A DNA stretch of 64,000 bases, from contig NZ_CP015910.2 in assembly GCF_001676785.2 (NCBI RefSeq), forward strand, positions 930,001-994,000, read 5' to 3'. Origin of the DNA: Brachyspira hyodysenteriae ATCC 27164. Lineage in GTDB: Bacteria; Spirochaetota; Brachyspiria; Brachyspirales; Brachyspiraceae. A program made the translations under genes and the position numbers. Shown piece after piece: positions 1 through 64,000 of the stretch (the stretch's first letter is position 1; every line of letters starts with the position of its first letter). The notes beneath the pieces are model-generated. The model had not been told where the DNA came from. It searched no databases and was given only the letters and a program-made list of their open reading frames with translations.

Positions 1-1
1 G

Positions 2-298
2 GCTTATAAAGAAAGACTTAAGAATTTGGATATTGAAAACTTTGATAAAGACTATAAAACTATATTTCAAGAGCTTATACAGAAAAAACATAAAACAAGT
101 CCTATTTATAAATCTTATGAATATTATGACAATAATCATGAGATGTTTAAATCAGAAGTTTATGTAAATGATAAAAATTTTGCTTTGGGTGTTGGTAAAA
201 GTAAGAAAGAAGCCGAAACTAATGCAGCAAAAAAGGCGTTAGATAAAATAGAAATGGCTAGTATAGCAATAAAGAAAAATAAAAAAGCTAATAAATAA
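2..298 (+). CDS. rnc: Ribonuclease III, C-terminal part (partial)
   Basis: This is the 3' end of a gene that begins before the window. The 98 visible residues hold a complete double-stranded RNA-binding domain: an N-terminal helix (KTIFQELIQKK), three strands around SEVYVNDKNFALGVG, and the typical C-terminal helix with KSKKEAETNAAKKALDKI. In RNase III this domain follows the catalytic domain and positions dsRNA for cleavage in rRNA and mRNA processing. The catalytic domain lies outside the window, so another dsRBD protein is formally possible, but the position and the short Lys-rich tail fit RNase III well. The reading frame is open from base 2 without a start, which supports a truncated gene rather than a small one. 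Confidence 0.85.
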   Translation, partial: AYKERLKNLDIENFDKDYKTIFQELIQKKHKTSPIYKSYEYYDNNHEMFKSEVYVNDKNFALGVGKSKKEAETNAAKKALDKIEMASIAIKKNKKANK

Positions 299-393
299 TA
301 ATTTAAATGCAAAGATATCAAATAAAAAATATAAATTTGATTATTTTTGTTAAGCGTACATAGTAATAAATAAGTATGTTCATTTGGTTGTAA

Positions 394-839
394 TCTATTA
401 ATAGCGTAGGCGAGCATAACAATAAACAAGTAAGCCGAAATAGTTGATAACTTCAGTCGGCATCTATTAATAGCGTAGGTGAGCATAACAATAAACAAGT
501 AAGCCGAAATAGTTGATAACTTCAGTCGGCATCTATTAATAGTGTAGGCTAGCATAACAATAAATAAGCGAGCCGAAGCAGATGACAACTTTAGTTGGCA
601 TCTATTAATAGTGTAGGCGAGCATAACAATAAATAAGCGAGCCGAAGCAGATGACAACTTTAGTTGGCATCTATTAATAGCGTAGGCGAGCATAACAATA
701 AATAAGCGAGCCGAAGCAGATGACAACTTTAGTTGGCATCTATTAATAGTGTAGGCGAGCATAACAATAAATAAGCGAGCCGAAGCAGATGACAACTTTA
801 GTTGGCATCTATTTATAGTGTAGGCGAGCATAACAATAA
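394..839. repeat. 69-bp tandem repeat array, six full units plus a partial
   Basis: Units begin at 394, 463, 532, 601, 670, 739 and 808, exactly 69 bases apart; the seventh is cut at about 839, just before the rpe ribosome-binding site. Two sequence classes are seen: the first two full units share one variant and the last three another, with the third a near match to the latter. In the later units GATGACAAC and GTTGGCATC flank a four-base TTTA loop as a near-perfect hairpin. On the minus strand each unit carries TCGCCTAC and GCTTCGGCTCGC, motifs shared with single elements near 21447 and 40640. Because 69 is a multiple of three, one minus frame stays open through the array, but this is probably not coding. 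Confidence 0.95.
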
Positions 840-849
840 AGGAAAGATT

Positions 850-1503
850 ATGAGTAAAATTAATATAGCTCCTTCAATATTAACAGCATCATTTTCAAAT
901 TTGGATGCTACTATAAAAGAACTTGAAGAAGCAGGAAGCGATTATTTGCATTTAGATGTAATGGACGGAGTATTCGTTCCGCAGATTACATTCGGTGCTA
1001 AAGTAATTTCAGATATAAAAAAGATAAGCAGTATTCCTCTTGATGCTCATCTTATGATAGTTAATCCTGAAAAGCATATTGATGATTTTGCTAAGGCAGG
1101 ATGCGATATTATAAGTGTACATTTTGAGGGTAATATTCATATACATAGATTGATTTATCTGATAAAGGCACATAATATCAAAGCTGGTATTGTACTTAAT
1201 CCGCATACTAGGGTAGATGTAATAGAACCTATTATTGATGATATTGATTATTTACTTTTAATGAGTGTTAATCCTGGATTCGGCGGACAGAAGTTTATAG
1301 AATCATCTGTAAGCAAAATAAAAGAGGCAAAAAAATTAATAGGAAATAGAGATATAATTCTTGCTGTTGACGGCGGAGTTAATCTTAATACTTGTAATAG
1401 AGTAGTTGAGGCTGGTGCTAATTTTCTTGTAGCTGGAAGTGCTATAATTGACAGCGATAATAAAAAAGATACTATTAATAAATTAAGATGCGGTAAATTA
1501 TAA
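850..1503 (+). CDS. rpe: Ribulose-phosphate 3-epimerase
   Basis: This 217-residue cytosolic TIM-barrel enzyme interconverts ribulose 5-phosphate and xylulose 5-phosphate in the pentose phosphate pathway. The family signatures are all present in order: APSILTASFSNL at the N-terminus, LHLDVMDGVFVP with metal-binding His and catalytic Asp, DAHLMI, the phosphate-binding VNPGFGGQKF, AVDGGVN with the second catalytic Asp, and a final AGSAI. The length matches the usual 210-230. I chose ATG at 850, preceded by AAAGGAAAG, over an in-frame TTG at 802 that would translate part of the repeat array. The last repeat unit abuts the ribosome-binding site, so array length changes could alter the 5' untranslated region. 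No terminator is obvious downstream. Confidence 0.95.
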   Translation: MSKINIAPSILTASFSNLDATIKELEEAGSDYLHLDVMDGVFVPQITFGAKVISDIKKISSIPLDAHLMIVNPEKHIDDFAKAGCDIISVHFEGNIHIHRLIYLIKAHNIKAGIVLNPHTRVDVIEPIIDDIDYLLLMSVNPGFGGQKFIESSVSKIKEAKKLIGNRDIILAVDGGVNLNTCNRVVEAGANFLVAGSAIIDSDNKKDTINKLRCGKL

Positions 1504-1592
1504 ATTTATTTTTAAATTATTAAATCTCATATTGAAAATATTTTTATTAAATTTTATTATTATGTCCAAAAAAAATTGTATTGGATATATTT

Positions 1593-2453
1593 ATGTCAGA
1601 TAATAATAATAATAAATCTATTTTGCTAGCTTCGGCTGCATATATAATTTGGGGGCTTTTGCCTCTTTATTGGAAATCTGTTCAGAATTTTGATTCGGCT
1701 TTTGTTTTGGGTTTAAGGGTTATAACTACTTTTATATTTACTTTAATAATCATAATATACAAAAAAGCAAATTTATATAGAGGTATTAAGCCTTTAATAT
1801 CTATAATAATAGCTGGAATTTTTTTAGGACTTAATTGGTATTTATATATTTACACCGTTAATTCAGGACATGTTCTCGAGGCAGGACTTGCTTATTATAT
1901 AGCACCTATTTTAAGTATATTAGTAGGTATTATAGTTTTTAGAGAGAAAAAAACTCCATTGGAATATGCAGCAATTATTTTAATGTTTATAGGAATGATT
2001 TATCAAACTATCACATTAGGCAAGCCTCCTATAATGGCATTTTTTATAGGGCTTACTTTTTCAATATACGGCTTATTCAAAAAACTTACAATATATTCAA
2101 GCTGGGAAAGTTTATTTTTAGAAACTACTGCTATATTAATTCCATCAATAATTTTAAGTACAATATATTTTCCTAAAACTCCTCAGCCTATTCATACTTG
2201 GGTATCATTGATGTTTGCAGGAGTTGCTACAGGAATACCATTGTATTTATATGCCAAAGCAGCTAAAGGACTTCAAGTTTCTACTCTTGGATTTCTTCAA
2301 TTTTTACTTCCATTTTTTGCTACTTTACTTGCTATTTTTGTATATAAGGAAGAAGTTAATTTGAATAGGGCTATTACATTAGCTATAATAATATTATCTG
2401 CAATTCTTTATGCCATATCTATATTTAAAAATTCTGCTAATAAAAATAATTAA
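1593..2453 (+). CDS. rarD: EamA-family transporter, RarD type
   Basis: The 286-residue protein is almost wholly hydrophobic with about ten predicted membrane segments, arranged as two EamA/DMT repeats. It begins LLASAAYIIWGLLPLYWKS, characteristic of the RarD branch of the drug/metabolite transporter superfamily, and contains a conserved NWYLYIY segment and GLQVSTLGFLQF near the C-terminus. RarD proteins are inner-membrane permeases whose substrate is mostly unknown; the old link to chloramphenicol sensitivity says little about function. I chose ATG at 1593 because an upstream in-frame TTG at 1581 adds only four residues. It stands alone, followed by a strong hairpin terminator. The family call is firm, the substrate is not. 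Confidence 0.85.
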   Translation: MSDNNNNKSILLASAAYIIWGLLPLYWKSVQNFDSAFVLGLRVITTFIFTLIIIIYKKANLYRGIKPLISIIIAGIFLGLNWYLYIYTVNSGHVLEAGLAYYIAPILSILVGIIVFREKKTPLEYAAIILMFIGMIYQTITLGKPPIMAFFIGLTFSIYGLFKKLTIYSSWESLFLETTAILIPSIILSTIYFPKTPQPIHTWVSLMFAGVATGIPLYLYAKAAKGLQVSTLGFLQFLLPFFATLLAIFVYKEEVNLNRAITLAIIILSAILYAISIFKNSANKNN

Positions 2454-2475
2454 TTATTGATATAAAAATATTAAA

Positions 2476-2509
2476 AAGCCTTAAGTAATTATTGTTACCT
2501 AAGGCTTTT
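2476..2509. terminator. Bidirectional terminator between rarD and a convergent gene
   Basis: A 13-position stem with one mismatch (AAGCCTTAAGTAA against TTACCTAAGGCTT) encloses a six-base loop. It is followed by TTTTAATTTTTTA on the plus strand and by A/T-rich sequence on the other. It can serve both rarD and the convergent gene at 2544. Confidence 0.85.
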
Positions 2510-2543
2510 AATTTTTTATTATAACTTATTTATTTTATATTAA

Positions 2544-3290
2544 TTATTTTTCTATTCTCTTTCTGAAATATCTTGATAAATCTACAGGAGTTTCTTCAAG
2601 CCAAGATGACATAATGCATTCATATTTACCTTTACTTTTGCTTAATTTATAAATTTGATATTCAACTCTGTCATTTCCTCCGCCAATAGTTTCTCTTGAT
2701 TCAACCAGCATTTCATATATTCCGTCTCCATCAATATCTTCAAATATATTATCCATTTGAGTAATAACAGAAGTTTTCATAGAATTAATTTCTTTATAAA
2801 AAACTACATCGGCAATGAATTTTATGCTGGATCCATCTATTCTAAACATATACATATAAATATCTCTGTCTTGTCCGTCTTCATTTATGATATAGTATTT
2901 GATTATTCCTATTTCATTTTTTATATCATAAAAATTTTCTAAATCTACGGCAGCATTTTTTCCTATTCTGTCTGTTTTATAAGAAAATTCTTCATTGTCT
3001 TTATTATATATTGATATTTTATCTCCCTGAGCAGAAGATATTAAAGCTATAAATTCATTACCTTCTTTAGGAAGAACATCAGCAATAACTATAGAATATA
3101 CTTTATATCCTTTGCTTTGTAAATCTGATTTTAATTTTTCAGCCTGACTATATTCTGCATTATTTATATTTTCGCTTTTGTAATAAACAATTTCTCCATT
3201 GTTTGGAAGGTTAAATAAACTTTGAACATCAATAGAGTAAAGAGGCATAGTCAATATTAGTGAAATTACAATTGATAATATTTTTTTCAT
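2544..3290 (-). CDS. Secreted hypothetical protein with a calcium-loop-like motif
   Basis: I do not recognise the family. The 248-residue protein starts with a clear Sec signal peptide (MKKILSIVISLILTMPLYSID, cleavage probably after residue 18-19), so it should be periplasmic or surface-associated. Residues near 190 read DIDGDGIYEMLVE, an Asp-rich loop of the DxDxDG type found in FG-GAP/VCBS-like and EF-hand-like calcium sites. The rest is mixed alpha/beta with many Tyr and Lys. It lies 15 bases downstream of the gene at 3306-3965 on the same strand, so the two are probably co-transcribed. It ends next to the shared terminator. Confidence 0.7.
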   Translation of the reverse strand: MKKILSIVISLILTMPLYSIDVQSLFNLPNNGEIVYYKSENINNAEYSQAEKLKSDLQSKGYKVYSIVIADVLPKEGNEFIALISSAQGDKISIYNKDNEEFSYKTDRIGKNAAVDLENFYDIKNEIGIIKYYIINEDGQDRDIYMYMFRIDGSSIKFIADVVFYKEINSMKTSVITQMDNIFEDIDGDGIYEMLVESRETIGGGNDRVEYQIYKLSKSKGKYECIMSSWLEETPVDLSRYFRKRIEK

Positions 3291-3305
3291 AATTTTTATA
3301 TCCGT

Positions 3306-3965
3306 TTATTTATAAGTTTTTATATCAACAAATTCTATTTCAGAATTTACTTTTCCGTCAGAACTTTTATATTTTATTGTTTTAGGCAGAGTATAATCTT
3401 CTACTTCTTCATATAATATGTTTACATCATACATTTTTGATTTTTTATTATAATATTCTGCTCTTTCTATTATGTAAGTATCTTTATTTACTATGTAAGT
3501 TACACTATAGTTCTCATTTTCACCTTTTGCTCTTAAAGTTATTTTGTATTCGTCTTTTTTATCTTCTATACTTTCAAAAGTGAATTTTTTTGATATAGAA
3601 TCATATGTATTGTTATTTCCTACCAAAGTATAAAAACCAACAGTTTCTAAAGCACCTTCAAATACAGAAAACATGTTTCTATAAAAACTATCAACGTTTT
3701 CAAGTATCATAGTAGGTTTATATCCTTTCTCAAATGTGAATCTTAATTTTATATCTTCTTTAGTTTTAGTGTAGCTTTTTGCTGGTATAGTATCTATTTG
3801 TCTTTGTACTATTTTACCATCTATATATGCTTCAAATTTTCTTGGATACATTGAAGAATATTTTTCTTTCATCTTTTCGTATATATCTTGAAAATTTGCA
3901 TCTTGAGAATATGCATAAATATATGCGCTACATATTGCAATTATTATTAATATTATTTTTCTCAT
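3306..3965 (-). CDS. Secreted hypothetical protein, LolA-like fold possible
   Basis: The 219-residue product has an N-terminal signal peptide (IILIIIAICSAYIYAYSQ) followed by a strand-rich domain. Its pattern of alternating short strands and its C-terminal 'LPKTIKYKSSDGKVNSEIEF' resemble LolA/LolB-like or DUF4292-like lipoprotein-handling proteins, but I see no diagnostic residues, so this is only a suggestion. The first gene of a probable two-gene unit with the secreted protein at 2544-3290. An upstream gap of 217 bases separates it from the divergent operon at 4184. It is likely periplasmic. Confidence 0.6.
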   Translation of the reverse strand: MRKIILIIIAICSAYIYAYSQDANFQDIYEKMKEKYSSMYPRKFEAYIDGKIVQRQIDTIPAKSYTKTKEDIKLRFTFEKGYKPTMILENVDSFYRNMFSVFEGALETVGFYTLVGNNNTYDSISKKFTFESIEDKKDEYKITLRAKGENENYSVTYIVNKDTYIIERAEYYNKKSKMYDVNILYEEVEDYTLPKTIKYKSSDGKVNSEIEFVDIKTYK

Positions 3966-4114
3966 ACTTTTAGTATTCTCGTAATATTTTTAATTAGCAA
4001 TAATAAAAAATAATTCCGTATTTTTTGTAAATTTTATATGGAAAAATAAAATTTAAATGTTATCATAAATAATTTAATGCTATTTTATGAATTAACTATT
4101 CATACATTAGAATC

Positions 4115-4143
4115 TTGACTTTAATCTTAAAGTTTGTTATACT
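4115..4143 (+). promoter_or_regulatory. Sigma-70-type promoter for the operon 4184-7493
   Basis: TTGACT (4115-4120), a 17-base spacer and TATACT (4138-4143) give a near-consensus housekeeping promoter. The predicted start of transcription, near 4150, lies about 34 bases before the ATG at 4184. Confidence 0.75.
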
Positions 4144-4183
4144 TTTAATATAAAAAAATAAATATAATTTATGGTAAGTATTT

Positions 4184-4489
4184 ATGAGCGAAGAACAAAA
4201 TGAACAATTGTCCGAAACAGGTATATATTGTGCCAATTGCAGATATTGCGTCTTATTTAGAAAAGCTAGCGGTATAGACGGTAATCAGTATTTGCTAAGA
4301 GTAAAATGTGCACAAGAGCAATGGCGTAAAAAACTTGGCGAAGAAAAAATGTACAAGTATTTTACAGTAGCTAGAAGAACAGTAGAAAAATGTGATGACT
4401 ATAAGGAAATGGGAGATTTGAGAAGTTTCCTTAAGACTTTACGTAAAAGTTTGCCTGTACGTGATGAAGTATATACTATAAAGAAATAA
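4184..4489 (+). CDS. Small five-cysteine protein, hypothetical
   Basis: The 101-residue cytosolic protein has no signal peptide. It carries a Cys cluster CANCRYC at about residues 16-22 (C-x2-C-x2-C), followed by KCAQEQW near 46 and EKCDDY near 69, a spacing that suggests a structural zinc or iron-sulfur site. The C-terminal third is basic and helical (LRSFLKTLRKSLP). I do not recognise a named family; it looks like a conserved small metal-binding protein. It is the first gene of an operon with two TPR proteins and rsmA, ten bases before the next gene. Its function is unknown. Confidence 0.75.
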   Translation: MSEEQNEQLSETGIYCANCRYCVLFRKASGIDGNQYLLRVKCAQEQWRKKLGEEKMYKYFTVARRTVEKCDDYKEMGDLRSFLKTLRKSLPVRDEVYTIKK

Positions 4490-4499
4490 TGGATTTTTA

Positions 4500-4934
4500 G
4501 TGAAAAAAGGTTTTATTTTTTTAGCTGCGGTTGTTTTTTTATTAATTTCATGTGCTTCAGCGGTTAAAATTTCCGTAGAGGAAGGACAGTATCCTAAAAT
4601 AATAGCTGAAAAAGGATATACTGAATTTGGTAATAAAAACTATAAAACTGCTATAGCCTATTATCAGTACATAATAGATAATTTTGATAGAGAAAATTAT
4701 GCTAAAGATGTTGCTTGGGCTTATTATGAAATAGGTTTTTGTTATTATTATCAAAAAAAGTATGAAGAAGCTTTAAAATATTTTGATATAGTTTTAAATA
4801 ATTTCACAGTCTTACCTCCTAAAATTTTAGCTCAAAAAGTTATGCAAGATATTTATGAAGAAAAACCTAAATTAAAACCTGTTGAAATTATAGAAGAAGA
4901 AATAGAAGTTATTGAAGAAAATATAGACTCATGA
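4500..4934 (+). CDS. TPR-containing lipoprotein
   Basis: The start is GTG at 4500, preceded by GGATTTTTA; no ATG lies nearby in frame. The 144-residue product has a lipoprotein signal (FIFLAAVVFLLISC, lipobox ending in Cys 18) and then two tetratricopeptide-like helical pairs: 'GYTEFGNKNYKTAIAYYQYII' near residues 39-60 and 'GFCYYYQKKYEEALKYFDIVL' near 80-100. A run of Glu and Ile ends it. Such outer-membrane or periplasmic TPR lipoproteins serve as scaffolds in envelope assembly (BamD/YbgF-like), but no specific partner is visible. It overlaps the next gene by an ATGA junction, so translation is probably coupled. Confidence 0.75.
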   Translation: MKKGFIFLAAVVFLLISCASAVKISVEEGQYPKIIAEKGYTEFGNKNYKTAIAYYQYIIDNFDRENYAKDVAWAYYEIGFCYYYQKKYEEALKYFDIVLNNFTVLPPKILAQKVMQDIYEEKPKLKPVEIIEEEIEVIEENIDS

Positions 4935-6658
4935 AAAAAGAAGGCAGTATTACTAAGAGTATTATATTAAGTTTCCTATTACTTAGTATTTTAAGTATCT
5001 TTATTATCCTTTTTGTATATATATTATATAGCAGAGGAGAGGGTGAAGATTATTCTCTTGCTACATATGTATTATATAGTTTGATATTTTATAAAAGTTA
5101 TATACCATATGTAATAGCATTATCAGTTTATCTGTCATTTTTTAAAGCTAAATATTTATATCAGGAAAGTATTTCTAAGGTTATAGCTTATCCTATAGCT
5201 GTTATAGTTTTGCTAGTAGGATTTTATGCTATATATGATTATTCTTTCACAAATTTATTTATTTCTAAACTTAAAGAACATAATAGTATCAGAGATGCAA
5301 AAGTATATTATGAATATGAATTGAAATTAAAAAATAATGCCTATGAAGCAGCTAAAGAGGAATTGATGGCAGGTAATTTGGATAAGGCATCTACTTTAGC
5401 TGAAGAAGCTTTATTCTATGATAAAGATGACGGAAATACACTTTTACTTATAAAATCTATACAAAAAGAAAAAATGAAAAATGAAGAAAAACTTCATGAG
5501 GAAAAGTTTAATAATATAAATAATTTAATGAGCCTTGGTACGCGTGAATTTAGTTCATCTAATTATAATTCAGCAAGTGATTATTTTCGTCAGGTATTAG
5601 AATTGGATAATAATAATCCTATGGCATTATACTATATGAATAGAATTAGTATAGCTTTGAATAAAAAGCCTTTATATTATGGCAATGCTACTCCTCAAGA
5701 GGCATCTATATATTCAAAATTATCAGAAACAATAGATATGTATGAAAATGGATATTTATGGAAGGCTTATGATAATATTTCTGATTTATATTTAAATTAT
5801 CCTAATATTCCTGAAGTAAATAATTATTATTCTATTATAAAAGATGCCATAAGCAGATATGATTTCTTCATTAAGGAAGCTAAAGAAGTTAGAGAGGCTT
5901 ATATAAATAACCCTGATTTATTGCAGTACTCTTCTGCTTTTAGTCATAATGGTATTAATTTGATGCTAAGTAAAAATATTTTACTATCTTCTTCTACAAG
6001 TGCAATGTTCAAAAATAGTTTATATATATTTGATATTTCACTTATGGAATTAGATGAAGAGTTAAAAGTTGTAAGATGTGAAAATTTCTTATTTGGAAAA
6101 ATAGCTGATTCATTCAATTCTACGAATAATACTAAAAATATTATATTAAAAGCATATTTTGATACTAATAAAAATGAATATATTTATAATGATGCTATCA
6201 GTAAAGTTATTCCTATTAATATATCATATACTACATTGGATATTATTAAGAATTATACTTCTCTAAATTTAAAATATGTAAATTTGTTGGAATTATTTAC
6301 TTTAAGAGGTGAAATACAAAAATTTGGATATTCAAATAAAGATATTAACTTTGAACTTTTAGTAAAAAATATAGAACCTATAGCATATTTACTATTATTT
6401 ATGATAATAGCATATTATTCATTCAGATTCAGACTTGCCGCATCTAATGATAAATTTCATTTTTACAATAGAATTACAGGTGTTTTAGGTACACTATTAT
6501 TTGTTATAGTTTATAAAGTTTTAATAGATTATCTTGGAATGTTAATGTTAATGGCATCGCATATTACAATCAGTGTTATTATTGCTGTTGTTATATTTGC
6601 ATTTCTAATATTATATGTTATATTCCAAATGGCTAGAATTCCTAGAGATGTTAGATAA
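4931..6658 (+). CDS. Membrane protein with periplasmic or cytosolic TPR region
   Basis: The 575-residue protein has three predicted membrane segments in the first 110 residues, a central hydrophilic region of about 330 residues with TPR-like repeats ('ELMAGNLDKASTLAEEALFY' near 145, 'GTREFSSSNYNSASDYFRQ' near 202), and three membrane segments at the C-terminus after residue 480. I do not recognise a named family. Start and stop overlaps show tight coupling: ATGA with the TPR lipoprotein before it and an 11-base overlap with rsmA after it. The pairing with a TPR lipoprotein suggests an envelope complex, which is inference only. Confidence 0.75.
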   Translation: MKKEGSITKSIILSFLLLSILSIFIILFVYILYSRGEGEDYSLATYVLYSLIFYKSYIPYVIALSVYLSFFKAKYLYQESISKVIAYPIAVIVLLVGFYAIYDYSFTNLFISKLKEHNSIRDAKVYYEYELKLKNNAYEAAKEELMAGNLDKASTLAEEALFYDKDDGNTLLLIKSIQKEKMKNEEKLHEEKFNNINNLMSLGTREFSSSNYNSASDYFRQVLELDNNNPMALYYMNRISIALNKKPLYYGNATPQEASIYSKLSETIDMYENGYLWKAYDNISDLYLNYPNIPEVNNYYSIIKDAISRYDFFIKEAKEVREAYINNPDLLQYSSAFSHNGINLMLSKNILLSSSTSAMFKNSLYIFDISLMELDEELKVVRCENFLFGKIADSFNSTNNTKNIILKAYFDTNKNEYIYNDAISKVIPINISYTTLDIIKNYTSLNLKYVNLLELFTLRGEIQKFGYSNKDINFELLVKNIEPIAYLLLFMIIAYYSFRFRLAASNDKFHFYNRITGVLGTLLFVIVYKVLIDYLGMLMLMASHITISVIIAVVIFAFLILYVIFQMARIPRDVR

Positions 6659-7493
6659 TTTATATTCAAAAAGAGAAGTTACAGAATATCTTAAAAGCAA
6701 GTCTATATTCCCAAATAAAAATAGAGGACAAAATTTCCTATGCGATAAAAATATAGCATACAATATTGCAAATACAATTCCATCTCATTTATCTAGAGGT
6801 GAATATGCTTTAGAGATAGGAGGCGGACTTGGATCTTTAAGCAATATGCTTCATGCTGTATATAAAGATAATCTCACTATAGTAGAATATGATAATGCTT
6901 TATATAATCATTTAATAGAGAAATTTAATGATATCAAGATAGTGCATCAGGATATACTTACATTTGATATATCTAATTCAGAAAACAAATATGATGTATA
7001 TGGAAATATACCATATAATATAGCAAGTCCTATAATGGAATGGCTTTTACATGAATCTTATGATAAATGGAATTATGCTGTATTTATGGTTCAAAGCGAT
7101 TTTGCTCAAAGACTTATAGCCAAAGAAAATACTGAGAATTATTCATCTCTTACTTTATTTGCTAATTTTATGTCAAATATTAAATTGGAATTCAATGTAT
7201 CAAAAGATGTTTTTTATCCTATTCCAAAGGTTACTTCATCAGTTATAAGTATTATACCAAAAAAAGTTGATACAGATATAATTGAAGTATTTAAATCCGT
7301 TTCAAAAACTTTATTTCATAATAGAAGAAAAACTATAAGAAATAATTTTATTGCTTCCCCATATTTGAATATAGATAAAGAATATATAGATGAAATATTA
7401 AATAAGTCAAATATTGATGGAAATATAAGAGGCGAAACCTTACATATAAATAAAGTTATAGAGCTTTCTAATATAGTAAAAGAATATATTTAA
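6648..7493 (+). CDS. rsmA: 16S rRNA dimethyladenosine transferase RsmA
   Basis: RsmA (KsgA) dimethylates two adjacent adenosines near the 3' end of 16S rRNA using S-adenosylmethionine, a late step in small-subunit assembly. The 281-residue product shows the family motifs in order: RGQNFLCDKNIA, the SAM loop ALEIGGGLGSLS, an acidic VEYD, HQDILTFD, and the catalytic motif YGNIPYNIASPI (the NLPY variant NIPY). The C-terminal helical domain includes 'LFHNRRKTIRNNF'. I chose ATG at 6648 (MLDNLYSKREV); the longer reading from 6615 lies inside the preceding gene and adds nothing family-like. It ends four bases into the convergent lipoprotein gene. Confidence 0.93.
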   Translation: MLDNLYSKREVTEYLKSKSIFPNKNRGQNFLCDKNIAYNIANTIPSHLSRGEYALEIGGGLGSLSNMLHAVYKDNLTIVEYDNALYNHLIEKFNDIKIVHQDILTFDISNSENKYDVYGNIPYNIASPIMEWLLHESYDKWNYAVFMVQSDFAQRLIAKENTENYSSLTLFANFMSNIKLEFNVSKDVFYPIPKVTSSVISIIPKKVDTDIIEVFKSVSKTLFHNRRKTIRNNFIASPYLNIDKEYIDEILNKSNIDGNIRGETLHINKVIELSNIVKEYI

Positions 7494-8053
7494 TTATTTG
7501 TATTAGATTCATCTACAATTCTTACAGAGCTAATAATATTTTCTATTTCTTTATCATCTTTCTTACTATTAGCATTATACATACACATTATTTGCAGTAT
7601 CCCATTATCATGAAGCATAATGAAAGATTTATGGTATGTTTTATTAGGTCCGTAATAGAAACTGCTTAAAACTTTATATGAATTAGGCATATTTTCAGGG
7701 ATTTGTTCTGATACTAGTTCAAATTCTTTTATAGCTGGATGATTTCTTAGCCCATCTATTACTCTATTTTTAGCTTTCTCTAAATTTATTATTCCATTGT
7801 AAGCTGGTTTATATTTTGTATATACTATTGTGTATATACCAGTATTTCTTTCTACTCCATAAGATTCATTGAATGCTACGGTATTATCAATAGCTACTGT
7901 TCCATCTAAGAATCCTGGTTTGAAATCTCCAGGTACATCTATTGCTATATTTGTAAGCATTATAGTTTTATTTCTTTGAGTACAAGAAGAAAACAATAAT
8001 ACAATTGAAATTATTATTAAAATATTGGTTAATTTTTTTAATGTTTTACTCAT
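7490..8053 (-). CDS. Predicted lipoprotein
   Basis: From Met at 8053 the 187-residue product begins with a basic stretch and a hydrophobic core ending LLFSSC, a lipoprotein signal with Cys near residue 24. The mature part resembles a PsbP/DUF1795-like fold: a first strand 'NIAIDVPGDF', a mid-region about nonlinear growth of Tyr-rich strands, and a C-terminal helix 'DDKEIENIISSVRIVD', which is typical of the end of such domains. This is a weak similarity. An in-frame Met six codons earlier (8071) is an alternative. The gene is monocistronic and overlaps the rsmA stop codon by four bases in convergent orientation. Confidence 0.7.
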   Translation of the reverse strand: MSKTLKKLTNILIIISIVLLFSSCTQRNKTIMLTNIAIDVPGDFKPGFLDGTVAIDNTVAFNESYGVERNTGIYTIVYTKYKPAYNGIINLEKAKNRVIDGLRNHPAIKEFELVSEQIPENMPNSYKVLSSFYYGPNKTYHKSFIMLHDNGILQIMCMYNANSKKDDKEIENIISSVRIVDESNTNN

Positions 8054-8212
8054 ATAAATATTATATATCATATTATATATTTTTAAAGTAAAAATTATTA
8101 TATATCCATTTTTTTTTATAAAAATAAAAAATTATTTTTAATTATTAAATTATTTTTTTATATTTAATATATATTTGAGCTTAATTTTGAAAAATTGAAA
8201 GGATATTTAATA

Positions 8213-9646
8213 ATGAGAAAAACAAAAATAATAGCAACTTTAGGCCCAAGATGGTCTAATGAAGATATGGTAAGAAAAATTATAGAAAATGGAGCTGATG
8301 TATGCCGACTAAATTTTTCTTTCGGAACTTATGATGAACATTTAGAGAGAATAAATATAATAAGAAAGGTTTCAAATGATTTAAAAAAACCTGTGGCAAT
8401 ATTGGCAGATTTACAGGGTCCTAAAATAAGAATAGGTAAATTAAAAGAGTCTATTACTGTAAAAGAAGGTGATATAGTAAAACTTAGCGGATATAAAGAA
8501 ACTAATGATGATAGTATTATACCAACAACACATTCTAATATTGCTCATGATGTTAAATCAGGTTCTATGCTTTTGATAGCTGACGGTACAATACAGCTTA
8601 TAGTTGAATCCAGTGATGAGGCATCAAAACTTGTAGTGTGTAAAGTTATAACAGGAGGTACTATATTAAGCAGTAAAGGAATTAATCTTCCTGGAGCACA
8701 TGTTACAACAGAAGTTCTAACTGAAAAAGATGTAAGCGATGCTTTATTTGCTGCTAAGAATGGTGTTAATTATTTAGGAATGAGTTTTGTAAGAAAGGCT
8801 GAAGATGTTATAAGACTTAGAAAGATATTAGATGATAATAATCTTCAAGATGTAGGTATTGTTTCAAAGATAGAAAATACTGAATCTCTTGAGAATTTAG
8901 AGGAAATTATAAAACATTCTGATGGTGTAATGGTGGCTAGAGGAGATTTAGGTGTTGAGATACCATTTGGAGAAGTACCTGTTTGGCAGAAAAAGATATT
9001 AAGAATGGCAAATGATATAGGAAAAATAACTATTATAGCTACTCAAATGCTTGAAAGTATGACTAAAAGCCCTGTGCCTTCAAGAGCTGAGGCTAGTGAT
9101 GTTGCTAATGCTGTTTTAGATGGTACAGATGTTGTAATGATGTCTGCAGAAACTGCTTCCGGTGATTATCCTATAGAATCAGTTAAGGCTATGGTTTCAA
9201 TAGTTGAGGCGGCTGAGAAATCTGTTATGAGAGCTTCACATGAAAATATGTCTTATTTGGATAGAGGTATAAATGATGCTCTTACTGATAGTGCTTCTTA
9301 TTTATCATATTGTTTAGACAATAAAGTAATAATAGCTCTTTCAAGATCAGGATATACTGTTAAAAACTTATCTAAAAAAAGACCTAAAACACCTATTGTT
9401 TTTATGTCTGCTGATCCTGATTTATGTAACAGACTCGCTATATGTCATAATGTTTATACTATACTCATGCCTGAAGATTTGAATTTTAGTGCCGGTATAA
9501 GTCATGGAGGTCAGATTGATGTACTTGAAGATACATTAATCAAACATAATTTAGCTAATCATGGCGATAAAGCTATACTTGTCAGCGGAAGCAAATGGCA
9601 GGGTAGATGGCAGGAAAATAGTGTACGTGTAGTTGTTATACACTAA
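8213..9646 (+). CDS. pyk: Pyruvate kinase
   Basis: Pyruvate kinase makes pyruvate and ATP from phosphoenolpyruvate and ADP, the last step of glycolysis, in the cytosol. The 477-residue product has TKIIATLGP at the N-terminus, RLNFSFGTYDEH, ILADLQGPKIRIG, the catalytic Lys in SKIENTE, the MVARGDLGVEIP loop and ATQMLESM. The C-terminal domain ends in GSKWQGRWQENSVRVVVI. Family proteins usually have SHG in the RxNxSHG motif; here it reads RLNFSFG, so His is replaced by Phe. I chose ATG at 8213, with AAAGGA ten bases before it; a TTG at 8195 lacks such a site. A strong terminator follows. Confidence 0.94.
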   Translation: MRKTKIIATLGPRWSNEDMVRKIIENGADVCRLNFSFGTYDEHLERINIIRKVSNDLKKPVAILADLQGPKIRIGKLKESITVKEGDIVKLSGYKETNDDSIIPTTHSNIAHDVKSGSMLLIADGTIQLIVESSDEASKLVVCKVITGGTILSSKGINLPGAHVTTEVLTEKDVSDALFAAKNGVNYLGMSFVRKAEDVIRLRKILDDNNLQDVGIVSKIENTESLENLEEIIKHSDGVMVARGDLGVEIPFGEVPVWQKKILRMANDIGKITIIATQMLESMTKSPVPSRAEASDVANAVLDGTDVVMMSAETASGDYPIESVKAMVSIVEAAEKSVMRASHENMSYLDRGINDALTDSASYLSYCLDNKVIIALSRSGYTVKNLSKKRPKTPIVFMSADPDLCNRLAICHNVYTILMPEDLNFSAGISHGGQIDVLEDTLIKHNLANHGDKAILVSGSKWQGRWQENSVRVVVIH

Positions 9647-9668
9647 TTTATATATTATATGTTTTATG

Positions 9669-9703
9669 AGGATTACTATTAACTCATAGTAATCCTTTTA
9701 TTT
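9669..9703 (+). terminator. Intrinsic terminator after pyk
   Basis: A perfect 11-bp stem (AGGATTACTAT / ATAGTAATCCT) with a six-base loop is followed by TTTATTTTTT. Confidence 0.9.
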
Positions 9704-9796
9704 TTTAATAATAAATTTTTTGCTTAATTAGATTATTTTATGATATATTTTTGTTTTATAAAATAAAAAAAGTTTAATATTTTTGCTTGTTACTAC

Positions 9797-9824
9797 TTGA
9801 AGTAATTTATAAATTTTGTATAAT
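9797..9824 (+). promoter_or_regulatory. Promoter of the NSS transporter
   Basis: TTGAAG (9797-9802), a 16-base spacer and TATAAT (9819-9824). The predicted transcription start, about 9831, lies downstream of the first possible in-frame codons (9816, 9828), which supports ATG at 9861 as the true start. Confidence 0.65.
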
Positions 9825-9860
9825 ATTATGATTAATAAACTTTATGGAGTGTTTTTTTAT

Positions 9861-11249
9861 ATGAATAATGAAAAAAGAGAAAGATTATCTAGCAGGATTG
9901 GTTTTATTCTTGTATCAGCCGGATGTGCTATAGGTCTCGGAAATATATGGCGTTTTCCTTATATAACCGGAAAATACGGCGGAGCTCTTTTTGTTATTAT
10001 ATATTTAATATGTTTGGCTCTTGTGGGGCTTCCAATACTTATAATGGAATTTAGTATAGGAAGAGCCGGACAAAAAGATATAGCAGGTTCATATAAGGTA
10101 ATAGAGAAAGAAGGTACTAAATGGCATTTAATTGGTTATGTACAAATGTTTGGCTGTTTAATATTAATGATGTTTTATACAAGTGTTACAGGATGGACTA
10201 TAACCTATGCATATTATATGGCAACAGGCGCTACTTTAGGACTTACCCCTGATGGAATAGCTGATTTTTTTGGAAAAATGCTTTCTAATCCTGCTATAAT
10301 GCTTTTGAGTTTATTTATAGCTGTATTTTTTGGAACATTAATATGTTTTAAAGGTCTTCAGAAAGGTGTTGAAAGAGCATCTAAAATTATGATGTCTTCA
10401 TTGTTTGTTATAGTTATAATATTAATAATGAGATCTATTACTTTAGACGGTGCTGTAGAAGGAATAAAATTCTATTTGCTTCCAGATTTATCTAAGATGT
10501 TTGATGGGGGAATAGATAATGTTTTTGAAGTAATATATGCAGCTTTAGGACAGGCGTTTTTTACATTGGGAATTGGTGTAGGAAGTATGACTATATTTGG
10601 AAGCTATATAGGAAAGGAGAGATCTTTGACTAATGAGTCTATAATAATAGTAATATTAGATACTTCGATAGCATTTCTTGCTGGGCTTGTTATATTTCCT
10701 GCCTGTTTTGCTTTCGGAGTAAATCCAGGGGAAGGAGCTGGTTTAGCATTTGTAACATTGCCTAATATATTTAATTCTATGCCTATGCCTAGAGTATGGG
10801 GAACATTATTCTTTTTATTTTTATCTATGGCGGCATTAACTACAGTTGTTACTGTATTTGAAAATTTAATAGCTTTTACTATGTCTGAATTTAAGATGCC
10901 TAGAAATAAAGCTGCTATATTAGTGGGAATAGTTGTATTTATATGTTCTCTTCCTACTGCTTTGGGTTTTAATGTATTATCATTCATACAGCCTATGGGA
11001 AAAAATACTAGTTTCTTAGATTTATTTGATTTTATAATAAGCTATAATTTAGTTGAGCTTGGAGGAATATATATAATAATATTTTGCGTATCTAAATATG
11101 GTTGGGGATGGGATAATTTTATTAAGGAAGTAGATTCTGGGTCTGGAATAAAATTTCCTAAATTCTCAAGAATATATGTAACTTATTTTCTTCCTCTAAT
11201 ATTATTTGCTATATTTATTATTAATTATATATATAAATTTTTCCTTTAA
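9861..11249 (+). CDS. Sodium:neurotransmitter symporter (NSS/SNF) family transporter
   Basis: The 462-residue inner-membrane protein has about eleven to twelve predicted membrane segments of the LeuT fold. The signature is RIGFILVSAGCAIGLGNIWRFPYITGKYGGALF, near residues 10-45, which contains the unwound TM1 with the sodium and substrate sites. The family couples Na+ entry to uptake of amino acids or related amines; the bacterial members most often move amino acids, and this sequence does not fix the substrate. I start it at 9861, with GGAG upstream and consistent with the promoter. The gene is monocistronic and followed by a clear terminator. Confidence 0.9.
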   Translation: MNNEKRERLSSRIGFILVSAGCAIGLGNIWRFPYITGKYGGALFVIIYLICLALVGLPILIMEFSIGRAGQKDIAGSYKVIEKEGTKWHLIGYVQMFGCLILMMFYTSVTGWTITYAYYMATGATLGLTPDGIADFFGKMLSNPAIMLLSLFIAVFFGTLICFKGLQKGVERASKIMMSSLFVIVIILIMRSITLDGAVEGIKFYLLPDLSKMFDGGIDNVFEVIYAALGQAFFTLGIGVGSMTIFGSYIGKERSLTNESIIIVILDTSIAFLAGLVIFPACFAFGVNPGEGAGLAFVTLPNIFNSMPMPRVWGTLFFLFLSMAALTTVVTVFENLIAFTMSEFKMPRNKAAILVGIVVFICSLPTALGFNVLSFIQPMGKNTSFLDLFDFIISYNLVELGGIYIIIFCVSKYGWGWDNFIKEVDSGSGIKFPKFSRIYVTYFLPLILFAIFIINYIYKFFL

Positions 11250-11270
11250 AATATTAAATTAGATTTTATA

Positions 11271-11299
11271 GCCAAGTATTTTTATACTTGGCTTTATTT
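11271..11299 (+). terminator. Intrinsic terminator after the NSS transporter
   Basis: A perfect 9-bp stem (GCCAAGTAT / ATACTTGGC) with a four-base loop is followed by TTTATTTAT. Confidence 0.85.
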
Positions 11300-11428
11300 A
11301 TAAAAATATTGTTATAATTAGATATAAATTATTTTTTATGAGAGGTATTTATTTTATAAGCAAATAAAATAGAAGCTATAAATGATTGTTTGAAACTATT
11401 ATGAAATTTATATATAGGAGTTATTAAT

Positions 11429-11848
11429 ATGTTGGAAAAAGAAGTTTATGAAAGAATAAGAAAAAGATTTGATTCTCAGGATTTTTTATCTTTTGTGGGA
11501 ATGAAACTTGAATATGTAGATAAAGGTAAAGCTGTAATATCATGTGAAAACAAAAAGGAGTTTTCTCAATATTTAGGATATATGCATGGAGGTATGGTTA
11601 CAGCTATTGCAGATACTGCGGGTGGACATGCTGCTGGTACTATGCTTAAGGAGGGATATAAAACTGTAACTTCTGAATTGAAGATACATTTTTTAAAGCC
11701 GGTTGTTTCTAAAAAGGTAATAGCAACAGGCGAGGTTTTAAGTGCTGGTAAGAGATTAATTATAGTAGAAACTGTTGTAAGAGATGAAGAGGATAATATG
11801 CTTGCCAAAATGATAGCTACTATGTTTGTAATAGAGCCTTCAGAATAA
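11429..11848 (+). CDS. PaaI-family hotdog thioesterase
   Basis: The 139-residue protein has the hotdog fold of the PaaI/YdiI thioesterase group, which hydrolyses acyl- or aryl-CoA esters in the cytosol. The hallmark is 'YMHGGMVTAIADTAGGHAA' near residues 50-68, with HGG followed by an acidic Asp in the central helix. After this come a strand 'TVTSELKIHFLKPV' and 'KVIATGEVLSAGKRLIIVETVVRDEEDNMLAKMIATMFVI'. An AGGAG site precedes ATG. It stands alone, so its acyl substrate cannot be deduced from neighbours. Confidence 0.88.
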   Translation: MLEKEVYERIRKRFDSQDFLSFVGMKLEYVDKGKAVISCENKKEFSQYLGYMHGGMVTAIADTAGGHAAGTMLKEGYKTVTSELKIHFLKPVVSKKVIATGEVLSAGKRLIIVETVVRDEEDNMLAKMIATMFVIEPSE

Positions 11849-11858
11849 TTGGATAAAT

Positions 11859-11988
11859 AGGGTAGGAATGGTTAATAATATTTTAAAATTTATTTTCATT
11901 CCCGCCAATTATTCTTTATTAATTTTATTTATAATTTTAATTTTCTCTTTCTTATTTGCTTAAACAGAATTTAAAAGCGCCAGCCCTA
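11859..11988. repeat. 130-bp repeat with inverted ends, copy 1
   Basis: The segment begins AGGGTAGGAATGG and ends GCGCCAGCCCT, so the ends are roughly inverted (AGGGTAGG and AGGGCTGG). The middle is AT-rich with an internal CCCGCC. It matches the segment 12201-12330 over most of its length, including the block ATTCTTTATTAATTTTATTT. No coding potential is seen. It may be a small non-autonomous element or a Brachyspira intergenic repeat. Confidence 0.7.
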
Positions 11989-11998
11989 GTTTTAATTA

Positions 11999-12039
11999 GA
12001 TTTAAAATCTCCATACCGCACGGTGAGCAGATTTTTAAA
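11999..12039. repeat. Hairpin in the repeat-rich gap
   Basis: The outer arms TTTAAAATCT and AGATTTTTAAA are complementary apart from one base, and the centre holds ACCGCACGGT, itself self-complementary. It lies between the two 130-bp repeats. A further GGGTGGGCA occurs at 12124-12133. I see no gene in this gap. Confidence 0.5.
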
Positions 12040-12200
12040 TATAATAAAAATTGTATTATTAATTGATTTATATATTTAGTTTTATTTAGCGTGCGTTGTA
12101 TAGTTCTAAATTTAAAAAAATTTTGGGTGGGCAGCTAAAATAACAGTAGAAACAAAAAAGAAAAATAATATAGAAATGTGAGAAAAGATTAAAAGTCTAA

Positions 12201-12330
12201 AGGGTGGGCAAGTATAATTAAATTTTAAAACTTAATTACATACCCCGCCCATTATTCTTTATTAATTTTATTTATAATTTTAATTTGCTCTCTCTTATTT
12301 GTTTAAATAGAATTTAAAAGCACCCACCCT
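12201..12330. repeat. 130-bp repeat with inverted ends, copy 2
   Basis: This copy begins AGGGTGGGCA and ends CACCCACCCT; AGGGTGGG appears in inverted form at the two ends. An internal ACCCCGCCCA could pair with the left end. It is an imperfect copy of 11859-11988, offset by 342 bases. No open frame of note is present. Confidence 0.75.
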
Positions 12331-12363
12331 AATGTTATTTAAATTTTTAACGAATAAATAAAA

Positions 12364-12400
12364 AACTAGTTAATAACAGTAACTGCATTATTAACTAGTT
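12364..12400 (-). terminator. Intrinsic terminator of the DUF4132 gene
   Basis: A perfect 13-bp stem (AACTAGTTAATAA and its complement) with an 11-base loop. Read on the minus strand it is followed by TTTTTTATTTATT, so it fits termination of the gene ending at 12450. Confidence 0.85.
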
Positions 12401-12449
12401 TATATTTTAAATCTATTTACAGTGCGTATTTGCTTTTAATAAATAAAAA

Positions 12450-15400
12450 TTAATCTCCAAAAACGCTTTTCACTATACTGTAAATTGAAGAAGCAAATCT
12501 CTTATTAACTTTTAGAGGATTAATCAAAGTTTCAATACCGTCAGTTATTTCACAGAACTCAATATCACCGAAATTAATATCTTCATTAGCATCCATTCCG
12601 AAGTACATATAGTCGAATGAGATATGAACTGATATGTTTAGGTAAGTGTCTTTTAATATGTACTCGCAGAAAGTTCCTCCGTCCATAGCTTCGCCTCTAG
12701 CCATATCATACTTAGTAGCTAATGACATTAATACACCAGCCTTTATTGTTTTAGAGTCAAGAGAATGAATCTTATCTTCTTTTATGTCTTCTTCTTTAAT
12801 CTCTTCATATTTGAAATCGAGCTGTTCTATAGGCTGTGATATCTCATAATCTGATAATTGAGTTTTCCATTTGGTTATAGTGTCAGAATCTAATTCTGAA
12901 GGGTGAACCAAAGTTATTAAACTGTTCTCTGGTAAACTGTACTCTTCTTCATCAACTGTATTGAAAGTGCCGTCTTCCATGTATCTGAAACTCTGTATTA
13001 AATTGTTGTTCTCATCATAAGCACCCCAAATAAGTTTCAAAGCAAATATGTTCATTATTGGGTTTTCTACGAATACAGTTTTGAAATTATTGTAAGTCCA
13101 TTTTCTTCCGTTTAATAAAACTTTTTGAAGTCTTATTTTTTGGTTTTGTATCAAAGTTTTTATCTCTTTTTTAAGAGTAGTAAATTCTTTTTTGGCACTG
13201 TCTGCTTCTGCTTTGTCGTCTCTGCTGTTTGGTGCTGGAAGTGATTTTATTACTTTTTGTTTTTCATTATCTGTAATTGTAAGTTCAAGATTATTGTCTA
13301 TTGATAATGTGAATGTTCTTCTTGCTTCTCCTCCGTAGTTTAAAACTTTTTCACCTTTTTGACTAAATCCGAAATTAGGTATTATTCTGTCTGAAAGTTC
13401 ATCGGCTGTCATATCAAGCATATAAGCAGCATTCTCCATAGTTTCTATTGCCACTTCTTTTATTTTTGCTGTAGGTGATTTTCTTGTGAGACCATCTACC
13501 AATAATAAAGCATAGTTCTTTCCGTTTAATGCCATACATTTTACAATGAATGCTGCCATAACAGTACGCGATCCCTTAGCAAATTCTTTTATAAGAGGAT
13601 AAACTTTATATATTTTCAAATCATCAGAATATATTAAATAAGGTATTAAAATATTTTTCTTTGCAGCTTCATAATTAGAATCTTTCCAATGAATATATAG
13701 CATTTCCAAAGCATTAGTAAATGAAGCAGTATCAAGAATTTCAGCAAGCATGTCGCAGTCTTTTAATCTTGCCGGTTCTACTAAATTCATATATTCCATA
13801 ATGATATATTTAAATATTCTCTCATCAGCTAATTTTCCATTATTGTATAAAACTTTTGTCAAATGAACATCATCTAAGAACTTTATATTTTTTTCATAGT
13901 TTGTATTGTAGTAAGTGTCAATAAACTCCAAAGCCTCATCAATACTTTTGAAATAGTCGCCGTATTTTTTAAGATTCCAATTCTTAATAATATTTTTTAA
14001 TGCTCCTTTAAGTTCTGATGATCTTGCTTTCTCTGACATCTTTTCAACATAAGGTCTTGTAATGGTTTCATTATCAGAAATAACTTTAATACAATGCCTT
14101 TTTACTTCGGCTCTCTTTGTATTTTCAAGAATTGTATAAACTAAATGATAATCATTATAATGACATTTATTATACAATGTTCTTAATATATCTAAGGCTG
14201 TATTTTTATTGCTTGCTATATTATCTTTTATAAACTTATCATCATTTAATATATTCATAACTTCATCAAAATAGCTTTTTAATAACTCATCTTTTACGCT
14301 ATTTATAATAACATTATTATTTTCATCTACGCATCTAAGTTCTTTATATAATGTAGGAAGAGATTTTCCGCCATAGTCATAATAATAATTTGAAAGATCT
14401 CCTGCATAATCAAAATAGTATGATAATAAAATTTCTTTTAATGTAATATTCAATTCTTTATTATTTAATAAACTATCAATAACTTCTTTTAAAGTTTTAC
14501 TTCCTATAGATGCTTGCACTTCTATATATTTTCTTATTCCAATCTGAATTGGTAAATATTTAAAAATATCGAGAGCAAACTTTTTATAGTTTTTCATTTC
14601 AGGTATGTCATAATTAAATAAAGAGAATAAATAATAAAGTTCTGTATTAAGACAATATTCAGGGAGAGTATTTCCCCATCTGTATGTGCTGTATAGATTG
14701 TATGTATTTTTTTTGTCTGTATAATAATCTATAAGCGTATCAAAGAGTTTATTTTTATCTTTATCAAATATTTCTTCTATTTTTTCTGTAGTAGTAAAAG
14801 TAGGTCTTGGATTATATCTATTAGAGTTGTCTTTTGTAAATTTATTAACTATAGTTTCTAATACAGTTACAGATTTTTTTAAATTATTTGTGTCTATTTT
14901 ATTATCATTATGTTCAAGTAAAATACCGCTAAGCACTATAAATATTCTTTTATTTCTATCATTATTTCTATTATTATACCTATCACTATTTAAACTATTT
15001 TCTACAAAATTATAAATTTTATAAAAATCTTCTTTATGATTCAAATATAAATCTCTTGCCCCATAAATGAAGGCATAATGAAAATAATCTTCAAAATGCT
15101 GTGCTATAAATGCGAAATCATTTGGATAATTTATTGCATTAAAGAATTTCTCTCTAGCTTTATAAGGATTGTTATAATCTAATGATTTTAAATAGTATCC
15201 AAGTATAATATTAATATCAATGATATATTCTTCATTTTTATTAAGCACTTCTATAAATTTATTTTTTATAGCCTCATTTTTATCTAAGATAGCAGCAATT
15301 ACATTTAAAGTGTCATAAATATTAGGAAGAACATCGAATGATTTTATAGCTGCATTTATATATTTCTCATCACATTCTTTATTACTTTTTATAACAGAAC

Positions 15401-15914
15401 ATATTGCAATCAATGGTATTACAGCATCTCTTCCCATTTTATGCAGTATTTTTTTATTATCATTATTATTAATAATATCAATATATTTCTCTGTGTATTC
15501 TTGAAACTCTTTACTGAAGTATTTATTAAAATCTTCAAAAACTGTATATATTAAAGTTTCACCATTTAAAGTTCTTGCCTGTTCTTTATATCTTTTCTCA
15601 TATCCGTATGCAAGATATCTAAGTGACTTTTCAAAATCTCTATTGACTATATAATCAAAAATAACATATCTAGTTCCGCCTTCTCCTTGCTTATCATTTC
15701 CGTAAAGAAGTATCTTCATAAAATGTTCATATCTTTTCTTTAATTTCTCATCTTCTATAGAAAAATAATCTTTCAAAAATTCCTCTTTATAATGGAAATA
15801 ATCATAAGGATTTCTTCTTATTTTGCTGAAATCATTTGTAGCTTCACATTTTTCCATATCTTCTTCTATAGAAGAGCCTCTATAATATAATTCAAGTTTT
15901 TCTTCTAAATCCAT
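12450..15914 (-). CDS. Large DUF4132 domain protein
   Basis: The 1154-residue protein has no signal peptide or membrane segment and is probably cytosolic. The C-terminal third carries the DUF4132 pattern (MolR/WGR-associated family): a basic helix-rich lead 'KIRLQKVLLNGRKWTYNNFKTVF', then 'IWGAYDENNNLIQSFRYMED' and 'LVHPSELDSDTITKWKTQLSDYEISQPIEQL'. The first 850 residues are Tyr-, Asn- and Lys-rich helices that look like irregular HEAT/ARM-type repeats. The molecular role of the family is unknown; links to molybdate regulation or defence have been suggested but are not shown here. The start at 15914 has AGAGGTGAATTT before it. It is monocistronic and ends at a strong terminator. Confidence 0.8.
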   Translation of the reverse strand: MDLEEKLELYYRGSSIEEDMEKCEATNDFSKIRRNPYDYFHYKEEFLKDYFSIEDEKLKKRYEHFMKILLYGNDKQGEGGTRYVIFDYIVNRDFEKSLRYLAYGYEKRYKEQARTLNGETLIYTVFEDFNKYFSKEFQEYTEKYIDIINNNDNKKILHKMGRDAVIPLIAICSVIKSNKECDEKYINAAIKSFDVLPNIYDTLNVIAAILDKNEAIKNKFIEVLNKNEEYIIDINIILGYYLKSLDYNNPYKAREKFFNAINYPNDFAFIAQHFEDYFHYAFIYGARDLYLNHKEDFYKIYNFVENSLNSDRYNNRNNDRNKRIFIVLSGILLEHNDNKIDTNNLKKSVTVLETIVNKFTKDNSNRYNPRPTFTTTEKIEEIFDKDKNKLFDTLIDYYTDKKNTYNLYSTYRWGNTLPEYCLNTELYYLFSLFNYDIPEMKNYKKFALDIFKYLPIQIGIRKYIEVQASIGSKTLKEVIDSLLNNKELNITLKEILLSYYFDYAGDLSNYYYDYGGKSLPTLYKELRCVDENNNVIINSVKDELLKSYFDEVMNILNDDKFIKDNIASNKNTALDILRTLYNKCHYNDYHLVYTILENTKRAEVKRHCIKVISDNETITRPYVEKMSEKARSSELKGALKNIIKNWNLKKYGDYFKSIDEALEFIDTYYNTNYEKNIKFLDDVHLTKVLYNNGKLADERIFKYIIMEYMNLVEPARLKDCDMLAEILDTASFTNALEMLYIHWKDSNYEAAKKNILIPYLIYSDDLKIYKVYPLIKEFAKGSRTVMAAFIVKCMALNGKNYALLLVDGLTRKSPTAKIKEVAIETMENAAYMLDMTADELSDRIIPNFGFSQKGEKVLNYGGEARRTFTLSIDNNLELTITDNEKQKVIKSLPAPNSRDDKAEADSAKKEFTTLKKEIKTLIQNQKIRLQKVLLNGRKWTYNNFKTVFVENPIMNIFALKLIWGAYDENNNLIQSFRYMEDGTFNTVDEEEYSLPENSLITLVHPSELDSDTITKWKTQLSDYEISQPIEQLDFKYEEIKEEDIKEDKIHSLDSKTIKAGVLMSLATKYDMARGEAMDGGTFCEYILKDTYLNISVHISFDYMYFGMDANEDINFGDIEFCEITDGIETLINPLKVNKRFASSIYSIVKSVFGD

Positions 15915-16063
15915 AAATTCACCTCTTATCTTTAATCTATATTAATGTATAGTATATATATTTTTTATTATATTGTCAATATATCTAATATACCAAAAAA
16001 TAAATAAGCAAATATTGATTAAATTATAAGCTGTAGTTTATCTAAATATTAAATAATAAAAAA

Positions 16064-16086
16064 GCCTATGCATTAAGTGCATAGGC
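16064..16086 (-). terminator. Terminator of small gene A
   Basis: A perfect 9-bp stem GCCTATGCA / TGCATAGGC with a five-base loop. On the minus strand it is followed by TTTTTTATTATTT. It lies 20 bases after the stop codon of the 36-codon gene at 16107-16217. Confidence 0.88.
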
Positions 16087-16106
16087 TCAATAGGAAAAAA
16101 TAAAGC

Positions 16107-16217
16107 TCATTCTTCTATATTTTCTATTATGTCATTATATTCACTCATTAATAGATTATATTCTTCATCATCTATAAAAATACAATCATTATTCAAAGCG
16201 TTTAATAATTTGGTCAT
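16107..16217 (-). CDS. Small acidic protein A (36 aa), tandem paralogue
   Basis: A 36-codon reading frame starts with ATG at 16217 behind a strong ribosome-binding site AAAAAAGGAGATTTAC and ends in TGA at 16107. The product reads MTKLLNALNNDCIFIDDEEY then NLLMSEYNDIIENIEE: a short amphipathic start, one Cys at residue 12 and an acidic helical tail. It is a clear paralogue of the 37-aa frame at 16440-16553. The two share about 19 of the first 31 residues, with conservative changes (D/E, I/L, M/I, D/N) elsewhere, which argues for selection on protein sequence. A terminator follows directly, so this is a single-gene transcript. No family is recognised. Confidence 0.75.
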   Translation of the reverse strand: MTKLLNALNNDCIFIDDEEYNLLMSEYNDIIENIEE

Positions 16218-16398
16218 GTAAATCTCCTTTTTTCATTCATAAATAAACCTTAATTTTTATGTGATGTATATTTTTTATATTGTAGTTTATTATCACTATT
16301 TGTACTAATAATATAATAAATTAGTATATAAAGGCAAGAACTTTTTTATATGCTTTTTAATAAATGATTTGATATAGATAAATAAGAATAATAAAAAA

Positions 16399-16421
16399 GC
16401 CTATGCTATAAATGCATAGGC
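16399..16421 (-). terminator. Terminator of small gene B
   Basis: A perfect 8-bp stem GCCTATGC / GCATAGGC, followed on the minus strand by TTTTTTATTATT. It is nearly the same hairpin as at 16064-16086 and belongs to the second tandem unit. Confidence 0.87.
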
Positions 16422-16439
16422 TTTAAAGAGAAACAAATG

Positions 16440-16553
16440 TTATTCGTCTATATATTTCATCATTATTTCATAATATTCACTTATTAATAGCCTATAGTCT
16501 TCATCATTTAAAAAAGTACATTCATTATTTAATATGTTGAATAATTTAGTCAT
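16440..16553 (-). CDS. Small acidic protein B (37 aa), tandem paralogue
   Basis: The 37-codon frame starts with ATG at 16553, preceded by a near-perfect site AAAAAGGAGGTCTATT, and ends in TAA at 16440. The product reads MTKLFNILNNECTFLNDEDY then RLLISEYYEIMMKYIDE. Shared with protein A are MTKL-N-LNN, the Cys at 12, the acidic DE-Y, and LL-SEY. Upstream, TTGAAT, an 18-base spacer and TATTAT form a possible promoter with a counterpart before gene A (TTGCCT, 18 bases, TATTAT), so whole transcription units were duplicated. Function is unknown; it may be a small regulator, a toxin-like peptide or a cofactor of a larger protein. Confidence 0.75.
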   Translation of the reverse strand: MTKLFNILNNECTFLNDEDYRLLISEYYEIMMKYIDE

Positions 16554-16660
16554 AATAGACCTCCTTTTTCATCATAAATAAATTTATTTTTTTATGTGAT
16601 GAATAAGTTGTATCTTGTAATTAATTATCACAAGCATATATTAATAATATAATAAATTAT

Positions 16661-16690
16661 CCAATAAATTCAAGAAATTTTTTGTTTATA
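16661..16690 (-). promoter_or_regulatory. Candidate promoter of small gene B
   Basis: On the minus strand TTGAAT is followed by an 18-base spacer and TATTAT. The matching region before gene A has TTGCCT and TATTAT at the same distance, and both are followed within about 25 bases by GTGATAAT. The coordinates are approximate and the spacing is slightly long. Confidence 0.4.
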
Positions 16691-16811
16691 TTAAAATAAA
16701 ATTGTAAAATATAAAGTTGATAAGATATTTGTAATTAAGCTAGTTTTATATTTATAAAATTAAAAAGAATAATTTATAAGAAGTGCGTATAATTTTTATG
16801 GTATATTAAAA

Positions 16812-16840
16812 AAGCAATGCATTTTATTTTTGCATTGCTT
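16812..16840 (-). terminator. Terminator of the outer-membrane protein gene at 16871
   Basis: A perfect 10-bp stem AAGCAATGCA / TGCATTGCTT with a nine-base loop; on the minus strand it is followed by TTTTTTAATATAC. Confidence 0.85.
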
Positions 16841-16870
16841 TATTTAATTAATTATTTAATTTTTATAATA

Positions 16871-17956
16871 TTAGTATCTCCAAATTCCCCAAATATCTAA
16901 TCCTCCGCCGAATGCATTATTTATTTCAAAGTTAGCACTTTTTCTCATTATTCCCTGACCTTCAGCATATCCCGTCAAACCAAATGTTAGATTTTCTATT
17001 AAAGTAATTTGAAGTTCTCCTTCTACACCATAATGTAAATTATATTCTCCATCTACTTTGTATATCTGTCCTTCAAACATAAGTCTAGGCATTATATATG
17101 TATAAATTGCTCCCAATTTAGCCTCAAATTTGGCTGGTAATAATACATAGAAATACATACTATCAGTAGATCTTCCGCCTTCATCATCATATAAATAATT
17201 AATCAAAGCATCTTCAGCATATCCTGCATCTATAGTAGCAAATCTTGCTCCTATACCATAATAGAAAGCCAATTTTACAGGAAGACTTATTTGTATTGGA
17301 TAATTATCAAATCTTGTAAGCATCACACTTCCATATAAAGAACCTCCTATTACCATAGGTGCTATAGAAGTTCCGCCCACATTATTTGTAACGGTTGAAA
17401 GCTGTATTCCATAATGAAGCGACATAGTAAATTCATCTAATAATCCACCTCTAAACATAAAAGAAAATTTAGGTGTGGTACTAAATGCTAATTTTCCGCC
17501 ATAGTAGCTTTGATCTCCAAGATAAAACGAGAAAGGTAAAGAAAGTCTGTATTTTTCTGTGGCTAAACCAAAAGAAAATGAATGGCTATGAGCAACAGGC
17601 ATATTTTTACCACTAAGATCATTATATAAACTGAATTGATATCCGAATCCAAATATTCCGTAGCTTAATCCTACAAAGCCTTTAGGCAAAAAAGCTAATT
17701 TTCTTTTACCATCATTATTTGTATGAGTATTATCAACTATATGTGATAAGTCTAATATTGATACCCCTAATTTAAAAGGTGTATTATGGTTCATAAGCGG
17801 AGCAAAATCATATATAGTACTAATTCTATCAGATCCGAATCTTGTTGATGTTACACCTTCTATTAAATTATGCATATTATCTTTATCTACTATATCATCT
17901 ATAGCAAAAGCAAAAGAATTTAATATTAAGAGCATCAGGAATATTATTTTTTTCAT
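16871..17956 (-). CDS. Predicted outer-membrane beta-barrel protein
   Basis: The 361-residue product has a signal peptide (IIFLMLLILNSFAFA, cleavage near 18) and then alternating amphipathic strands rich in Gly, Tyr and Phe to the end, finishing WGIWRY with an aromatic terminus as outer-membrane barrels do. Segments such as 'GFVGLSYGIFGFGYQFSLY' and 'LTFGLTGYAEGQGI' look like transmembrane strands. In size and pattern it resembles Brachyspira surface-exposed barrel proteins such as the variable surface (Vsp) group, but I cannot confirm that family from memory. It is monocistronic with its own terminator. Confidence 0.7.
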   Translation of the reverse strand: MKKIIFLMLLILNSFAFAIDDIVDKDNMHNLIEGVTSTRFGSDRISTIYDFAPLMNHNTPFKLGVSILDLSHIVDNTHTNNDGKRKLAFLPKGFVGLSYGIFGFGYQFSLYNDLSGKNMPVAHSHSFSFGLATEKYRLSLPFSFYLGDQSYYGGKLAFSTTPKFSFMFRGGLLDEFTMSLHYGIQLSTVTNNVGGTSIAPMVIGGSLYGSVMLTRFDNYPIQISLPVKLAFYYGIGARFATIDAGYAEDALINYLYDDEGGRSTDSMYFYVLLPAKFEAKLGAIYTYIMPRLMFEGQIYKVDGEYNLHYGVEGELQITLIENLTFGLTGYAEGQGIMRKSANFEINNAFGGGLDIWGIWRY

Positions 17957-18159
17957 TTTTTCTCCACTTATTATTAATAATTATATTACAAAACAGATAT
18001 TATTTAATAATGTAATAGTATTTTGTATAATTTAATTGCTCTAATAGTTTATAGCAGAAACACTATTATTTCAAGTGCATATTTTGTACATATTTTCTAT
18101 TGTCTTAAAAGTAAATTAAAAGGTATTTTCTTCCGATAAATTTACATACGGAATTAAAA

Positions 18160-19068
18160 ATGATAAAAGATTTTTTTTATTTTATAGTTATAATACTATC
18201 TAAAACTATAATAGATTTATTTAGATCATTCGGAAGTATTATAATATTTGGATTTATTTTGTATGTTCTTTCATCTATTACTAGAAGAATATTTGCTAAA
18301 ACATTAGGTTCTAAGACTGAGGTTTATATTACAGGGTGGATTGGTACTCCTATACATGAACTTTCACATGCTTTATTCTGCTTATTATTCAGACATAAAA
18401 TTAATGATATAAAGTTATTTAATACGAAATCAGATACTATAGGTTATGTGCTTCATAGTTATGATTCAAGAAGCTGGTATCAACAAATGGGTAATTTTTT
18501 TATAGGGGTAGGGCCGATTATTATTGGAACTTTGATAGTTTATTTACTATTTATATTATTAGCTCCTGAATTAAAAAATAATGTATTTGAAATACCTGTC
18601 ATTAAATATAAACAAGTATTTAACTCAGATATACTTTCAATATTTTACTATACAATATCAAATATATTTGTATATACTTATAATATTTTTATAAATATAA
18701 TAAAAAATGTTATAGAGTATTCTTCTTTTAAAAATATTACTTTTTGGATATTTTTGTATTTCTCTATAGCAATAGCTTCTCATATGGAGTTAAGTCCTGC
18801 TGATATTTCACATGCTTCAAAAGGAATAATAGTTATATTTGCTTTGTCATTAATATTAAATACATTGTTTATCATAATGAAAATATTTTTCAAATTGGAT
18901 ATTCCTATTTTTATCAATCATTTCTTTAATAGAATTTTGGATATGTACAATATGTTATTAATATTTTCAGCCATAATATCATTATTCAATTTTTTAATAT
19001 CATATATAATTTTAACTCCTATTAATTTAATAAAAAATAGAAGTTTGATTAATCCATTTACAAGCTGA
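18160..19068 (+). CDS. Membrane protein with HExxH motif (M50-like)
   Basis: The 302-residue protein has about seven predicted membrane segments. After the first, residues near 64-76 read GTPIHELSHALFC, an HExxH zinc-binding motif in a hydrophobic context. Much later 'IASHMELSPADISHASKGI' resembles the polar Asp-bearing segment that supplies a third ligand in M50 site-2 proteases, which usually reads NxxPxPxxDG. This suggests an intramembrane metalloprotease or a diverged inactive relative. No partner is visible, and no terminator is apparent before the convergent csrA end. Confidence 0.6.
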   Translation: MIKDFFYFIVIILSKTIIDLFRSFGSIIIFGFILYVLSSITRRIFAKTLGSKTEVYITGWIGTPIHELSHALFCLLFRHKINDIKLFNTKSDTIGYVLHSYDSRSWYQQMGNFFIGVGPIIIGTLIVYLLFILLAPELKNNVFEIPVIKYKQVFNSDILSIFYYTISNIFVYTYNIFINIIKNVIEYSSFKNITFWIFLYFSIAIASHMELSPADISHASKGIIVIFALSLILNTLFIIMKIFFKLDIPIFINHFFNRILDMYNMLLIFSAIISLFNFLISYIILTPINLIKNRSLINPFTS

Positions 19069-19154
19069 TTAGTAAACTGATATTATTTATTCTGATTTCA
19101 AAAATATAATTAATTGATTTTAGAATAGTTTTAAGAAAAAATAAGATTATTTAA

Positions 19155-19403
19155 TTATTGTTTTTTACCAAATTTATTTTTAACAAAATTACTTAAAATA
19201 TTCAATTTATCAGCAGTAGCTTCTTTTGAGGCCTCTAAGTTTTGGCTTTCTATTTCTTCATAAACTTCTTTTCTGAATATTTTCACATTTTTAGGAGCAT
19301 TAATTCCAAGTTTTATTTGATCGCCTCGTATATCTACGAGCATTATTTCTATATTATCTCCTATTACTATGCTTTGATTGATTTTCCTAGAAAGTACAAG
19401 CAT
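19155..19403 (-). CDS. csrA: Carbon storage regulator CsrA
   Basis: CsrA is a homodimeric RNA-binding protein that represses or stabilises mRNAs by binding GGA motifs near ribosome-binding sites; in many flagellated bacteria it controls flagellin synthesis. The first 55 residues are typical: [20 protein letters not shown], then [30 protein letters not shown] 25-residue tail with Lys-rich end makes the protein 82 residues long, more than the usual 60-70. The AAAGGAG site before the start lies inside the end of fliW (two bases between the genes), so translation is probably coupled. FliW binds and inhibits CsrA in other species. Confidence 0.95.
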
Positions 19404-19405
19404 TG

Positions 19406-19882
19406 TTATGAACTCCTTTCTTCTGTATTACTATTTTCTGAAGAATCATTATCTTCTAAAAGAATTGAATGTCTGGTTGTGTATTTATCACCTGAAACAG
19501 TACATTGTTTTGCCTTATGATTTTTGATATTAAAAACTACAGGTGCCACTAAATTAGCACTCATAGATTTGAAATCACTATTAGGAATGCTGACAATAGT
19601 AAGCAGGTATAAATCTTCATTATTTTCTATACCTAAATATTTTATATCATCATCATGTACATCAGGTTCATAATTTTTAAATATCAAAAATGGATCTATA
19701 AGTATGAAGCATACATTTTTATCATCTTTAGATTGAAGTATTTTAAAAGTTCCTTCCTCATCCATATTGAGAAGATAAAATTCATCATAGGCCTCAAATG
19801 CTAATATAGTACCATTTAAGTGGTATAATGAATCATCTGAAACTTCTATTTTTCCTAGTATCCTAGATTCTATTTCTGGCAT
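19406..19882 (-). CDS. fliW: Flagellar assembly factor FliW
   Basis: FliW binds flagellin and CsrA alternately, so that free flagellin releases FliW, which then relieves CsrA repression. The 158-residue product has the family pattern: '[20 protein letters not shown]' at the start, a mid section '[11 protein letters not shown]' (the F-x-x-Y-x-P-x-V core), '[28 protein letters not shown]' and the typical '[19 protein letters not shown]' end. It is followed by csrA at a two-base distance and preceded by flgL 70 bases upstream. Confidence 0.95.
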
Positions 19883-19951
19883 ATAATTATTTCCTTTTAT
19901 ACAATTAATAATATTTTATATTGTCAGCATTTTTATTTTCTATCTTTTATA

Positions 19952-21205
19952 TTATCTTAAATAATCCATAAGAGTTCTGCCTAATAATCTTCCGGCTGTT
20001 TGTAATGAAGCATTATGAGCATATTGCCACATATTGAAATTAACAATTTCTTCAGCATAGTCAATATTTTCATTTTTAGCCAAAGCTTCTTCAATAGCTA
20101 ATTTCTGATCTTCAAAGCTAGCATAACCCATATCAAGTCTTGTTACTTTAGAAGATGCATTAGCCTGAACAGTAGCAACATTATCCAAAGAACTATCTAT
20201 ATAACCTAAAGCTTCGCTTCCTATAGCTCTTACATCATCATTAAGCATAGCATCTCTTAAATAAATAAGAGTTTCAAATACGCTTTTTCCTGTAACTAAA
20301 GCACTAGGTTCATAGTTATTTTCAGGGTTATTAGCAGAACCAGCTCTTACTAAACCTATATCCTGTAAAACTGTACCGCCGGCTAAATCTTGTAAAAGTA
20401 TTTTATGAGGAGAGCCTGTTTTTAATTGTATAACTTTTTCTCCGCCTCTCAAATCACCTATACTTGCACTTACATTTCCATTAGCATCATTTATTCTCTG
20501 AACTATAGCTTCAATATTATCGCCTTGCTTAATATTTACAACCATATCATCTATCATAATATCCTGATCTTCAGCAGCAATATAAGTTGAAGCATCAGTT
20601 GTAGATATTATTTCCATATCAGTTCCCCAAAAAGCATAGTTTCCAGGAGTAGCCACATTGATAACTTGTCCGTTTTCTATTTCTCTGTTCTGAGCATTTC
20701 CATCGCCTTCATATATAACAGATTTTACTATAGAACGTCCTGCTTTTTCATCATGTCCGTAAAGTGCTCTGAAAGGTGCTGTTTTAATACTTGTTCCTGA
20801 GAATATATACTCTCCTTTACTTTGAGTTTTGGATATATCGTATATTCTCTCTATCATTTCTTCTACTTCCATAGCCATTTTTGCTCTGTCATCTGCTCCG
20901 TAAGTACTGTTTGCACCTTGAATTGCTAAATCTCTAGCTCTATTCAAAGCTTCAGTTATTGCAGACATAGAATCATGTGCTACGCTTAATTTTTCTTTTC
21001 CATCAACTATATTGCTTTGATATCTGTCTACTGAAGACATTCTAGTTTTATAATATATAGAATTAATAGTTGAAGTAACATTCTGGTGAGGGTACTGTAC
21101 CCTTTGACCAGTAGATAATCTAGTTTGAGAAGCTTCCATCTCATTATAGTTTCTTTTTATTGTACTAACTGTTCTATTAAATTGGGCTTGTTCAGTAACT
21201 CTCAT
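19952..21205 (-). CDS. flgL: Flagellar hook-associated protein 3 (FlgL)
   Basis: FlgL forms the hook-filament junction with FlgK; in spirochaetes the filament is periplasmic. The 417-residue product starts MRVTEQAQFNRTVSTIKRNY and has the flagellin-like N-terminal helix ('SQTRLSTGQRVQYPHQN') and C-terminal helix ('FNMWQYAHNASLQTAGRLLGRTLMDYLR'). The central part is a variable strand-rich domain. The start is preceded by AGGAGATAAAAA. flgK usually lies directly upstream in a flgK-flgL-fliW-csrA set, but here the 476 bases upstream hold only repeats, so flgK must be elsewhere. The order flgL-fliW-csrA is intact and probably co-transcribed. Confidence 0.95.
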   Translation of the reverse strand: MRVTEQAQFNRTVSTIKRNYNEMEASQTRLSTGQRVQYPHQNVTSTINSIYYKTRMSSVDRYQSNIVDGKEKLSVAHDSMSAITEALNRARDLAIQGANSTYGADDRAKMAMEVEEMIERIYDISKTQSKGEYIFSGTSIKTAPFRALYGHDEKAGRSIVKSVIYEGDGNAQNREIENGQVINVATPGNYAFWGTDMEIISTTDASTYIAAEDQDIMIDDMVVNIKQGDNIEAIVQRINDANGNVSASIGDLRGGEKVIQLKTGSPHKILLQDLAGGTVLQDIGLVRAGSANNPENNYEPSALVTGKSVFETLIYLRDAMLNDDVRAIGSEALGYIDSSLDNVATVQANASSKVTRLDMGYASFEDQKLAIEEALAKNENIDYAEEIVNFNMWQYAHNASLQTAGRLLGRTLMDYLR

Positions 21206-21294
21206 TTTTTATCTCCTGTTTTAATATAGAAATGATTATTATATCGTTTCCATTTTCGTAATAATCTAAAATTCTTTTATTATTTTTTTCTTAC

Positions 21295-21446
21295 TATTAT
21301 TAATAAAAATTGTTCGCCAAAAAAGTATAGCAAATAAATTTGCCATACGCTCACAATTTTTATATTTAGCTTTTATTATTAATAAAAATTGTTCGCCAAA
21401 AAAGTATAGCAAATAAATTTGCCATACGCTCACAATTTTTATATTT
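21295..21446. repeat. Tandem duplicate of a 73-bp hairpin element
   Basis: Two near-identical copies, 21295-21367 and 21374-21446, are offset by 79 bases. Each has the inverted arms AAAAATTGT / ACAATTTTT and an inner GTATAGCAAAT / ATTTGCCATAC pair with one mismatch, so each can fold as a long hairpin. The element directly abuts the dispersed repeat beginning near 21447. I see no credible gene in the 476-base gap 21206-21681. Confidence 0.85.
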
Positions 21447-21525
21447 TTATTATTGCTATGTTCGCCTACGCCTATAATGAGCAAATAAATAAATTTATTT
21501 GCTGGCTTCGGCTCACTTTTTATTA
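21447..21525. repeat. Dispersed repeat related to the 69-bp array
   Basis: The sequence carries TTATTGCTATGTTCGCCTAC and later GGCTTCGGCTCAC, the same motifs that appear in inverted orientation in the array at 394-839. Between them AGCAAATAAAT and ATTTATTTGCT are perfectly complementary. It is a single copy here. Confidence 0.75.
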
Positions 21526-21681
21526 TTTTTACAACAATAATAAAAACTATTACTTATTATCGGAATATAAATTATAAAAAATATTCATACATATATGTGA
21601 TAATTAAAATTCCTTTGTAAAAAAATTACATTTCCGTTAATATTATGTTAATTAAATATGTTTATGGAGTATTAATATTTT

Positions 21682-22023
21682 ATGATAATTATAAAAGAAG
21701 GTATTGAAGTTTCAGAAATTAAGAATATGCTTGGAAATTTTTTTACTGATATGGTTAAAGGTGTTGTTGATATAGAAAAAAATGAATTAGCTTTAGATGC
21801 TGAGCTTCATAGTGATTTGGAGTCTTTGCTAATAGAAAATGGTTCTTTACAGAAGGATTTATGGGGAATTAATATTTATCCTGAATTAGATGATGAAGAT
21901 TTTATAGAGTTTGATTCTTGGATTAATATAAAACCTACTGATAATAATAGAAGCAGATATGTTGAAGATGAAAATATTAGAAATAAAATAATAGAAATAT
22001 TAAATAATTTAATAATTAAGTAA
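21682..22023 (+). CDS. DUF5674 family protein
   Basis: The 113-residue cytosolic protein matches the DUF5674 pattern: start MIIIKEGIEVSEIKNM, then 'FTDMVKGVVDIEKNELALDAELHSDLESLLIENGSLQKDLWGINIYPE', which is the conserved core with DAELHSD and GS-Q-DLWG-N-YP. The function of this family is unknown to me. It is followed 11 bases later by a small helical protein, and the pair appears as one transcription unit. GGAG lies 14 bases before the ATG, so spacing is long. Confidence 0.75.
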   Translation: MIIIKEGIEVSEIKNMLGNFFTDMVKGVVDIEKNELALDAELHSDLESLLIENGSLQKDLWGINIYPELDDEDFIEFDSWINIKPTDNNRSRYVEDENIRNKIIEILNNLIIK

Positions 22024-22034
22024 TAGGTGTATTT

Positions 22035-22370
22035 ATGAGTTATATGCATAAAGATTTAGCAAATGGAAAATGGAAGACTTTGAGTCTTGCCGAACAGATG
22101 TCTAATATAGGAAGTGAAGTTTACAGAGCAATAAAATTTAAAAAGAAAAATAATTTTGAATATTCTAAAAATGCTGCGTATAGAGCTTTAGAGCTCATTG
22201 ATTTGACTATATTAGCCCAATATAAAAAACATAGTATAAAAGAGTTTACAAGACTTAGAGAAGTTTTATGTGATTATTTGCTTGGAGATAATGAATATAA
22301 TACAGATGAAAGTATTATGAAATATTTTGACAGCTTTGCTTATATATTGGCAAAAAGAAAAGGTAAGTGA
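22035..22370 (+). CDS. Small helical protein paired with DUF5674
   Basis: The 111-residue product is mostly alpha-helical: 'WKTLSLAEQMSNIGSEVYRAIKFKKK', 'YSKNAAYRALELIDLTILAQYKKHSIKEFTRLREVLCDYLLGDNEY', and 'SIMKYFDSFAYILAKRKGK'. It is a conserved small protein of unknown function with similarity in pattern to four-helix (HEPN-like) proteins, without the HEPN RxxxxH motif. Coupling with the DUF5674 gene, 11 bases upstream, suggests joint action. A toxin-antitoxin or regulatory pair is possible but unproven. Confidence 0.65.
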   Translation: MSYMHKDLANGKWKTLSLAEQMSNIGSEVYRAIKFKKKNNFEYSKNAAYRALELIDLTILAQYKKHSIKEFTRLREVLCDYLLGDNEYNTDESIMKYFDSFAYILAKRKGK

Positions 22371-22380
22371 TTATTGTATA

Positions 22381-23217
22381 TTATTCTTTAGTTTTACCTA
22401 TGATAGCTTGCTGACATATATCATTATATCTAGTATCTCTTTTTCTTTTTTCTATTATTACTATACCGTCATAATAATGAATAGAGTATGTGCTGTCTGT
22501 AAAAGCATTCGGATATAAATCATCTTCTTCGGTAGCCCAATAAGCATTAAGTGAGTCTATTAAATTTTTTGTATATTCTATGTATGAATTAGGATTTTTA
22601 TAACCGCCTCCGAAATTAGGCCAATATGAAGTATAAACATCTTCGCATAAATAGATACCATCATCTTTTACATGTTCATACATCTCTTCAAAAGTAGTTA
22701 TTTGCTGATTCATTCTATGTCCGCCGTCATCTATTAAAATATCTAGTTTTGGAATTTGGCTTTTTACTTCTTTTAAAAATTCTCTGTCATCTTGAGAGCC
22801 TATGAATATTTTTATATTATCCTGTTCAAATTGTTTGCATTTAGGGTTTCTATCTATTGCATATATATTGATATTGGCTTCAGGGTTATTGTTTCTAAAA
22901 TATTCCCTCCACATTTTTACAGCACCGCCGCTTCCAACTCCGATTTCCATCATATTAATATCTTTGCCTCTATATTTAGAAAAATGTCTTTCGTATATAT
23001 CAAAAAAAGGCAGATGTTTGAATATAGCTTCTCCTTTATTATTCAAAAAGTAATTATGCAAATCATATTTAGATTGATCTTCATCTTTATTTATGAGTAT
23101 ATCTCTAATAATTTCTAATTTTTTTTTATCTTCTTCGCTGTCGCTTTTTACAAGTAAAAGGTTTTTATGCTTTTTCACTCTTAATTTTTTTATTTCAGAT
23201 TTTTTACCTTTTTTCAT
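22381..23217 (-). CDS. Class I SAM-dependent methyltransferase (macrocin O-methyltransferase-like)
   Basis: The 278-residue protein has a Lys-rich N-terminal 35 residues followed by a Rossmann-like methyltransferase domain. The SAM loop is MMEIGVGSGGAVKMWREYF near residues 91-109, the acidic end of strand 2 is IYAIDRNP, and 'LDILIDDGGHRMNQQITTFEEMYEHVKDDGIYLCEDVYTSYW' is typical of the TylE/demethylmacrocin and cephalosporin-hydroxylase-like O-methyltransferases, where the two Asp residues bind metal. The substrate is probably a sugar or small molecule and is not fixed by context. The start has AGGAATACAG before it. It converges on the helical protein at 22370. Confidence 0.8.
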   Translation of the reverse strand: MKKGKKSEIKKLRVKKHKNLLLVKSDSEEDKKKLEIIRDILINKDEDQSKYDLHNYFLNNKGEAIFKHLPFFDIYERHFSKYRGKDINMMEIGVGSGGAVKMWREYFRNNNPEANINIYAIDRNPKCKQFEQDNIKIFIGSQDDREFLKEVKSQIPKLDILIDDGGHRMNQQITTFEEMYEHVKDDGIYLCEDVYTSYWPNFGGGYKNPNSYIEYTKNLIDSLNAYWATEEDDLYPNAFTDSTYSIHYYDGIVIIEKRKRDTRYNDICQQAIIGKTKE

Positions 23218-23368
23218 CTGTATTCCTTAAATTAATGAATATAATTAATATTATGTTAATTCTTTATACTATAAAATTTCAAATTGTCAAGGATTACAAC
23301 ATAAATATATTGTATATATAATAAGTAGTAAATATAATTGAATAATATAATTTTTATAATATATTTTA

Positions 23369-23397
23369 TTGACATTTATGTAAAAATATTGTATACT
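23369..23397 (+). promoter_or_regulatory. Consensus sigma-70 promoter before a non-coding unit
   Basis: TTGACA (23369-23374), 17 bases, TATACT (23392-23397). This is one of the best promoters in the window, and no recognisable gene follows until 23648. Confidence 0.75.
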
Positions 23398-23403
23398 TCA
23401 ATA

Positions 23404-23567
23404 CCTAGTATGGTATATGAGAAAATTGCAAGGACGTAATATGCCTCATTCAATTAAATTTTTTCATTAAAATCAATTAATTTAGAATCATATCTTTTAA
23501 TTAAAATATATTTTTCTTTTTGTGCTGCGAATATTATTTTAAAATATTTGCAGCATTTGTTTATTTT
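23404..23567 (+). ncRNA. Candidate small RNA (about 160 nt)
   Basis: The unit is bounded by a consensus promoter and a 13-bp hairpin (TGCTGCGAATATT / AATATTTGCAGCA, one G-U pair) followed by a U-rich tail. The 5' part contains ATACC/GGTAT and ATGAG/CTCAT pairs that may fold. It holds a 17-codon frame at 23418 without a clear ribosome-binding site. It does not match RNase P, tmRNA, signal recognition particle RNA or 6S RNA as I know them. The outer-membrane gene at 23648 has its own candidate promoter (TTGAAT, 16 bases, TATAAA), so this is unlikely to be only its leader, although an attenuated leader is possible. Confidence 0.45.
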
Positions 23568-23647
23568 CATTTCAAACTTTCATGATAACTTATTGAATAT
23601 TAATATTCATTTGTTATAAATAAAAAATTATTATTAGGAGTTTCTTT

Positions 23648-24379
23648 ATGAGAAGCGTTAAAAAAATTATTTTAACATTGATGATGACATCAGTATTAAG
23701 CGTATCAGCGTTTGCTGCAAGCAGTTTTGAGGCTATACTTAATGTACCTATAGGATTAAGTGTAGGTTTTCACAATTTTAAACTCAAAGATGTACCTTTT
23801 AAAAATGAAATTGAAAAACAAGCAAAACAAAATAGCGGTGTAGGTTTTGATATTGGTGTAACAGCTCAGTTAGGTTATATGTTCCAAGTAAAAGAAGGTT
23901 TCGGAATTAGTGTTTTAGGTGAAATAGGGTACAGTCATGATTCTTATGCTTTTGTAAATGCAAGCGATAAAAAACTTACTCAATCTTTTACATTTGAAAG
24001 CATACAGGTTGGACTTCTTCCTAAATTTAATATAGGTGCTTTTGCTATAGGTGTAGGTGGAGGAGTTAAAATACCTTTATCTGGAAAATTGTATTCAAAA
24101 TATGATGGTAAAGATGTAACAGGATCTCCAGTAAAAGCAAATTCATCAGATATAAAAGATAATTTTAAGACTCCTGTTATAGGATATATTAAAGCTACTT
24201 TTGATTATTCAATATTCTTCACTGATAATATAGCTATGAATGTAGGACTTTATGCAGGATATGATTTTGGTATGAGTATGTCTGAACAATTAGCGCCTAA
24301 ATACGTATTTGAATACATGAATTTCTCAAGTTTTGATATAGGCTTACAGTTAGGATTAAAATTCGGACCTAAAGCTTAA
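23648..24379 (+). CDS. Outer-membrane beta-barrel protein, paralogue 1
   Basis: The 243-residue protein has a signal peptide ending SVSAFAASS and about eight to ten amphipathic strands. Shared with the next gene are 'FEAILNVPIGLSVG', 'GVGFDIGVTAQLGYMFQ', 'GEIGYSHDSYAF', 'FESIQVGLLPKFN', 'VIGYIKATFDYSIFFTDNIA' and the final 'FDIGLQLGLKFGPKA'. It is likely an outer-membrane protein of a small Brachyspira family; no pore or adhesin role can be deduced. AGGAG stands before the start. A terminator follows. Confidence 0.75.
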   Translation: MRSVKKIILTLMMTSVLSVSAFAASSFEAILNVPIGLSVGFHNFKLKDVPFKNEIEKQAKQNSGVGFDIGVTAQLGYMFQVKEGFGISVLGEIGYSHDSYAFVNASDKKLTQSFTFESIQVGLLPKFNIGAFAIGVGGGVKIPLSGKLYSKYDGKDVTGSPVKANSSDIKDNFKTPVIGYIKATFDYSIFFTDNIAMNVGLYAGYDFGMSMSEQLAPKYVFEYMNFSSFDIGLQLGLKFGPKA

Positions 24380-24407
24380 TTAAGTTTTACAAAAAATAAT
24401 TATATAG

Positions 24408-24443
24408 GGAATAGTTTATTAATTAATAAGCTATTCCTTTTTT
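24408..24443 (+). terminator. Intrinsic terminator after outer-membrane paralogue 1
   Basis: A 13-bp stem (GGAATAGTTTATT / AATAAGCTATTCC, one G-U) with a short loop and a TTTTTT tail. Confidence 0.85.
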
Positions 24444-24691
24444 GCATCTTATTTAAATTAGTGAATATAATTAATATTATGTTAATTTTTTACATTATAA
24501 ATTTAAAATTGTAAAATAACTATATAAATCAAATTGAACAAAAACATATTTTATTTTTTTTATTGTTTTTAATATGAATTATTATTATTTTATCTGTAAA
24601 ATTAAGATAAATTATTATTTTTATATTGTAAAAAATATTTAAAATGTTAAAGTTTATAACATAGAGAATAAATTAAGGAGTATGAAAACTT

Positions 24692-25462
24692 ATGAGAAAA
24701 ATATTACTTTCTATTATAATGTTTACTGCTATGGTATCTACATCATTTGCTATTGATGGAGGATTTGAGTTTATATTAAATGTACCTGTTGGAATGAGTG
24801 TTGGTATTTATGATTATGATTTAACTGATAGAGCTGAAAATGCTGATGTTTGGCTCAATGGTGAAATAAGAAATACAGTTGGAAGAAATAGCGGAATTGG
24901 TTTTGATATAGGTGTAACTGCACAGCTTGGTTATATGTTTAAGTTTACTGATAATTTAGGATTAAGTGTTCTTGGTGAAGTAGGATATAGTCATGATACT
25001 TATTCTTATGTTAGTAAACTTGATAAAAATATTTCAGAGACATATACTTTTGAAAGTATACAACTTGGTATACTTCCTAAATTTAATTTCTTTAATTTTG
25101 CTGTAGGAATAGGAGGAGGTATTAAATTTCCTATGGCTGGAAACTACCATGCAAAAGTTGGTTCACTTACTTATGATACTAAAATAGATTCAGATTATAT
25201 GAAAAGAAATTTTAAAACAGGTGTTATTCCTTATATAAAATTTACTTTTGATTATTCTATTTTCTTTACAGAAAAACTTGCATTTAATATAGGCTTATAT
25301 CTTGGATATGATTTCGGAGTAGAGCCTAATTTATATTCAATAAATACAGGTCTTCCTAATTGGAACTTGGGTAATAATGTTTTAGTAGTTGATGAAGTTA
25401 GTTATTCTAGTTTTGATATAGGATTACAATTAGGATTTAAATTCGGACCAAGAACAAAATAA
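24692..25462 (+). CDS. Outer-membrane beta-barrel protein, paralogue 2
   Basis: The 256-residue product is a clear paralogue of the preceding gene, sharing its signal-peptide start, the GFDIGVTAQLGYMF core, SIQLGILPKFN, TFDYSIFFTEKLAFNIGLYLGYDFG and the end FDIGLQLGFKFGPRTK. The loops differ, with longer insertions near residues 45 and 215. It is a tandem duplicate in which surface loops diverged. The upstream region (24456-24514) also matches sequence at 23230-23288. AAGGAG stands before the start. A hairpin with a T tail follows at 25499. Confidence 0.75.
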   Translation: MRKILLSIIMFTAMVSTSFAIDGGFEFILNVPVGMSVGIYDYDLTDRAENADVWLNGEIRNTVGRNSGIGFDIGVTAQLGYMFKFTDNLGLSVLGEVGYSHDTYSYVSKLDKNISETYTFESIQLGILPKFNFFNFAVGIGGGIKFPMAGNYHAKVGSLTYDTKIDSDYMKRNFKTGVIPYIKFTFDYSIFFTEKLAFNIGLYLGYDFGVEPNLYSINTGLPNWNLGNNVLVVDEVSYSSFDIGLQLGFKFGPRTK

Positions 25463-25498
25463 AACAAAATTAAAATATTATAATTATAGAATTAAAAA

Positions 25499-25541
25499 AG
25501 AAATAGTTTATCTTTTATTTTAGATGACTATTTCTTTTTTA
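25499..25541 (+). terminator. Intrinsic terminator after outer-membrane paralogue 2
   Basis: A 9-bp stem AGAAATAGT / ACTATTTCT with further partial pairing inside, followed by TTTTTTATTTTT. Confidence 0.75.
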
Positions 25542-25570
25542 TTTTTATTATTTAGTTGTAGGTTTATACT

Positions 25571-26173
25571 ATGAATAATGATATTAATAAAATTATGGAA
25601 ATTGCTAATAATAATCAGAAAAAAGCATTTAGTATTATAAAAGAGCTTGATATTGAGAAAACTTTTAAAAATATTGGAGCAAGAATTAATTTAGTTGGTT
25701 CTTTAAAAATGGGATTATTGATGAAAAATATGGATATTGATTTTCATGTATATAGTTCAACTCTTAATATAGAAAAAAGTTTTTCAGCGATATCAAAAAT
25801 AGCATCTAATAATAAAATACAAAAAGTAACATATAGTAATCTAATAGAAACGGATGAGCATTGTATAGAATGGCATTTATTTTATCAAGGCAATGATATA
25901 GATAATAATGAAATTTGGCAGATTGATATTATTCATATATTAGAAGGTTCTTATTATGACGGATATTTTGAAAAAGTTTCTGATGATATTATGAGTATGC
26001 TTACTGAAGAAAAAAGAAATATAATATTAAAATTAAAATATGAAACTCCTGACAATATAAAAATAATGGGAATAGAATATTATAAGGCTGTTTTAAAATA
26101 TGATATTAAAACTTTTGATGAGTTTATAAAATGGAGAGATAAACAATTATTTAATGGCATAATAGAATTTTAA
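25571..26173 (+). CDS. Nucleotidyltransferase-like protein
   Basis: The 200-residue protein has GARINLVGSLKMGLLMKNMDIDFHVYS at residues 36-60. This matches the G-S-x(10-12)-D-x-D pattern of the nucleotidyltransferase superfamily, in which the two Asp residues bind metal. A third acidic strand may be 'WQIDIIHIL' near residue 118. The C-terminal helices (EEKRNIILKLKYETP, YYKAVLKYDIKTFDEFIKW) resemble the adaptor part of small aminoglycoside or MNT-type enzymes. Substrate unknown. Its start has weak upstream signals. It abuts the convergent glycosyltransferase. Confidence 0.6.
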   Translation: MNNDINKIMEIANNNQKKAFSIIKELDIEKTFKNIGARINLVGSLKMGLLMKNMDIDFHVYSSTLNIEKSFSAISKIASNNKIQKVTYSNLIETDEHCIEWHLFYQGNDIDNNEIWQIDIIHILEGSYYDGYFEKVSDDIMSMLTEEKRNIILKLKYETPDNIKIMGIEYYKAVLKYDIKTFDEFIKWRDKQLFNGIIEF

Positions 26174-26175
26174 AT

Positions 26176-27015
26176 TTATTTTTTATTATCTTTATAAACA
26201 TTTTCTTTTTTTGATATATTAAATTTTGAAAGTATATAAACTACACCTATTAAAAATCTTAAAAAGTACATTGATATTGAATAGATAGGGTGTAGTAATA
26301 ATTTTTTCCATTTTCCTTTTTCTATATATACTCCAAAGTAGCGGTAGAACATACCAAATTGTTTTTTAGTTGTTTCATCATGTCCCCATTTTTTGAAATA
26401 GTTATCAAAATTAGATGCATAATAACTTTTTTTAACTATATATTGTTTTAGAGTATGATTTTCATGATGAAATAATGGAGATTTTATTATGTCAACTTGT
26501 CCTATTTCTTTTATTCTTCTGTCTATATCCCAATCTTCTGTGCCATTTAAGTTTAAATCAAATCCGCCTATTTTTATGAATGCCTCTCTTCTAAAGAATC
26601 TTACAGCATCTATTACTGTGGCATCATAAAAAGAACGTTCAAAACTTCTTACTCTGTTAAAAAAACTGTTTCCATAAATTTTTTCTGGTATATAAATAGC
26701 CTGAACATCTTTATTATTTTCAAAAATTTCTAAGCATTCTGTTATAACATTTTCTGATAAAGTCATATCAACATCTAAAAATCCTATTATTTCGCCGCTT
26801 GACATTTCAGCTCCATAATTTCTTTGTGCAGAACGTTCAGGGCCTTTAATAAAAGTTTTTGCTCCCAATTCTTTGGCTATTTCAACAGTTCTATCAGTTG
26901 AGCTATTATCTACCAATATTACTTCTGTGTCTTTATAGTTAGAGTTTTTTACTGCATTGATACAATCAGCAATGAAATTTTCTGAGTTTTTAGTCGTTAT
27001 AATTATGCTTACCAT
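26176..27015 (-). CDS. Glycosyltransferase family 2
   Basis: The 279-residue protein carries a GT-A fold: 'SIIITTKNSENFIADCINAVKNSNY', 'EVILVDNSSTDRTVEIAKELGA', and a DxD motif in 'GEIIGFLDVDMTLSENVI' near residue 75. 'FDLNLNGTEDWDIDRRIKEIG' near 150-170 is the ED acceptor/base region. A hydrophobic segment near residue 250 suggests membrane attachment. It probably adds a sugar to an envelope glycan, but there are no sugar-biosynthesis neighbours except the aminotransferase at 29480. Confidence 0.88.
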   Translation of the reverse strand: MVSIIITTKNSENFIADCINAVKNSNYKDTEVILVDNSSTDRTVEIAKELGAKTFIKGPERSAQRNYGAEMSSGEIIGFLDVDMTLSENVITECLEIFENNKDVQAIYIPEKIYGNSFFNRVRSFERSFYDATVIDAVRFFRREAFIKIGGFDLNLNGTEDWDIDRRIKEIGQVDIIKSPLFHHENHTLKQYIVKKSYYASNFDNYFKKWGHDETTKKQFGMFYRYFGVYIEKGKWKKLLLHPIYSISMYFLRFLIGVVYILSKFNISKKENVYKDNKK

Positions 27016-27124
27016 TTATTTACCAATTTTTATTTATAATGCATAAATAATATATTCATAATAAAAAAATAACAATATAATTTAATTATTTTTAATTTTA
27101 TAGATGTGTAAATTATAATAAAAA

Positions 27125-27457
27125 GCGGAGCTATAAGCCGTATTCTGTCATTTAAGGTAAACATTTATCTACGCATTATATCACTACAATGCTTTAGCGA
27201 GCCACCTGAAACATAGGAAAAGGGCAATCCGTTTCTGTTTGCTCTTGCCTCTCATGGGGTTTACACTGCCATTCATGTCGCCATAAATGCGGTATGCTCT
27301 TACCATGCCTTTTCACCCTTACCAAATTGGCGGTATATTTTCTGCTGCACTTTCCATAGGCTTTCGCCTTCAAGCCGTTAGCTTGCATGAAGCCCTTTAG
27401 AGGTACGGACTTTCCTCAGTATTAGTTACTTAAATACCGCGTTTACCCACTCCGCAT
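27125..27457 (-). ncRNA. rnpB: RNase P RNA
   Basis: The minus strand has the hallmarks of bacterial RNase P RNA, the catalytic subunit that matures tRNA 5' ends. GAGGAAAGTCC lies near the 5' end, and ACAGAATACGGCTTATAG near the 3' end. The ends GCGGAG and CTCCGC pair as helix P1. The length, about 333 nt, is normal. A promoter lies directly upstream. A coding frame of 64 codons within it is a false lead. Confidence 0.95.
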
Positions 27458-27465
27458 AGTCAATT

Positions 27466-27494
27466 ACTTTATTATGAAAACTACAAAATGTCAA
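27466..27494 (-). promoter_or_regulatory. rnpB promoter
   Basis: On the minus strand TTGACA (27494-27489), a 17-base spacer and TAAAGT (27471-27466), ending about nine bases before the start of the RNA. Confidence 0.65.
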
Positions 27495-27744
27495 TCATTA
27501 TTTTTATTATTATACTAGTACATACCTAGTGGCTTTGTATTGCTTAAATACAAAATATAATGAAAAAATCATCTACATTATTATTAATAAATAATATATT
27601 TAGTAGATAAAAAGAACATAATAATATAATTGCTTTATATATAGATAGAAAAATATACTCCTTAAAAAAATTTTGAGGTTATGATTAAGCTTTATAATCT
27701 TTTGAAAGAGAATTTATAATTATTAAATGTATGCTTATTACATA

Positions 27745-28456
27745 CTAAAAATTTTTAAGTTTGTCATTTTTTATTCAACTTTTTCCCGCCGTACACGCTC
27801 TGCGGACTTCGTCAAAGTTGCTGCCGCAGGCACGCTTCGCGAAAGTGCAAGGTATAAGATTAGTACTAAATAATACTAAAATTGTCTTATATGTAAGATA
27901 ACCTATTAAATTAAAGTCCTATATGTAGTCTTTCGCGAAGCGTATCCGAGCCTGTCGAGGATATAAGCTTCTTTGTGGCAATACCATACCTAAAGGTACT
28001 CCTTTTAGTCGCAAAAGAACTGGGGTGCTGCACGCTGTGTACTTCGTAAGGGCAAAGCCCTGCAAATATTTAAAAAAATAATAAAATAATTTTTAACAAA
28101 ATATAGTTGTTTATGTATATACTAAAAATTTTTAAGTTTGTCAACTGATGAACTTTATGTAAATTTTATCAACTTTTTTGTCGCACAAAAAAGTTGCAAA
28201 AAACGCAATTGCTAGAACTTTATATTAAAAACATGCCTATTAAATATATGGTATATCCTATAAAAATGCAGTTCTTCGCGAAGCGTATCCGAGCCTGTCG
28301 AGGATATAAGGTTCTTTTATACCAATACCGAAAGGTACCTACTCGGTAAAAGAACTGGGGTGCTTGCGTAAGCACGCAGAGCGGTGGGCAAAGCCCTGCA
28401 GATATTTAAAATTTAAAAAAATTATTTCTGACAAAATATAGTTGTTTAGGTATATA
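27745..28456. repeat. Composite GC-richer repeat region without genes
   Basis: The 1-kb gap between rnpB and 28466 holds no credible gene. Blocks recur 335-342 bases apart. TTCGCGAAGCGTATCCGAGC, which continues into CTGTCGAGGATATAAG, starts at 27932 and 28274. AAAAGAACTGGGGTGCT occurs at about 28013 and 28348, and GGGCAAAGCCCTGCA at about 28050 and 28387. A block beginning CTAAAAATTTTTAAGTTTGT occurs near 27747 and 28121. TTCGCGAA and GGGCAAAGCCC are self-complementary. The G+C-rich stretches contrast with the AT-rich surroundings. The blocks suggest duplication of a mobile or recombinogenic intergenic unit. Confidence 0.8.
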
Positions 28457-28465
28457 CTATATTTT

Positions 28466-29233
28466 CTATCTAATTATATCTATTAATATTTTCAATGTAG
28501 TTAGTAAGGAAATAGTTACGAATATTGGTTTTATAACTTTTATTCCTTTCTTTATAGCGAATTTAGCACCGAAGTAAGTTGATGTCATTATAAAAGGTAT
28601 AACGAATATACCAGCCATATAGTTAACTTTTCCCTCTATAGCAAATATTATTAATGAACATAAATTGCTTGTAAAATTCAAAGCCTTAGCATTACCAGAT
28701 GCAAGAAGAAAATCCATTTTGAAATAAAGTACAAAAAACATTATTAAAAAACTTCCTGTACCTGGTCCGAATACAGCATCATAAAAACCTAAAAGAAAAG
28801 CAAAAAACATTCCTATTATATAGTTTTTAGTTTTAAGATTATTTTCATCGAATTTATTTTCCGTACCGAAAGTTTTTGAAAATAAAGTATATATACCGAC
28901 TGCCAAAATAAGTATCATTATCAATGGCTGTAATATTTTTGCATCTATAAGTACAATAACTTGAACACCTACAATAGAACCTAATATTGTCATAGGTATT
29001 AAAAATTTTATTAATTTAGAAGTAAGTTTTCCATTTTTGAAGAATGTAAATGCAGAAACTATAGCTCCTGAAGTAGATGTAAATTTATTTGTAGCCAAAG
29101 CAGTATGAGGAGGAATACCGGCTATTAAATATGCTGGCAAACTTATAAGTCCGCCGCCACCCGCAGCAGCATCAACGAAACCGGCTATAGAACAGCCTAT
29201 TATTATAATTATTAAATTTTCTATACTCAGCAT
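28466..29233 (-). CDS. TSUP family permease (TauE/SafE)
   Basis: The 255-residue protein has about eight membrane segments. The N-terminal half holds 'GFVDAAAGGGGLISLPAYLIAGIPPHTALATNKFTS', the Gly-rich TauE/SafE signature, repeated in degenerate form as 'GFYDAVFGPGTGSFLIMFFV' in the C-terminal half. TSUP proteins export or import sulfur-containing or carboxylate anions such as sulfite or sulfoacetate. No sulfur genes lie close by. The substrate is unresolved. Confidence 0.88.
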   Translation of the reverse strand: MLSIENLIIIIIGCSIAGFVDAAAGGGGLISLPAYLIAGIPPHTALATNKFTSTSGAIVSAFTFFKNGKLTSKLIKFLIPMTILGSIVGVQVIVLIDAKILQPLIMILILAVGIYTLFSKTFGTENKFDENNLKTKNYIIGMFFAFLLGFYDAVFGPGTGSFLIMFFVLYFKMDFLLASGNAKALNFTSNLCSLIIFAIEGKVNYMAGIFVIPFIMTSTYFGAKFAIKKGIKVIKPIFVTISLLTTLKILIDIIR

Positions 29234-29479
29234 AATATCAGTACCACTACTTTTTTATATTATAAGGCAATTATAAAAATTGGAGCATCTGTAGGTTTAT
29301 TTTACAGAGCTTTTAAAAAATAATTTTTATTAGCAATAGATATTATATCTTTGATGATTTTTTGTCAAATAATTTATTATGAATTCTTATTGATTTATTT
29401 TTTATATGTTATATATTTAGTAAACATAAGTTTTAATTATGTAAACTAAACATAATATTTTAAATATAAAGGATTAAGC

Positions 29480-30691
29480 ATGAATAAGAAAATACCTTTT
29501 TCACCTCCGGATATAACAGATAGTGAAATAGAGGCTGTAGTTAATGTATTAAAATCAGGCTGGATTACAACAGGACCGGTAAATAAAGAATTTGAAGAAG
29601 AGCTCTGTAAATATATAGATGTAAAAAGAGTAAAGTTATTGTCCAGCGCTACATCAGCTATGGAATTGGCATTGAAAATATTCGGAATAGGTGAGGGTGA
29701 TGAAGTAATAGTACCTGCTTATACTTATGCTTCTACTGCAAATGTTGTAGTTCATTTGGGTGCTAAAGTGGTATTTATAGATGCTAAAGAAGATGATTTT
29801 AATATAGATTTAGAAAGACTTGAAAAAGCGATTACTAATAAAACCAAAGCTGTTATTGCAGTGGACATTGGTGGGATGCCTTGCGATTATGATGCTATTA
29901 TAAAAATTTTAGAAAGCAAAAAAGAATTATTTAATGCATCAGAAAATAAATATCAAAAAGAATTAAAAAGACCATTATTTTTACTCGATGCTGCTCATTC
30001 AATAGGTACTATTTATAAAGGAAAAAGAACAGGTTCACAGGCTGATATGTCTTCTTTCTCTTTTCATGCTGTAAAAAATATAACAACTTCAGAAGGCGGA
30101 GCATTATCTTTTAATGATATAGGCAATATAAATGCTGATGATATATATAAAGAAATTTCTGTATTATCTTTACATGGACAAAATAAAAGTGCTTTCGATA
30201 AAAACAAAGGCGGTAAAGGAGCTTGGAGATATAATATAGAATTAGCTGGTTATAAATGTAATATGAGCGATTTGCATGCTGCTATTGGATTATCTCAGCT
30301 TAGAAGATATGATTCAATGCTTAATCATAGAAAAAAAATTGTAAGTATTTATAATGATATTTTAAGTAAAAACAGCAGAATAATACTCCCTAATTTTAAA
30401 AATAATGAAACAGAATCTTCTTATCATCTTTATTTGATGAGAGTAAAAGATTTTGAGGAAGATGACAGAGATTTGCTTATAGATAAAATGTCAGAATTTG
30501 GCATAACATTGAATGTTCATTATTTACCTTTGCCTGCACATAAGGCTTATATAGATTTAGGATATAATATTGATGATTATAAAAATGCATTTAATTTATA
30601 TAAAAATCAGATAACATTGCCTTTATACAGCACATTAAAGGAAGAAGATGCTGAATATATAGCTCTTAATATAATAAAGTATTTGGATTAA
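29480..30691 (+). CDS. DegT/DnrJ/EryC1/StrS aminotransferase
   Basis: This PLP enzyme of 403 residues transfers an amino group to a keto-sugar nucleotide in surface-glycan biosynthesis. It has 'FSPPDITDSEIEAVVNVLKSGWITTGP', 'LLSSATSAMELALKIFGIG', 'VIVPAYTYASTANVV', 'LLDAAHSIGT' and the Lys of the Schiff base in 'SFHAVKNITTSEGGAL' near residue 197. The C-terminal domain contains 'YHLYLMRV' and 'LNVHYLPLPAHKAY'. AAAGGATTAAGC precedes ATG. No glycan cluster surrounds it. The exact sugar is unknown. Confidence 0.9.
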   Translation: MNKKIPFSPPDITDSEIEAVVNVLKSGWITTGPVNKEFEEELCKYIDVKRVKLLSSATSAMELALKIFGIGEGDEVIVPAYTYASTANVVVHLGAKVVFIDAKEDDFNIDLERLEKAITNKTKAVIAVDIGGMPCDYDAIIKILESKKELFNASENKYQKELKRPLFLLDAAHSIGTIYKGKRTGSQADMSSFSFHAVKNITTSEGGALSFNDIGNINADDIYKEISVLSLHGQNKSAFDKNKGGKGAWRYNIELAGYKCNMSDLHAAIGLSQLRRYDSMLNHRKKIVSIYNDILSKNSRIILPNFKNNETESSYHLYLMRVKDFEEDDRDLLIDKMSEFGITLNVHYLPLPAHKAYIDLGYNIDDYKNAFNLYKNQITLPLYSTLKEEDAEYIALNIIKYLD

Positions 30692-30794
30692 TTTTTACAT
30701 ATTATATTTTTTATAATATGATTGATTTTAATATTAAAATTTTTATAAAATCATAAATATTTACTTTTATTTTCTTTTTGTTATAATTTTTTTT

Positions 30795-31382
30795 ATGAGA
30801 AATATTAACAGAATGAATGATTACTTTGTGCGTTATCTTTTAGGCTCTATTGGTAATGAAGATATACTTGAAAATATAGTTAATTGTGTTCTCAGAGATT
30901 CTGGTTTTGAGGAAGTTTATAATTTAGAAATAATTAATCCGCATAATCTGCCTGAAAACATTAATTTAAAAGAGTCGGTTCTTGATGTTAAAGCAATTAC
31001 TAAAGATAATAAAAAAATTATTATAGAAATACAATTATCAGGAAATATAGATTTTGTTAAAAGGATATACTATTATATTTCAAAAAATATTGTTAGTGAA
31101 TTAAATGAAAATGAATCCTATGATATTATTAGTCAGGTTATAAGTATTAATTTTGTAAATTTTAATATGGACTTTGGAGATGAAGGCAAAGCTCATAGAT
31201 GTTTTAAGCTTATAGATATTCAAAATCATGATGTATCATTGGATATTATTCAAATGCATATAATAGAAATACCAAGATTTATAAAAATATTGAATAATTC
31301 AAATTTAGATGATATTAAAAGAAATAAAATATTATCTTGGATTGAATTTTTTACAGTAAAGGATTTAGATAAAGTTAAATAA
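30795..31382 (+). CDS. Rpn-family PD-(D/E)XK nuclease, N-terminal part (interrupted gene)
   Basis: The 195-residue product begins MRNINRMNDYFVRYLLGS, typical of the Rpn/PDDEXK_2 family (recombination-promoting nuclease, formerly called transposase). The catalytic region is 'ESVLDVKAITKDNKKIIIEIQLS' near 55-78, with D-x(n)-E-x-Q as in the family. It stops at TAA 31380-31382, after which the same frame continues through a Lys/Glu-rich stretch into the next frame at 31407. The family usually forms a single protein of about 280-300 residues. TATAAT stands eight bases before ATG with no ribosome-binding site, which suggests leaderless translation. Confidence 0.75.
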   Translation: MRNINRMNDYFVRYLLGSIGNEDILENIVNCVLRDSGFEEVYNLEIINPHNLPENINLKESVLDVKAITKDNKKIIIEIQLSGNIDFVKRIYYYISKNIVSELNENESYDIISQVISINFVNFNMDFGDEGKAHRCFKLIDIQNHDVSLDIIQMHIIEIPRFIKILNNSNLDDIKRNKILSWIEFFTVKDLDKVK

Positions 31383-31406
31383 AAATTAAAGGAGATTAAT
31401 GAGATT

Positions 31407-31643
31407 ATGACTAAAGTAATAGATAAATATGAAAGATTTATATCAAGTGAAGAAGAGATGGAAGTTTATAATGCTAGAGATGTATTTTTATATGGACAAA
31501 CTTTAATGCTTAAAAGGGAAAGAGAAGAAGGTATAAAAGAAAATCAAATATTAATAGCTAAAAATATGAAAAATGATAAAGTAGATGTTAATACTATTTC
31601 TAAATATACAGGATTGAGTATAGAAGAAATAAAAAATTTGTGA
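31407..31643 (+). CDS. Rpn-family C-terminal part, separate frame after an in-frame stop
   Basis: The 78-residue product reads MTKVIDKYERFISSEEEMEV then a helical tail with 'KREREEGIKENQILIAKNM' and 'NTISKYTGLSIEEIKNL', the normal C-terminus of Rpn proteins. It is in the same frame as the upstream nuclease part; one TAA separates them. AAAGGAG lies 12 bases before ATG, so this fragment could be translated by itself. In enterobacterial Rpn systems an internally translated C-terminal product is reported to inhibit the full nuclease. Here the stop could be a decay mutation or a permanent separation of the two functions. Confidence 0.6.
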   Translation: MTKVIDKYERFISSEEEMEVYNARDVFLYGQTLMLKREREEGIKENQILIAKNMKNDKVDVNTISKYTGLSIEEIKNL

Positions 31644-31865
31644 GTTCATTACATTTGCTATAATGTCATGGGTTATTAAGGGATAAGTTTTTTCATAAGT
31701 GAAATAATAAATATAAAAACTATAATATAAATAAAAAATTGCTAGAGTATAGTAAGTTTTCAGAATGTTTGCAAAGTCATTTGCTAGATATAAACAGCTA
31801 ACAAATTTTTTATGTATAAATAAAGAAAACTATAATAAATATTCTTAAAATAATTATTAATAATA

Positions 31866-32816
31866 ATGTTGTATATTATAATCATAACTATAATACTATT
31901 TTCTGTATTAATTTTTTTATTTATTACACATATTAATATTGATAATAAAAAAAATGATTTAAATAATATTAATAATCCAAAAGAAGTATTAAGTATTATT
32001 TCTGTAAAGAATTATGATACTAAATTAATTAACATAATAAATACAACTAAAATATCAGGAATTATAATAAATATTGATGATTTGGATATTGATGATCTTG
32101 CTAATATTATCAAAAATATTAAAAGGAGTATTAATAGAAAAATATTTATAGCATTAGATCAGGATTATAAATCTACTTATAATATAGCCTATAATCAGAA
32201 GTTTAAAGTATATCCTAGTTATATAGGAGAGAGAAAGAGCGAAGAATATGCATACAAAATAGCATATGATAGAGCATTAAAATTAAAGTCATTAGGTATT
32301 AATATGATTTTATCACCTATATGTAATACCTATTGTAATGAAAAATCACATTTAAAAGAAAATATATTTACAAATGATAAAATACTTGCTTCAAGGCTTA
32401 TATATCAAACTGTAAAGGCACAAAAAGATGCAGGACTTATAACAGCATTAAAATATTTTCCAAAATACTATGATGATGAGTTATATATAGATAAAGAAAT
32501 AGATAATGTAGAAAATATATTGGATAATAGAGAAACATTTTTGGCAGGAATAAAAGCTAATGCTGATATTATAGTAATATCGCATATTAAAGATACTGAT
32601 AAATATAAAGATTTTCTTATTAACAATATGAAATTTAAAGGCATTATAATGACTGATTATATTAATGATAATAAAAATATAATTAGTTATGGAATAAATG
32701 TTTTTGCCTATAATTATTATAGAAACAAAAATATTAAAAATATGATAGAAAATAATTTAAAAGATACGGATCTGGAAGTATGTTCAAAAGTATTAAATTT
32801 AATAAAAAAATTGTAA
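31866..32816 (+). CDS. NagZ-like protein, catalytically degenerate (GH3 fold)
   Basis: The 316-residue product has one N-terminal membrane anchor (residues 2-22) and a TIM-barrel region that aligns with the following NagZ gene: 'EYAYKIAYDRALKLKSLGINMILSPIC', 'TVKAQKDAGLITALKYFP', 'GIKANADIIVISHIK', 'FKGIIMTDYIND'. The NagZ motif KHFPGHGDT...SH is replaced by KYFPKYYDDELYIDKEID, so the His/Asp acid-base pair is lost, while the nucleophile-equivalent Asp in MTDYI is kept. It is either a decayed duplicate or a binding protein without hydrolase activity. The reading frame is intact. It overlaps the NagZ gene by 37 bases. Confidence 0.75.
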   Translation: MLYIIIITIILFSVLIFLFITHINIDNKKNDLNNINNPKEVLSIISVKNYDTKLINIINTTKISGIIINIDDLDIDDLANIIKNIKRSINRKIFIALDQDYKSTYNIAYNQKFKVYPSYIGERKSEEYAYKIAYDRALKLKSLGINMILSPICNTYCNEKSHLKENIFTNDKILASRLIYQTVKAQKDAGLITALKYFPKYYDDELYIDKEIDNVENILDNRETFLAGIKANADIIVISHIKDTDKYKDFLINNMKFKGIIMTDYINDNKNIISYGINVFAYNYYRNKNIKNMIENNLKDTDLEVCSKVLNLIKKL

Positions 32817-33880
32817 AAACTATATTGTATTTGTTTTTTATATTATTATTTATTTATGCATGTAAAACAGCTTCAAATGTTATTGAAGAACGTGTATATA
32901 TAACAGAATTAAAAAAAGATTATCCTGATTTATCTGATTATATAGATAAAGTTGCTGAAATGGACAAAAAAGAGAGAAGAGGACTTCTTTTAATGGTAGG
33001 TATAAAGGATAAAGTACTTTCAGAGGAAACAATTAAAACTCTTAAAGATAATCATATAATGGGAGTCATACTTTTTGATTATAATATAAAAGATGAAAAA
33101 CAGTTAAAAAAATTAACATCAGATTTAAGAAAATATGTTAACCCAAATATGTTAATTTCTATAGATCAGGAAGGAGGAGAAGTTAATAGAATAAAATTTG
33201 ATAAATTAAAGGATATATCTCCAAAAAATATAGGCGATTCAAATAGTAATGAATATGCATATAATATAGCTTATCAAAAATCTAAGTTTTTATTGGATCT
33301 AGGTATTAATATGATATTAGGGCCTTTATGCGATATACCTAATGACAGCAATTCATATATATATAATAGAAGTTTTTCTACAAATATTAATATAGTATCT
33401 GAAATGGTTTCAAATACTGTGAAAGCTCAGAGAGATGCGGGTATAATAAGTGTATTAAAACATTTTCCAGGTCATGGAGATACTGCTGTCAATTCTCATA
33501 ATGATTTCCCTCATATTGATAAGACTACAAATGAATTGTTATCAAATGAATTTATTCCTTTTAAAAGCGGTATAGATGCAGGGGCAGAAATGGTTTTAGT
33601 AGCACATATAAAAAATAAATATATAGATAATAAAAATACGGCTAGTATGTCTAGAAAATATACTGATATCTTAGAAGAAGATTTAGGATTTGACGGCATT
33701 GTTATTACAGATGATTTAGCTATGACAGGAAGTATTGATAAAGGTATTAATTTTGGTATTAATTTGATAAGTAACGTATATGAGAATGTAGAATATATGT
33801 TTAAAGATATAGATGCTGACATACTCTCATGTGCGAGATTATTAAAAATAATTTCAGAAAATGATTTATCCCGCACATAG
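32780..33880 (+). CDS. nagZ: Beta-N-acetylhexosaminidase NagZ-like (GH3)
   Basis: NagZ removes N-acetylglucosamine from muropeptides and recycling intermediates. The 366-residue product has an N-terminal hydrophobic segment ending YAC (possible lipoprotein signal, Cys near 27). The GH3 motifs follow: 'MLISIDQEGGEVNRIKF', 'GINMILGPLCDIP', 'KHFPGHGDTAVNSHNDFPHID' near residues 223-243 and the nucleophile in 'FDGIVITDDLAMTGS'. NSH replaces the common DSH, so the Asp partner of the His is changed to Asn. A membrane-linked form suggests action on peptidoglycan outside the cytosol. Linked by overlap to the degenerate paralogue. Confidence 0.85.
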   Translation: MFKSIKFNKKIVKTILYLFFILLFIYACKTASNVIEERVYITELKKDYPDLSDYIDKVAEMDKKERRGLLLMVGIKDKVLSEETIKTLKDNHIMGVILFDYNIKDEKQLKKLTSDLRKYVNPNMLISIDQEGGEVNRIKFDKLKDISPKNIGDSNSNEYAYNIAYQKSKFLLDLGINMILGPLCDIPNDSNSYIYNRSFSTNINIVSEMVSNTVKAQRDAGIISVLKHFPGHGDTAVNSHNDFPHIDKTTNELLSNEFIPFKSGIDAGAEMVLVAHIKNKYIDNKNTASMSRKYTDILEEDLGFDGIVITDDLAMTGSIDKGINFGINLISNVYENVEYMFKDIDADILSCARLLKIISENDLSRT

Positions 33881-33894
33881 AAATATCATCAATT

Positions 33895-34191
33895 TCAATT
33901 GGCCTGCTTCTTTTTTCTATTGCTGTTAGGATTTCTCTTGTATGTTAGAGTTTCATCTAATCCTGATTTAACATATTCATTAATAATGTTTACAACAGTA
34001 TGGTAAGTAACATTATATTGTTTAGCTATATCAGTGTGAGTAAGTCCTGTATTTTTCTTTTCATCTAATGCCAAAATGATATTTGCTATAGAAATAAGTC
34101 TTTTTGATTTTCCTTCCTTTTTAATAAATTCTTTGATTTTTTCCTTTTCCTCTTCACTTAAGGATATCATATGCTTAGTTGTTATGCTCAT
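33895..34191 (-). CDS. Helix-turn-helix protein resembling the N-terminus of an IS630-type transposase
   Basis: The 98-residue product has 'ISLSEEEKEKIKEFIKKEGKSKRLISIANIILALDEKKNTGLTHTDIAKQYNVTYHTVVNIINEYVKSGLDETL', a helix-turn-helix arrangement typical of the DNA-binding start of IS630/Tc1-type transposases, with the R-I-I-L-L-D spacing of that group. The catalytic DDE part is absent and the frame ends at a Lys/Arg-rich tail. GGAGG stands before the start, so it is probably expressed. It may be a domesticated regulator or a transposon remnant. No inverted repeats were seen nearby. Confidence 0.65.
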   Translation of the reverse strand: MSITTKHMISLSEEEKEKIKEFIKKEGKSKRLISIANIILALDEKKNTGLTHTDIAKQYNVTYHTVVNIINEYVKSGLDETLTYKRNPNSNRKKKQAN

Positions 34192-34516
34192 TCGAACCTC
34201 CTATTAAAAGAATACATATAACTAACAATTAAGGATAAAGAGATTTTTAAGAATAAAATTATAAAAATATAGTCAAAGAATAAAATATATTTGCTAAAAT
34301 ATAAAAAATAATTTAGATACATTATATCGAAATATAAAATAATCTAATATATTTTTATTCCAATATATATTTTATAAACCCTTGTTGTATTAGAAAGATT
34401 ATCATAATATGAATAAAATATCAATATGAAAAAATAAAATTAGAATTTCGTATAAAAAATCTTACATTTATAACATAATTTCAGACAAAAAGAACATAAT
34501 AAATATTATTATTTTA
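34192..34516. other. AT-rich gap without identified features
   Basis: The 325 bases are AT-rich with no frame, hairpin terminator or repeat that I can support. The only clear sequence signal is the ribosome-binding site of the flanking minus-strand gene. Confidence 0.6.
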
Positions 34517-35161
34517 TTATATTCTAAATAATAATATTTCTTTTTCTATGTTATAAAAATTATTTTCTATAGTATTTAAATATTCTTTTGTATTTATTTT
34601 TATATTATTTAAAAATGAATCATCATTTATAAGAGGGATATTTATGTTAATATTAAGTACGGATCCTTTAGCGCATGCAAACACTAAAACATAAGCTGAA
34701 GCAATATCTGTAACAACATTACTGTTTCCATATTTAATTACTGTTTTAAAGAATGGCATTAATTCATAACAAGATTTTAAAGCACTGAAAGGAATATCTA
34801 TAGCTTTTTTAGCAGCTTCAGATATAGCAGTTTTTCTTTTTTCTTTTTCTTCATCTGTATTTTTAGGCAGCTTCATAGCTTCCATAAAAGCATTAAAACT
34901 TTCAGCATCTTTATCTACTATTTCCATTAATTTATTTTTGATAATTCTTATATTTTCTATAGCATTATTAAAATTATCTTGTTCCTCTTGACTTAATTCC
35001 AAAAACTTTTTTTTATTAACTGTAAGATGTCCAACCATACCAGCCAATGCACAAGCTAAACTTCCTACTGCCCCCATAACACTTCCGCCTCCTGGAGCAG
35101 GAAGAGAACTATCAACATCATTGATATAATCTATTAATTTTTTATCTATTAATTTTGACAT
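34517..35161 (-). CDS. Cyclodeaminase/cyclohydrolase family protein (FTCD-type)
   Basis: The 214-residue all-helical protein has 'PAPGGGSVMGAVGSLACALAGMVGHLTV' near 17-44, the folate-binding signature of formiminotetrahydrofolate cyclodeaminase and the FchA group. 'KDAESFNAFMEAMKLPK' and 'GNSNVVTDIASAYVLVFACAKG' near the C-terminus are also typical. Enzymes of this family convert formimino-THF to methenyl-THF and ammonia, or methenyl-THF to formyl-THF. No histidine-degradation genes lie next to it, so a role in folate one-carbon metabolism is likely but the exact reaction is not fixed. GGAG lies before the ATG. Confidence 0.85.
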   Translation of the reverse strand: MSKLIDKKLIDYINDVDSSLPAPGGGSVMGAVGSLACALAGMVGHLTVNKKKFLELSQEEQDNFNNAIENIRIIKNKLMEIVDKDAESFNAFMEAMKLPKNTDEEKEKRKTAISEAAKKAIDIPFSALKSCYELMPFFKTVIKYGNSNVVTDIASAYVLVFACAKGSVLNININIPLINDDSFLNNIKINTKEYLNTIENNFYNIEKEILLFRI

Positions 35162-35304
35162 ATATAATAACTCCGAAATTATTTGTAATATACTATTGAA
35201 CTTGATTCTAATATATCATAAAATAAATATCAATAGTAAAAAATATAATATTGTCATTTATTATTTTTATGATATTATATCTAAAGTAAAATTAAGGATT
35301 TTTT

Positions 35305-35913
35305 ATGAAAAAACTAATATTTTCTTTGATTATTTCTTTATTTTTTATAAGCTGTTTAGATTGTACTCAGTATGTAACTGTAGATGAAAATGAAAATATC
35401 ACAGTTGTGGCAATAGTTACAGTGTCTAAATCTTTAATAGAATTAGCAGCATATTCAGAAGGATATGAAAATGGAGTTCCGGATTATTATTATGAAGAAA
35501 TATTGAGAGATATGGAAAATGAAGCTAAAACTTCTTATCCTAGAAATTTTAAATTCAAGTATATAAATAATGATAATGAAATAGGTCTTTATATAAATGG
35601 TATTGTAAAAGAAAGTTATTTAACTGAAGATGATAATTCATTATTACCTGTAAGAGATGGAAATAGATTTACATTTACTCCTTTTACATATTCTGAAAAT
35701 ACTTCTGAATATAAAGAATATGAATCTATGTATAGTTCTATGAAAATGAAACTAATAGTTTCAAAATCTTATATACCAACTGTAAGCTCATGCTATCTTT
35801 CTTCTTATGATGGAGTAAAAGATGTTAATGTATATGATTTAAAAGATGCATTTTTAATAGAAATTCCTATATTTTCAGGTATAGACAGTCCTGTTTTATA
35901 TATTGAACTATAA
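35305..35913 (+). CDS. Predicted lipoprotein, hypothetical
   Basis: The 202-residue product has a lipoprotein signal (LIFSLIISLFFISC, Cys near 17) and a mature region of alternating short strands and helices with no recognised motif. AAGGATTTTTT lies before the ATG. An alternative frame upstream (35196) is shorter and not typical of genes. It lies ahead of the zinc-uptake operon, but with a good promoter between them it is probably a separate unit. Confidence 0.65.
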   Translation: MKKLIFSLIISLFFISCLDCTQYVTVDENENITVVAIVTVSKSLIELAAYSEGYENGVPDYYYEEILRDMENEAKTSYPRNFKFKYINNDNEIGLYINGIVKESYLTEDDNSLLPVRDGNRFTFTPFTYSENTSEYKEYESMYSSMKMKLIVSKSYIPTVSSCYLSSYDGVKDVNVYDLKDAFLIEIPIFSGIDSPVLYIEL

Positions 35914-35939
35914 TATGTATCTTTAATTGAACAACATAA

Positions 35940-35967
35940 TTGACAATTATTTTTTATTTATTATAAT
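35940..35967 (+). promoter_or_regulatory. Promoter of the zinc-uptake cluster
   Basis: TTGACA (35940-35945), 16 bases and TATAAT (35962-35967). The ATG at 35977 lies only nine bases after it, so the first gene may be translated from a leaderless message. The sequence does not show a clear Zur operator. Confidence 0.65.
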
Positions 35968-35976
35968 ATAAATGTT

Positions 35977-36270
35977 ATGAGATTAGTGTTAATATTACTT
36001 GTTTTTATTCTATCTGTATATGTTTTTCCTGCATTTTATGTACTTCATCACTCACATCATCATGTGCATCATTTAAATGAGCATTGTGAAACTTGTATGG
36101 AAATATTTTCTATAGTAAAAGCAGTAAGTAAGATAATAAGATTTTATAATATATATAATTCTGTAATAATATATTTATCTATTTCATGTATATTTTTTGT
36201 TGTAATAAGAAAATATATATTTTATTTAAATAATAATCCCACAAAGTTAAAGGTCAAGCTGATAAATTGA
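35977..36270 (+). CDS. Small histidine-rich membrane protein
   Basis: The 97-residue product has a hydrophobic N-terminal segment, then the metal-rich patch 'LHHSHHHVHHLNEHCETCMEI' (residues 23-43, eight His and a C-x2-C pair), and a second membrane segment near 63-80. It resembles the short His/Cys membrane proteins found upstream of zinc transporters. A role in zinc or nickel binding at the surface is likely. It precedes znuA by 65 bases and is likely co-transcribed from the promoter at 35940. No SD is present. Confidence 0.7.
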   Translation: MRLVLILLVFILSVYVFPAFYVLHHSHHHVHHLNEHCETCMEIFSIVKAVSKIIRFYNIYNSVIIYLSISCIFFVVIRKYIFYLNNNPTKLKVKLIN

Positions 36271-36335
36271 TTTTAAATTTTTTATATTTTAAGAATTTGA
36301 TAAGTTTTATAGTTTTTAAATATAAAGGATTTTAA

Positions 36336-37337
36336 ATGCAAAAAAAGATATTGATTTTTTTAACTATATTATTATTTTCTATAACTTCATGCAATGATGC
36401 TAATAAAAATAATAATAAAACTAGTAATGGTAAAATAAATGTTGTAGCAACAATATTTCCAATATATGACTTTACCAAAAATATAGCTTTAGATAATATT
36501 AATCTTCAAATGATAATAAAACCTGGTATAGAGATTCATTCATTCAATACCACACCTGCTGATGTAATAGATATACAAAATGCTGATGTATTTATTTATA
36601 TAGGCGGTGAAAGTGAGGCTTGGGCTGAAAAGATCGTGTCTTCTATGGATACTAATGGTAAAAAGATAATAAGACTTATAGATTATGTAAAAGCATTAGA
36701 TGAAGAGATTGTAGAAGGTATGGAACATGACGAAGATCATAATCATGAAGAAGAGGCTAATCATAATGAGCATGAAAATGATATTGGAGAAAGCCATACT
36801 CATGAAGGTATTTATGATGAACATATATGGACTTCTCCAAAAAATGCTCAATTAATGGTTACAGCAATATGTAATGCATTATCAGAAATTGATGCTGATA
36901 ATGCAGATATATACAAGTCAAATGCTGATAAATATAATCAGGAATTAACAGCATTAGATGAAGAAATAAGAAATGCTGTAGGCTCATCTAAAAGAAAAAA
37001 TATAGTATTCGGAGATAGATTTCCATTTAGATATTTAGCAGAGGAATACGGATTGGAATATAGAGCACCTTTTACAGGATGCAGCAGTCAGGTGGATGCA
37101 AGCCCTAAAACTATTGCATATTTAATTAACTATATAAAAGATAATAAAATACCTTATCTCTATTATATAGAATTGAGTAATGAAAAAATAGCAAATACTT
37201 TGATTGAACAAACAGGGGCTTCAAAATTGAAACTTCATTCAGGACAAAATGTAAGCAAAGAAGAATTTAATTCAGGCATTACATATTTATCTATTATGAG
37301 AGATAATTTGGAGAGTTTGAAAAAGGGTTTGAATTGA
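36336..37337 (+). CDS. znuA: Zinc ABC transporter substrate-binding lipoprotein
   Basis: The 333-residue lipoprotein (signal ending LLFSITSC, Cys near 19) belongs to the cluster A-I metal-binding group. 'VVATIFPIYDFTKNIA', 'IKPGIEIHSFNTTPADVIDIQNADVFIYIGG' and a long acidic His-rich loop (about residues 129-157, eight His) before 'DEHIWTSPKNA' match ZnuA/ZnuA-like proteins. The three metal-ligand His/Asp positions appear in HS, DEH and later segments. The His loop is typical of zinc rather than manganese binders. The next two genes encode the ATPase and permease. AAAGGATTTTAA precedes ATG. Confidence 0.9.
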   Translation: MQKKILIFLTILLFSITSCNDANKNNNKTSNGKINVVATIFPIYDFTKNIALDNINLQMIIKPGIEIHSFNTTPADVIDIQNADVFIYIGGESEAWAEKIVSSMDTNGKKIIRLIDYVKALDEEIVEGMEHDEDHNHEEEANHNEHENDIGESHTHEGIYDEHIWTSPKNAQLMVTAICNALSEIDADNADIYKSNADKYNQELTALDEEIRNAVGSSKRKNIVFGDRFPFRYLAEEYGLEYRAPFTGCSSQVDASPKTIAYLINYIKDNKIPYLYYIELSNEKIANTLIEQTGASKLKLHSGQNVSKEEFNSGITYLSIMRDNLESLKKGLN

Positions 37338-38029
37338 TGTTGAATATAAAAGATTTATCGGTATTTTATGACAGTAATGAGGTATTATCTAATATCAATT
37401 TTTCTTTGAATAAAGGAGATTATCTTTCTATAATAGGTGAGAATGGCTCAGGTAAAACCACTTTAATAAAAACAATACTTGGACTAATAAAACCTAAAAA
37501 AGGAAGCATATCTTTTAACAGCATAAAGAAAAATGAAATAGGATATTTACCACAGCAGGGAATAGTACAAAAATCATTTCCTGCAAGCGTGTTTGAAGTT
37601 GTTATTTCAGGCAGATTGAATAAGAAAAAGTTTCTTCCATTTTACACTTCTAAAGATAAAAAAATAACTTTGGATAATTTGAAAAAACTTAATATAGAAA
37701 ATTTAAAAAACAAGTCATATAAAGATTTATCCGGAGGACAGCAGCAGAGAGTGGCATTAGCTAGGGCATTATGTTCTACAAAGGAATTATTGATACTTGA
37801 TGAGCCTTCTACAGGACTTGACCCTATAGCTACGGTTGATTTATATAATTTAATAAAAAAACTAAATGATGAAGTAACTATTATAATGGTTTCGCATGAT
37901 ATATCGAATGCAGTTAAATATTCTAATAAAATACTTCATCTAAATAAAAATATGCTTTTCTTTGGAGGTACAGAGAATTATATAAAAACGGATATATATA
38001 AAAGAATATCAGGGGAGGATATGAAATGA
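37337..38029 (+). CDS. znuC: Zinc ABC transporter ATPase
   Basis: The 230-residue ATPase has the Walker A 'IIGENGSGKTTL', Q-loop 'LPQQG', ABC signature 'LSGGQQQRVALARAL', Walker B 'LLILDEPSTGLD' and switch His in 'IIMVSHD'. It powers zinc import through the permease ZnuB. The ATG at 37337 overlaps the last base of the znuA stop, and its own stop overlaps the permease start by an ATGA junction. A TTG one codon earlier is less likely. Confidence 0.93.
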   Translation: MLNIKDLSVFYDSNEVLSNINFSLNKGDYLSIIGENGSGKTTLIKTILGLIKPKKGSISFNSIKKNEIGYLPQQGIVQKSFPASVFEVVISGRLNKKKFLPFYTSKDKKITLDNLKKLNIENLKNKSYKDLSGGQQQRVALARALCSTKELLILDEPSTGLDPIATVDLYNLIKKLNDEVTIIMVSHDISNAVKYSNKILHLNKNMLFFGGTENYIKTDIYKRISGEDMK

Positions 38030-38853
38030 TTGCTTTGATTCAGGAACTTTTTTCATATACCTTCATTGTAAGGGCAGTTATAGTTGGAATATTAGTTTCA
38101 TTATGTGCTGCACTTTTGGGTGTTAATTTGGTTTTAAAAAGATATTCTATGATTGGTATTGGGCTTTCTAATGTAGGATTTGGAGCTTTATCTCTTTCTT
38201 TGATGTTTGGATTTTCTACGCTTCAGCTTTCAATACCTATAGTTGCAATTGCTTCAATACTGCTTTTAAGATTAAGTGAAAACAGCAAAATAAAAGGAGA
38301 TGCTGCCATTGCTTTAATATCCAGTGTATCTTTAGCTGTTGGTATAATAGCCATTACAGTAAAGACAGGAATAAATACAGATGTATGTAATTATATGTTT
38401 GGCAGTATACTTGCTATGAGCAAAAGCGATGTTTATATAAGTATTGCTGTAAGTATTGTAGTTATAGTACTTTATGTTCTTTTCTATAATAAAATATTTT
38501 TAGTAACATTCGATGAGAATTTTGCCCGTGCTGTTGGAATAAATGCTGAATTTTATAATATGCTTATATCTATACTAACATCTTTGATTATAGTACTAGG
38601 TATGAGAATGATGGGAGCTATGCTTATATCAAGTTTGATAATATTTCCGGCACTCACTTCTATGCGTATATTTAATACTTTTAAAAGTGTTGTAATTTCA
38701 TCGGCTATATTATCTGTGTTCTGCTTTTTTATAGGTATAATAGTATCTTTTCAGCTTGAATATCCTACAGGAGCATGCATTGTTATGGTGAATTTAGCCA
38801 TGCTTTTAATCTTTTCTATTGTAGGTAAGTTTATAAAATTAGGGGCAAAATAA
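38026..38853 (+). CDS. znuB: Zinc ABC transporter permease
   Basis: The 275-residue permease has about eight membrane segments, 'LGVNLVLKRYSMIGIGLSNVGFGALSLSLMFG' early and 'RAVGINAEFYNMLISILTSLIIVLGMRMMGAMLISSLIIFPALTSMRIF' later, the typical pattern of the ABC-3 metal permease family. GGGGAGG stands before the start. It follows znuC with a four-base overlap and is followed 15 bases later by the CCG-lipoprotein. Confidence 0.92.
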   Translation: MIALIQELFSYTFIVRAVIVGILVSLCAALLGVNLVLKRYSMIGIGLSNVGFGALSLSLMFGFSTLQLSIPIVAIASILLLRLSENSKIKGDAAIALISSVSLAVGIIAITVKTGINTDVCNYMFGSILAMSKSDVYISIAVSIVVIVLYVLFYNKIFLVTFDENFARAVGINAEFYNMLISILTSLIIVLGMRMMGAMLISSLIIFPALTSMRIFNTFKSVVISSAILSVFCFFIGIIVSFQLEYPTGACIVMVNLAMLLIFSIVGKFIKLGAK

Positions 38854-38868
38854 AAGGAGTAATATAGT

Positions 38869-39432
38869 ATGAAAAAAGTATTGTTTTTATTTTTTATATT
38901 ATTGGCATTTTCTTATTGTTCAAAAAAAGAATACAATGACGGTTGGTTTAATATAGAAAAAAATTACGCGGATATACCTCAGAAAAAATATGATTACAGC
39001 GGTATAGATAGTAATTCTGAAAATGATAATGAGCTTAAACAGGATAAAATAGATACATCAAAAATTGATATGAATAATGTAATAGAGATAAAAGAGAGAA
39101 TGTTTATTAATCAATGCAATGATGTTTATTTAAATCCTGAAGATTACAGAGGAAAGCTTATAAAATTGCAGGGAATATATGACGGATTTACTGATAAAGA
39201 AACAGGCGAGAAACTTAATTTTGTATTCAGATATGGTCCTGGCTGCTGCGGATATGACGGGGTTGCTGGTTTTGAATTCGATTATAAAGGTAATATACCT
39301 AATCCTCAGGATTGGATAGAAGTTATTGGTGTTGTAGAAATATTAGAGATAGATAATTATGAAACAGTAAAACTCAATGCTATAAGTTTGAATGTTTTAG
39401 ATAAAAGGGGTAAAGAGTTTGTAGCTAATTAA
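38869..39432 (+). CDS. Lipoprotein with CCGYDG motif, zinc-associated
   Basis: The 187-residue lipoprotein (signal ending LLAFSYC) has a linker rich in Asp, Ser and Lys and then an OB-like domain: 'VYLNPEDYRGKLIKLQGIYDG' followed by 'YGPGCCGYDGVAGFEF' near residues 122-137. The Cys-Cys-Gly motif in this context is found in small zinc-cluster lipoproteins related to the C-terminal part of the YcgQ/TIGR03943 group. A direct role in zinc handling at the envelope is plausible and unproven. The neighbour transporter supports it. AAGGAG before the start. Confidence 0.65.
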   Translation: MKKVLFLFFILLAFSYCSKKEYNDGWFNIEKNYADIPQKKYDYSGIDSNSENDNELKQDKIDTSKIDMNNVIEIKERMFINQCNDVYLNPEDYRGKLIKLQGIYDGFTDKETGEKLNFVFRYGPGCCGYDGVAGFEFDYKGNIPNPQDWIEVIGVVEILEIDNYETVKLNAISLNVLDKRGKEFVAN

Positions 39433-39475
39433 TTTTGACAATTTCGTATATTTATATTTTATAAACCATGTTGCG

Positions 39476-39516
39476 GGCAGGATAATAAAAGGATATATTA
39501 TCCTGTCCATTTTTTA
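39476..39516. terminator. Terminator after the zinc operon
   Basis: A 10-bp stem CAGGATAATA / TATTATCCTG, extended by GG/CC, with an eight-base loop, followed by ATTTTTTATT. It may also serve the convergent gene at 39528. Confidence 0.75.
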
Positions 39517-39527
39517 TTCATTTATAA

Positions 39528-40559
39528 TTATTTCCAAAAAGCTCCGACTCTTTTTCTTACATTTTCTTTTAAATCATAATAGTAAAGAGCAATATCATAA
39601 ACATGGTAAACACCTTTTTCAAAAACTCCTACGCCTCTCACATAAAAATCATCAGGATTTATAGTGCTGCATTTTATAACTCCTCTTGCTTTATCAACTT
39701 TAGCATCGGCTATCTTTGAAGGGTTGCCTGAATTTGTAACTATATTAGCATCAGGATTTCCATAATTATGAGATATATTAGCTCCTAAACTCTGTTCTTT
39801 AGTTGCTAAAGTTTCGTCCAATGTCCAAGATATAGGATTTATTGAAATAGCTCCTTCAAGAAGACATGGATTATATCCATTAAAATCTGGAGCTTCTGTA
39901 TTATAAGAAATTATTACTCCTGTATCATATTCACTGTTTGCAAATCTCAAATGAGGATTTTCATCTAAATCTTTTTGAGTAACAGAATATCCGAATATAT
40001 AAGCTGCTACCATTCTATTTTTTAAATTTTCATTTGTTTTGAAATAGTCAATTAATATTTCTTTTATCATCATAGCACCTTGAGAATGCCCTGCTAATAT
40101 GAATGGCTTTCCATTGTTATAATTTTTAATATAATAATCGAATGCTGCTATTGCATCTTCTTTAGGTGAAGAATAGAAATATTTATCCTGTTCTTCTTTA
40201 GTTATATTATTATTTGTATTCATTAAATATAAAGCATCAGCCTGTCTGTAAAAAGGAGCATACACATTTCCAACTTCTTCAAATATTCCTGTTTGTTCGA
40301 GCATTGAATTTGTAACTGTGCTTCTAATTGGTTTATAATCTATTGGGCATACTATGCTGTCATTTGTATTTGCTCTTACCCAAGTTGTAGGGTATAGATA
40401 AAATACATCTACTTCATTTGATGTTGAAGGTATATTAAGCCAATTATTTTTGTCTGAATAATCTGTGATTGTTGTTGTTTCTGCTGTATTATTATTTGCA
40501 GAACAGCTTAGAATTATAATACTTGATAAAATAGCAATAAAGATTTTAATTTTTATCAT
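39528..40559 (-). CDS. DUF3089 lipoprotein, alpha/beta hydrolase-like
   Basis: From ATG at 40559, preceded by GAGAGGAATTCAA, the 343-residue product has a lipoprotein signal (ILSSIIILSC, Cys near 19). DUF3089 features are 'EVDVFYLYPTTWV', 'NVYAPFYRQADALYL' and the nucleophile elbow 'PFILAGHSQGAMMIKEIL' near 160 (G-H-S-Q-G). 'AYIFGYSVTQKDL' follows. The family is a serine hydrolase of unknown substrate. An in-frame ATG five codons upstream (40574) lacks a site. Confidence 0.8.
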   Translation of the reverse strand: MIKIKIFIAILSSIIILSCSANNNTAETTTITDYSDKNNWLNIPSTSNEVDVFYLYPTTWVRANTNDSIVCPIDYKPIRSTVTNSMLEQTGIFEEVGNVYAPFYRQADALYLMNTNNNITKEEQDKYFYSSPKEDAIAAFDYYIKNYNNGKPFILAGHSQGAMMIKEILIDYFKTNENLKNRMVAAYIFGYSVTQKDLDENPHLRFANSEYDTGVIISYNTEAPDFNGYNPCLLEGAISINPISWTLDETLATKEQSLGANISHNYGNPDANIVTNSGNPSKIADAKVDKARGVIKCSTINPDDFYVRGVGVFEKGVYHVYDIALYYYDLKENVRKRVGAFWK

Positions 40560-40637
40560 TTGAATTCCTCTCATTATTTTTTAATAGAATAAATATTATA
40601 ATGTATAAAAATTAAAATCAATAACAAATTATTATTA

Positions 40638-40706
40638 TTGTTATACTCGCTTTCGTCTATAATAAACTAGTGAGTAAAGTTAATAGCTGGCTTCGGCTTG
40701 CTTTAA
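40638..40706. repeat. Dispersed repeat related to the 69-bp array
   Basis: The sequence shows TTATTGTTATACTCGC, a linker and GGCTTCGGCTTGCTT, aligning in the same orientation with the element near 21447. It lies just before the pyrC stop codon region at the end of the pyrBC operon. Confidence 0.75.
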
Positions 40707-41935
40707 TTACTATAAGTTATTTCTTTTCCTATAAAATTATCAGTGAATTTGCCATTATTGTATACTATATTTCCGCGTACTATAGTAGTTAAAAGTTTTC
40801 CGCCTCTTTTGAAACCTATATAAGGAGACCAACCTGCTTTAGTGATTATATCTTTTTCTTCTATTTCTGAATTATCATTTAAATCTATTATTACTAAATC
40901 GGCATCATAATTTTCTTTTAATAAGCCTTTATCTTTCATAGAGAAAATTTCAGCAGATTTTTCACTCATAATTTTTGTAAGTAATTTTAAATTTATAGTA
41001 TTATCATTAACTTTTTTGAGCATTAACTCAAGCGAATGTTCAGCAGAAGGAATTCCGAAAGTAAGTTTTTCTAATTTCTCACTTATCAAATGAGGGGCAT
41101 GATCCGTTCCTATTGTGTCTATAGTACCGTCTAATATAGCATCCCATAATGCTTTATTGTCTGACTTTTCTCTTAATTCAGGCTTCATTCTAAGGAGCAT
41201 TTTATTTCTATCATTTTTATTAACATCTTCAGTATTCAAAAATAAATGATGAGGAGTAGCTTCTCCGTAAATTATCATTCCAGAGTCTTTTGCTTTTCTT
41301 AATGAATCAATTTCGCTTTCAAGTGATAAATGGCATAAATATAATGGAGTATTAGTATTTTTTGCTATTTTTATTGCCTTATCAACCATTTTATCTTCAG
41401 CATGAACGGTAACTATTTTTGATGCTTCAAATAATTTTTCTAATATTTTATCATCTTCTACAAGCATATTTCCTGTAGAAGCATTAAAGAAAATTTTTGT
41501 TGATGCAGCTTCATTAATAATATTTTTTATATCATTACTATTATCTGCTTTGCTTCCTCCAAAATGAAAGCCGTAATCTACATAAGATTTTCCAATCATC
41601 ATAGATTTTTTAGCAATTAGATTTTCTTTTGAAATAGTATTAGGTATAGTGTTAGGCATATCCAAAAATACTGTAATACCGCCTCTGGCACAAGCTTTAC
41701 TTCCAGAATTAAAATCTTCTTTATGAGTAAGTCCTGGATCTCTCATATGCGTATGAGGATCTATTATGCCTGAAAGCACATAATTGTAATTTGCATCTAT
41801 TATATCATCTGTTTTATTGTCAGATAAATATTTTTCAAAATTATTATCATAATCTATATTTTTTATTTTTTCATTTTCTATTATTATAGATACTATTTTG
41901 TCATTATTTGCAATTTTAGCATTTTTTATTATCAT
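40703..41935 (-). CDS. pyrC: Dihydroorotase
   Basis: Dihydroorotase closes carbamoyl aspartate to dihydroorotate in pyrimidine synthesis. The 410-residue amidohydrolase has 'SGIIDPHTHMRDPGLTHKEDF' with the metal-binding HxH near 61-63, 'LDMPNTIPNT', 'TVHAEDK', 'YLCHLS', 'GEATPHHLFL' and 'GTDHAPHLISEK' with the catalytic Asp. It follows pyrB by 15 bases on the same strand. AGGTAAATT precedes ATG. Length and motifs indicate the class I form. Confidence 0.93.
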   Translation of the reverse strand: MIIKNAKIANNDKIVSIIIENEKIKNIDYDNNFEKYLSDNKTDDIIDANYNYVLSGIIDPHTHMRDPGLTHKEDFNSGSKACARGGITVFLDMPNTIPNTISKENLIAKKSMMIGKSYVDYGFHFGGSKADNSNDIKNIINEAASTKIFFNASTGNMLVEDDKILEKLFEASKIVTVHAEDKMVDKAIKIAKNTNTPLYLCHLSLESEIDSLRKAKDSGMIIYGEATPHHLFLNTEDVNKNDRNKMLLRMKPELREKSDNKALWDAILDGTIDTIGTDHAPHLISEKLEKLTFGIPSAEHSLELMLKKVNDNTINLKLLTKIMSEKSAEIFSMKDKGLLKENYDADLVIIDLNDNSEIEEKDIITKAGWSPYIGFKRGGKLLTTIVRGNIVYNNGKFTDNFIGKEITYSN

Positions 41936-41950
41936 AATTTACCTAATAAT

Positions 41951-43030
41951 TTATTTTCCTATTTCTCTGTTACAGTAATAGCAGAAATCTCCATAACCTT
42001 TTTTTACAACTCTATTTTTTGTCTCTTCAAAATGTGTAACGCATTTATTATTAGGACAAACTACTTCTTTATTTTCAACAACTTCGTAATTCATTTCTTT
42101 TCTTTTTACCTTAGATTTTATAGCATCTGTAGCCAAAGCCATCATAGCCATTCTTGTAGGAACGCCGTTTCTAGCTTGAATAAAATATTTAGCATATTTT
42201 GTATCATCTAAGTCTATATTAATTTCATCAACTCTTGGGAGAGGGTGAAGTATTATCATATCATCTTTACATTTTCCAACAATATTGTCTTTTGATATTC
42301 TGAATGCATGTTTTACTTCTTCATATTCATTGATATCATCAAATCTTTCTCTTTGTACTCTAGTCATATATAGACAGTCTATTTCTTTTAATACTTCTTC
42401 ATAATTACTAAGTTTTTTATATTTTATATTGGCATTATCTAATTCTTTTAATATATAATCAGGTATTTGTATAACATCAGGAGATATAAAATAGAACTGA
42501 CCATTAAACATCATTAAACCATCAACTAAAGAGTGAACTGTTCTTCCGTATCTTGTATCGCCTACAAAAGCAACTTTTTGATTCTCTATAGTTCCTAATT
42601 CTTCTCTTAATGTGTATAAATCCAATAAAGTTTGACTAGGGTGTTCGTTAGCACCGTCTCCGGCATTTATAATAGGACAGTTTGTAACCTCTTCAGCAAA
42701 TTTAGCAGCTCCGTCAATACTATGCCTCATAACTATAATATCTGAATATGCAGAAACCATAATTATAGTATCTCTCAAAGATTCTCCTTTTTTTACAGAG
42801 CTTTGTTCAGGGTTGTCGAATCCTAATTCTTTACATCCCAACCTATAAGCAGCGGATGTGAATGATAATCTTGTCCTTGTAGAAGGTTCGAAGAATATAC
42901 TTGTCATTATCATTCCGTCCATAATCTTTCTTCTTTCTTTACTATCAGCGTTATCCAACTCCTTAGCAACATCTAATACTTCAATAACTTCCTCTTTTGA
43001 TAACTCTTTGATAGATATAAAGTTTCTCAT
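41951..43030 (-). CDS. pyrB: Aspartate carbamoyltransferase, catalytic chain fused to PyrI zinc domain
   Basis: This enzyme makes carbamoyl aspartate from aspartate and carbamoyl phosphate. Residues 1-310 are the catalytic chain: 'SIFFEPSTRTRLSF' (carbamoyl phosphate loop), 'VKKGESLRDTI', 'NAGDGANEHPSQTLLDLYT', 'MTRVQRERF', 'HPLPRVDEI' and 'ARNGVPTRMAMMAL'. The last 35 residues read VVCPNNKCVTHFEE, later FCYYCNRE, giving C-x4-C...C-x2-C of the PyrI zinc domain, attached without the nucleotide-binding allosteric part. Fusions of PyrB with PyrI occur in Thermotoga and some spirochaetes. Start with GGGAGAA before ATG. It is preceded by the attenuator leader described below. Confidence 0.93.
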   Translation of the reverse strand: MRNFISIKELSKEEVIEVLDVAKELDNADSKERRKIMDGMIMTSIFFEPSTRTRLSFTSAAYRLGCKELGFDNPEQSSVKKGESLRDTIIMVSAYSDIIVMRHSIDGAAKFAEEVTNCPIINAGDGANEHPSQTLLDLYTLREELGTIENQKVAFVGDTRYGRTVHSLVDGLMMFNGQFYFISPDVIQIPDYILKELDNANIKYKKLSNYEEVLKEIDCLYMTRVQRERFDDINEYEEVKHAFRISKDNIVGKCKDDMIILHPLPRVDEINIDLDDTKYAKYFIQARNGVPTRMAMMALATDAIKSKVKRKEMNYEVVENKEVVCPNNKCVTHFEETKNRVVKKGYGDFCYYCNREIGK

Positions 43031-43060
43031 TATTTCTCCCTTAAAAAATAGTTGATTGTT

Positions 43061-43210
43061 TTATTGTAATTCAGGATAAAAAAAAGGAATAAAATTGTTA
43101 AAGATAACAACTTTATTCCTTTTTAAAAAATTCCAAATACATAAATTTAAATAAATAGAATAGGTGTGCAAATAAAAAATTATCTTGTATTTAAGAAATA
43201 TGTTTTTCAT
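43061..43210 (-). CDS. Leader peptide ORF of pyrBC (pyrL-like)
   Basis: A 49-codon frame starts with ATG at 43210 behind AGGATAAAAA and ends TAA at 43061, 30 bases before pyrB. The peptide reads MKNIFLKYKIIFYLHTYSIY, then a middle with LNLCIWNFLKRNKVVIF and ends IPFFYPELQ; it is rich in Phe, Tyr and Ile, so the message is U-rich. It spans the terminator hairpin at 43081-43124, as E. coli pyrL spans its attenuator. Translation of the leader would let the ribosome prevent hairpin formation. Too short to be counted as an ordinary gene; function is in regulation. Confidence 0.65.
   Translation of the reverse strand: MKNIFLKYKIIFYLHTYSIYLNLCIWNFLKRNKVVIFNNFIPFFYPELQ
43073..43124 (-). terminator. 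Attenuator hairpin in the pyrBC leader
   Basis: A 20-bp stem, AAAAAGGAATAAAGTTGTTA against TAACAATTTTATTCCTTTTT (one G-U pair), with a TCTT loop, followed on the minus strand by eight U. It ends about 47 bases before the pyrB start, inside the leader ORF. It is oriented to stop transcription of pyrB, not to end another gene, because the next gene upstream is the divergent dxs. In the plus direction it precedes dxs by more than 230 bases. Confidence 0.85.
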
Positions 43211-43240
43211 TTTTTATCCTATTCTTTATAAATTGAAAGG

Positions 43241-43268
43241 ATTGTATCATGTATATTAAAAAAATCAA
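43241..43268 (-). promoter_or_regulatory. pyrBC promoter
   Basis: On the minus strand TTGATT (43268-43263), a 16-base spacer and TACAAT (43246-43241). The predicted transcription start near 43234 lies about 24 bases before the leader ATG at 43210. Confidence 0.55.
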
Positions 43269-43301
43269 GTATAAATTTGTCATTTATATATTTTTGATAT
43301 A

Positions 43302-43328
43302 TTGAAATAAAATGTTTTATATTATAAT
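43302..43328 (+). promoter_or_regulatory. Candidate dxs promoter
   Basis: TTGAAA (43302-43307), 15 bases and TATAAT (43323-43328), the transcript starting about 25 bases before ATG at 43361. The spacer is short. It is divergent from the pyrBC promoter, and the -35 regions are about 34 bases apart. Confidence 0.4.
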
Positions 43329-43360
43329 ATGAGGCTATAAGTTTAATTATAGGGTTATGT

Positions 43361-45214
43361 ATGTACTTAGAATCTATTAATACTCCTTCTGATATAAAAA
43401 ATTTGGATATAGAGCAATTAAAATCATTATCTTCAGAAATAAGGGAATTTCTAATAAATAATGTGTCTAATACAGGCGGGCATTTAGGAAGCAATTTAGG
43501 AGTAGTAGATTTAACTATAGTACTGCATTATTTATTTGATTCGCCTAAAGATGCTTTTATATTCGATGTAGGGCATCAGTCATATACTCATAAAATTCTC
43601 ACAGGAAGAAAAGATAAATTCAACACTTTAAGAACTTATGGAGGTATATCCGGTTTTCCTAAAAGAATAGAATCTGAGCATGATATTGAAGAAACAGGAC
43701 ATTCATCTACTTCATTATCATTTGCATACGGACTTGCATGTTCTAAAGAGCTTCTTGGACTTAGAGGAGATGTTATAGCTATTATCGGAGATGGTGCTAT
43801 GACTGGGGGAATGGCATTGGAAGCTATGAATAATATTGCCCATACCAATACAGATATAATAATAGTATTGAATAATAATGAAATGTCTATCGGTAAAAAT
43901 ATAGGGGCTGTATCTAAATTTTTAAATACTACATTAAATGATAGTTTAGTTCAGGAAGCATCAGAAAAGGTTAGGGGACTTGTATCTACTTTGCCTTTTG
44001 GAGATATTGCTAATGAATTTATAGATAGAGGAAAAGGAGCTATTAGAACTTTCGTTGCTCCTGGAATAGCTTTCAGGGAAATGGGTTTTAAATATTTTGG
44101 CCCTGTAGATGGTCATAATTTTGAAGATTTAATAAGTACTTTTCAGAAAGTGAAATCTATAAGAGGTCCAAGATTGGTTCAGGTTAATACTATCAAAGGT
44201 AAAGGATACAAGATAGCCGAAGAAAATCCTGCTAAATTTCATGGAATAGGTCCTTTTGATATTGAAACAGGTGAATTAAAAAATAAATCTTCATCAAAAA
44301 CTTTCTCTAATCTTGCTGGTGAATGCATAATTAAAGCAGCTGAAGAAAATAAAAATGTTGTTGCTATAACAGCTGCCATGGAATCCGGTACAGGTTTAAC
44401 TGAATATGCGAAAATTTTTAAAGACAGATTTTTTGATGTTGGTATAGCAGAACAACATGCAATTACTTTTGCGGTTGGGCTTTCTGAAAATGGTATAATA
44501 CCTTTTGTATGTTTATATTCTACATTTCTTCAAAGAGGATATGATCAGGTTATACATGATATTGGTATAATGAATGCTAATGTTAAACTTATGATAGATA
44601 GGGCAGGGCTTGTTCCTGAAGACGGAGATACTCATCAGGGTGTATTTGATGTATCTTTTTTAAGGATCATACCTAATATAGCAATTATGGCCCCTGTAGG
44701 AGAAAAAGATTTTAAAGATATGGTAAAAAAGTCTTTAGAATATAAAGGTCCTACAGTTATGAGATATAATAAATCAGCCGTAAGAGAATTAAAAGCAAAT
44801 ATTGTATCTGATAATTTTGAGATAGGACATGCTCATATTGTAAGAGAATCTAATAAACAAAATAATCTTATAATAAGTTATGGTCCTACACTTATTGATA
44901 TAGTTGATGCTGTAGATGAACTTAATTCTGATTGTTCCATATTAAATCTTTCTACTTTAAAACCTCTTGATGAAGAGACTATTTTAAGTATGATTAGAAA
45001 ATCTGATAAAATTTTAATTATTGAAGAAAGTATTAAAAAAGGCGGAATTGGAAGTTCTATATTAGAATTAATGTCTGATAATGATATATATAAGAGTGTA
45101 AAAATTCATGCTTTGCCTGATAAATTTTTTGAAGTTGCTACAAGAAATCAGCTTTTGAAAATTTATAAATTAGATAAAGAAGGTATAAAAGAAATTATTA
45201 AAAGCTATTTTTAA
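43361..45214 (+). CDS. dxs: 1-deoxy-D-xylulose-5-phosphate synthase
   Basis: Dxs makes DXP from pyruvate and glyceraldehyde 3-phosphate with thiamine diphosphate, starting the MEP isoprenoid pathway and feeding thiamine/pyridoxal synthesis. The 617-residue product has 'TGGHLGSNLGVVDLTI', 'DVGHQSYTHKILTGR', the ThDP motif 'GDGAMTGGMALEAMNN...VLNNNEMSI', 'DVGIAEQHAITFA' with the catalytic Glu, and 'DRAGLVPEDGDTHQGVFD'. Divergent from pyrBC. The ATG follows AGGGTTATGT. It ends four bases before the convergent HD gene, without a terminator in between. Confidence 0.95.
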   Translation: MYLESINTPSDIKNLDIEQLKSLSSEIREFLINNVSNTGGHLGSNLGVVDLTIVLHYLFDSPKDAFIFDVGHQSYTHKILTGRKDKFNTLRTYGGISGFPKRIESEHDIEETGHSSTSLSFAYGLACSKELLGLRGDVIAIIGDGAMTGGMALEAMNNIAHTNTDIIIVLNNNEMSIGKNIGAVSKFLNTTLNDSLVQEASEKVRGLVSTLPFGDIANEFIDRGKGAIRTFVAPGIAFREMGFKYFGPVDGHNFEDLISTFQKVKSIRGPRLVQVNTIKGKGYKIAEENPAKFHGIGPFDIETGELKNKSSSKTFSNLAGECIIKAAEENKNVVAITAAMESGTGLTEYAKIFKDRFFDVGIAEQHAITFAVGLSENGIIPFVCLYSTFLQRGYDQVIHDIGIMNANVKLMIDRAGLVPEDGDTHQGVFDVSFLRIIPNIAIMAPVGEKDFKDMVKKSLEYKGPTVMRYNKSAVRELKANIVSDNFEIGHAHIVRESNKQNNLIISYGPTLIDIVDAVDELNSDCSILNLSTLKPLDEETILSMIRKSDKILIIEESIKKGGIGSSILELMSDNDIYKSVKIHALPDKFFEVATRNQLLKIYKLDKEGIKEIIKSYF

Positions 45215-45217
45215 TAA

Positions 45218-46357
45218 TTATATTTTTATTCTCTTTATATCTCTTAAATATTCTATAAATATATCTGTAATTATAGGATCAAGCATTATTTCTTTTTCCA
45301 AGAAATTTTCTGTCATAAATGATATAGCTTCTTTTGGGGATTTATTCATACTTTTTGTGAGAGTATCATAAACATCAATTACTTCAAGCATTTTTGCAGG
45401 AAGATATGTAAGGCTTTGCAATGTTAATACATCTTTGTAGTCATATGATACTATATATTCTATTTTATGATTAGGATTTCTTCTCAATACTGCTTTATAT
45501 AATTCTGTGAAAAGTCCATAGCCATGACTATAATATTCATGATGTAAAGATACAGTCAATGCAACACCTTCATTTCCTCTCATAAAGTATTTAGCAAAAC
45601 CATAGTCTTTTATAGAATGATTATCTTTTTCTTCATTTTGTATAGGTACATAATCTTTTTCTTTATCTAAAGAAATATCATGCATTAATACTCCTATAGC
45701 AGTTTCTACAATAGTATTGTTTTCTATTTTCCTTACGCCTAATTTTACATTTGAATCTAGTGTATTTACGCTATTAATTAAATTATATCTTTGATATATT
45801 CTTTCTGAGTATTTATAATATGTCTTTTTGAAGTCAATTCTCATTTTATTTGCAGCACCTTGATTAAGTTTCTTATTAAAGAAATTTGTTGCTTCAATTA
45901 TCATAATAAATACTCTGATGCTATGTCCTATTGTAGTATCAGATTTTAAAGCATCTGAATCATTAAACATATTATTTGTTTCATATTCTTTTGTAGATAT
46001 TATCACAGCTATTTCTGATATTAGAAGCTGAAGTATTTTAGATAAATTGTTGACATCATAATCATCATTTTTTAATGTATTATTTTCTTTATCTTTTAAA
46101 TAGTCAAGATACTGTATTCTTAATACAAAGTTTATTTCTAGTAGAATTTTACATATAATATTTGCAGTTTCTACATCTAAAAAGTTTTTACGATAATAAG
46201 TTAATTTTATAATATACTGCCTCATATAGGCTGTAATATCTTTAGTAGACATATTTATTATATTTTCTAATATTTCTTCTTCTTTTTTTGCTATTTCTTT
46301 ATTAGAAGGAATACAATATTTGAATATTTTATAAAATTCTATCGTTTTACTGCTCAA
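45218..46357 (-). CDS. HD-domain protein, HD-GYP-like
   Basis: The 379-residue protein has a helical N-terminal half and a phosphohydrolase-like C-terminal half. 'IGVLMHDISLDKEKDYVPI' gives the HD pair near 240, 'SLHHEYYSHGYGLFTELYKAVLR' near 290-312 resembles HHE-x3-GYP of HD-GYP domains with GYG for GYP, and 'MLEVIDVYDTLTKSM' gives the DxYDxL motif. HD-GYP enzymes hydrolyse cyclic-di-GMP. The diverged GYP motif makes activity uncertain. It follows the FecR gene, spaced 74 bases. Confidence 0.65.
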   Translation of the reverse strand: MSSKTIEFYKIFKYCIPSNKEIAKKEEEILENIINMSTKDITAYMRQYIIKLTYYRKNFLDVETANIICKILLEINFVLRIQYLDYLKDKENNTLKNDDYDVNNLSKILQLLISEIAVIISTKEYETNNMFNDSDALKSDTTIGHSIRVFIMIIEATNFFNKKLNQGAANKMRIDFKKTYYKYSERIYQRYNLINSVNTLDSNVKLGVRKIENNTIVETAIGVLMHDISLDKEKDYVPIQNEEKDNHSIKDYGFAKYFMRGNEGVALTVSLHHEYYSHGYGLFTELYKAVLRRNPNHKIEYIVSYDYKDVLTLQSLTYLPAKMLEVIDVYDTLTKSMNKSPKEAISFMTENFLEKEIMLDPIITDIFIEYLRDIKRIKI

Positions 46358-46431
46358 TGTTCAATCTCTTTAAATTTTTCATTATCCTAAATAGTATATC
46401 GGAATTTTTCGATATAAAATGATTTTATAAA

Positions 46432-47187
46432 TTACCTTTTTATCTCATTAGTAATAATAAATGTAGTTCTATTTTCATTAGTATTACCAACATAATCTAT
46501 ATATGTAATTTCTGCCACAGTATTAGTTTCGGCACTTACCTGATTTTTAATATTATTAATATCTATTTTATCTGGAATAACTGTTTCAACATAAGGCATT
46601 GAAGTTATTTCATTTATAGTATTAGTTAAATCCTGATTAAATTCTATATTTTTTATAGATAGTTTATTTGAATTATCTATATTAGCTTCCATAAATTGAT
46701 TAACCTTAGTGCCGTTTATTTCTCCGTCTCCATATAAAAATTGTGCTTTTGTATTTCCGTCATTATATGTTACAGCTGCTATGCCTGATACTTTAATATT
46801 GGCATTTGAAGTTGAAACTATAATGGAATCAGGTTTAGCATTAGATGAAGATGCAATTAAAAAATCTCCTTTATTTAAATGCAATTTTGTATTTCCTGTT
46901 CTGTCATAAGACTCATCAATATTTAATGATGAATTTTCTTTTACTTTAAAAATGTTATTACTTTCCAAATATGAAGTAAGAGAAGAATTTTGTTCTGTAG
47001 AAATATTATCTTTGCTGAATAATAAATCACCATTTTGTGCAGGTTTAACTATAGCTTTTTGAGATGATATTTTTACTCTTCCTTTTACATCTACAACTTT
47101 CATATATTGATTTGTTTTATAAGCTGACTGCAAGGTAAAAGCTATAGAAAGCATTAATGATATAGAGATAATTTTTTTATTCAACAT
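46432..47187 (-). CDS. FecR-domain protein, secreted
   Basis: The 251-residue protein has a signal peptide (LNKKIISISLMLSIAFTLQSA) and a FecR-type barrel: 'VVDVKGRVKISSQKAIVKPAQNGDLLFSKDNISTEQNSSLTSYLESNNIFKVKENSSLNI', then 'KLHLNKGDFLIASSSNAKPDSIIVSTSNANIKVSG', a common pattern in spirochaete periplasmic proteins. I start it at 47187, with GGAGTTATCT before ATG; a more distant ATG (47199) lacks a site. It follows pbpC at 75 bases and may be in one operon. It is not near sigma/receptor genes, so not iron-signalling. Confidence 0.75.
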   Translation of the reverse strand: MLNKKIISISLMLSIAFTLQSAYKTNQYMKVVDVKGRVKISSQKAIVKPAQNGDLLFSKDNISTEQNSSLTSYLESNNIFKVKENSSLNIDESYDRTGNTKLHLNKGDFLIASSSNAKPDSIIVSTSNANIKVSGIAAVTYNDGNTKAQFLYGDGEINGTKVNQFMEANIDNSNKLSIKNIEFNQDLTNTINEITSMPYVETVIPDKIDINNIKNQVSAETNTVAEITYIDYVGNTNENRTTFIITNEIKR

Positions 47188-47262
47188 AGATAACTCCATT
47201 GATAAATCATATTATACTATTAATATTAACGGTATTATTAAAATTATCAATACTATTTTTTT

Positions 47263-49875
47263 TTACTGTACATATATTTTTACAGTTGAACTTTTAATGA
47301 TTTTACCTTCATCTGTTTTTGCTTCTATATAGAAAGAATAATCACCATGTTTTAAATTCCATCTTATATACTCTTTTTTCAAATCATCAAGATCTGCTAT
47401 TATTTCTTTATTGCAGTATAAATTAGCACTTACAACATTTTTTGGTATATATGAAGATATAAATATATTTTGATATTCTATAGGAAGTGTAGAATCTATT
47501 TTATATACTGAGTTATCAGTAGGTTCTTTTATTGAAAGCCTTTCTTTTATATTATTATTTTGATTATTGTTAATATTTCTATCATATGATGCCAAAGGTG
47601 TATTTACTGCATTTAAATTCATTTGAGGTATTTCTCTTGAATTGTATGCAAAATTATTTTCTATATTATCAATATTTTCTGTAATATTATCAGCACGATT
47701 TTCTAAATTACTGTTTTGATTATTGATAGTGTTTTTCATTCTATTATATGCATATATATTATTAACTTTTGTCCATTCTGCAGTAGGGCGTTCTATTTGC
47801 TGTTCTCTAATCCAGCCATTATATTCACTTGGAAGATTTACAAAAACTTTTTCACTAATAGAACCATCATAATTGGTTTTTATATATAGATTATGCACAT
47901 CGCATTCTTCTTTTGGTACGTTTATATGAGAAAACTCTTCCATTCTAGTTTCTTTGCAGAACTCTCCTCTAAGTTTTCCGCTTATAAGACAAATTTCTCT
48001 TTTTATTATAGTATCTGGTTTATCCCATTTAGTTTCTTTCTGACTTTTATTTAGCATAGTAAATAAATCATAAAGTATAGGAACAGCTCCGTTTCCTCCT
48101 GTTATATTAATCATCTCGCTTCCTGCAAAATCACCTAACCAAATACCAACTATATAATCTTTTGTATAACCTATAGCCCAAGCATCTCTTGAACCTTTTG
48201 AAGTACCTGTCTTTATTGCAATAGAGAAAGGATAAACTATTCCTTTATAACTTCTAAATGAACCCATTCTTGCATTTCTATCAGATAATATACTTGTTAT
48301 TAAATATGCACTTTCTTCAGATATTACTTTTCTTGTAGTTTTTTTAGGTAATCTTATAACTTCTCCGTTAGCTTTTTTTAATGAGGTTATAGAATAATTG
48401 TTTATAAAAGTTCCTGAATTTGGAAATATAGTATATGCTGAAGCTAAATCTATTAAACGCACTTCAGCACTTCCTAAAACTAAAGAATAACCATAATAAT
48501 CAGGATTTTTATCTATAGAACTTAATCCGGATTTCAAAAGTATATTTTGGAAATCTTTGATACTATATCTAGCAAGCCATTTAACTGCTGGTATATTAAG
48601 AGAATTTGCTAATGCATCTCTTATGGTAACAGGACCTCTGTATTTATGATCGAAATTTTCTGGTATATAATCTCCGCCGGGTGAATTTATATGAGTTTTT
48701 ATATCGGCTATAACAGAAGCAGGGGATTCTCCTTTATCAAATAAATATGCATACATAAAAGGTTTTAAAGTACTTCCAGCTTGTCTTAATGCAGTAGCTC
48801 CATTAACAGCTCCATGAGTTTCAGCATCAAAGTAATCCATAGATCCTATCATTGAAAGTACTTCTCCTGTTTTGGCATTGAGTATTACACAGGATATATT
48901 TCTTACATTAAATGTATGAAGCGACTGACTTGAATTGCTTATAACTAATACGGCTTCCTTTTGCATATTATAATCTAATGTTGTTCTTAATTCTGTTACT
49001 CCGGTATATTTTAATTGTTCTAATGATTCTTTTGCATACATTGTAAAATGCGGAGCTTTGAAAGTGTATTTTTCTTTATCATCAAAAATTTTAATTTTTT
49101 CATTTGTGTATTTATTATAATTTTCTTCTGTTATAAAGTTATTATTTTTCATTTCTCCAAGTACATATATTCTTCTTGATTTTAATCTTTCTTCATATTT
49201 ATATGGATTGAATTTTGTACCTGATTTTATTATAGAAGCAAGCATTGCAGATTCATTATTATTCAAATCTTTTGCTTTTTTATGAAAGTATAAATCGCTT
49301 GCTGCACCTACACCATAACAGTTATTTCCAAAAAATACTCTATTTAAATATTCTGTAATTATTTGCTCTTTTGTGAGATTTCTTTCTAATCTTATCGCAT
49401 CTAATGCTTCATAAAATTTATTTATATATGTTCTTTCACGTGGAATAATATTTTTGGCAAGCTGCTGAGTTATTGTACTTCCTCCTGATACTACTTTACC
49501 GCTTATAAGATTTGATAAAAATGCTCTTATTATTGCTTTATAATCTATGCCTTTATGATTAAAGAAATTTTTGTCCTCAGCACTTACAACAGCATTTATT
49601 AAATTCGTAGATAAATCATTATATTTTACTTCCTCAAAAAAACCGCCATGCTCTGGAAATATTGTTGATATTAGTATTGAGTTTCTATCGTATATTTTTA
49701 AAGCTCTTTCTTCATTAGTACGAAGTTCAGTTTCTGAAAAAGGTTTATTGATATACTCTTTGCAGTATTTATAAAAATTATATCCTTTTGGTATGAATAT
49801 AATTGACAGCACTATTAAAGAAGATAATAATATATATATTATAGTTAATGCAGTTCTTCTGATAATTTTTTCCAT
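47263..49875 (-). CDS. pbpC: Penicillin-binding protein 1C (bifunctional transglycosylase/transpeptidase)
   Basis: This 870-residue inner-membrane enzyme polymerises and cross-links peptidoglycan. It has one membrane anchor (about 9-29) and a GT51 domain with 'VVSAEDKNFFNHKGIDYKAIIRA', 'GGSTITQQLAKNI' and 'RVFFGNNCYGVGAAS'. The transpeptidase domain has the Ser of S-x-x-K in 'QAGSTLKPFMYAYLF', S-x-N in 'ANSLNIPAVKWL' and K-T-G-T in 'IKTGTSKGSRDAW'. The C-terminal 'FISSYIPKNVVSANLYCNKE' is the BiPBP_C immunoglobulin-like end, and PBP1C typically shows it. An insertion of low complexity with Asn (about 700-775) precedes it. Confidence 0.87.
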   Translation of the reverse strand: MEKIIRRTALTIIYILLSSLIVLSIIFIPKGYNFYKYCKEYINKPFSETELRTNEERALKIYDRNSILISTIFPEHGGFFEEVKYNDLSTNLINAVVSAEDKNFFNHKGIDYKAIIRAFLSNLISGKVVSGGSTITQQLAKNIIPRERTYINKFYEALDAIRLERNLTKEQIITEYLNRVFFGNNCYGVGAASDLYFHKKAKDLNNNESAMLASIIKSGTKFNPYKYEERLKSRRIYVLGEMKNNNFITEENYNKYTNEKIKIFDDKEKYTFKAPHFTMYAKESLEQLKYTGVTELRTTLDYNMQKEAVLVISNSSQSLHTFNVRNISCVILNAKTGEVLSMIGSMDYFDAETHGAVNGATALRQAGSTLKPFMYAYLFDKGESPASVIADIKTHINSPGGDYIPENFDHKYRGPVTIRDALANSLNIPAVKWLARYSIKDFQNILLKSGLSSIDKNPDYYGYSLVLGSAEVRLIDLASAYTIFPNSGTFINNYSITSLKKANGEVIRLPKKTTRKVISEESAYLITSILSDRNARMGSFRSYKGIVYPFSIAIKTGTSKGSRDAWAIGYTKDYIVGIWLGDFAGSEMINITGGNGAVPILYDLFTMLNKSQKETKWDKPDTIIKREICLISGKLRGEFCKETRMEEFSHINVPKEECDVHNLYIKTNYDGSISEKVFVNLPSEYNGWIREQQIERPTAEWTKVNNIYAYNRMKNTINNQNSNLENRADNITENIDNIENNFAYNSREIPQMNLNAVNTPLASYDRNINNNQNNNIKERLSIKEPTDNSVYKIDSTLPIEYQNIFISSYIPKNVVSANLYCNKEIIADLDDLKKEYIRWNLKHGDYSFYIEAKTDEGKIIKSSTVKIYVQ

Positions 49876-49983
49876 GTATCATATTCTACAGTAAACTTAT
49901 AAATAGTCAAATTGAACAATGTATATAGTTATTTTGTTTATATATATTTATTTTTGTTGAAAATAGTAATTATAAGGTATAAT

Positions 49984-50012
49984 TTGACAATGTTAATAAA
50001 TTTTACTATATT
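49984..50012 (+). promoter_or_regulatory. Promoter of chemoreceptor 1
   Basis: TTGACA (49984-49989), 17 bases and TATATT (50007-50012), 54 bases before the ATG. The same consensus type occurs before the other two chemoreceptors. Confidence 0.7.
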
Positions 50013-50066
50013 ATAGAATATATTGTATAAAAAATATATTCTATAATTATTAAGGGGATTTTTATT

Positions 50067-51905
50067 ATGAAGAAGTTAAATAGCTTAGCATTTAAATTGC
50101 CTTTATCTATAAGTTTTATAAGCGGTTTAATAATAATTGTACTCTTAGTAATTTCATTATTTTTTTCAAGCAGAGGCATTACAGAATCTATAAATGTTGG
50201 ATTTAGAAATACAGTTGAGGGGTATGCTTATTTATTAGATGCTTTAACAGAGGCACAAATGCTTCTTGCTAATTCTTATGCAAGTGATGCTAATATCAGA
50301 AACTATATGATTTTTAGAGATGATATTTATAGCGGATATAGCGGAAGAGATATGACTAATTTTATAGGAAAAAATAGCTATGTAGAAAGTATTTATTTAA
50401 CAGATATAAATGGAAATGTTTTACTAACTACATCAGAAGCTTTAAAAAATAGGAATATGGCAGATATAAGACCTCATTTATGGGCTAAGCTTTCAAAAGG
50501 AGAAAAAGTTGCATTTGGAAGTCCTAGAGAATCCCCTGTTTCAGGTGAAATAACATTGGGTGTTGGTTCTATAATTACAGATTTTACCAATAATACAATA
50601 GGTTATTTAGTAACTACAGTAAAAGGATCTGTTATACATGATAATTATTTTTCAAAAGTTAAATTAGGAAAAACTGGAAGGATAGTTGCTGTTAATGAGA
50701 ATTTTGTAGTTACTATGGATATGGATCCTGCTAATATTAATAAGCCTGCACCTGCTGAATATAAAAATATATTTAATAATGCTTCTGGTGAAGGACCATA
50801 CAGCTATAAAAATGGAAATATCATTAGAATGGGATACTACAAGAAAATGAATGTTCAGCCTTGGATAGTAACTTATGCTATGAATGAAGATGAAATATTT
50901 GAACAGGTAAGAACTACAGTATTGATAAGTATTTTAGTCACTGTTATTTCTATAATTATTTTAGTTGTATTTGTGTTTATGTATGCAAGAAGGATTACAA
51001 AACCTCTTAGAATAGTAGTTGAGGAAGCGAAAGAAATAGAGTCAGGCAGACTCATTATGCATGGAAGAAAAGTTAATAGAAATGATGAAATTGGAGAACT
51101 ATCCCGTTCTTTCCATAATATGAAATATAAACTTATAGAAATAATAGAAACTTCTTTAAATGAATCTAATAGAATGGCTCAGGCTGCTAATAGTCTTGCA
51201 ACAGGAAATAAAGATTTAGCAGAGAAAGCGGAAAGTACTGCTGGAAATCTAGAGGAGACAGGATCATTTATGGAAGAAATAGCTGCTGCAATCACTGTAT
51301 CGATTAATAATTCTGTAAAAGGAAATGAAATGATGAATGATTGTAAAATTGCTATAGAGAATGCGGCTTCAGTAGTAGAAGAGACTGTAAAAAGTATAAG
51401 CGAAGTTAATGCTGATAGTGAAAAAATAAAAAACATTATTAAAGTAATTGAAGGAATAGCATTTCAAACTAACATATTAGCTCTTAATGCGGCAGTAGAG
51501 GCAGCAAGAGCCGGAGATCAAGGTAAAGGTTTTGCTGTAGTTGCAAGCGAAGTTAGAAGTTTAGCACAAAGCAGCCAAGATTCAGCTAAAGATATAACAG
51601 AATTAATAAATCAAGTATATGAAAAAATTAATAGAGCAAATCAGATAGTAGGAAGTCAGGAACAATTATTTGTAGGAATAAAAGAACAGATAGAAGAAAC
51701 AGCGGATACAATAAAAAGTATTACTGAGGCAGCAGTAGAACAAAAAGAAGGTGTATCTCAAGTTAATAGAGCAGTTGAAGAAATGGATACTTTAACTCAG
51801 GAAAATGCAGCTTTAGTTGAAGAGTCTACAGCATCCTCTATGTCATTATATAATGATGCTAAACATTTACAGCAAGTTATCAATTTCTTTAGTATAGAAA
51901 GATAA
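50067..51905 (+). CDS. Methyl-accepting chemotaxis protein 1
   Basis: This 612-residue receptor senses ligands outside the inner membrane and controls CheA. TM1 is near 13-36, a Cache-like periplasmic domain follows to about 275, TM2 is near 285-308, a HAMP domain is near 310-362, and a cytoplasmic signalling domain has the tip '[20 protein letters not shown]' and '[20 protein letters not shown]'. No C-terminal CheR/CheB pentapeptide is present. The ligand is unknown. RBS AAGGGG. Confidence 0.93.
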
Positions 51906-52225
51906 TAAATAATATTGCTGCTAACATTAATAATTTATTTATATAATAAAAAATCTCCTTTTGAAATTTATAGTAACTAATATGCATATATTAGAATAAT
52001 CTGATGTAAACTATATTTTTTTATTTGTAAAAATTGACAATATTCTATTACAATTTTTTTTATTAGTTTATTATTCATCATTAAAAAATAATAATAGAAT
52101 AATTTACAATATTGTAGAGATAAATATAAAAATTGTGAATATATAGTAAATTTATTTAACATAATTGCTTAATTAATACATTTCTATTAATAATAATGTG
52201 AAAAAATCAAAAAAATTTTATTTTC
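51906..52225. other. Gap between chemoreceptors 1 and 2
   Basis: About 320 bases of AT-rich sequence with no gene, strong terminator or repeat that I can support. A TTGACA at about 52034 has no clear -10 partner. Confidence 0.5.
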
Positions 52226-52253
52226 TTGACAACTATTTTTTTTTGAATATACT
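52226..52253 (+). promoter_or_regulatory. Promoter of chemoreceptor 2
   Basis: TTGACA (52226-52231), 16 bases and TATACT (52248-52253), 65 bases before ATG. Confidence 0.65.
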
Positions 52254-52318
52254 ACATATATAGGTTTTTGTTTATTTTATCAATCTTTTTTATCTAAAAA
52301 TAATGTTAGGAGTAAATT

Positions 52319-54160
52319 ATGAGTAGATTTCATAGTCTATCATTTAAAATGCCTATTACTATTAGTTTAATGTCTGTTTTAATGTTAGGTTTTTTATTAA
52401 GTGCCTCTGTGTTTTTTTCAAATAAAGGAATAACACAAAGTATAGATACAGGCTTTAAAAATACGGTAGAAGGATACGCAAATTTATTTGATTCTATATT
52501 GGATGCACAAGTAATGGTAAATAAGGCCTATACAAGCAGTGCCAATATTAAGAATTTTCTATCAGATATGAGTAATTCCTATACTAGAAATGTTAATCTA
52601 GATATAACTTCATTTATAGAAAACAATAATTTTATTGAAAATATTTCTATAATGAATACTAATGGTGTAATAGTTTTTGATAAAAATTCTAAACTAATAG
52701 GCAGAAATTTTATGGAACTTAGACCAGATATGATGCAAAAATTGCTTGCTGGAGCTGATGTTGCTTTCGGAAATGAAATTAAAGAATCGGCAGCTACAGG
52801 AGAGCTTACAATATCTTTAGGCTTGAGAATACTTGATTATAATAATCAATTAATAGGATATTTAGTTTCCATAATAAAAATAATGGTTATATATGACAAT
52901 TATTTCAGCAATATACAATTAGGAAGAAGCGGAAGAATAGTAACTGTAAATGATAAATCTATGGTTATAATGGATACTGATCCAAAAGAAATAAATAAGA
53001 AGGCTCCAAGTGAATATGATAATATAATAAAAAGCGGTTCTGTATCAGGGGATATACGTTATAGTGCCAATAATCATATTAGAGAGGGCTTTTATAAAAA
53101 AATGACTGTTCAGCCTTGGATAGTAGCTTATGCTATGGATCAGGAAGAAATTTATGAGATAAATAAATCTATAGTTATAACTAGTGTTATTATAGGCATA
53201 ATATCTATGCTTCTTATGACATTAGTTGTTTTCCTATTTACTAGAAGTATAATAAAACCTTTAAACATTGTAGTTGAAGAAGCTAAAGAAATAGCATCTG
53301 GAAGGCTTGTCATACATAATAGAAAATTAAATAGAAAAGATGAACTTGGAGAATTATCTCATTCTTTCCATGATATGAAATATAAACTTATAGAAGTAAT
53401 AGAAACAACTTTACATAATGCAGATAAAATGTCTCAGGCTGCTAATAGTCTTGCTATAGGAAATAAAGATTTGGCTCATAAAGCAGAAAATACAGCAGCT
53501 AACCTTGAAGAAACAGCTTCTTCTATGGAAGAAATAGCTTCAGCTATATCTATGGCTACAAATAATTCTGTAAAAGGTAATGAGATGATGACTCACTGTA
53601 AAGAGTCTATAGAGAATGCAACATCTGTAGTATCTGAAACAGTTAGAAGTATGAATGAAGTTAATGCTGATAGTGAAAAGATTAAAGATATTATTAAAGT
53701 TATAGAGGGTATAGCTTTCCAAACTAATATATTAGCTTTGAATGCGGCAGTAGAGGCAGCAAGAGCCGGAGATCAAGGTAAAGGTTTTGCTGTAGTAGCC
53801 AGCGAAGTAAGAAGTTTGGCACAAAGCAGTCAGGATTCAGCAAAAGATATAACAGAATTGGTAAATCAAGTATATGAAAAAATTAATAAAGCTAATAAGA
53901 TAGTAGAAAGTCAGGAAGAGCTTTTTATGAGTATTAAAGGCGAAATAGATGAAACAGCAAATATTATTAAAGATATTAGTTCAGCAGCATTGGAACAGCA
54001 ATCAGGAGTATCACAAGTAAATAAAGCTGTAATGGAAATGGATTCTATTACACAGGAGAATGCTGCCTTAGTTGAACAGTCCACAGCTTCTTCGCTTGCT
54101 TTATATGATGATGCTAAAGAGCTTCAGTCTGTTATGAGTTTCTTTAGAATAGAAAAGTAG
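52319..54160 (+). CDS. Methyl-accepting chemotaxis protein 2
   Basis: This 613-residue receptor has the same architecture as its neighbour: TM1 near 11-34, extracytoplasmic sensing domain, TM2 near 285-307, HAMP, and the signalling domain with the same tip. From about residue 390 onward it is nearly identical with receptor 3, and in the final 175 residues I see no difference. The sensing part differs from the other two receptors. Start with TTAGGAG. It follows its own promoter. Confidence 0.93.
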   Translation: MSRFHSLSFKMPITISLMSVLMLGFLLSASVFFSNKGITQSIDTGFKNTVEGYANLFDSILDAQVMVNKAYTSSANIKNFLSDMSNSYTRNVNLDITSFIENNNFIENISIMNTNGVIVFDKNSKLIGRNFMELRPDMMQKLLAGADVAFGNEIKESAATGELTISLGLRILDYNNQLIGYLVSIIKIMVIYDNYFSNIQLGRSGRIVTVNDKSMVIMDTDPKEINKKAPSEYDNIIKSGSVSGDIRYSANNHIREGFYKKMTVQPWIVAYAMDQEEIYEINKSIVITSVIIGIISMLLMTLVVFLFTRSIIKPLNIVVEEAKEIASGRLVIHNRKLNRKDELGELSHSFHDMKYKLIEVIETTLHNADKMSQAANSLAIGNKDLAHKAENTAANLEETASSMEEIASAISMATNNSVKGNEMMTHCKESIENATSVVSETVRSMNEVNADSEKIKDIIKVIEGIAFQTNILALNAAVEAARAGDQGKGFAVVASEVRSLAQSSQDSAKDITELVNQVYEKINKANKIVESQEELFMSIKGEIDETANIIKDISSAALEQQSGVSQVNKAVMEMDSITQENAALVEQSTASSLALYDDAKELQSVMSFFRIEK

Positions 54161-54271
54161 TTAAAAAATTATAATATAATGATAATATTATGTATATAAA
54201 TACTTTATATAATATTGTTTATACATAATATTATCAATATTGTAATTATTAATACATCTTATATTATTTAA

Positions 54272-54300
54272 TTGACAATTCTAATAGTTTTTACTATACT
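54272..54300 (+). promoter_or_regulatory. Promoter of chemoreceptor 3
   Basis: TTGACA (54272-54277), 17 bases and TATACT (54295-54300), 74 bases before ATG. Confidence 0.7.
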
Positions 54301-54374
54301 ATCTATTATTATAAATTCTATTGTTATTTTCGTATTTATCTTTGTAAATATCTAAATATCTGGGAGTTTGAAGT

Positions 54375-56216
54375 ATGAGTAAATTTAGCAGCCTATCTTT
54401 TAAAATGCCAATAACTATTAGTTTTATGGCTATAATAATGTTAGTTTTTTTACTAAGTGCATCTGTGTTTTTTTCAAATAAGGGAATAACAGAAAGTATA
54501 GATACAGGTTTTAAAAATACGGTAGAAGGGTATGCTAATTTATTTAATTCTATATTAAATGCTCAAGTTATGGTATCTGTAGCTTATTCAAGCAGTTCTA
54601 ATATTAGGAATTATCTTATTAATAGAGATGAAAATTATAAGAGATTAGGCTTGATTGATTTAAATTTGTTTATAAAAAGAAATGAGTATTTAGAAAATAT
54701 ATATGTTGTAGGTATTGAAGGCGATATTTTATTGGATAAAAAAAATGAGTTAACAGGGCAAAGTATGGCTAAATTTAGACCATGTATGTGGAATAAATTA
54801 AAAGCAGGTGAAGAATATGCTATAGGAAATAATATGAGAAAATCAGCAGATACAGGAGAATATACAGTATCTATTGGTACTCAGATATTAGATTTTGAAA
54901 ATAATATTATAGGTTATTTAGTATTGATAGTTAGATCATCTATAATATATCAGAATTATTTCAGTAATATAAAATTAGGAAGAAGCGGAAGAATAGTTGC
55001 TGTTAATGATCAGCTTAAAGTTGTAATGGATACAGATCCTAATGAAATAGATAAAGATGCTCCTCAAGAATATGATACTATATTTAAATCTGGAAGTTTA
55101 GAGGGAGAATTAAAATATTCGTTTAATAATCATATTAGAGCTGGTTATTATAAGAAAATGAAGATACATCCTTGGATAGTAGCTTATGCTATGGATGAAG
55201 AAGAGATTTATGAAGTTAATAAATCTATTATAGGTATAAGTACAATAATAGGTATAATATCTATGCTTCTTATGACATTGGTTGTTTTCCTATTTACTAG
55301 AAGCATAATAAAACCTTTAAATATTATAGTTGAAGAAGCAAAAGAAATAGAGGAAGGAAGGCTTGTAACTAATAGAAAAGCTTTGAATAGAAAAGATGAG
55401 TTAGGTGTATTATCAAGATCATTTACTTCTATGCGCATAAAACTTATAGAAATAATAGAAACAACTTTACATAATGCAGACAAAATGTCATTAGCAGCAA
55501 ATAATTTGGCAGCAGGTAATAAAGATTTATCAAGAAGATCAGAAAATACAGCAGCTAACCTTGAAGAAACAGCTTCTTCTATGGAAGAAATAGCTTCAGC
55601 TATATCTATGGCTACAAATAATTCTGTAAAAGGTAATGAGATGATGACTCACTGCAGAGCATCAATAGATAATGCAACATCCATAGTATCTGAAACAGTT
55701 AGAAGTATGAATGAAGTTAATGCTGATAGTGAAAAGATTAAAGATATTATTAAAGTTATAGAGGGTATAGCTTTCCAAACTAATATATTAGCTTTAAATG
55801 CGGCAGTAGAAGCAGCAAGAGCCGGAGATCAAGGTAAAGGTTTTGCTGTAGTAGCCAGCGAAGTAAGAAGTTTGGCACAAAGCAGTCAGGATTCAGCAAA
55901 AGATATAACAGAATTGGTAAATCAAGTATATGAAAAAATTAATAAAGCTAATAAGATAGTAGAAAGTCAGGAAGAGCTTTTTATGAGTATTAAAGGCGAA
56001 ATAGATGAAACAGCAAATATTATTAAAGATATTAGTTCAGCAGCATTGGAACAGCAATCAGGAGTATCACAAGTAAATAAAGCTGTAATGGAAATGGATT
56101 CTATTACACAGGAGAATGCTGCCTTAGTTGAACAGTCCACAGCTTCTTCGCTTGCTTTATATGATGATGCTAAAGAGCTTCAGTCTGTTATGAGTTTCTT
56201 TAGAATAGAAAAATAA
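54375..56216 (+). CDS. Methyl-accepting chemotaxis protein 3
   Basis: This 613-residue receptor is a close paralogue of the preceding one. The first 35 residues are alike ('SLSFKMPITISFMAIIMLVF', 'SASVFFSNKGIT'), the sensing domain has diverged ('RDENYKRLGLIDLNLFIKRN'), and the cytoplasmic signalling domain is nearly the same at DNA level. Such a mosaic suggests gene conversion of the conserved half with ligand diversification of the sensor. TGGGAG lies before the start. Confidence 0.93.
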   Translation: MSKFSSLSFKMPITISFMAIIMLVFLLSASVFFSNKGITESIDTGFKNTVEGYANLFNSILNAQVMVSVAYSSSSNIRNYLINRDENYKRLGLIDLNLFIKRNEYLENIYVVGIEGDILLDKKNELTGQSMAKFRPCMWNKLKAGEEYAIGNNMRKSADTGEYTVSIGTQILDFENNIIGYLVLIVRSSIIYQNYFSNIKLGRSGRIVAVNDQLKVVMDTDPNEIDKDAPQEYDTIFKSGSLEGELKYSFNNHIRAGYYKKMKIHPWIVAYAMDEEEIYEVNKSIIGISTIIGIISMLLMTLVVFLFTRSIIKPLNIIVEEAKEIEEGRLVTNRKALNRKDELGVLSRSFTSMRIKLIEIIETTLHNADKMSLAANNLAAGNKDLSRRSENTAANLEETASSMEEIASAISMATNNSVKGNEMMTHCRASIDNATSIVSETVRSMNEVNADSEKIKDIIKVIEGIAFQTNILALNAAVEAARAGDQGKGFAVVASEVRSLAQSSQDSAKDITELVNQVYEKINKANKIVESQEELFMSIKGEIDETANIIKDISSAALEQQSGVSQVNKAVMEMDSITQENAALVEQSTASSLALYDDAKELQSVMSFFRIEK

Positions 56217-56355
56217 TATATTTTGTTAAATTTTTATTAATACTATTTACAAATTAAAAATAATTATTATAATATTATCAGCCTAAATGAATAACTGTTA
56301 ATGTTTATCATGAAGGAATTTATTTAAAATTTATATTAATCTGATTTATTAGTTT

Positions 56356-56607
56356 ATGGAAAATAATAGAATCGCTGTTGTTGGTATAATAGTTGAAGAA
56401 ACAGAAAATGTTTCAAAAGTTAATGAAATTTTGCATGATTACAGTGATTTTATTATAGGAAGGATGGGAATTCCTTATAGAGAAGAGAATATAAATATAA
56501 TCAGCATAGTCTTAAATGCTCCTAATGATAAAATTAATAGTTTAACAGGTAAACTTGGTATGCTTAAAGGTGTTTCTGCTAAAGCACTTTATGCAAACAA
56601 AAAGTAA
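56356..56607 (+). CDS. TM1266-type iron-only hydrogenase system regulator
   Basis: The 83-residue product matches the small ACT-like family annotated as iron-only hydrogenase system putative regulator: 'NRIAVVGIIVEETENVSKVNEILHDYSDFIIGRMGIPYREENINIISIVLNAPNDKINSLTGKLGMLKGVSAKALYA'. The family is found next to [FeFe]-hydrogenase maturation genes; its exact action is not known to me. It is the first gene before hydG, 41 bases away, with a likely shared transcript. No clear ribosome-binding site. Confidence 0.85.
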   Translation: MENNRIAVVGIIVEETENVSKVNEILHDYSDFIIGRMGIPYREENINIISIVLNAPNDKINSLTGKLGMLKGVSAKALYANKK

Positions 56608-56648
56608 AAACTATAATATTATAAGTTTAATTATTAGGAGTTTATATT

Positions 56649-58073
56649 ATGTCTTCAACTACTTTATTTAAGTACGATTCTAAATCAAGAAATGCAAATG
56701 AATTTATTAATGATGAAGAAATTTTAAAAACTATATCTCAAGTAGAAAGCGGAAATTACAATATAAGAGATATATTGGATAAAGCTAAAGAGATGAAAGG
56801 GCTTGAACCTAATGAGGCATTAGCTTTACTTCTTTGCGATGATAAAGATGCTGAAAATGAGATGTTTGAAATAGCAAAGAAAATAAAATTAGAAATATAT
56901 GGTAAAAGAATAGTTTTATTTGCTCCTCTTTATTTATCAAATTATTGTATTAATGGATGCGTTTACTGTCCTTATCATGCCAAAAATAAACATATAGCTA
57001 GAAAGCAATTAACTCAAGATGAGATTAGAGCTGAAGTTATAGCATTGCAGGATATGGGACATAAAAGACTTGCATTAGAAACAGGAGAAGATCCTGATTA
57101 TGCTAGTATGGAATATTTACTAGAATCTATAAAAACAATATACAGCATTAAGCATAAAAACGGAGCAATTAGAAGAGTTAATGTTAATATTGCAGCAACT
57201 ACTGTAGAGAATTATAAAAAGTTAAAAGATGCCGGTATTGGTACTTATGTATTATTCCAAGAAACTTATCATAAACCTACTTATGAAAAAGTTCATCCAA
57301 GCGGCCCAAAAAGTAATTATGAATATCATACTGAGGCAATGGACAGAGCTATGGAAGGCGGAATTGATGATGTTGGTATAGGTGTATTATTTGGGCTTTA
57401 TAATTATAAATATGATTTTACTGCTATGCTTTATCATGCTAAACATTTGGAAGATACTTTTGGATGCGGACCTCATACTATAAGTGTACCTAGAATAAGA
57501 CCTGCTGATGATGTTGATGTGAAAAATTTTCATAATGCTATTACTGATAGCTTATTCAAAAAGATAGTTGCTGTTTTAAGAATAGCTGTTCCTTATACTG
57601 GAATAATAGTTTCTACAAGAGAGAGTCAGAAATCAAGAGAAGAAGTTTTGGAAGTTGGAGTTTCTCAAATAAGTGGAGGATCAAGAACAAGCGTTGGAGG
57701 ATATGTTGAAGAGGAAGAAGAAAACTCCAAACAGTTTGAAATTTCTGATAACCGTTCTCTTGATGATATTATAAAATGGCTTTCTGATATAGATTATCTT
57801 CCTAGCTTCTGTACTGCTTGTTATAGAGAGGGAAGAACAGGTGACAGATTCATGGCATTTGCTAAAAGCGGACAAATAAAAAATTTCTGTCAGGCTAATG
57901 CTATAATAACTTTAAAAGAATATGAGAATGATTATGCTAAAGAAGAAACTAAAAAATCTATAGATAAAGTTATAATAAATGAAATAGAGAAAGTACCTAA
58001 TGAAAAGGTAAAGGCTAAATTAGTAGATTCTTTAAAAGGCATAGACGAGGGAAGAAGAGATTTTAAATTTTAA
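56649..58073 (+). CDS. hydG: [FeFe]-hydrogenase maturase HydG
   Basis: HydG is a radical SAM tyrosine lyase that makes the CO and CN ligands of the H-cluster. The 474-residue product has the SAM cluster motif C-x3-C-x2-C in 'NYCINGCVYCPYHAKN' near residue 100 and the C-terminal auxiliary cluster motif C-x2-C-x22-C in 'CTACYREGRTGDRF' onward to 'FCQANAI'. AGGAG stands before ATG. It is followed by a strong hairpin and then hydF and hydE. The hydrogenase subunits are not in the window. Confidence 0.94.
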   Translation: MSSTTLFKYDSKSRNANEFINDEEILKTISQVESGNYNIRDILDKAKEMKGLEPNEALALLLCDDKDAENEMFEIAKKIKLEIYGKRIVLFAPLYLSNYCINGCVYCPYHAKNKHIARKQLTQDEIRAEVIALQDMGHKRLALETGEDPDYASMEYLLESIKTIYSIKHKNGAIRRVNVNIAATTVENYKKLKDAGIGTYVLFQETYHKPTYEKVHPSGPKSNYEYHTEAMDRAMEGGIDDVGIGVLFGLYNYKYDFTAMLYHAKHLEDTFGCGPHTISVPRIRPADDVDVKNFHNAITDSLFKKIVAVLRIAVPYTGIIVSTRESQKSREEVLEVGVSQISGGSRTSVGGYVEEEEENSKQFEISDNRSLDDIIKWLSDIDYLPSFCTACYREGRTGDRFMAFAKSGQIKNFCQANAIITLKEYENDYAKEETKKSIDKVIINEIEKVPNEKVKAKLVDSLKGIDEGRRDFKF

Positions 58074-58099
58074 TTTAGGGTTACTCATTTTATAATTTA

Positions 58100-58154
58100 T
58101 TCAGTTTTCTTAATTGTTTGTAATGATTAAGAAAACTGAATTAATTTTATTTAT
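58100..58154 (+). terminator. Terminator between hydG and hydF
   Basis: A perfect 15-bp stem TTCAGTTTTCTTAAT / ATTAAGAAAACTGAA with an 11-base loop, then TTAATTTTATTTAT. It may reduce read-through from hydG to hydF. Confidence 0.75.
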
Positions 58155-58175
58155 AAATAGGATGTGTGAAAAAAT

Positions 58176-59360
58176 ATGAATGATACACCAAATTCAAATA
58201 GAACTCATATTGCAATATTTGGAAGAAGAAATGCAGGTAAATCTAGTATTATAAATGCTATTGCCAATCAGTATATAGCAATAGTTTCCAATACTGCAGG
58301 AACAACTACTGATCCGGTTAAAAAAGCTATAGAAATAAATGGTATAGGTGCATGTACTATTGTTGACACTGCAGGCTTTGATGATGATGGAGAGCTTGGA
58401 GCTTTAAGAATAGAAAGAACAAAAAAAATAATGGAGTCATCTGATATAGCTTTATTTGTTTTTGATGCTAGTTTTATAAATAATGATTATTCATTAGAGC
58501 TTAAATGGAAAAATAAACTTGAAAGTTTAGAGATACCAATTATAGCAGTTTTAAATAAAATAGATTTAAATGCTGATTATAAAAATATAGAACAAAATAT
58601 AAAAGAAATTTTTAATTTAGAAACTGTTTCAATAAGTGCTTATAATAAAATTAATATAGATAAATTAATTGATGCTATAAAATTAACGATTCCAAAAACA
58701 GAAGAAATAAGTATAACAGGACATATAATAAAAGAGGATGATATAGTAATGCTTGTTATGCCACAGGATATTCAAGCTCCTAAAGGCAGACTTATTCTTC
58801 CTCAAGTTCAAACTATAAGAGATATTTTGGATAATAAAGCTGTGATAATTGCTTCGACATTTGATAAGTTTGAAAATGCATTAAAAGCATTAAGCAAAGC
58901 ACCTAAAGTAATAATAACAGATTCCCAGGTTTTTAAAGAGGTAGAAAAATTAAAACCTAAAGAAAGTTTATTAACTTCTTTTTCAGTTCTTTTTGCACGT
59001 TATAAAGGAGATGAGAAAATCTATAAAAAAGGTGCTGATTTTATAGATAATTTAACAAAGGACAGTAAAATATTAATAGCAGAAAGCTGTACTCATATAC
59101 CATTGGAAGGAGATATAGGCAGAGTAAAAATTCCAAATTTATTAAAAAATAAATTTGGTTTTGAATTTGATATAGATTATGTTGCAGGTAATGATTTTCC
59201 AAATGATTTATCGAAATATGATTTGGTTATACATTGCGGAGGATGCATGGGTACTAGAAAACATATTTTAAATAGAATAAGAATATGCGAAGAGCAGAAT
59301 ATACCTATAACTAATTACGGTATGACTATAGCAAAGATTAATGGAGTTCAATATATATAA
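58176..59360 (+). CDS. hydF: [FeFe]-hydrogenase maturation GTPase HydF
   Basis: HydF is a scaffold on which the 2Fe subcluster is assembled and delivered to the hydrogenase. The 394-residue product has the GTPase loop 'GRRNAGKSSI' (G1, residues 12-21), 'NTAGTTTDPV' (G2), 'DTAGFDD' (G3) and 'NKID' (G4). The C-terminal cluster ligands are C-x-H in 'ESCTHIPL' and HCxxC in 'IHCGGCMG'. It is located between hydG and hydE. Start ATG with GGATGTGTG upstream. Confidence 0.93.
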   Translation: MNDTPNSNRTHIAIFGRRNAGKSSIINAIANQYIAIVSNTAGTTTDPVKKAIEINGIGACTIVDTAGFDDDGELGALRIERTKKIMESSDIALFVFDASFINNDYSLELKWKNKLESLEIPIIAVLNKIDLNADYKNIEQNIKEIFNLETVSISAYNKINIDKLIDAIKLTIPKTEEISITGHIIKEDDIVMLVMPQDIQAPKGRLILPQVQTIRDILDNKAVIIASTFDKFENALKALSKAPKVIITDSQVFKEVEKLKPKESLLTSFSVLFARYKGDEKIYKKGADFIDNLTKDSKILIAESCTHIPLEGDIGRVKIPNLLKNKFGFEFDIDYVAGNDFPNDLSKYDLVIHCGGCMGTRKHILNRIRICEEQNIPITNYGMTIAKINGVQYI

Positions 59361-59384
59361 TAATTTAAAAAAGGGAATATAAAC

Positions 59385-60506
59385 TTGATTAATATAAATA
59401 AAGCAAAAGAAATTATTAATAAAATAGAAATAGAAGAAAAAATATCAAAAGAAGATGCTTTAACTCTATTATCATCTTTTGAATATGATAATAATATCAA
59501 TATAAAAAAATTAAATGAAGAAGAAAAAGTAGAAGTAAAGAACTTAAAAGAATATCTAAGACTAAAAGCAAGAGAAAAAGCTGATAAAGTATTCGGAAAA
59601 TATGTTTTTATGCGCGGGCTTATAGAGTTTACTAATTATTGTAAGAATGACTGTATATACTGCGGGATAAGAAAAAGTAATAAAAATGCAGAGAGATACA
59701 GACTTGATAAAGAAGATATTTTATCATGCTGCGAACTTGGTTATGAAATAGGATTTAGAACTTTTGTACTTCAGGGCGGTGAAGACCCTTATTATAATTT
59801 AGAAATTATGTCTGATATAGTTGAAGCAATTAAAACAAAATATCCGGATTGTGCTTTGACATTATCAATAGGCGAAAAAGAAGAAGAGTATTATAAAGCA
59901 TTAAAAGAAAAAGGTGCTAATAGATTTTTGCTTAGACATGAAACTTCTGATGATATTCACTATTCAAAACTTCACCCTACAGATATGAGTTTAGAAAATA
60001 GAAAAAAATGTTTAAGAACTTTAAAAAAATTAGGATATCAAACAGGTACAGGTATAATGGTTGGAAGTCCTCATCAAACTTTAGAAAATATAGCTGATGA
60101 TTTTGTTTTTATGCAGGAGATAAAACCTGAAATGATAGGTATAGGGCCTTTTCTTCCGCATAAAGATACTCCTTTTGCCAATGAAAAAAAAGGAGAGTTG
60201 GAACTTACGTTAATACTCATAAGTATACTTCGTCTAATTTTTCCATTGTCTTTGATACCTGCTACCACTGCTTTAGGTACTATTAAAGAAGGCGGACGTG
60301 AAATGGGTATACTTTGCGGGGCAAATGTTGTTATGCCTAATTTATCTCCTATGAGTGTGAGAAAAAAATATTTGCTTTATAATGATAAGCTTGCTACAGG
60401 TACTGAATCTGCTGAAGGAGTTAAAAGCCTTAGAATCAATATGGAAAATATTGGATATATTCTTACAGGTATGAGAGGGGATTTTGATATTAACAGACAT
60501 AGTTAA
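59385..60506 (+). CDS. hydE: [FeFe]-hydrogenase maturase HydE
   Basis: HydE is a radical SAM enzyme that helps form the dithiomethylamine bridge of the H-cluster. The 373-residue product has C-x3-C-x2-C in 'NYCKNDCIYCGIRKSN' near residue 85, then 'LQGGEDPYY', 'HETSD', 'GTGIMVGSPHQTLENI' and 'PATTALGTIKEGGREMGILCGANVVMPNLSP'. The start is TTG at 59385, behind AAAAAGGGAATATAAAC; no ATG is close in frame. It follows hydF by 24 bases, probably in the same message. Confidence 0.93.
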   Translation: MININKAKEIINKIEIEEKISKEDALTLLSSFEYDNNINIKKLNEEEKVEVKNLKEYLRLKAREKADKVFGKYVFMRGLIEFTNYCKNDCIYCGIRKSNKNAERYRLDKEDILSCCELGYEIGFRTFVLQGGEDPYYNLEIMSDIVEAIKTKYPDCALTLSIGEKEEEYYKALKEKGANRFLLRHETSDDIHYSKLHPTDMSLENRKKCLRTLKKLGYQTGTGIMVGSPHQTLENIADDFVFMQEIKPEMIGIGPFLPHKDTPFANEKKGELELTLILISILRLIFPLSLIPATTALGTIKEGGREMGILCGANVVMPNLSPMSVRKKYLLYNDKLATGTESAEGVKSLRINMENIGYILTGMRGDFDINRHS

Positions 60507-60595
60507 ATCTTTATAAAAAATAAAATTATATATTTACATATAAGCTATTATATATTAAAATAATATGATTATATTAATAAGAGTAAAGATTAGTT

Positions 60596-62353
60596 ATGAA
60601 AAATATTTTTAATAATAAACTTAATAATCCAAGTAATCCTAATAAAACTTTTATTCAGGCTATAGATGAGTTTTTAAGAAGAATATCAAATTTAATAGCG
60701 ATAGCAGGATCTATATTTGCAATATTTGTTCTTTTAATGCAGGTAAGACAAATTAATGTTTATAACTTTTACATATATAATTATGATAAGATTATTAATA
60801 TCATAACAATATGTTTTGTATTTATACTTATAGATCAAATAAGAATAGCACCTAGGAAACTTTATATAGTTGTGCCGATTATTCAGCTTATAGGTTTATT
60901 ACTTTTAAATTTTTTCAGCAGAAAATATTATGATGTATATGCAAATAGAATAATATGGACTATAGCAGGTTCTATACTTTTCTTTTTAGTTATAGTAATA
61001 AATTGGCTTAGGCTTTCATACTCTAAGTTTACATTATATCAGATGATTATAGCTTCTTTTATATTTGTTATAACATTAGGAAGTTTGCTTTTATATTTGC
61101 CTTTGAGTACAGTAACAGGTAAATTATCATTTGTAGATGCTTTGTTTACAGCTACTAGTGCGGTATGCGTTACGGGGCTTAGTGTTATAGATATTTCAAA
61201 AGAGTTTACTCTTTTTGGACAGATTGTATTGATTACTCTTATTCAAATAGGAGGACTTGGTATTATGTCCATATCTGCAATAGTACTTTTATTTTCTATA
61301 AGTAAAGGTAGTGTACAGGATAGGGTAAGAACTTTGGAAATGTTTAATACACAGAATAAAGATATAATACAGTCTACTATAAAAGTGATTTTTTTATCCA
61401 CATTTTTAATAGAATTATTGGGTGCCGTTTCTCTATTTACTGTTATAGATACTAATGATAGATTAGGAATGCGTATATTTTCTTCGGTATTTCACTCTAT
61501 AAGTGCATTTTGTAATGCAGGTTTTTCTCTTTACACTGATAATCTTCATCAATATTCTGCTAATGTTGTAGTTAATGTTACTATTATGCTGCTTATAACT
61601 CTTGGAGGTATAGGATATCCTGTTATGCTTACTGTTACTAGGGCTATCATTAATAAATTCAAAGGTAAAAGATATGTATTTGACGTTCAGGCTAGAATAG
61701 TAATATTTACAAGTATTCTTCTTATAATTCTTGGAAGTGCATTTATTTTCTTTAATGAGTATTCAAATTCATTGAAAGATTTGCCTTTAAAAGAAAAAAT
61801 ATTGGTTTCTTTATTTCAAAGTGTAAGTCCAAGAACAGCAGGTTTTGAAACAATCGCTTATAGTTCTATGAGCAGTGTTACTATAGGAGTTGTTATATTT
61901 TTAATGTTTGTAGGAGCTTCTCCTAACAGTACAGGCGGCGGTGTAAAAACTACTACTTTATTTGTATTTATGTTTTCAGTAATAACAGCAATTTTTAACA
62001 GACCATATATTGTAGTTAATGGCAGAAAAATAAAAGATGATACAGTTAATAAGTCAGTTGCCATAGTTACACTTGCAATAGCTATTTCTGTATTAGCTTC
62101 ATTTATCATGTTTTATATAGAAAAATCAAATAGTATGATGCCTATACTTTTTGAGGCAGTATCAGCAATAAGCACAGTAGGACTTTCTCTTGGTATAACA
62201 CCAACTGTTACAATATGGAGTAAATTGATACTTATTGTTTTAATGTTTATTGGTAGGGTAGGTTATCTTACTTTGTTTATGAGTATAGGTTCTATTAATC
62301 AAGGAAAATACGGTATAATAGATTTACCTACAGGCGAGGTAACTATAGGATAA
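60596..62353 (+). CDS. TrkH/KtrB-family potassium transporter
   Basis: The 585-residue membrane protein has about twelve membrane segments. The four selectivity-filter repeats are visible: 'TSAVCVTGLSVIDI', 'ISAFCNAGFSLYTD', 'SPRTAGFETIAYS' and 'VSAISTVGLSLGI'. The first 160 residues hold extra segments not found in short KtrB. It imports K+ (or Na+/K+) with a cytosolic TrkA/KtrA subunit, which is not seen near. The stop is two bases before the next gene's ATG, which suggests one transcript. Confidence 0.9.
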   Translation: MKNIFNNKLNNPSNPNKTFIQAIDEFLRRISNLIAIAGSIFAIFVLLMQVRQINVYNFYIYNYDKIINIITICFVFILIDQIRIAPRKLYIVVPIIQLIGLLLLNFFSRKYYDVYANRIIWTIAGSILFFLVIVINWLRLSYSKFTLYQMIIASFIFVITLGSLLLYLPLSTVTGKLSFVDALFTATSAVCVTGLSVIDISKEFTLFGQIVLITLIQIGGLGIMSISAIVLLFSISKGSVQDRVRTLEMFNTQNKDIIQSTIKVIFLSTFLIELLGAVSLFTVIDTNDRLGMRIFSSVFHSISAFCNAGFSLYTDNLHQYSANVVVNVTIMLLITLGGIGYPVMLTVTRAIINKFKGKRYVFDVQARIVIFTSILLIILGSAFIFFNEYSNSLKDLPLKEKILVSLFQSVSPRTAGFETIAYSSMSSVTIGVVIFLMFVGASPNSTGGGVKTTTLFVFMFSVITAIFNRPYIVVNGRKIKDDTVNKSVAIVTLAIAISVLASFIMFYIEKSNSMMPILFEAVSAISTVGLSLGITPTVTIWSKLILIVLMFIGRVGYLTLFMSIGSINQGKYGIIDLPTGEVTIG

Positions 62354-62355
62354 TT

Positions 62356-63540
62356 ATGTCTGAAATTATTATTGTATGCGGTGCCGGAGGTAAAACCTCT
62401 TATATAAGACAAATAGCAGAAGATAATAAAGATAAAAAAGTAGTAATCACAACCACTACTAAAATATTCAAACCTAAAAACTATACAGAAACTATAAATA
62501 ATCATTCCTTTGATAATGATAATATTATTGTACTTGGAAAAGAGTATGATGAAAAAAAATTAATGTATGCTGGTGATGTAGAGTTAGAGAATGCAATTAA
62601 ATATGCTGACATTGTTTTAATAGAGGCTGATGGGGCAAAATACCATCCTTTGAAAATACCTAATGCTGAAGAGCCTGTTATACCAAAGTTCTTATATGCA
62701 AGAATATCTCAAATAGTTATTATTATGGGGCTTCATAGCTTAGGAAGAAAATTTAAAGAGGTTTGTTTCAGATATAATTTATGCAGTGAAATAGAGCCTG
62801 AAAGAATAGTTGATTTAGATACTATTAATTATATAGCTGATAAATATTATATTAATAAACTTAGATGTAAATGCAGTAATATAAAACTATATTTAAATGA
62901 TTTTTCAAAGAATAATTATATTTATTATAAAAAAACAGCTTTTATTATATTAGCATCTGGTAAGAGTGAGCGTTTCAATGGTAACAAATTAATTCATAAA
63001 TTCAAATCCCTTGATAATAAAACATTATTTGAAAAAACAATAGATAAAATATCTGATGTGAGAAAATTATTTAAAGAAAATGAAAAGCTAAAAAATATAG
63101 AAACTTTTGTAATAGTTGTAAGCGTATATGATGATATAATAAATAAAAAATTTGAAAATAAAGATTATTATGCTTTTTATAATGATAATCGTAATGAAGG
63201 AATAAGTGCTTCTATAAAACTAGGCATTAATGAGGCATTAAAATTAAAAGCCGATTCTTTTGCTTTTTTTGTATGCGACATGCCTTTTCTAGAAAGTAAT
63301 GATATATTCAATATGTTAAAATATTTTTATTATAGTCATAAAAATATAGGTGCTATGTTCACAGATAACAGACCTTCTAATCCTGCTATTTTTTCATCTA
63401 AGTATATTAATGATATTTTGAGTTTAGAAAATGATGTTGGTGCAATTAGAATTATAAAAAAGAATATAGAAGATTGTTTTTTTTATACTATAGATGAAAA
63501 TAAATTAAAAGATATAGATACAAGAGAAGATTTATTATAA
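62356..63540 (+). CDS. YqeC-MocA fusion, selenium-dependent molybdenum hydroxylase accessory protein
   Basis: The 394-residue protein joins two usually separate proteins. Residues 1-195 match YqeC: P-loop-like 'IVCGAGGKTSYIRQIA', 'VVITTTTKIFKP', 'VLIEADGAKYHPLKIP' and 'EPVIPKF'. Residues 198-394 match MocA: 'AFIILASGKSERFNGNKLIHKF', 'NDNRNEGISASIKLGI' and 'SFAFFVCDMPFLESNDI'. MocA attaches CMP to molybdopterin; YqeC is associated with selenium-dependent molybdenum hydroxylases. The neighbour on the right, a purine/pyrimidine permease, fits a xanthine hydroxylase locus. The hydroxylase is not in the window. Confidence 0.85.
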   Translation: MSEIIIVCGAGGKTSYIRQIAEDNKDKKVVITTTTKIFKPKNYTETINNHSFDNDNIIVLGKEYDEKKLMYAGDVELENAIKYADIVLIEADGAKYHPLKIPNAEEPVIPKFLYARISQIVIIMGLHSLGRKFKEVCFRYNLCSEIEPERIVDLDTINYIADKYYINKLRCKCSNIKLYLNDFSKNNYIYYKKTAFIILASGKSERFNGNKLIHKFKSLDNKTLFEKTIDKISDVRKLFKENEKLKNIETFVIVVSVYDDIINKKFENKDYYAFYNDNRNEGISASIKLGINEALKLKADSFAFFVCDMPFLESNDIFNMLKYFYYSHKNIGAMFTDNRPSNPAIFSSKYINDILSLENDVGAIRIIKKNIEDCFFYTIDENKLKDIDTREDLL

Positions 63541-63580
63541 AATATTTTAGTTAATAAAAGTAAGTAATTAATAAAAGAAA

Positions 63581-63616
63581 AAGCATAAGCTATAAATAAT
63601 AACTTATGCTTTTATA
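63581..63616. terminator. Bidirectional terminator
   Basis: A 9-bp stem AAGCATAAG / CTTATGCTT with a 13-base AT loop, followed by TTTATATATT on the plus strand and TTTTCTTTTATT on the minus strand. Confidence 0.75.
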
Positions 63617-63635
63617 TATTAAAAGATATTTTTAA

Positions 63636-64000
63636 TTATTTTTTAGCTTCCTCTTTAGGAAGAATAACGTTAAGTATAATAGCAACACAAGTAGCTATAA
63701 CAACAGGGCTGCTTCCGAATACAGTTTTAGCCCAAGCAGGGAAAGTATCTAAAGCACCGCCAACCTGAACAGTACCCATACCTAAAGCAACAGCAAGTCC
63801 AACTATTAATGTGTTTCTAGGTCCCATATTTTCAGTGAATACCAATTTAATACCAGTCATAGCGATAGAAGCAAATACCATTATAGTAGCTCCTCCTAAT
63901 ACACAAGAAGGTATTGTAGTAAGTAAAGCAGAGAATTTAGGGAATAAACCAGCTATTAATATTATGATAGCAGCTATACCTAAAACGATTCTGTTAATAA
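63636..64000 (-). CDS. NCS2 nucleobase permease (partial)
   Basis: The gene enters from the right edge; the visible C-terminal 121 residues continue open to the window end. 'LLTTIPSCVLGGATIMVFASIAMTGIKLV' and 'NTLIVGLAVALGMGTVQVGGALDTFP' match the uracil/xanthine permease (NCS2) family, where 'GGATIxMFGxIAxxGI' is characteristic. It would carry xanthine, uric acid or uracil by H+ or Na+ symport. The position next to the YqeC-MocA fusion favours a purine. The start codon is outside the window. Confidence 0.85.
   Translation of the reverse strand, partial: INRIVLGIAAIIILIAGLFPKFSALLTTIPSCVLGGATIMVFASIAMTGIKLVFTENMGPRNTLIVGLAVALGMGTVQVGGALDTFPAWAKTVFGSSPVVIATCVAIILNVILPKEEAKK

Follow-up and report, generated by a model that had tools for sequence, protein, structure and literature searches.

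The pyrBC operon of Brachyspira hyodysenteriae ATCC 27164 is probably controlled by a translation-coupled attenuator of the pyrL type, which would be one of two or three such devices serving the pyrimidine pathway in Brachyspira. Ahead of pyrB, a promoter-proximal ORF with its own ribosome-binding site runs into an intrinsic terminator. The locus lies in a window of 64,000 nt (contig NZ_CP015910.2, positions 930,001 to 994,000); coordinates without a contig or locus name refer to this window, and all leader features are on its minus strand. A preliminary description of this DNA had already proposed a pyrL-like design before pyrBC, and on the points that can be examined in sequence (ORF, hairpin, distance between ATG and hairpin) the proposal is supported. 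It even undersold the case: the same architecture is found at carAB and probably at pyrK-pyrD-pyrF/E, and pyrB has an ATTT start like that of E. coli.

The pyrBC leader and known pyrimidine attenuators

The leader begins with a promoter consisting of TTGATT (-35, 43263 to 43268) and TACAAT (-10, 43241 to 43246) at a spacing of 16 nt. To follow it in relatives, 26 Brachyspira genomes were searched, which yielded 24 orthologous pyrB loci; the other two genomes contain distant carbamoyltransferase relatives only. All 24 upstream regions agree in their parts and in the order of these. The TTG of the -35 element is invariant, and the -10 element, which reads TATAAT in most relatives, is kept except mainly for its third base. 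It is followed by C-AATTT, and the AATTT (43230 to 43234) harbours the predicted transcription start; the ATTT is invariant in 24/24 genomes and the flanking bases vary. Taken alone, the promoter pattern is at chance level (8 found, 8.0 expected). The DNA upstream of the promoter is not the usual one in L004, L005, L011, L018 and L020, which instead share a repeat, AATTATAAGGAATACC...CAATATCTATGGCTCTTAAAC, with some variation; in L020 the repeat is adjoined by an ORF resembling an IS transposase.

The ribosome-binding site AGGATAAAAA (43211 to 43220, GG conserved), whose AGGA is immediately 5' of the ATG at 43210, precedes an ORF of 49 codons plus stop, MKNIFLKYKIIFYLHTYSIYLNLCIWNFLKRNKVVIFNNFIPFFYPELQ (43061 to 43210), which is open in all 24 homologous loci. 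Within this ORF lies a hairpin of 20 bp with a tetraloop (43081 to 43124; -21.0 kcal/mol), the putative attenuator, and its U8 tract (43078 to 43085) has five of the eight U inside the stem, where they pair with an A run. One U6 run in the ORF (43174 to 43179) is a candidate pause region, and another one directly 5' of the hairpin (43125 to 43130) is a candidate UTP-sensitive pause. After the stop codon, 30 nt (43060 to 43031) remain before pyrB, including its ribosome-binding site AAGGGAGA (43035 to 43042). Promoter, ribosome-binding site, ORF, hairpin with U8 tail, U-rich stretch ahead of it and the 30-base distance had all been listed in the preliminary description; each was found at its place, and the distance is exact.

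According to family models, pyrB (41951 to 43030) encodes an aspartate carbamoyltransferase (ATCase) with a C-terminal PyrI-like Cys4 zinc module, and the second gene of the operon, pyrC (40703 to 41935), a dihydroorotase. The Cys4 module (41951 to 42133, minus strand) resembles the PyrI zinc domain with a PF02748 match below the cut-off (E 0.0015), and the allosteric domain of PyrI, PF01948, was found in 0/26 Brachyspira genomes. On the other side of the leader, the dxs gene is divergent. Therefore, the hairpin cannot terminate a gene lying upstream and is to be seen as a leader attenuator.

The leader also stands out from its background. The 238-nt stretch folds well above its shuffles (z -5.05, 0/200 shuffles), one terminator-like site was found where 0.3 were expected, and 49 open codons have a chance of 0.009 under a first-order Markov model, in agreement with the roughly one percent estimated before. 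Conservation of the hairpin in Brachyspira, earlier named as a check, was confirmed and includes compensatory changes: when pairs were hand-aligned from the stem base, 309 of 312 cells in 13 pairs were paired, and seven pairs were changed on both sides. RNAalifold, applied to an 11-sequence alignment with some misplaced rows, gave three pairs changed on both sides. From the ATG to the hairpin the leader contains 46% U and ranks in the top 4% of gene starts, whose first 91 nt average 34%; this U-richness is partly expected at this AT content, as are the hydrophobic codons. Most relatives have five or more U in a row ahead of the hairpin; the run is interrupted in L017 and L023, and L024 lacks it. 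A scan of the leader region with Rfam gave no credible match, and a search for the leader DNA elsewhere in its own genome revealed no second leader copy; the other matches were the leader's own inverted repeat, the neighbourhood of a tandem-repeat gene and a small second contig.

As a genomic control, we used 464 kb of this genome, made up of the window and 400 kb of further stretches. It contains 218 gene starts with an upstream gap of at least 90 nt, 38 of them with a strong terminator. In 5/218 cases, one of which is pyrB, the terminator is reached by an ORF with 14 codons or more; the other four ORFs are two tandem-repeat runs and two of 14 codons. The layout of an ORF running into a terminator is rare in this genome, and pyrB and carA both have it, pyrK nearly so. 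Tandem DNA repeats, read as TRQDK... and TTQHN... repeats, were noticed beside terminators in two upstream gaps at about 1107690 and 1349466 of contig C1 (L182-L201).

The UTP-sensing attenuator of pyrBI is the textbook case from enterobacteria. Its counterpart in Brachyspira likewise targets pyrB and has a leader ORF that extends into and beyond an intrinsic terminator, with a distance from ATG to hairpin of 68-100 nt (88 nt in E. coli). Both have a U run shortly 5' of the hairpin and AATTT just past the -10 element. In contrast to E. coli, the hairpin in Brachyspira is long and A/U-rich, pyrB is followed by pyrC and not by pyrI, and the carAB and pyrK operons are also equipped with leader terminators. 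Another E. coli attenuator, that of pyrE, relies on the reading of the upstream ORF rph into the terminator. It is also a case of ribosome-coupled attenuation of a pyrimidine gene, but it uses a whole upstream gene, whereas the leaders in Brachyspira are short and dedicated, and the phosphoribosyltransferase step seems there to reside in a pyrF-E fusion that follows pyrK-pyrD.

The likeness to pyrL does not extend to the peptide. With the models PF08052/NF007587 (PyrBI_leader), the pyrB leader ORFs of three Brachyspira species and the carA leader gave no match at E 10, while E. coli PyrL, used as a control, matched at 3e-34 and 3e-35. Common descent with pyrL is thus not supported, and the best reading of the resemblance is that it is convergent, with UTP probably being the sensed signal. 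An earlier report of such an attenuator in Brachyspira was known neither to the preliminary description nor found by us in the open literature, outside of which most subscription papers lie.

A leader terminator before a pyrimidine operon can also be served by a protein. UMP- or UTP-bound PyrR on the leader RNA would then favour the terminator, as proposed for Thermus, and the leader ORF would be secondary. Genome G000 does encode PyrR (L056:352-918; NF003549, 194.6 bits), in sister genera pyrR is located directly 5' of pyrB, and the protein could act via a so far undescribed site. However, the PyrR element RF00515, which was detected in the controls B. subtilis, Thermus and Lactococcus, is present in 0/26 Brachyspira genomes and had no match at E 10 within the window. 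Furthermore, the pyrB, carA and pyrK leaders have no common motif by eye, and the consensus fold, in which a competing antiterminator was sought, offered nothing convincing, just a weak small stem. Brachyspira thus has the leader terminators and the PyrR protein in common with the PyrR-regulated systems of Bacillus, Thermus and Lactococcus, but not the RNA element, and we regard PyrR-dependent attenuation as unlikely. In G000, no uracil phosphoribosyltransferase (PF14681) scored above the cut-off and the best match was PyrR itself (C1:2581396-2581779); uracil salvage may therefore depend on PyrR. In the sister-genus loci L051 and L052, pyrR adjoins a quite different pyrB, with about 36% identity to Brachyspira PyrB at the protein level, and the PyrR proteins are about 70-75% identical.

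Leaders of carAB, pyrK and pyrB genes outside Brachyspira

In the genome of the window, carA is preceded by a 45-codon ORF, MIWKKFKLKKTLLKMQFLIILKRLEIDFRLISNLFFILNKNLKKI (approximately C1:647969-647832, minus strand), which spans a hairpin with U8. The carA gene is present in 22/26 Brachyspira genomes; at E 1e-60 none was found in G001, G002, G018 and G020, all of which have pyrB and pyrK and three of which form one clade. All 22 loci have a hairpin, with three double changes, and an open leader frame ending inside or past it. The stops per frame amount to 0/87/59, the ATG having been picked as that of the longest open frame, a choice which favours frame 0. The carA leader peptide is unrelated to that of pyrB, and with 34% U overall this leader is not U-rich. 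Since in G000 the gene upstream of carA shares its strand, carA alone would be a weaker case.

The third operon is pyrK-pyrD-pyrF/E. A terminator precedes its first gene, pyrK, in 19/25 loci, and is absent in the pilosicoli-like clade, in L173 and in L174. These 19 loci each have a short ORF, whose end in 18 of them falls within the hairpin, beyond it or 7-14 nt short of it; in the remaining one the ORF ends 25 nt short of the hairpin. A terminator in E. coli can be repressed by a ribosome that stands at a stop codon as far as about 27 nt away (PMC4824070), and thus the short pyrK ORFs could work, too. Their start lies no more than approximately 10 nt from the -10 element, and they are possibly leaderless. 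The same short distance was observed at L088, L117 and L152-L168, where the leader ORFs are probably leaderless or nearly so.

The wider survey covered other spirochaetes with related PyrB and fusobacterial loci. A leader ORF reaching a terminator before pyrB was found in the spirochaetal loci L086, L088, L117 and L049 (Treponema vincentii) and in L047 of the Fusobacteriales, with leader peptides that look unrelated by eye. The terminators at L045 and L091 were assigned to the upstream gene and not counted as pyrB attenuators. The design is thus not a general one: at about 40 other spirochaetal or fusobacterial pyrB loci no such terminator was found by our detector, which depends on a U tract and could overlook terminators of another type. 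The PyrB protein of Brachyspira shares 61% identity with one from Fusobacteriaceae and about 36% with those of the other genera of its own family; judged from these identities, the gene may have been exchanged.

A leader ORF and a terminator are also what an amino-acid-sensing attenuator of the trp/his type would need, in which starvation for one codon sets the read-through. In 17/22 carA loci, the leader ORF moreover contains a small hairpin, CTGC-N7-GCAG (TGTGCA-TGCACA in the variant L145), followed by a U-rich stretch; by analogy with the trp and his leaders, it could act as a pause hairpin. The leaders nevertheless have no run of a single regulatory codon and no conserved antiterminator, and the peptides of pyrB, carA and pyrK are mutually unrelated. 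Amino-acid sensing is accordingly considered quite improbable.

Coding signal in the leader ORF

Conservation of the ORF in the pyrB 5' regions had also been suggested as a check, and the frame is indeed open up to the hairpin in 24/24 genomes. Between the homologous ATG and the hairpin base there are 0 stops in the leader frame compared to 94 and 51 in the other two, one of which is open in a single genome. The per-genome chance of an open frame is 3-12%; these values were not multiplied, because the 24 genomes belong to one genus and are related. The ORF ends inside the hairpin or past the U tract in 23/24 genomes; the exception is L017, in which it extends just to the hairpin base. In a codon-model analysis along the gene tree of pyrB (fixed-omega grid, IQ-TREE), an omega of about 0.3 was preferred over 1, with 2 delta lnL of 12.6 for codons 2-14 in 23 genomes and of 17.7 in the 13 genomes sharing a frame; conserved nucleotide signals could likewise depress omega. 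For the second half of the ORF alone the coding signal was weak (2 delta lnL 5.4), and for pyrB itself omega was about 0.08. Taken together, the leader ORF appears to be under coding selection in the relatives.

Could the ORF then encode a functional small hydrophobic protein, with the hairpin as an incidental, constitutive attenuator? The omega value of the N-terminal part and its conserved peptide MKNIFLKxKIIFYL are compatible with such a protein, which could fit the N-terminal half only. However, the ORF varies between 31 and 64 codons and has no family match. Between the L001 and L006 groups the frame shifts and then shifts back, so that the middle of the peptide is altered and the frame is still open; in the L010 group a frameshift is located inside the stem, again with the frame open. 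The frame in which the stem is read differs between species. These changes suggest that openness of the frame is more strictly conserved than the peptide, and the small-protein explanation seems very doubtful. Least probable of all, and hardly to be entertained, is an unregulated partial terminator, or one for antisense transcription, with a chance ORF: such an ORF is conceivable in AT-rich DNA, where the chance for a single one of 49 codons is 1%, but frame and hairpin are conserved in 24 genomes and recur at carA and partly at pyrK.

Proposed mechanism and its meaning for the pyrimidine pathway

In E. coli, low UTP leads to pausing of RNA polymerase in the U-requiring pyrL leader, and the ribosome keeps up (PMC10135430). 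More generally, a terminator located within 100 bp of the beginning of a coding region functions unless pausing allows the ribosome to catch up (PMC4824070). For Brachyspira we propose that RNA polymerase starts at approximately 43234 and that a ribosome begins translation of the leader ORF. When UTP is plentiful, polymerase would move fast through the U-rich leader, the ribosome would lag behind, and the 20-bp hairpin would fold and stop transcription. When UTP is scarce, polymerase would pause in the U runs, and the ribosome would catch up and cover the 5' arm of the hairpin, allowing transcription of pyrBC. Of this scheme, the sequence itself shows a conserved promoter, a frame that looks translated up to the hairpin, a hairpin with paired changes and a terminator serving no upstream gene, and it shows that this layout recurs at carA and, in a less complete form, at pyrK. 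Efficient termination, control by the ribosome, UTP-sensitive pausing as the signal and slippage at the ATTT are the steps we infer. Given that the carA leader is not U-rich and that single lineages are devoid of the pyrB U run, UTP is no more than a likely signal.

The start of transcription could add to this control. In E. coli, UTP-dependent slippage occurs on a short T run where transcription of pyrBI and carAB begins, and A as the first base favours it (PMC6245113). Reiterative transcription of this kind operates at pyrBI, carAB, codBA and upp of E. coli (PMC6245113); Brachyspira pyrB shares the short T run at its predicted start, but such a run is not obvious at Brachyspira carA or pyrK. 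In E. coli pyrBI, AATTTG follows the -10 element after a spacer of 7 nt, and the corresponding spacer at Brachyspira pyrB is 6 nt. By analogy, slippage at the ATTT is a possible second pyrBI-like layer of control.

Somewhat more speculatively, and rather as a proposal than as an expectation, the whole de novo pathway (pyrBC, carAB and pyrK-D-F/E) might form a regulon that works without any regulator binding to DNA or RNA: three leader ORFs, unrelated to each other and each with its own terminator, would independently sense UTP via the speed of polymerase, with slippage added at pyrB. The design would have arisen several times in spirochaetes and once in the Fusobacteriales, parallel to the enterobacteria. 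The same layout with unrelated peptides, genus-wide and before two or three operons, would demonstrate that nucleotide sensing by a coupled ribosome was reached repeatedly by evolution, and also that such sensing is able to serve an entire pathway whose ATCase has no PyrI allosteric domain. It also predicts that transcription and translation are closely coupled in spirochaetes.
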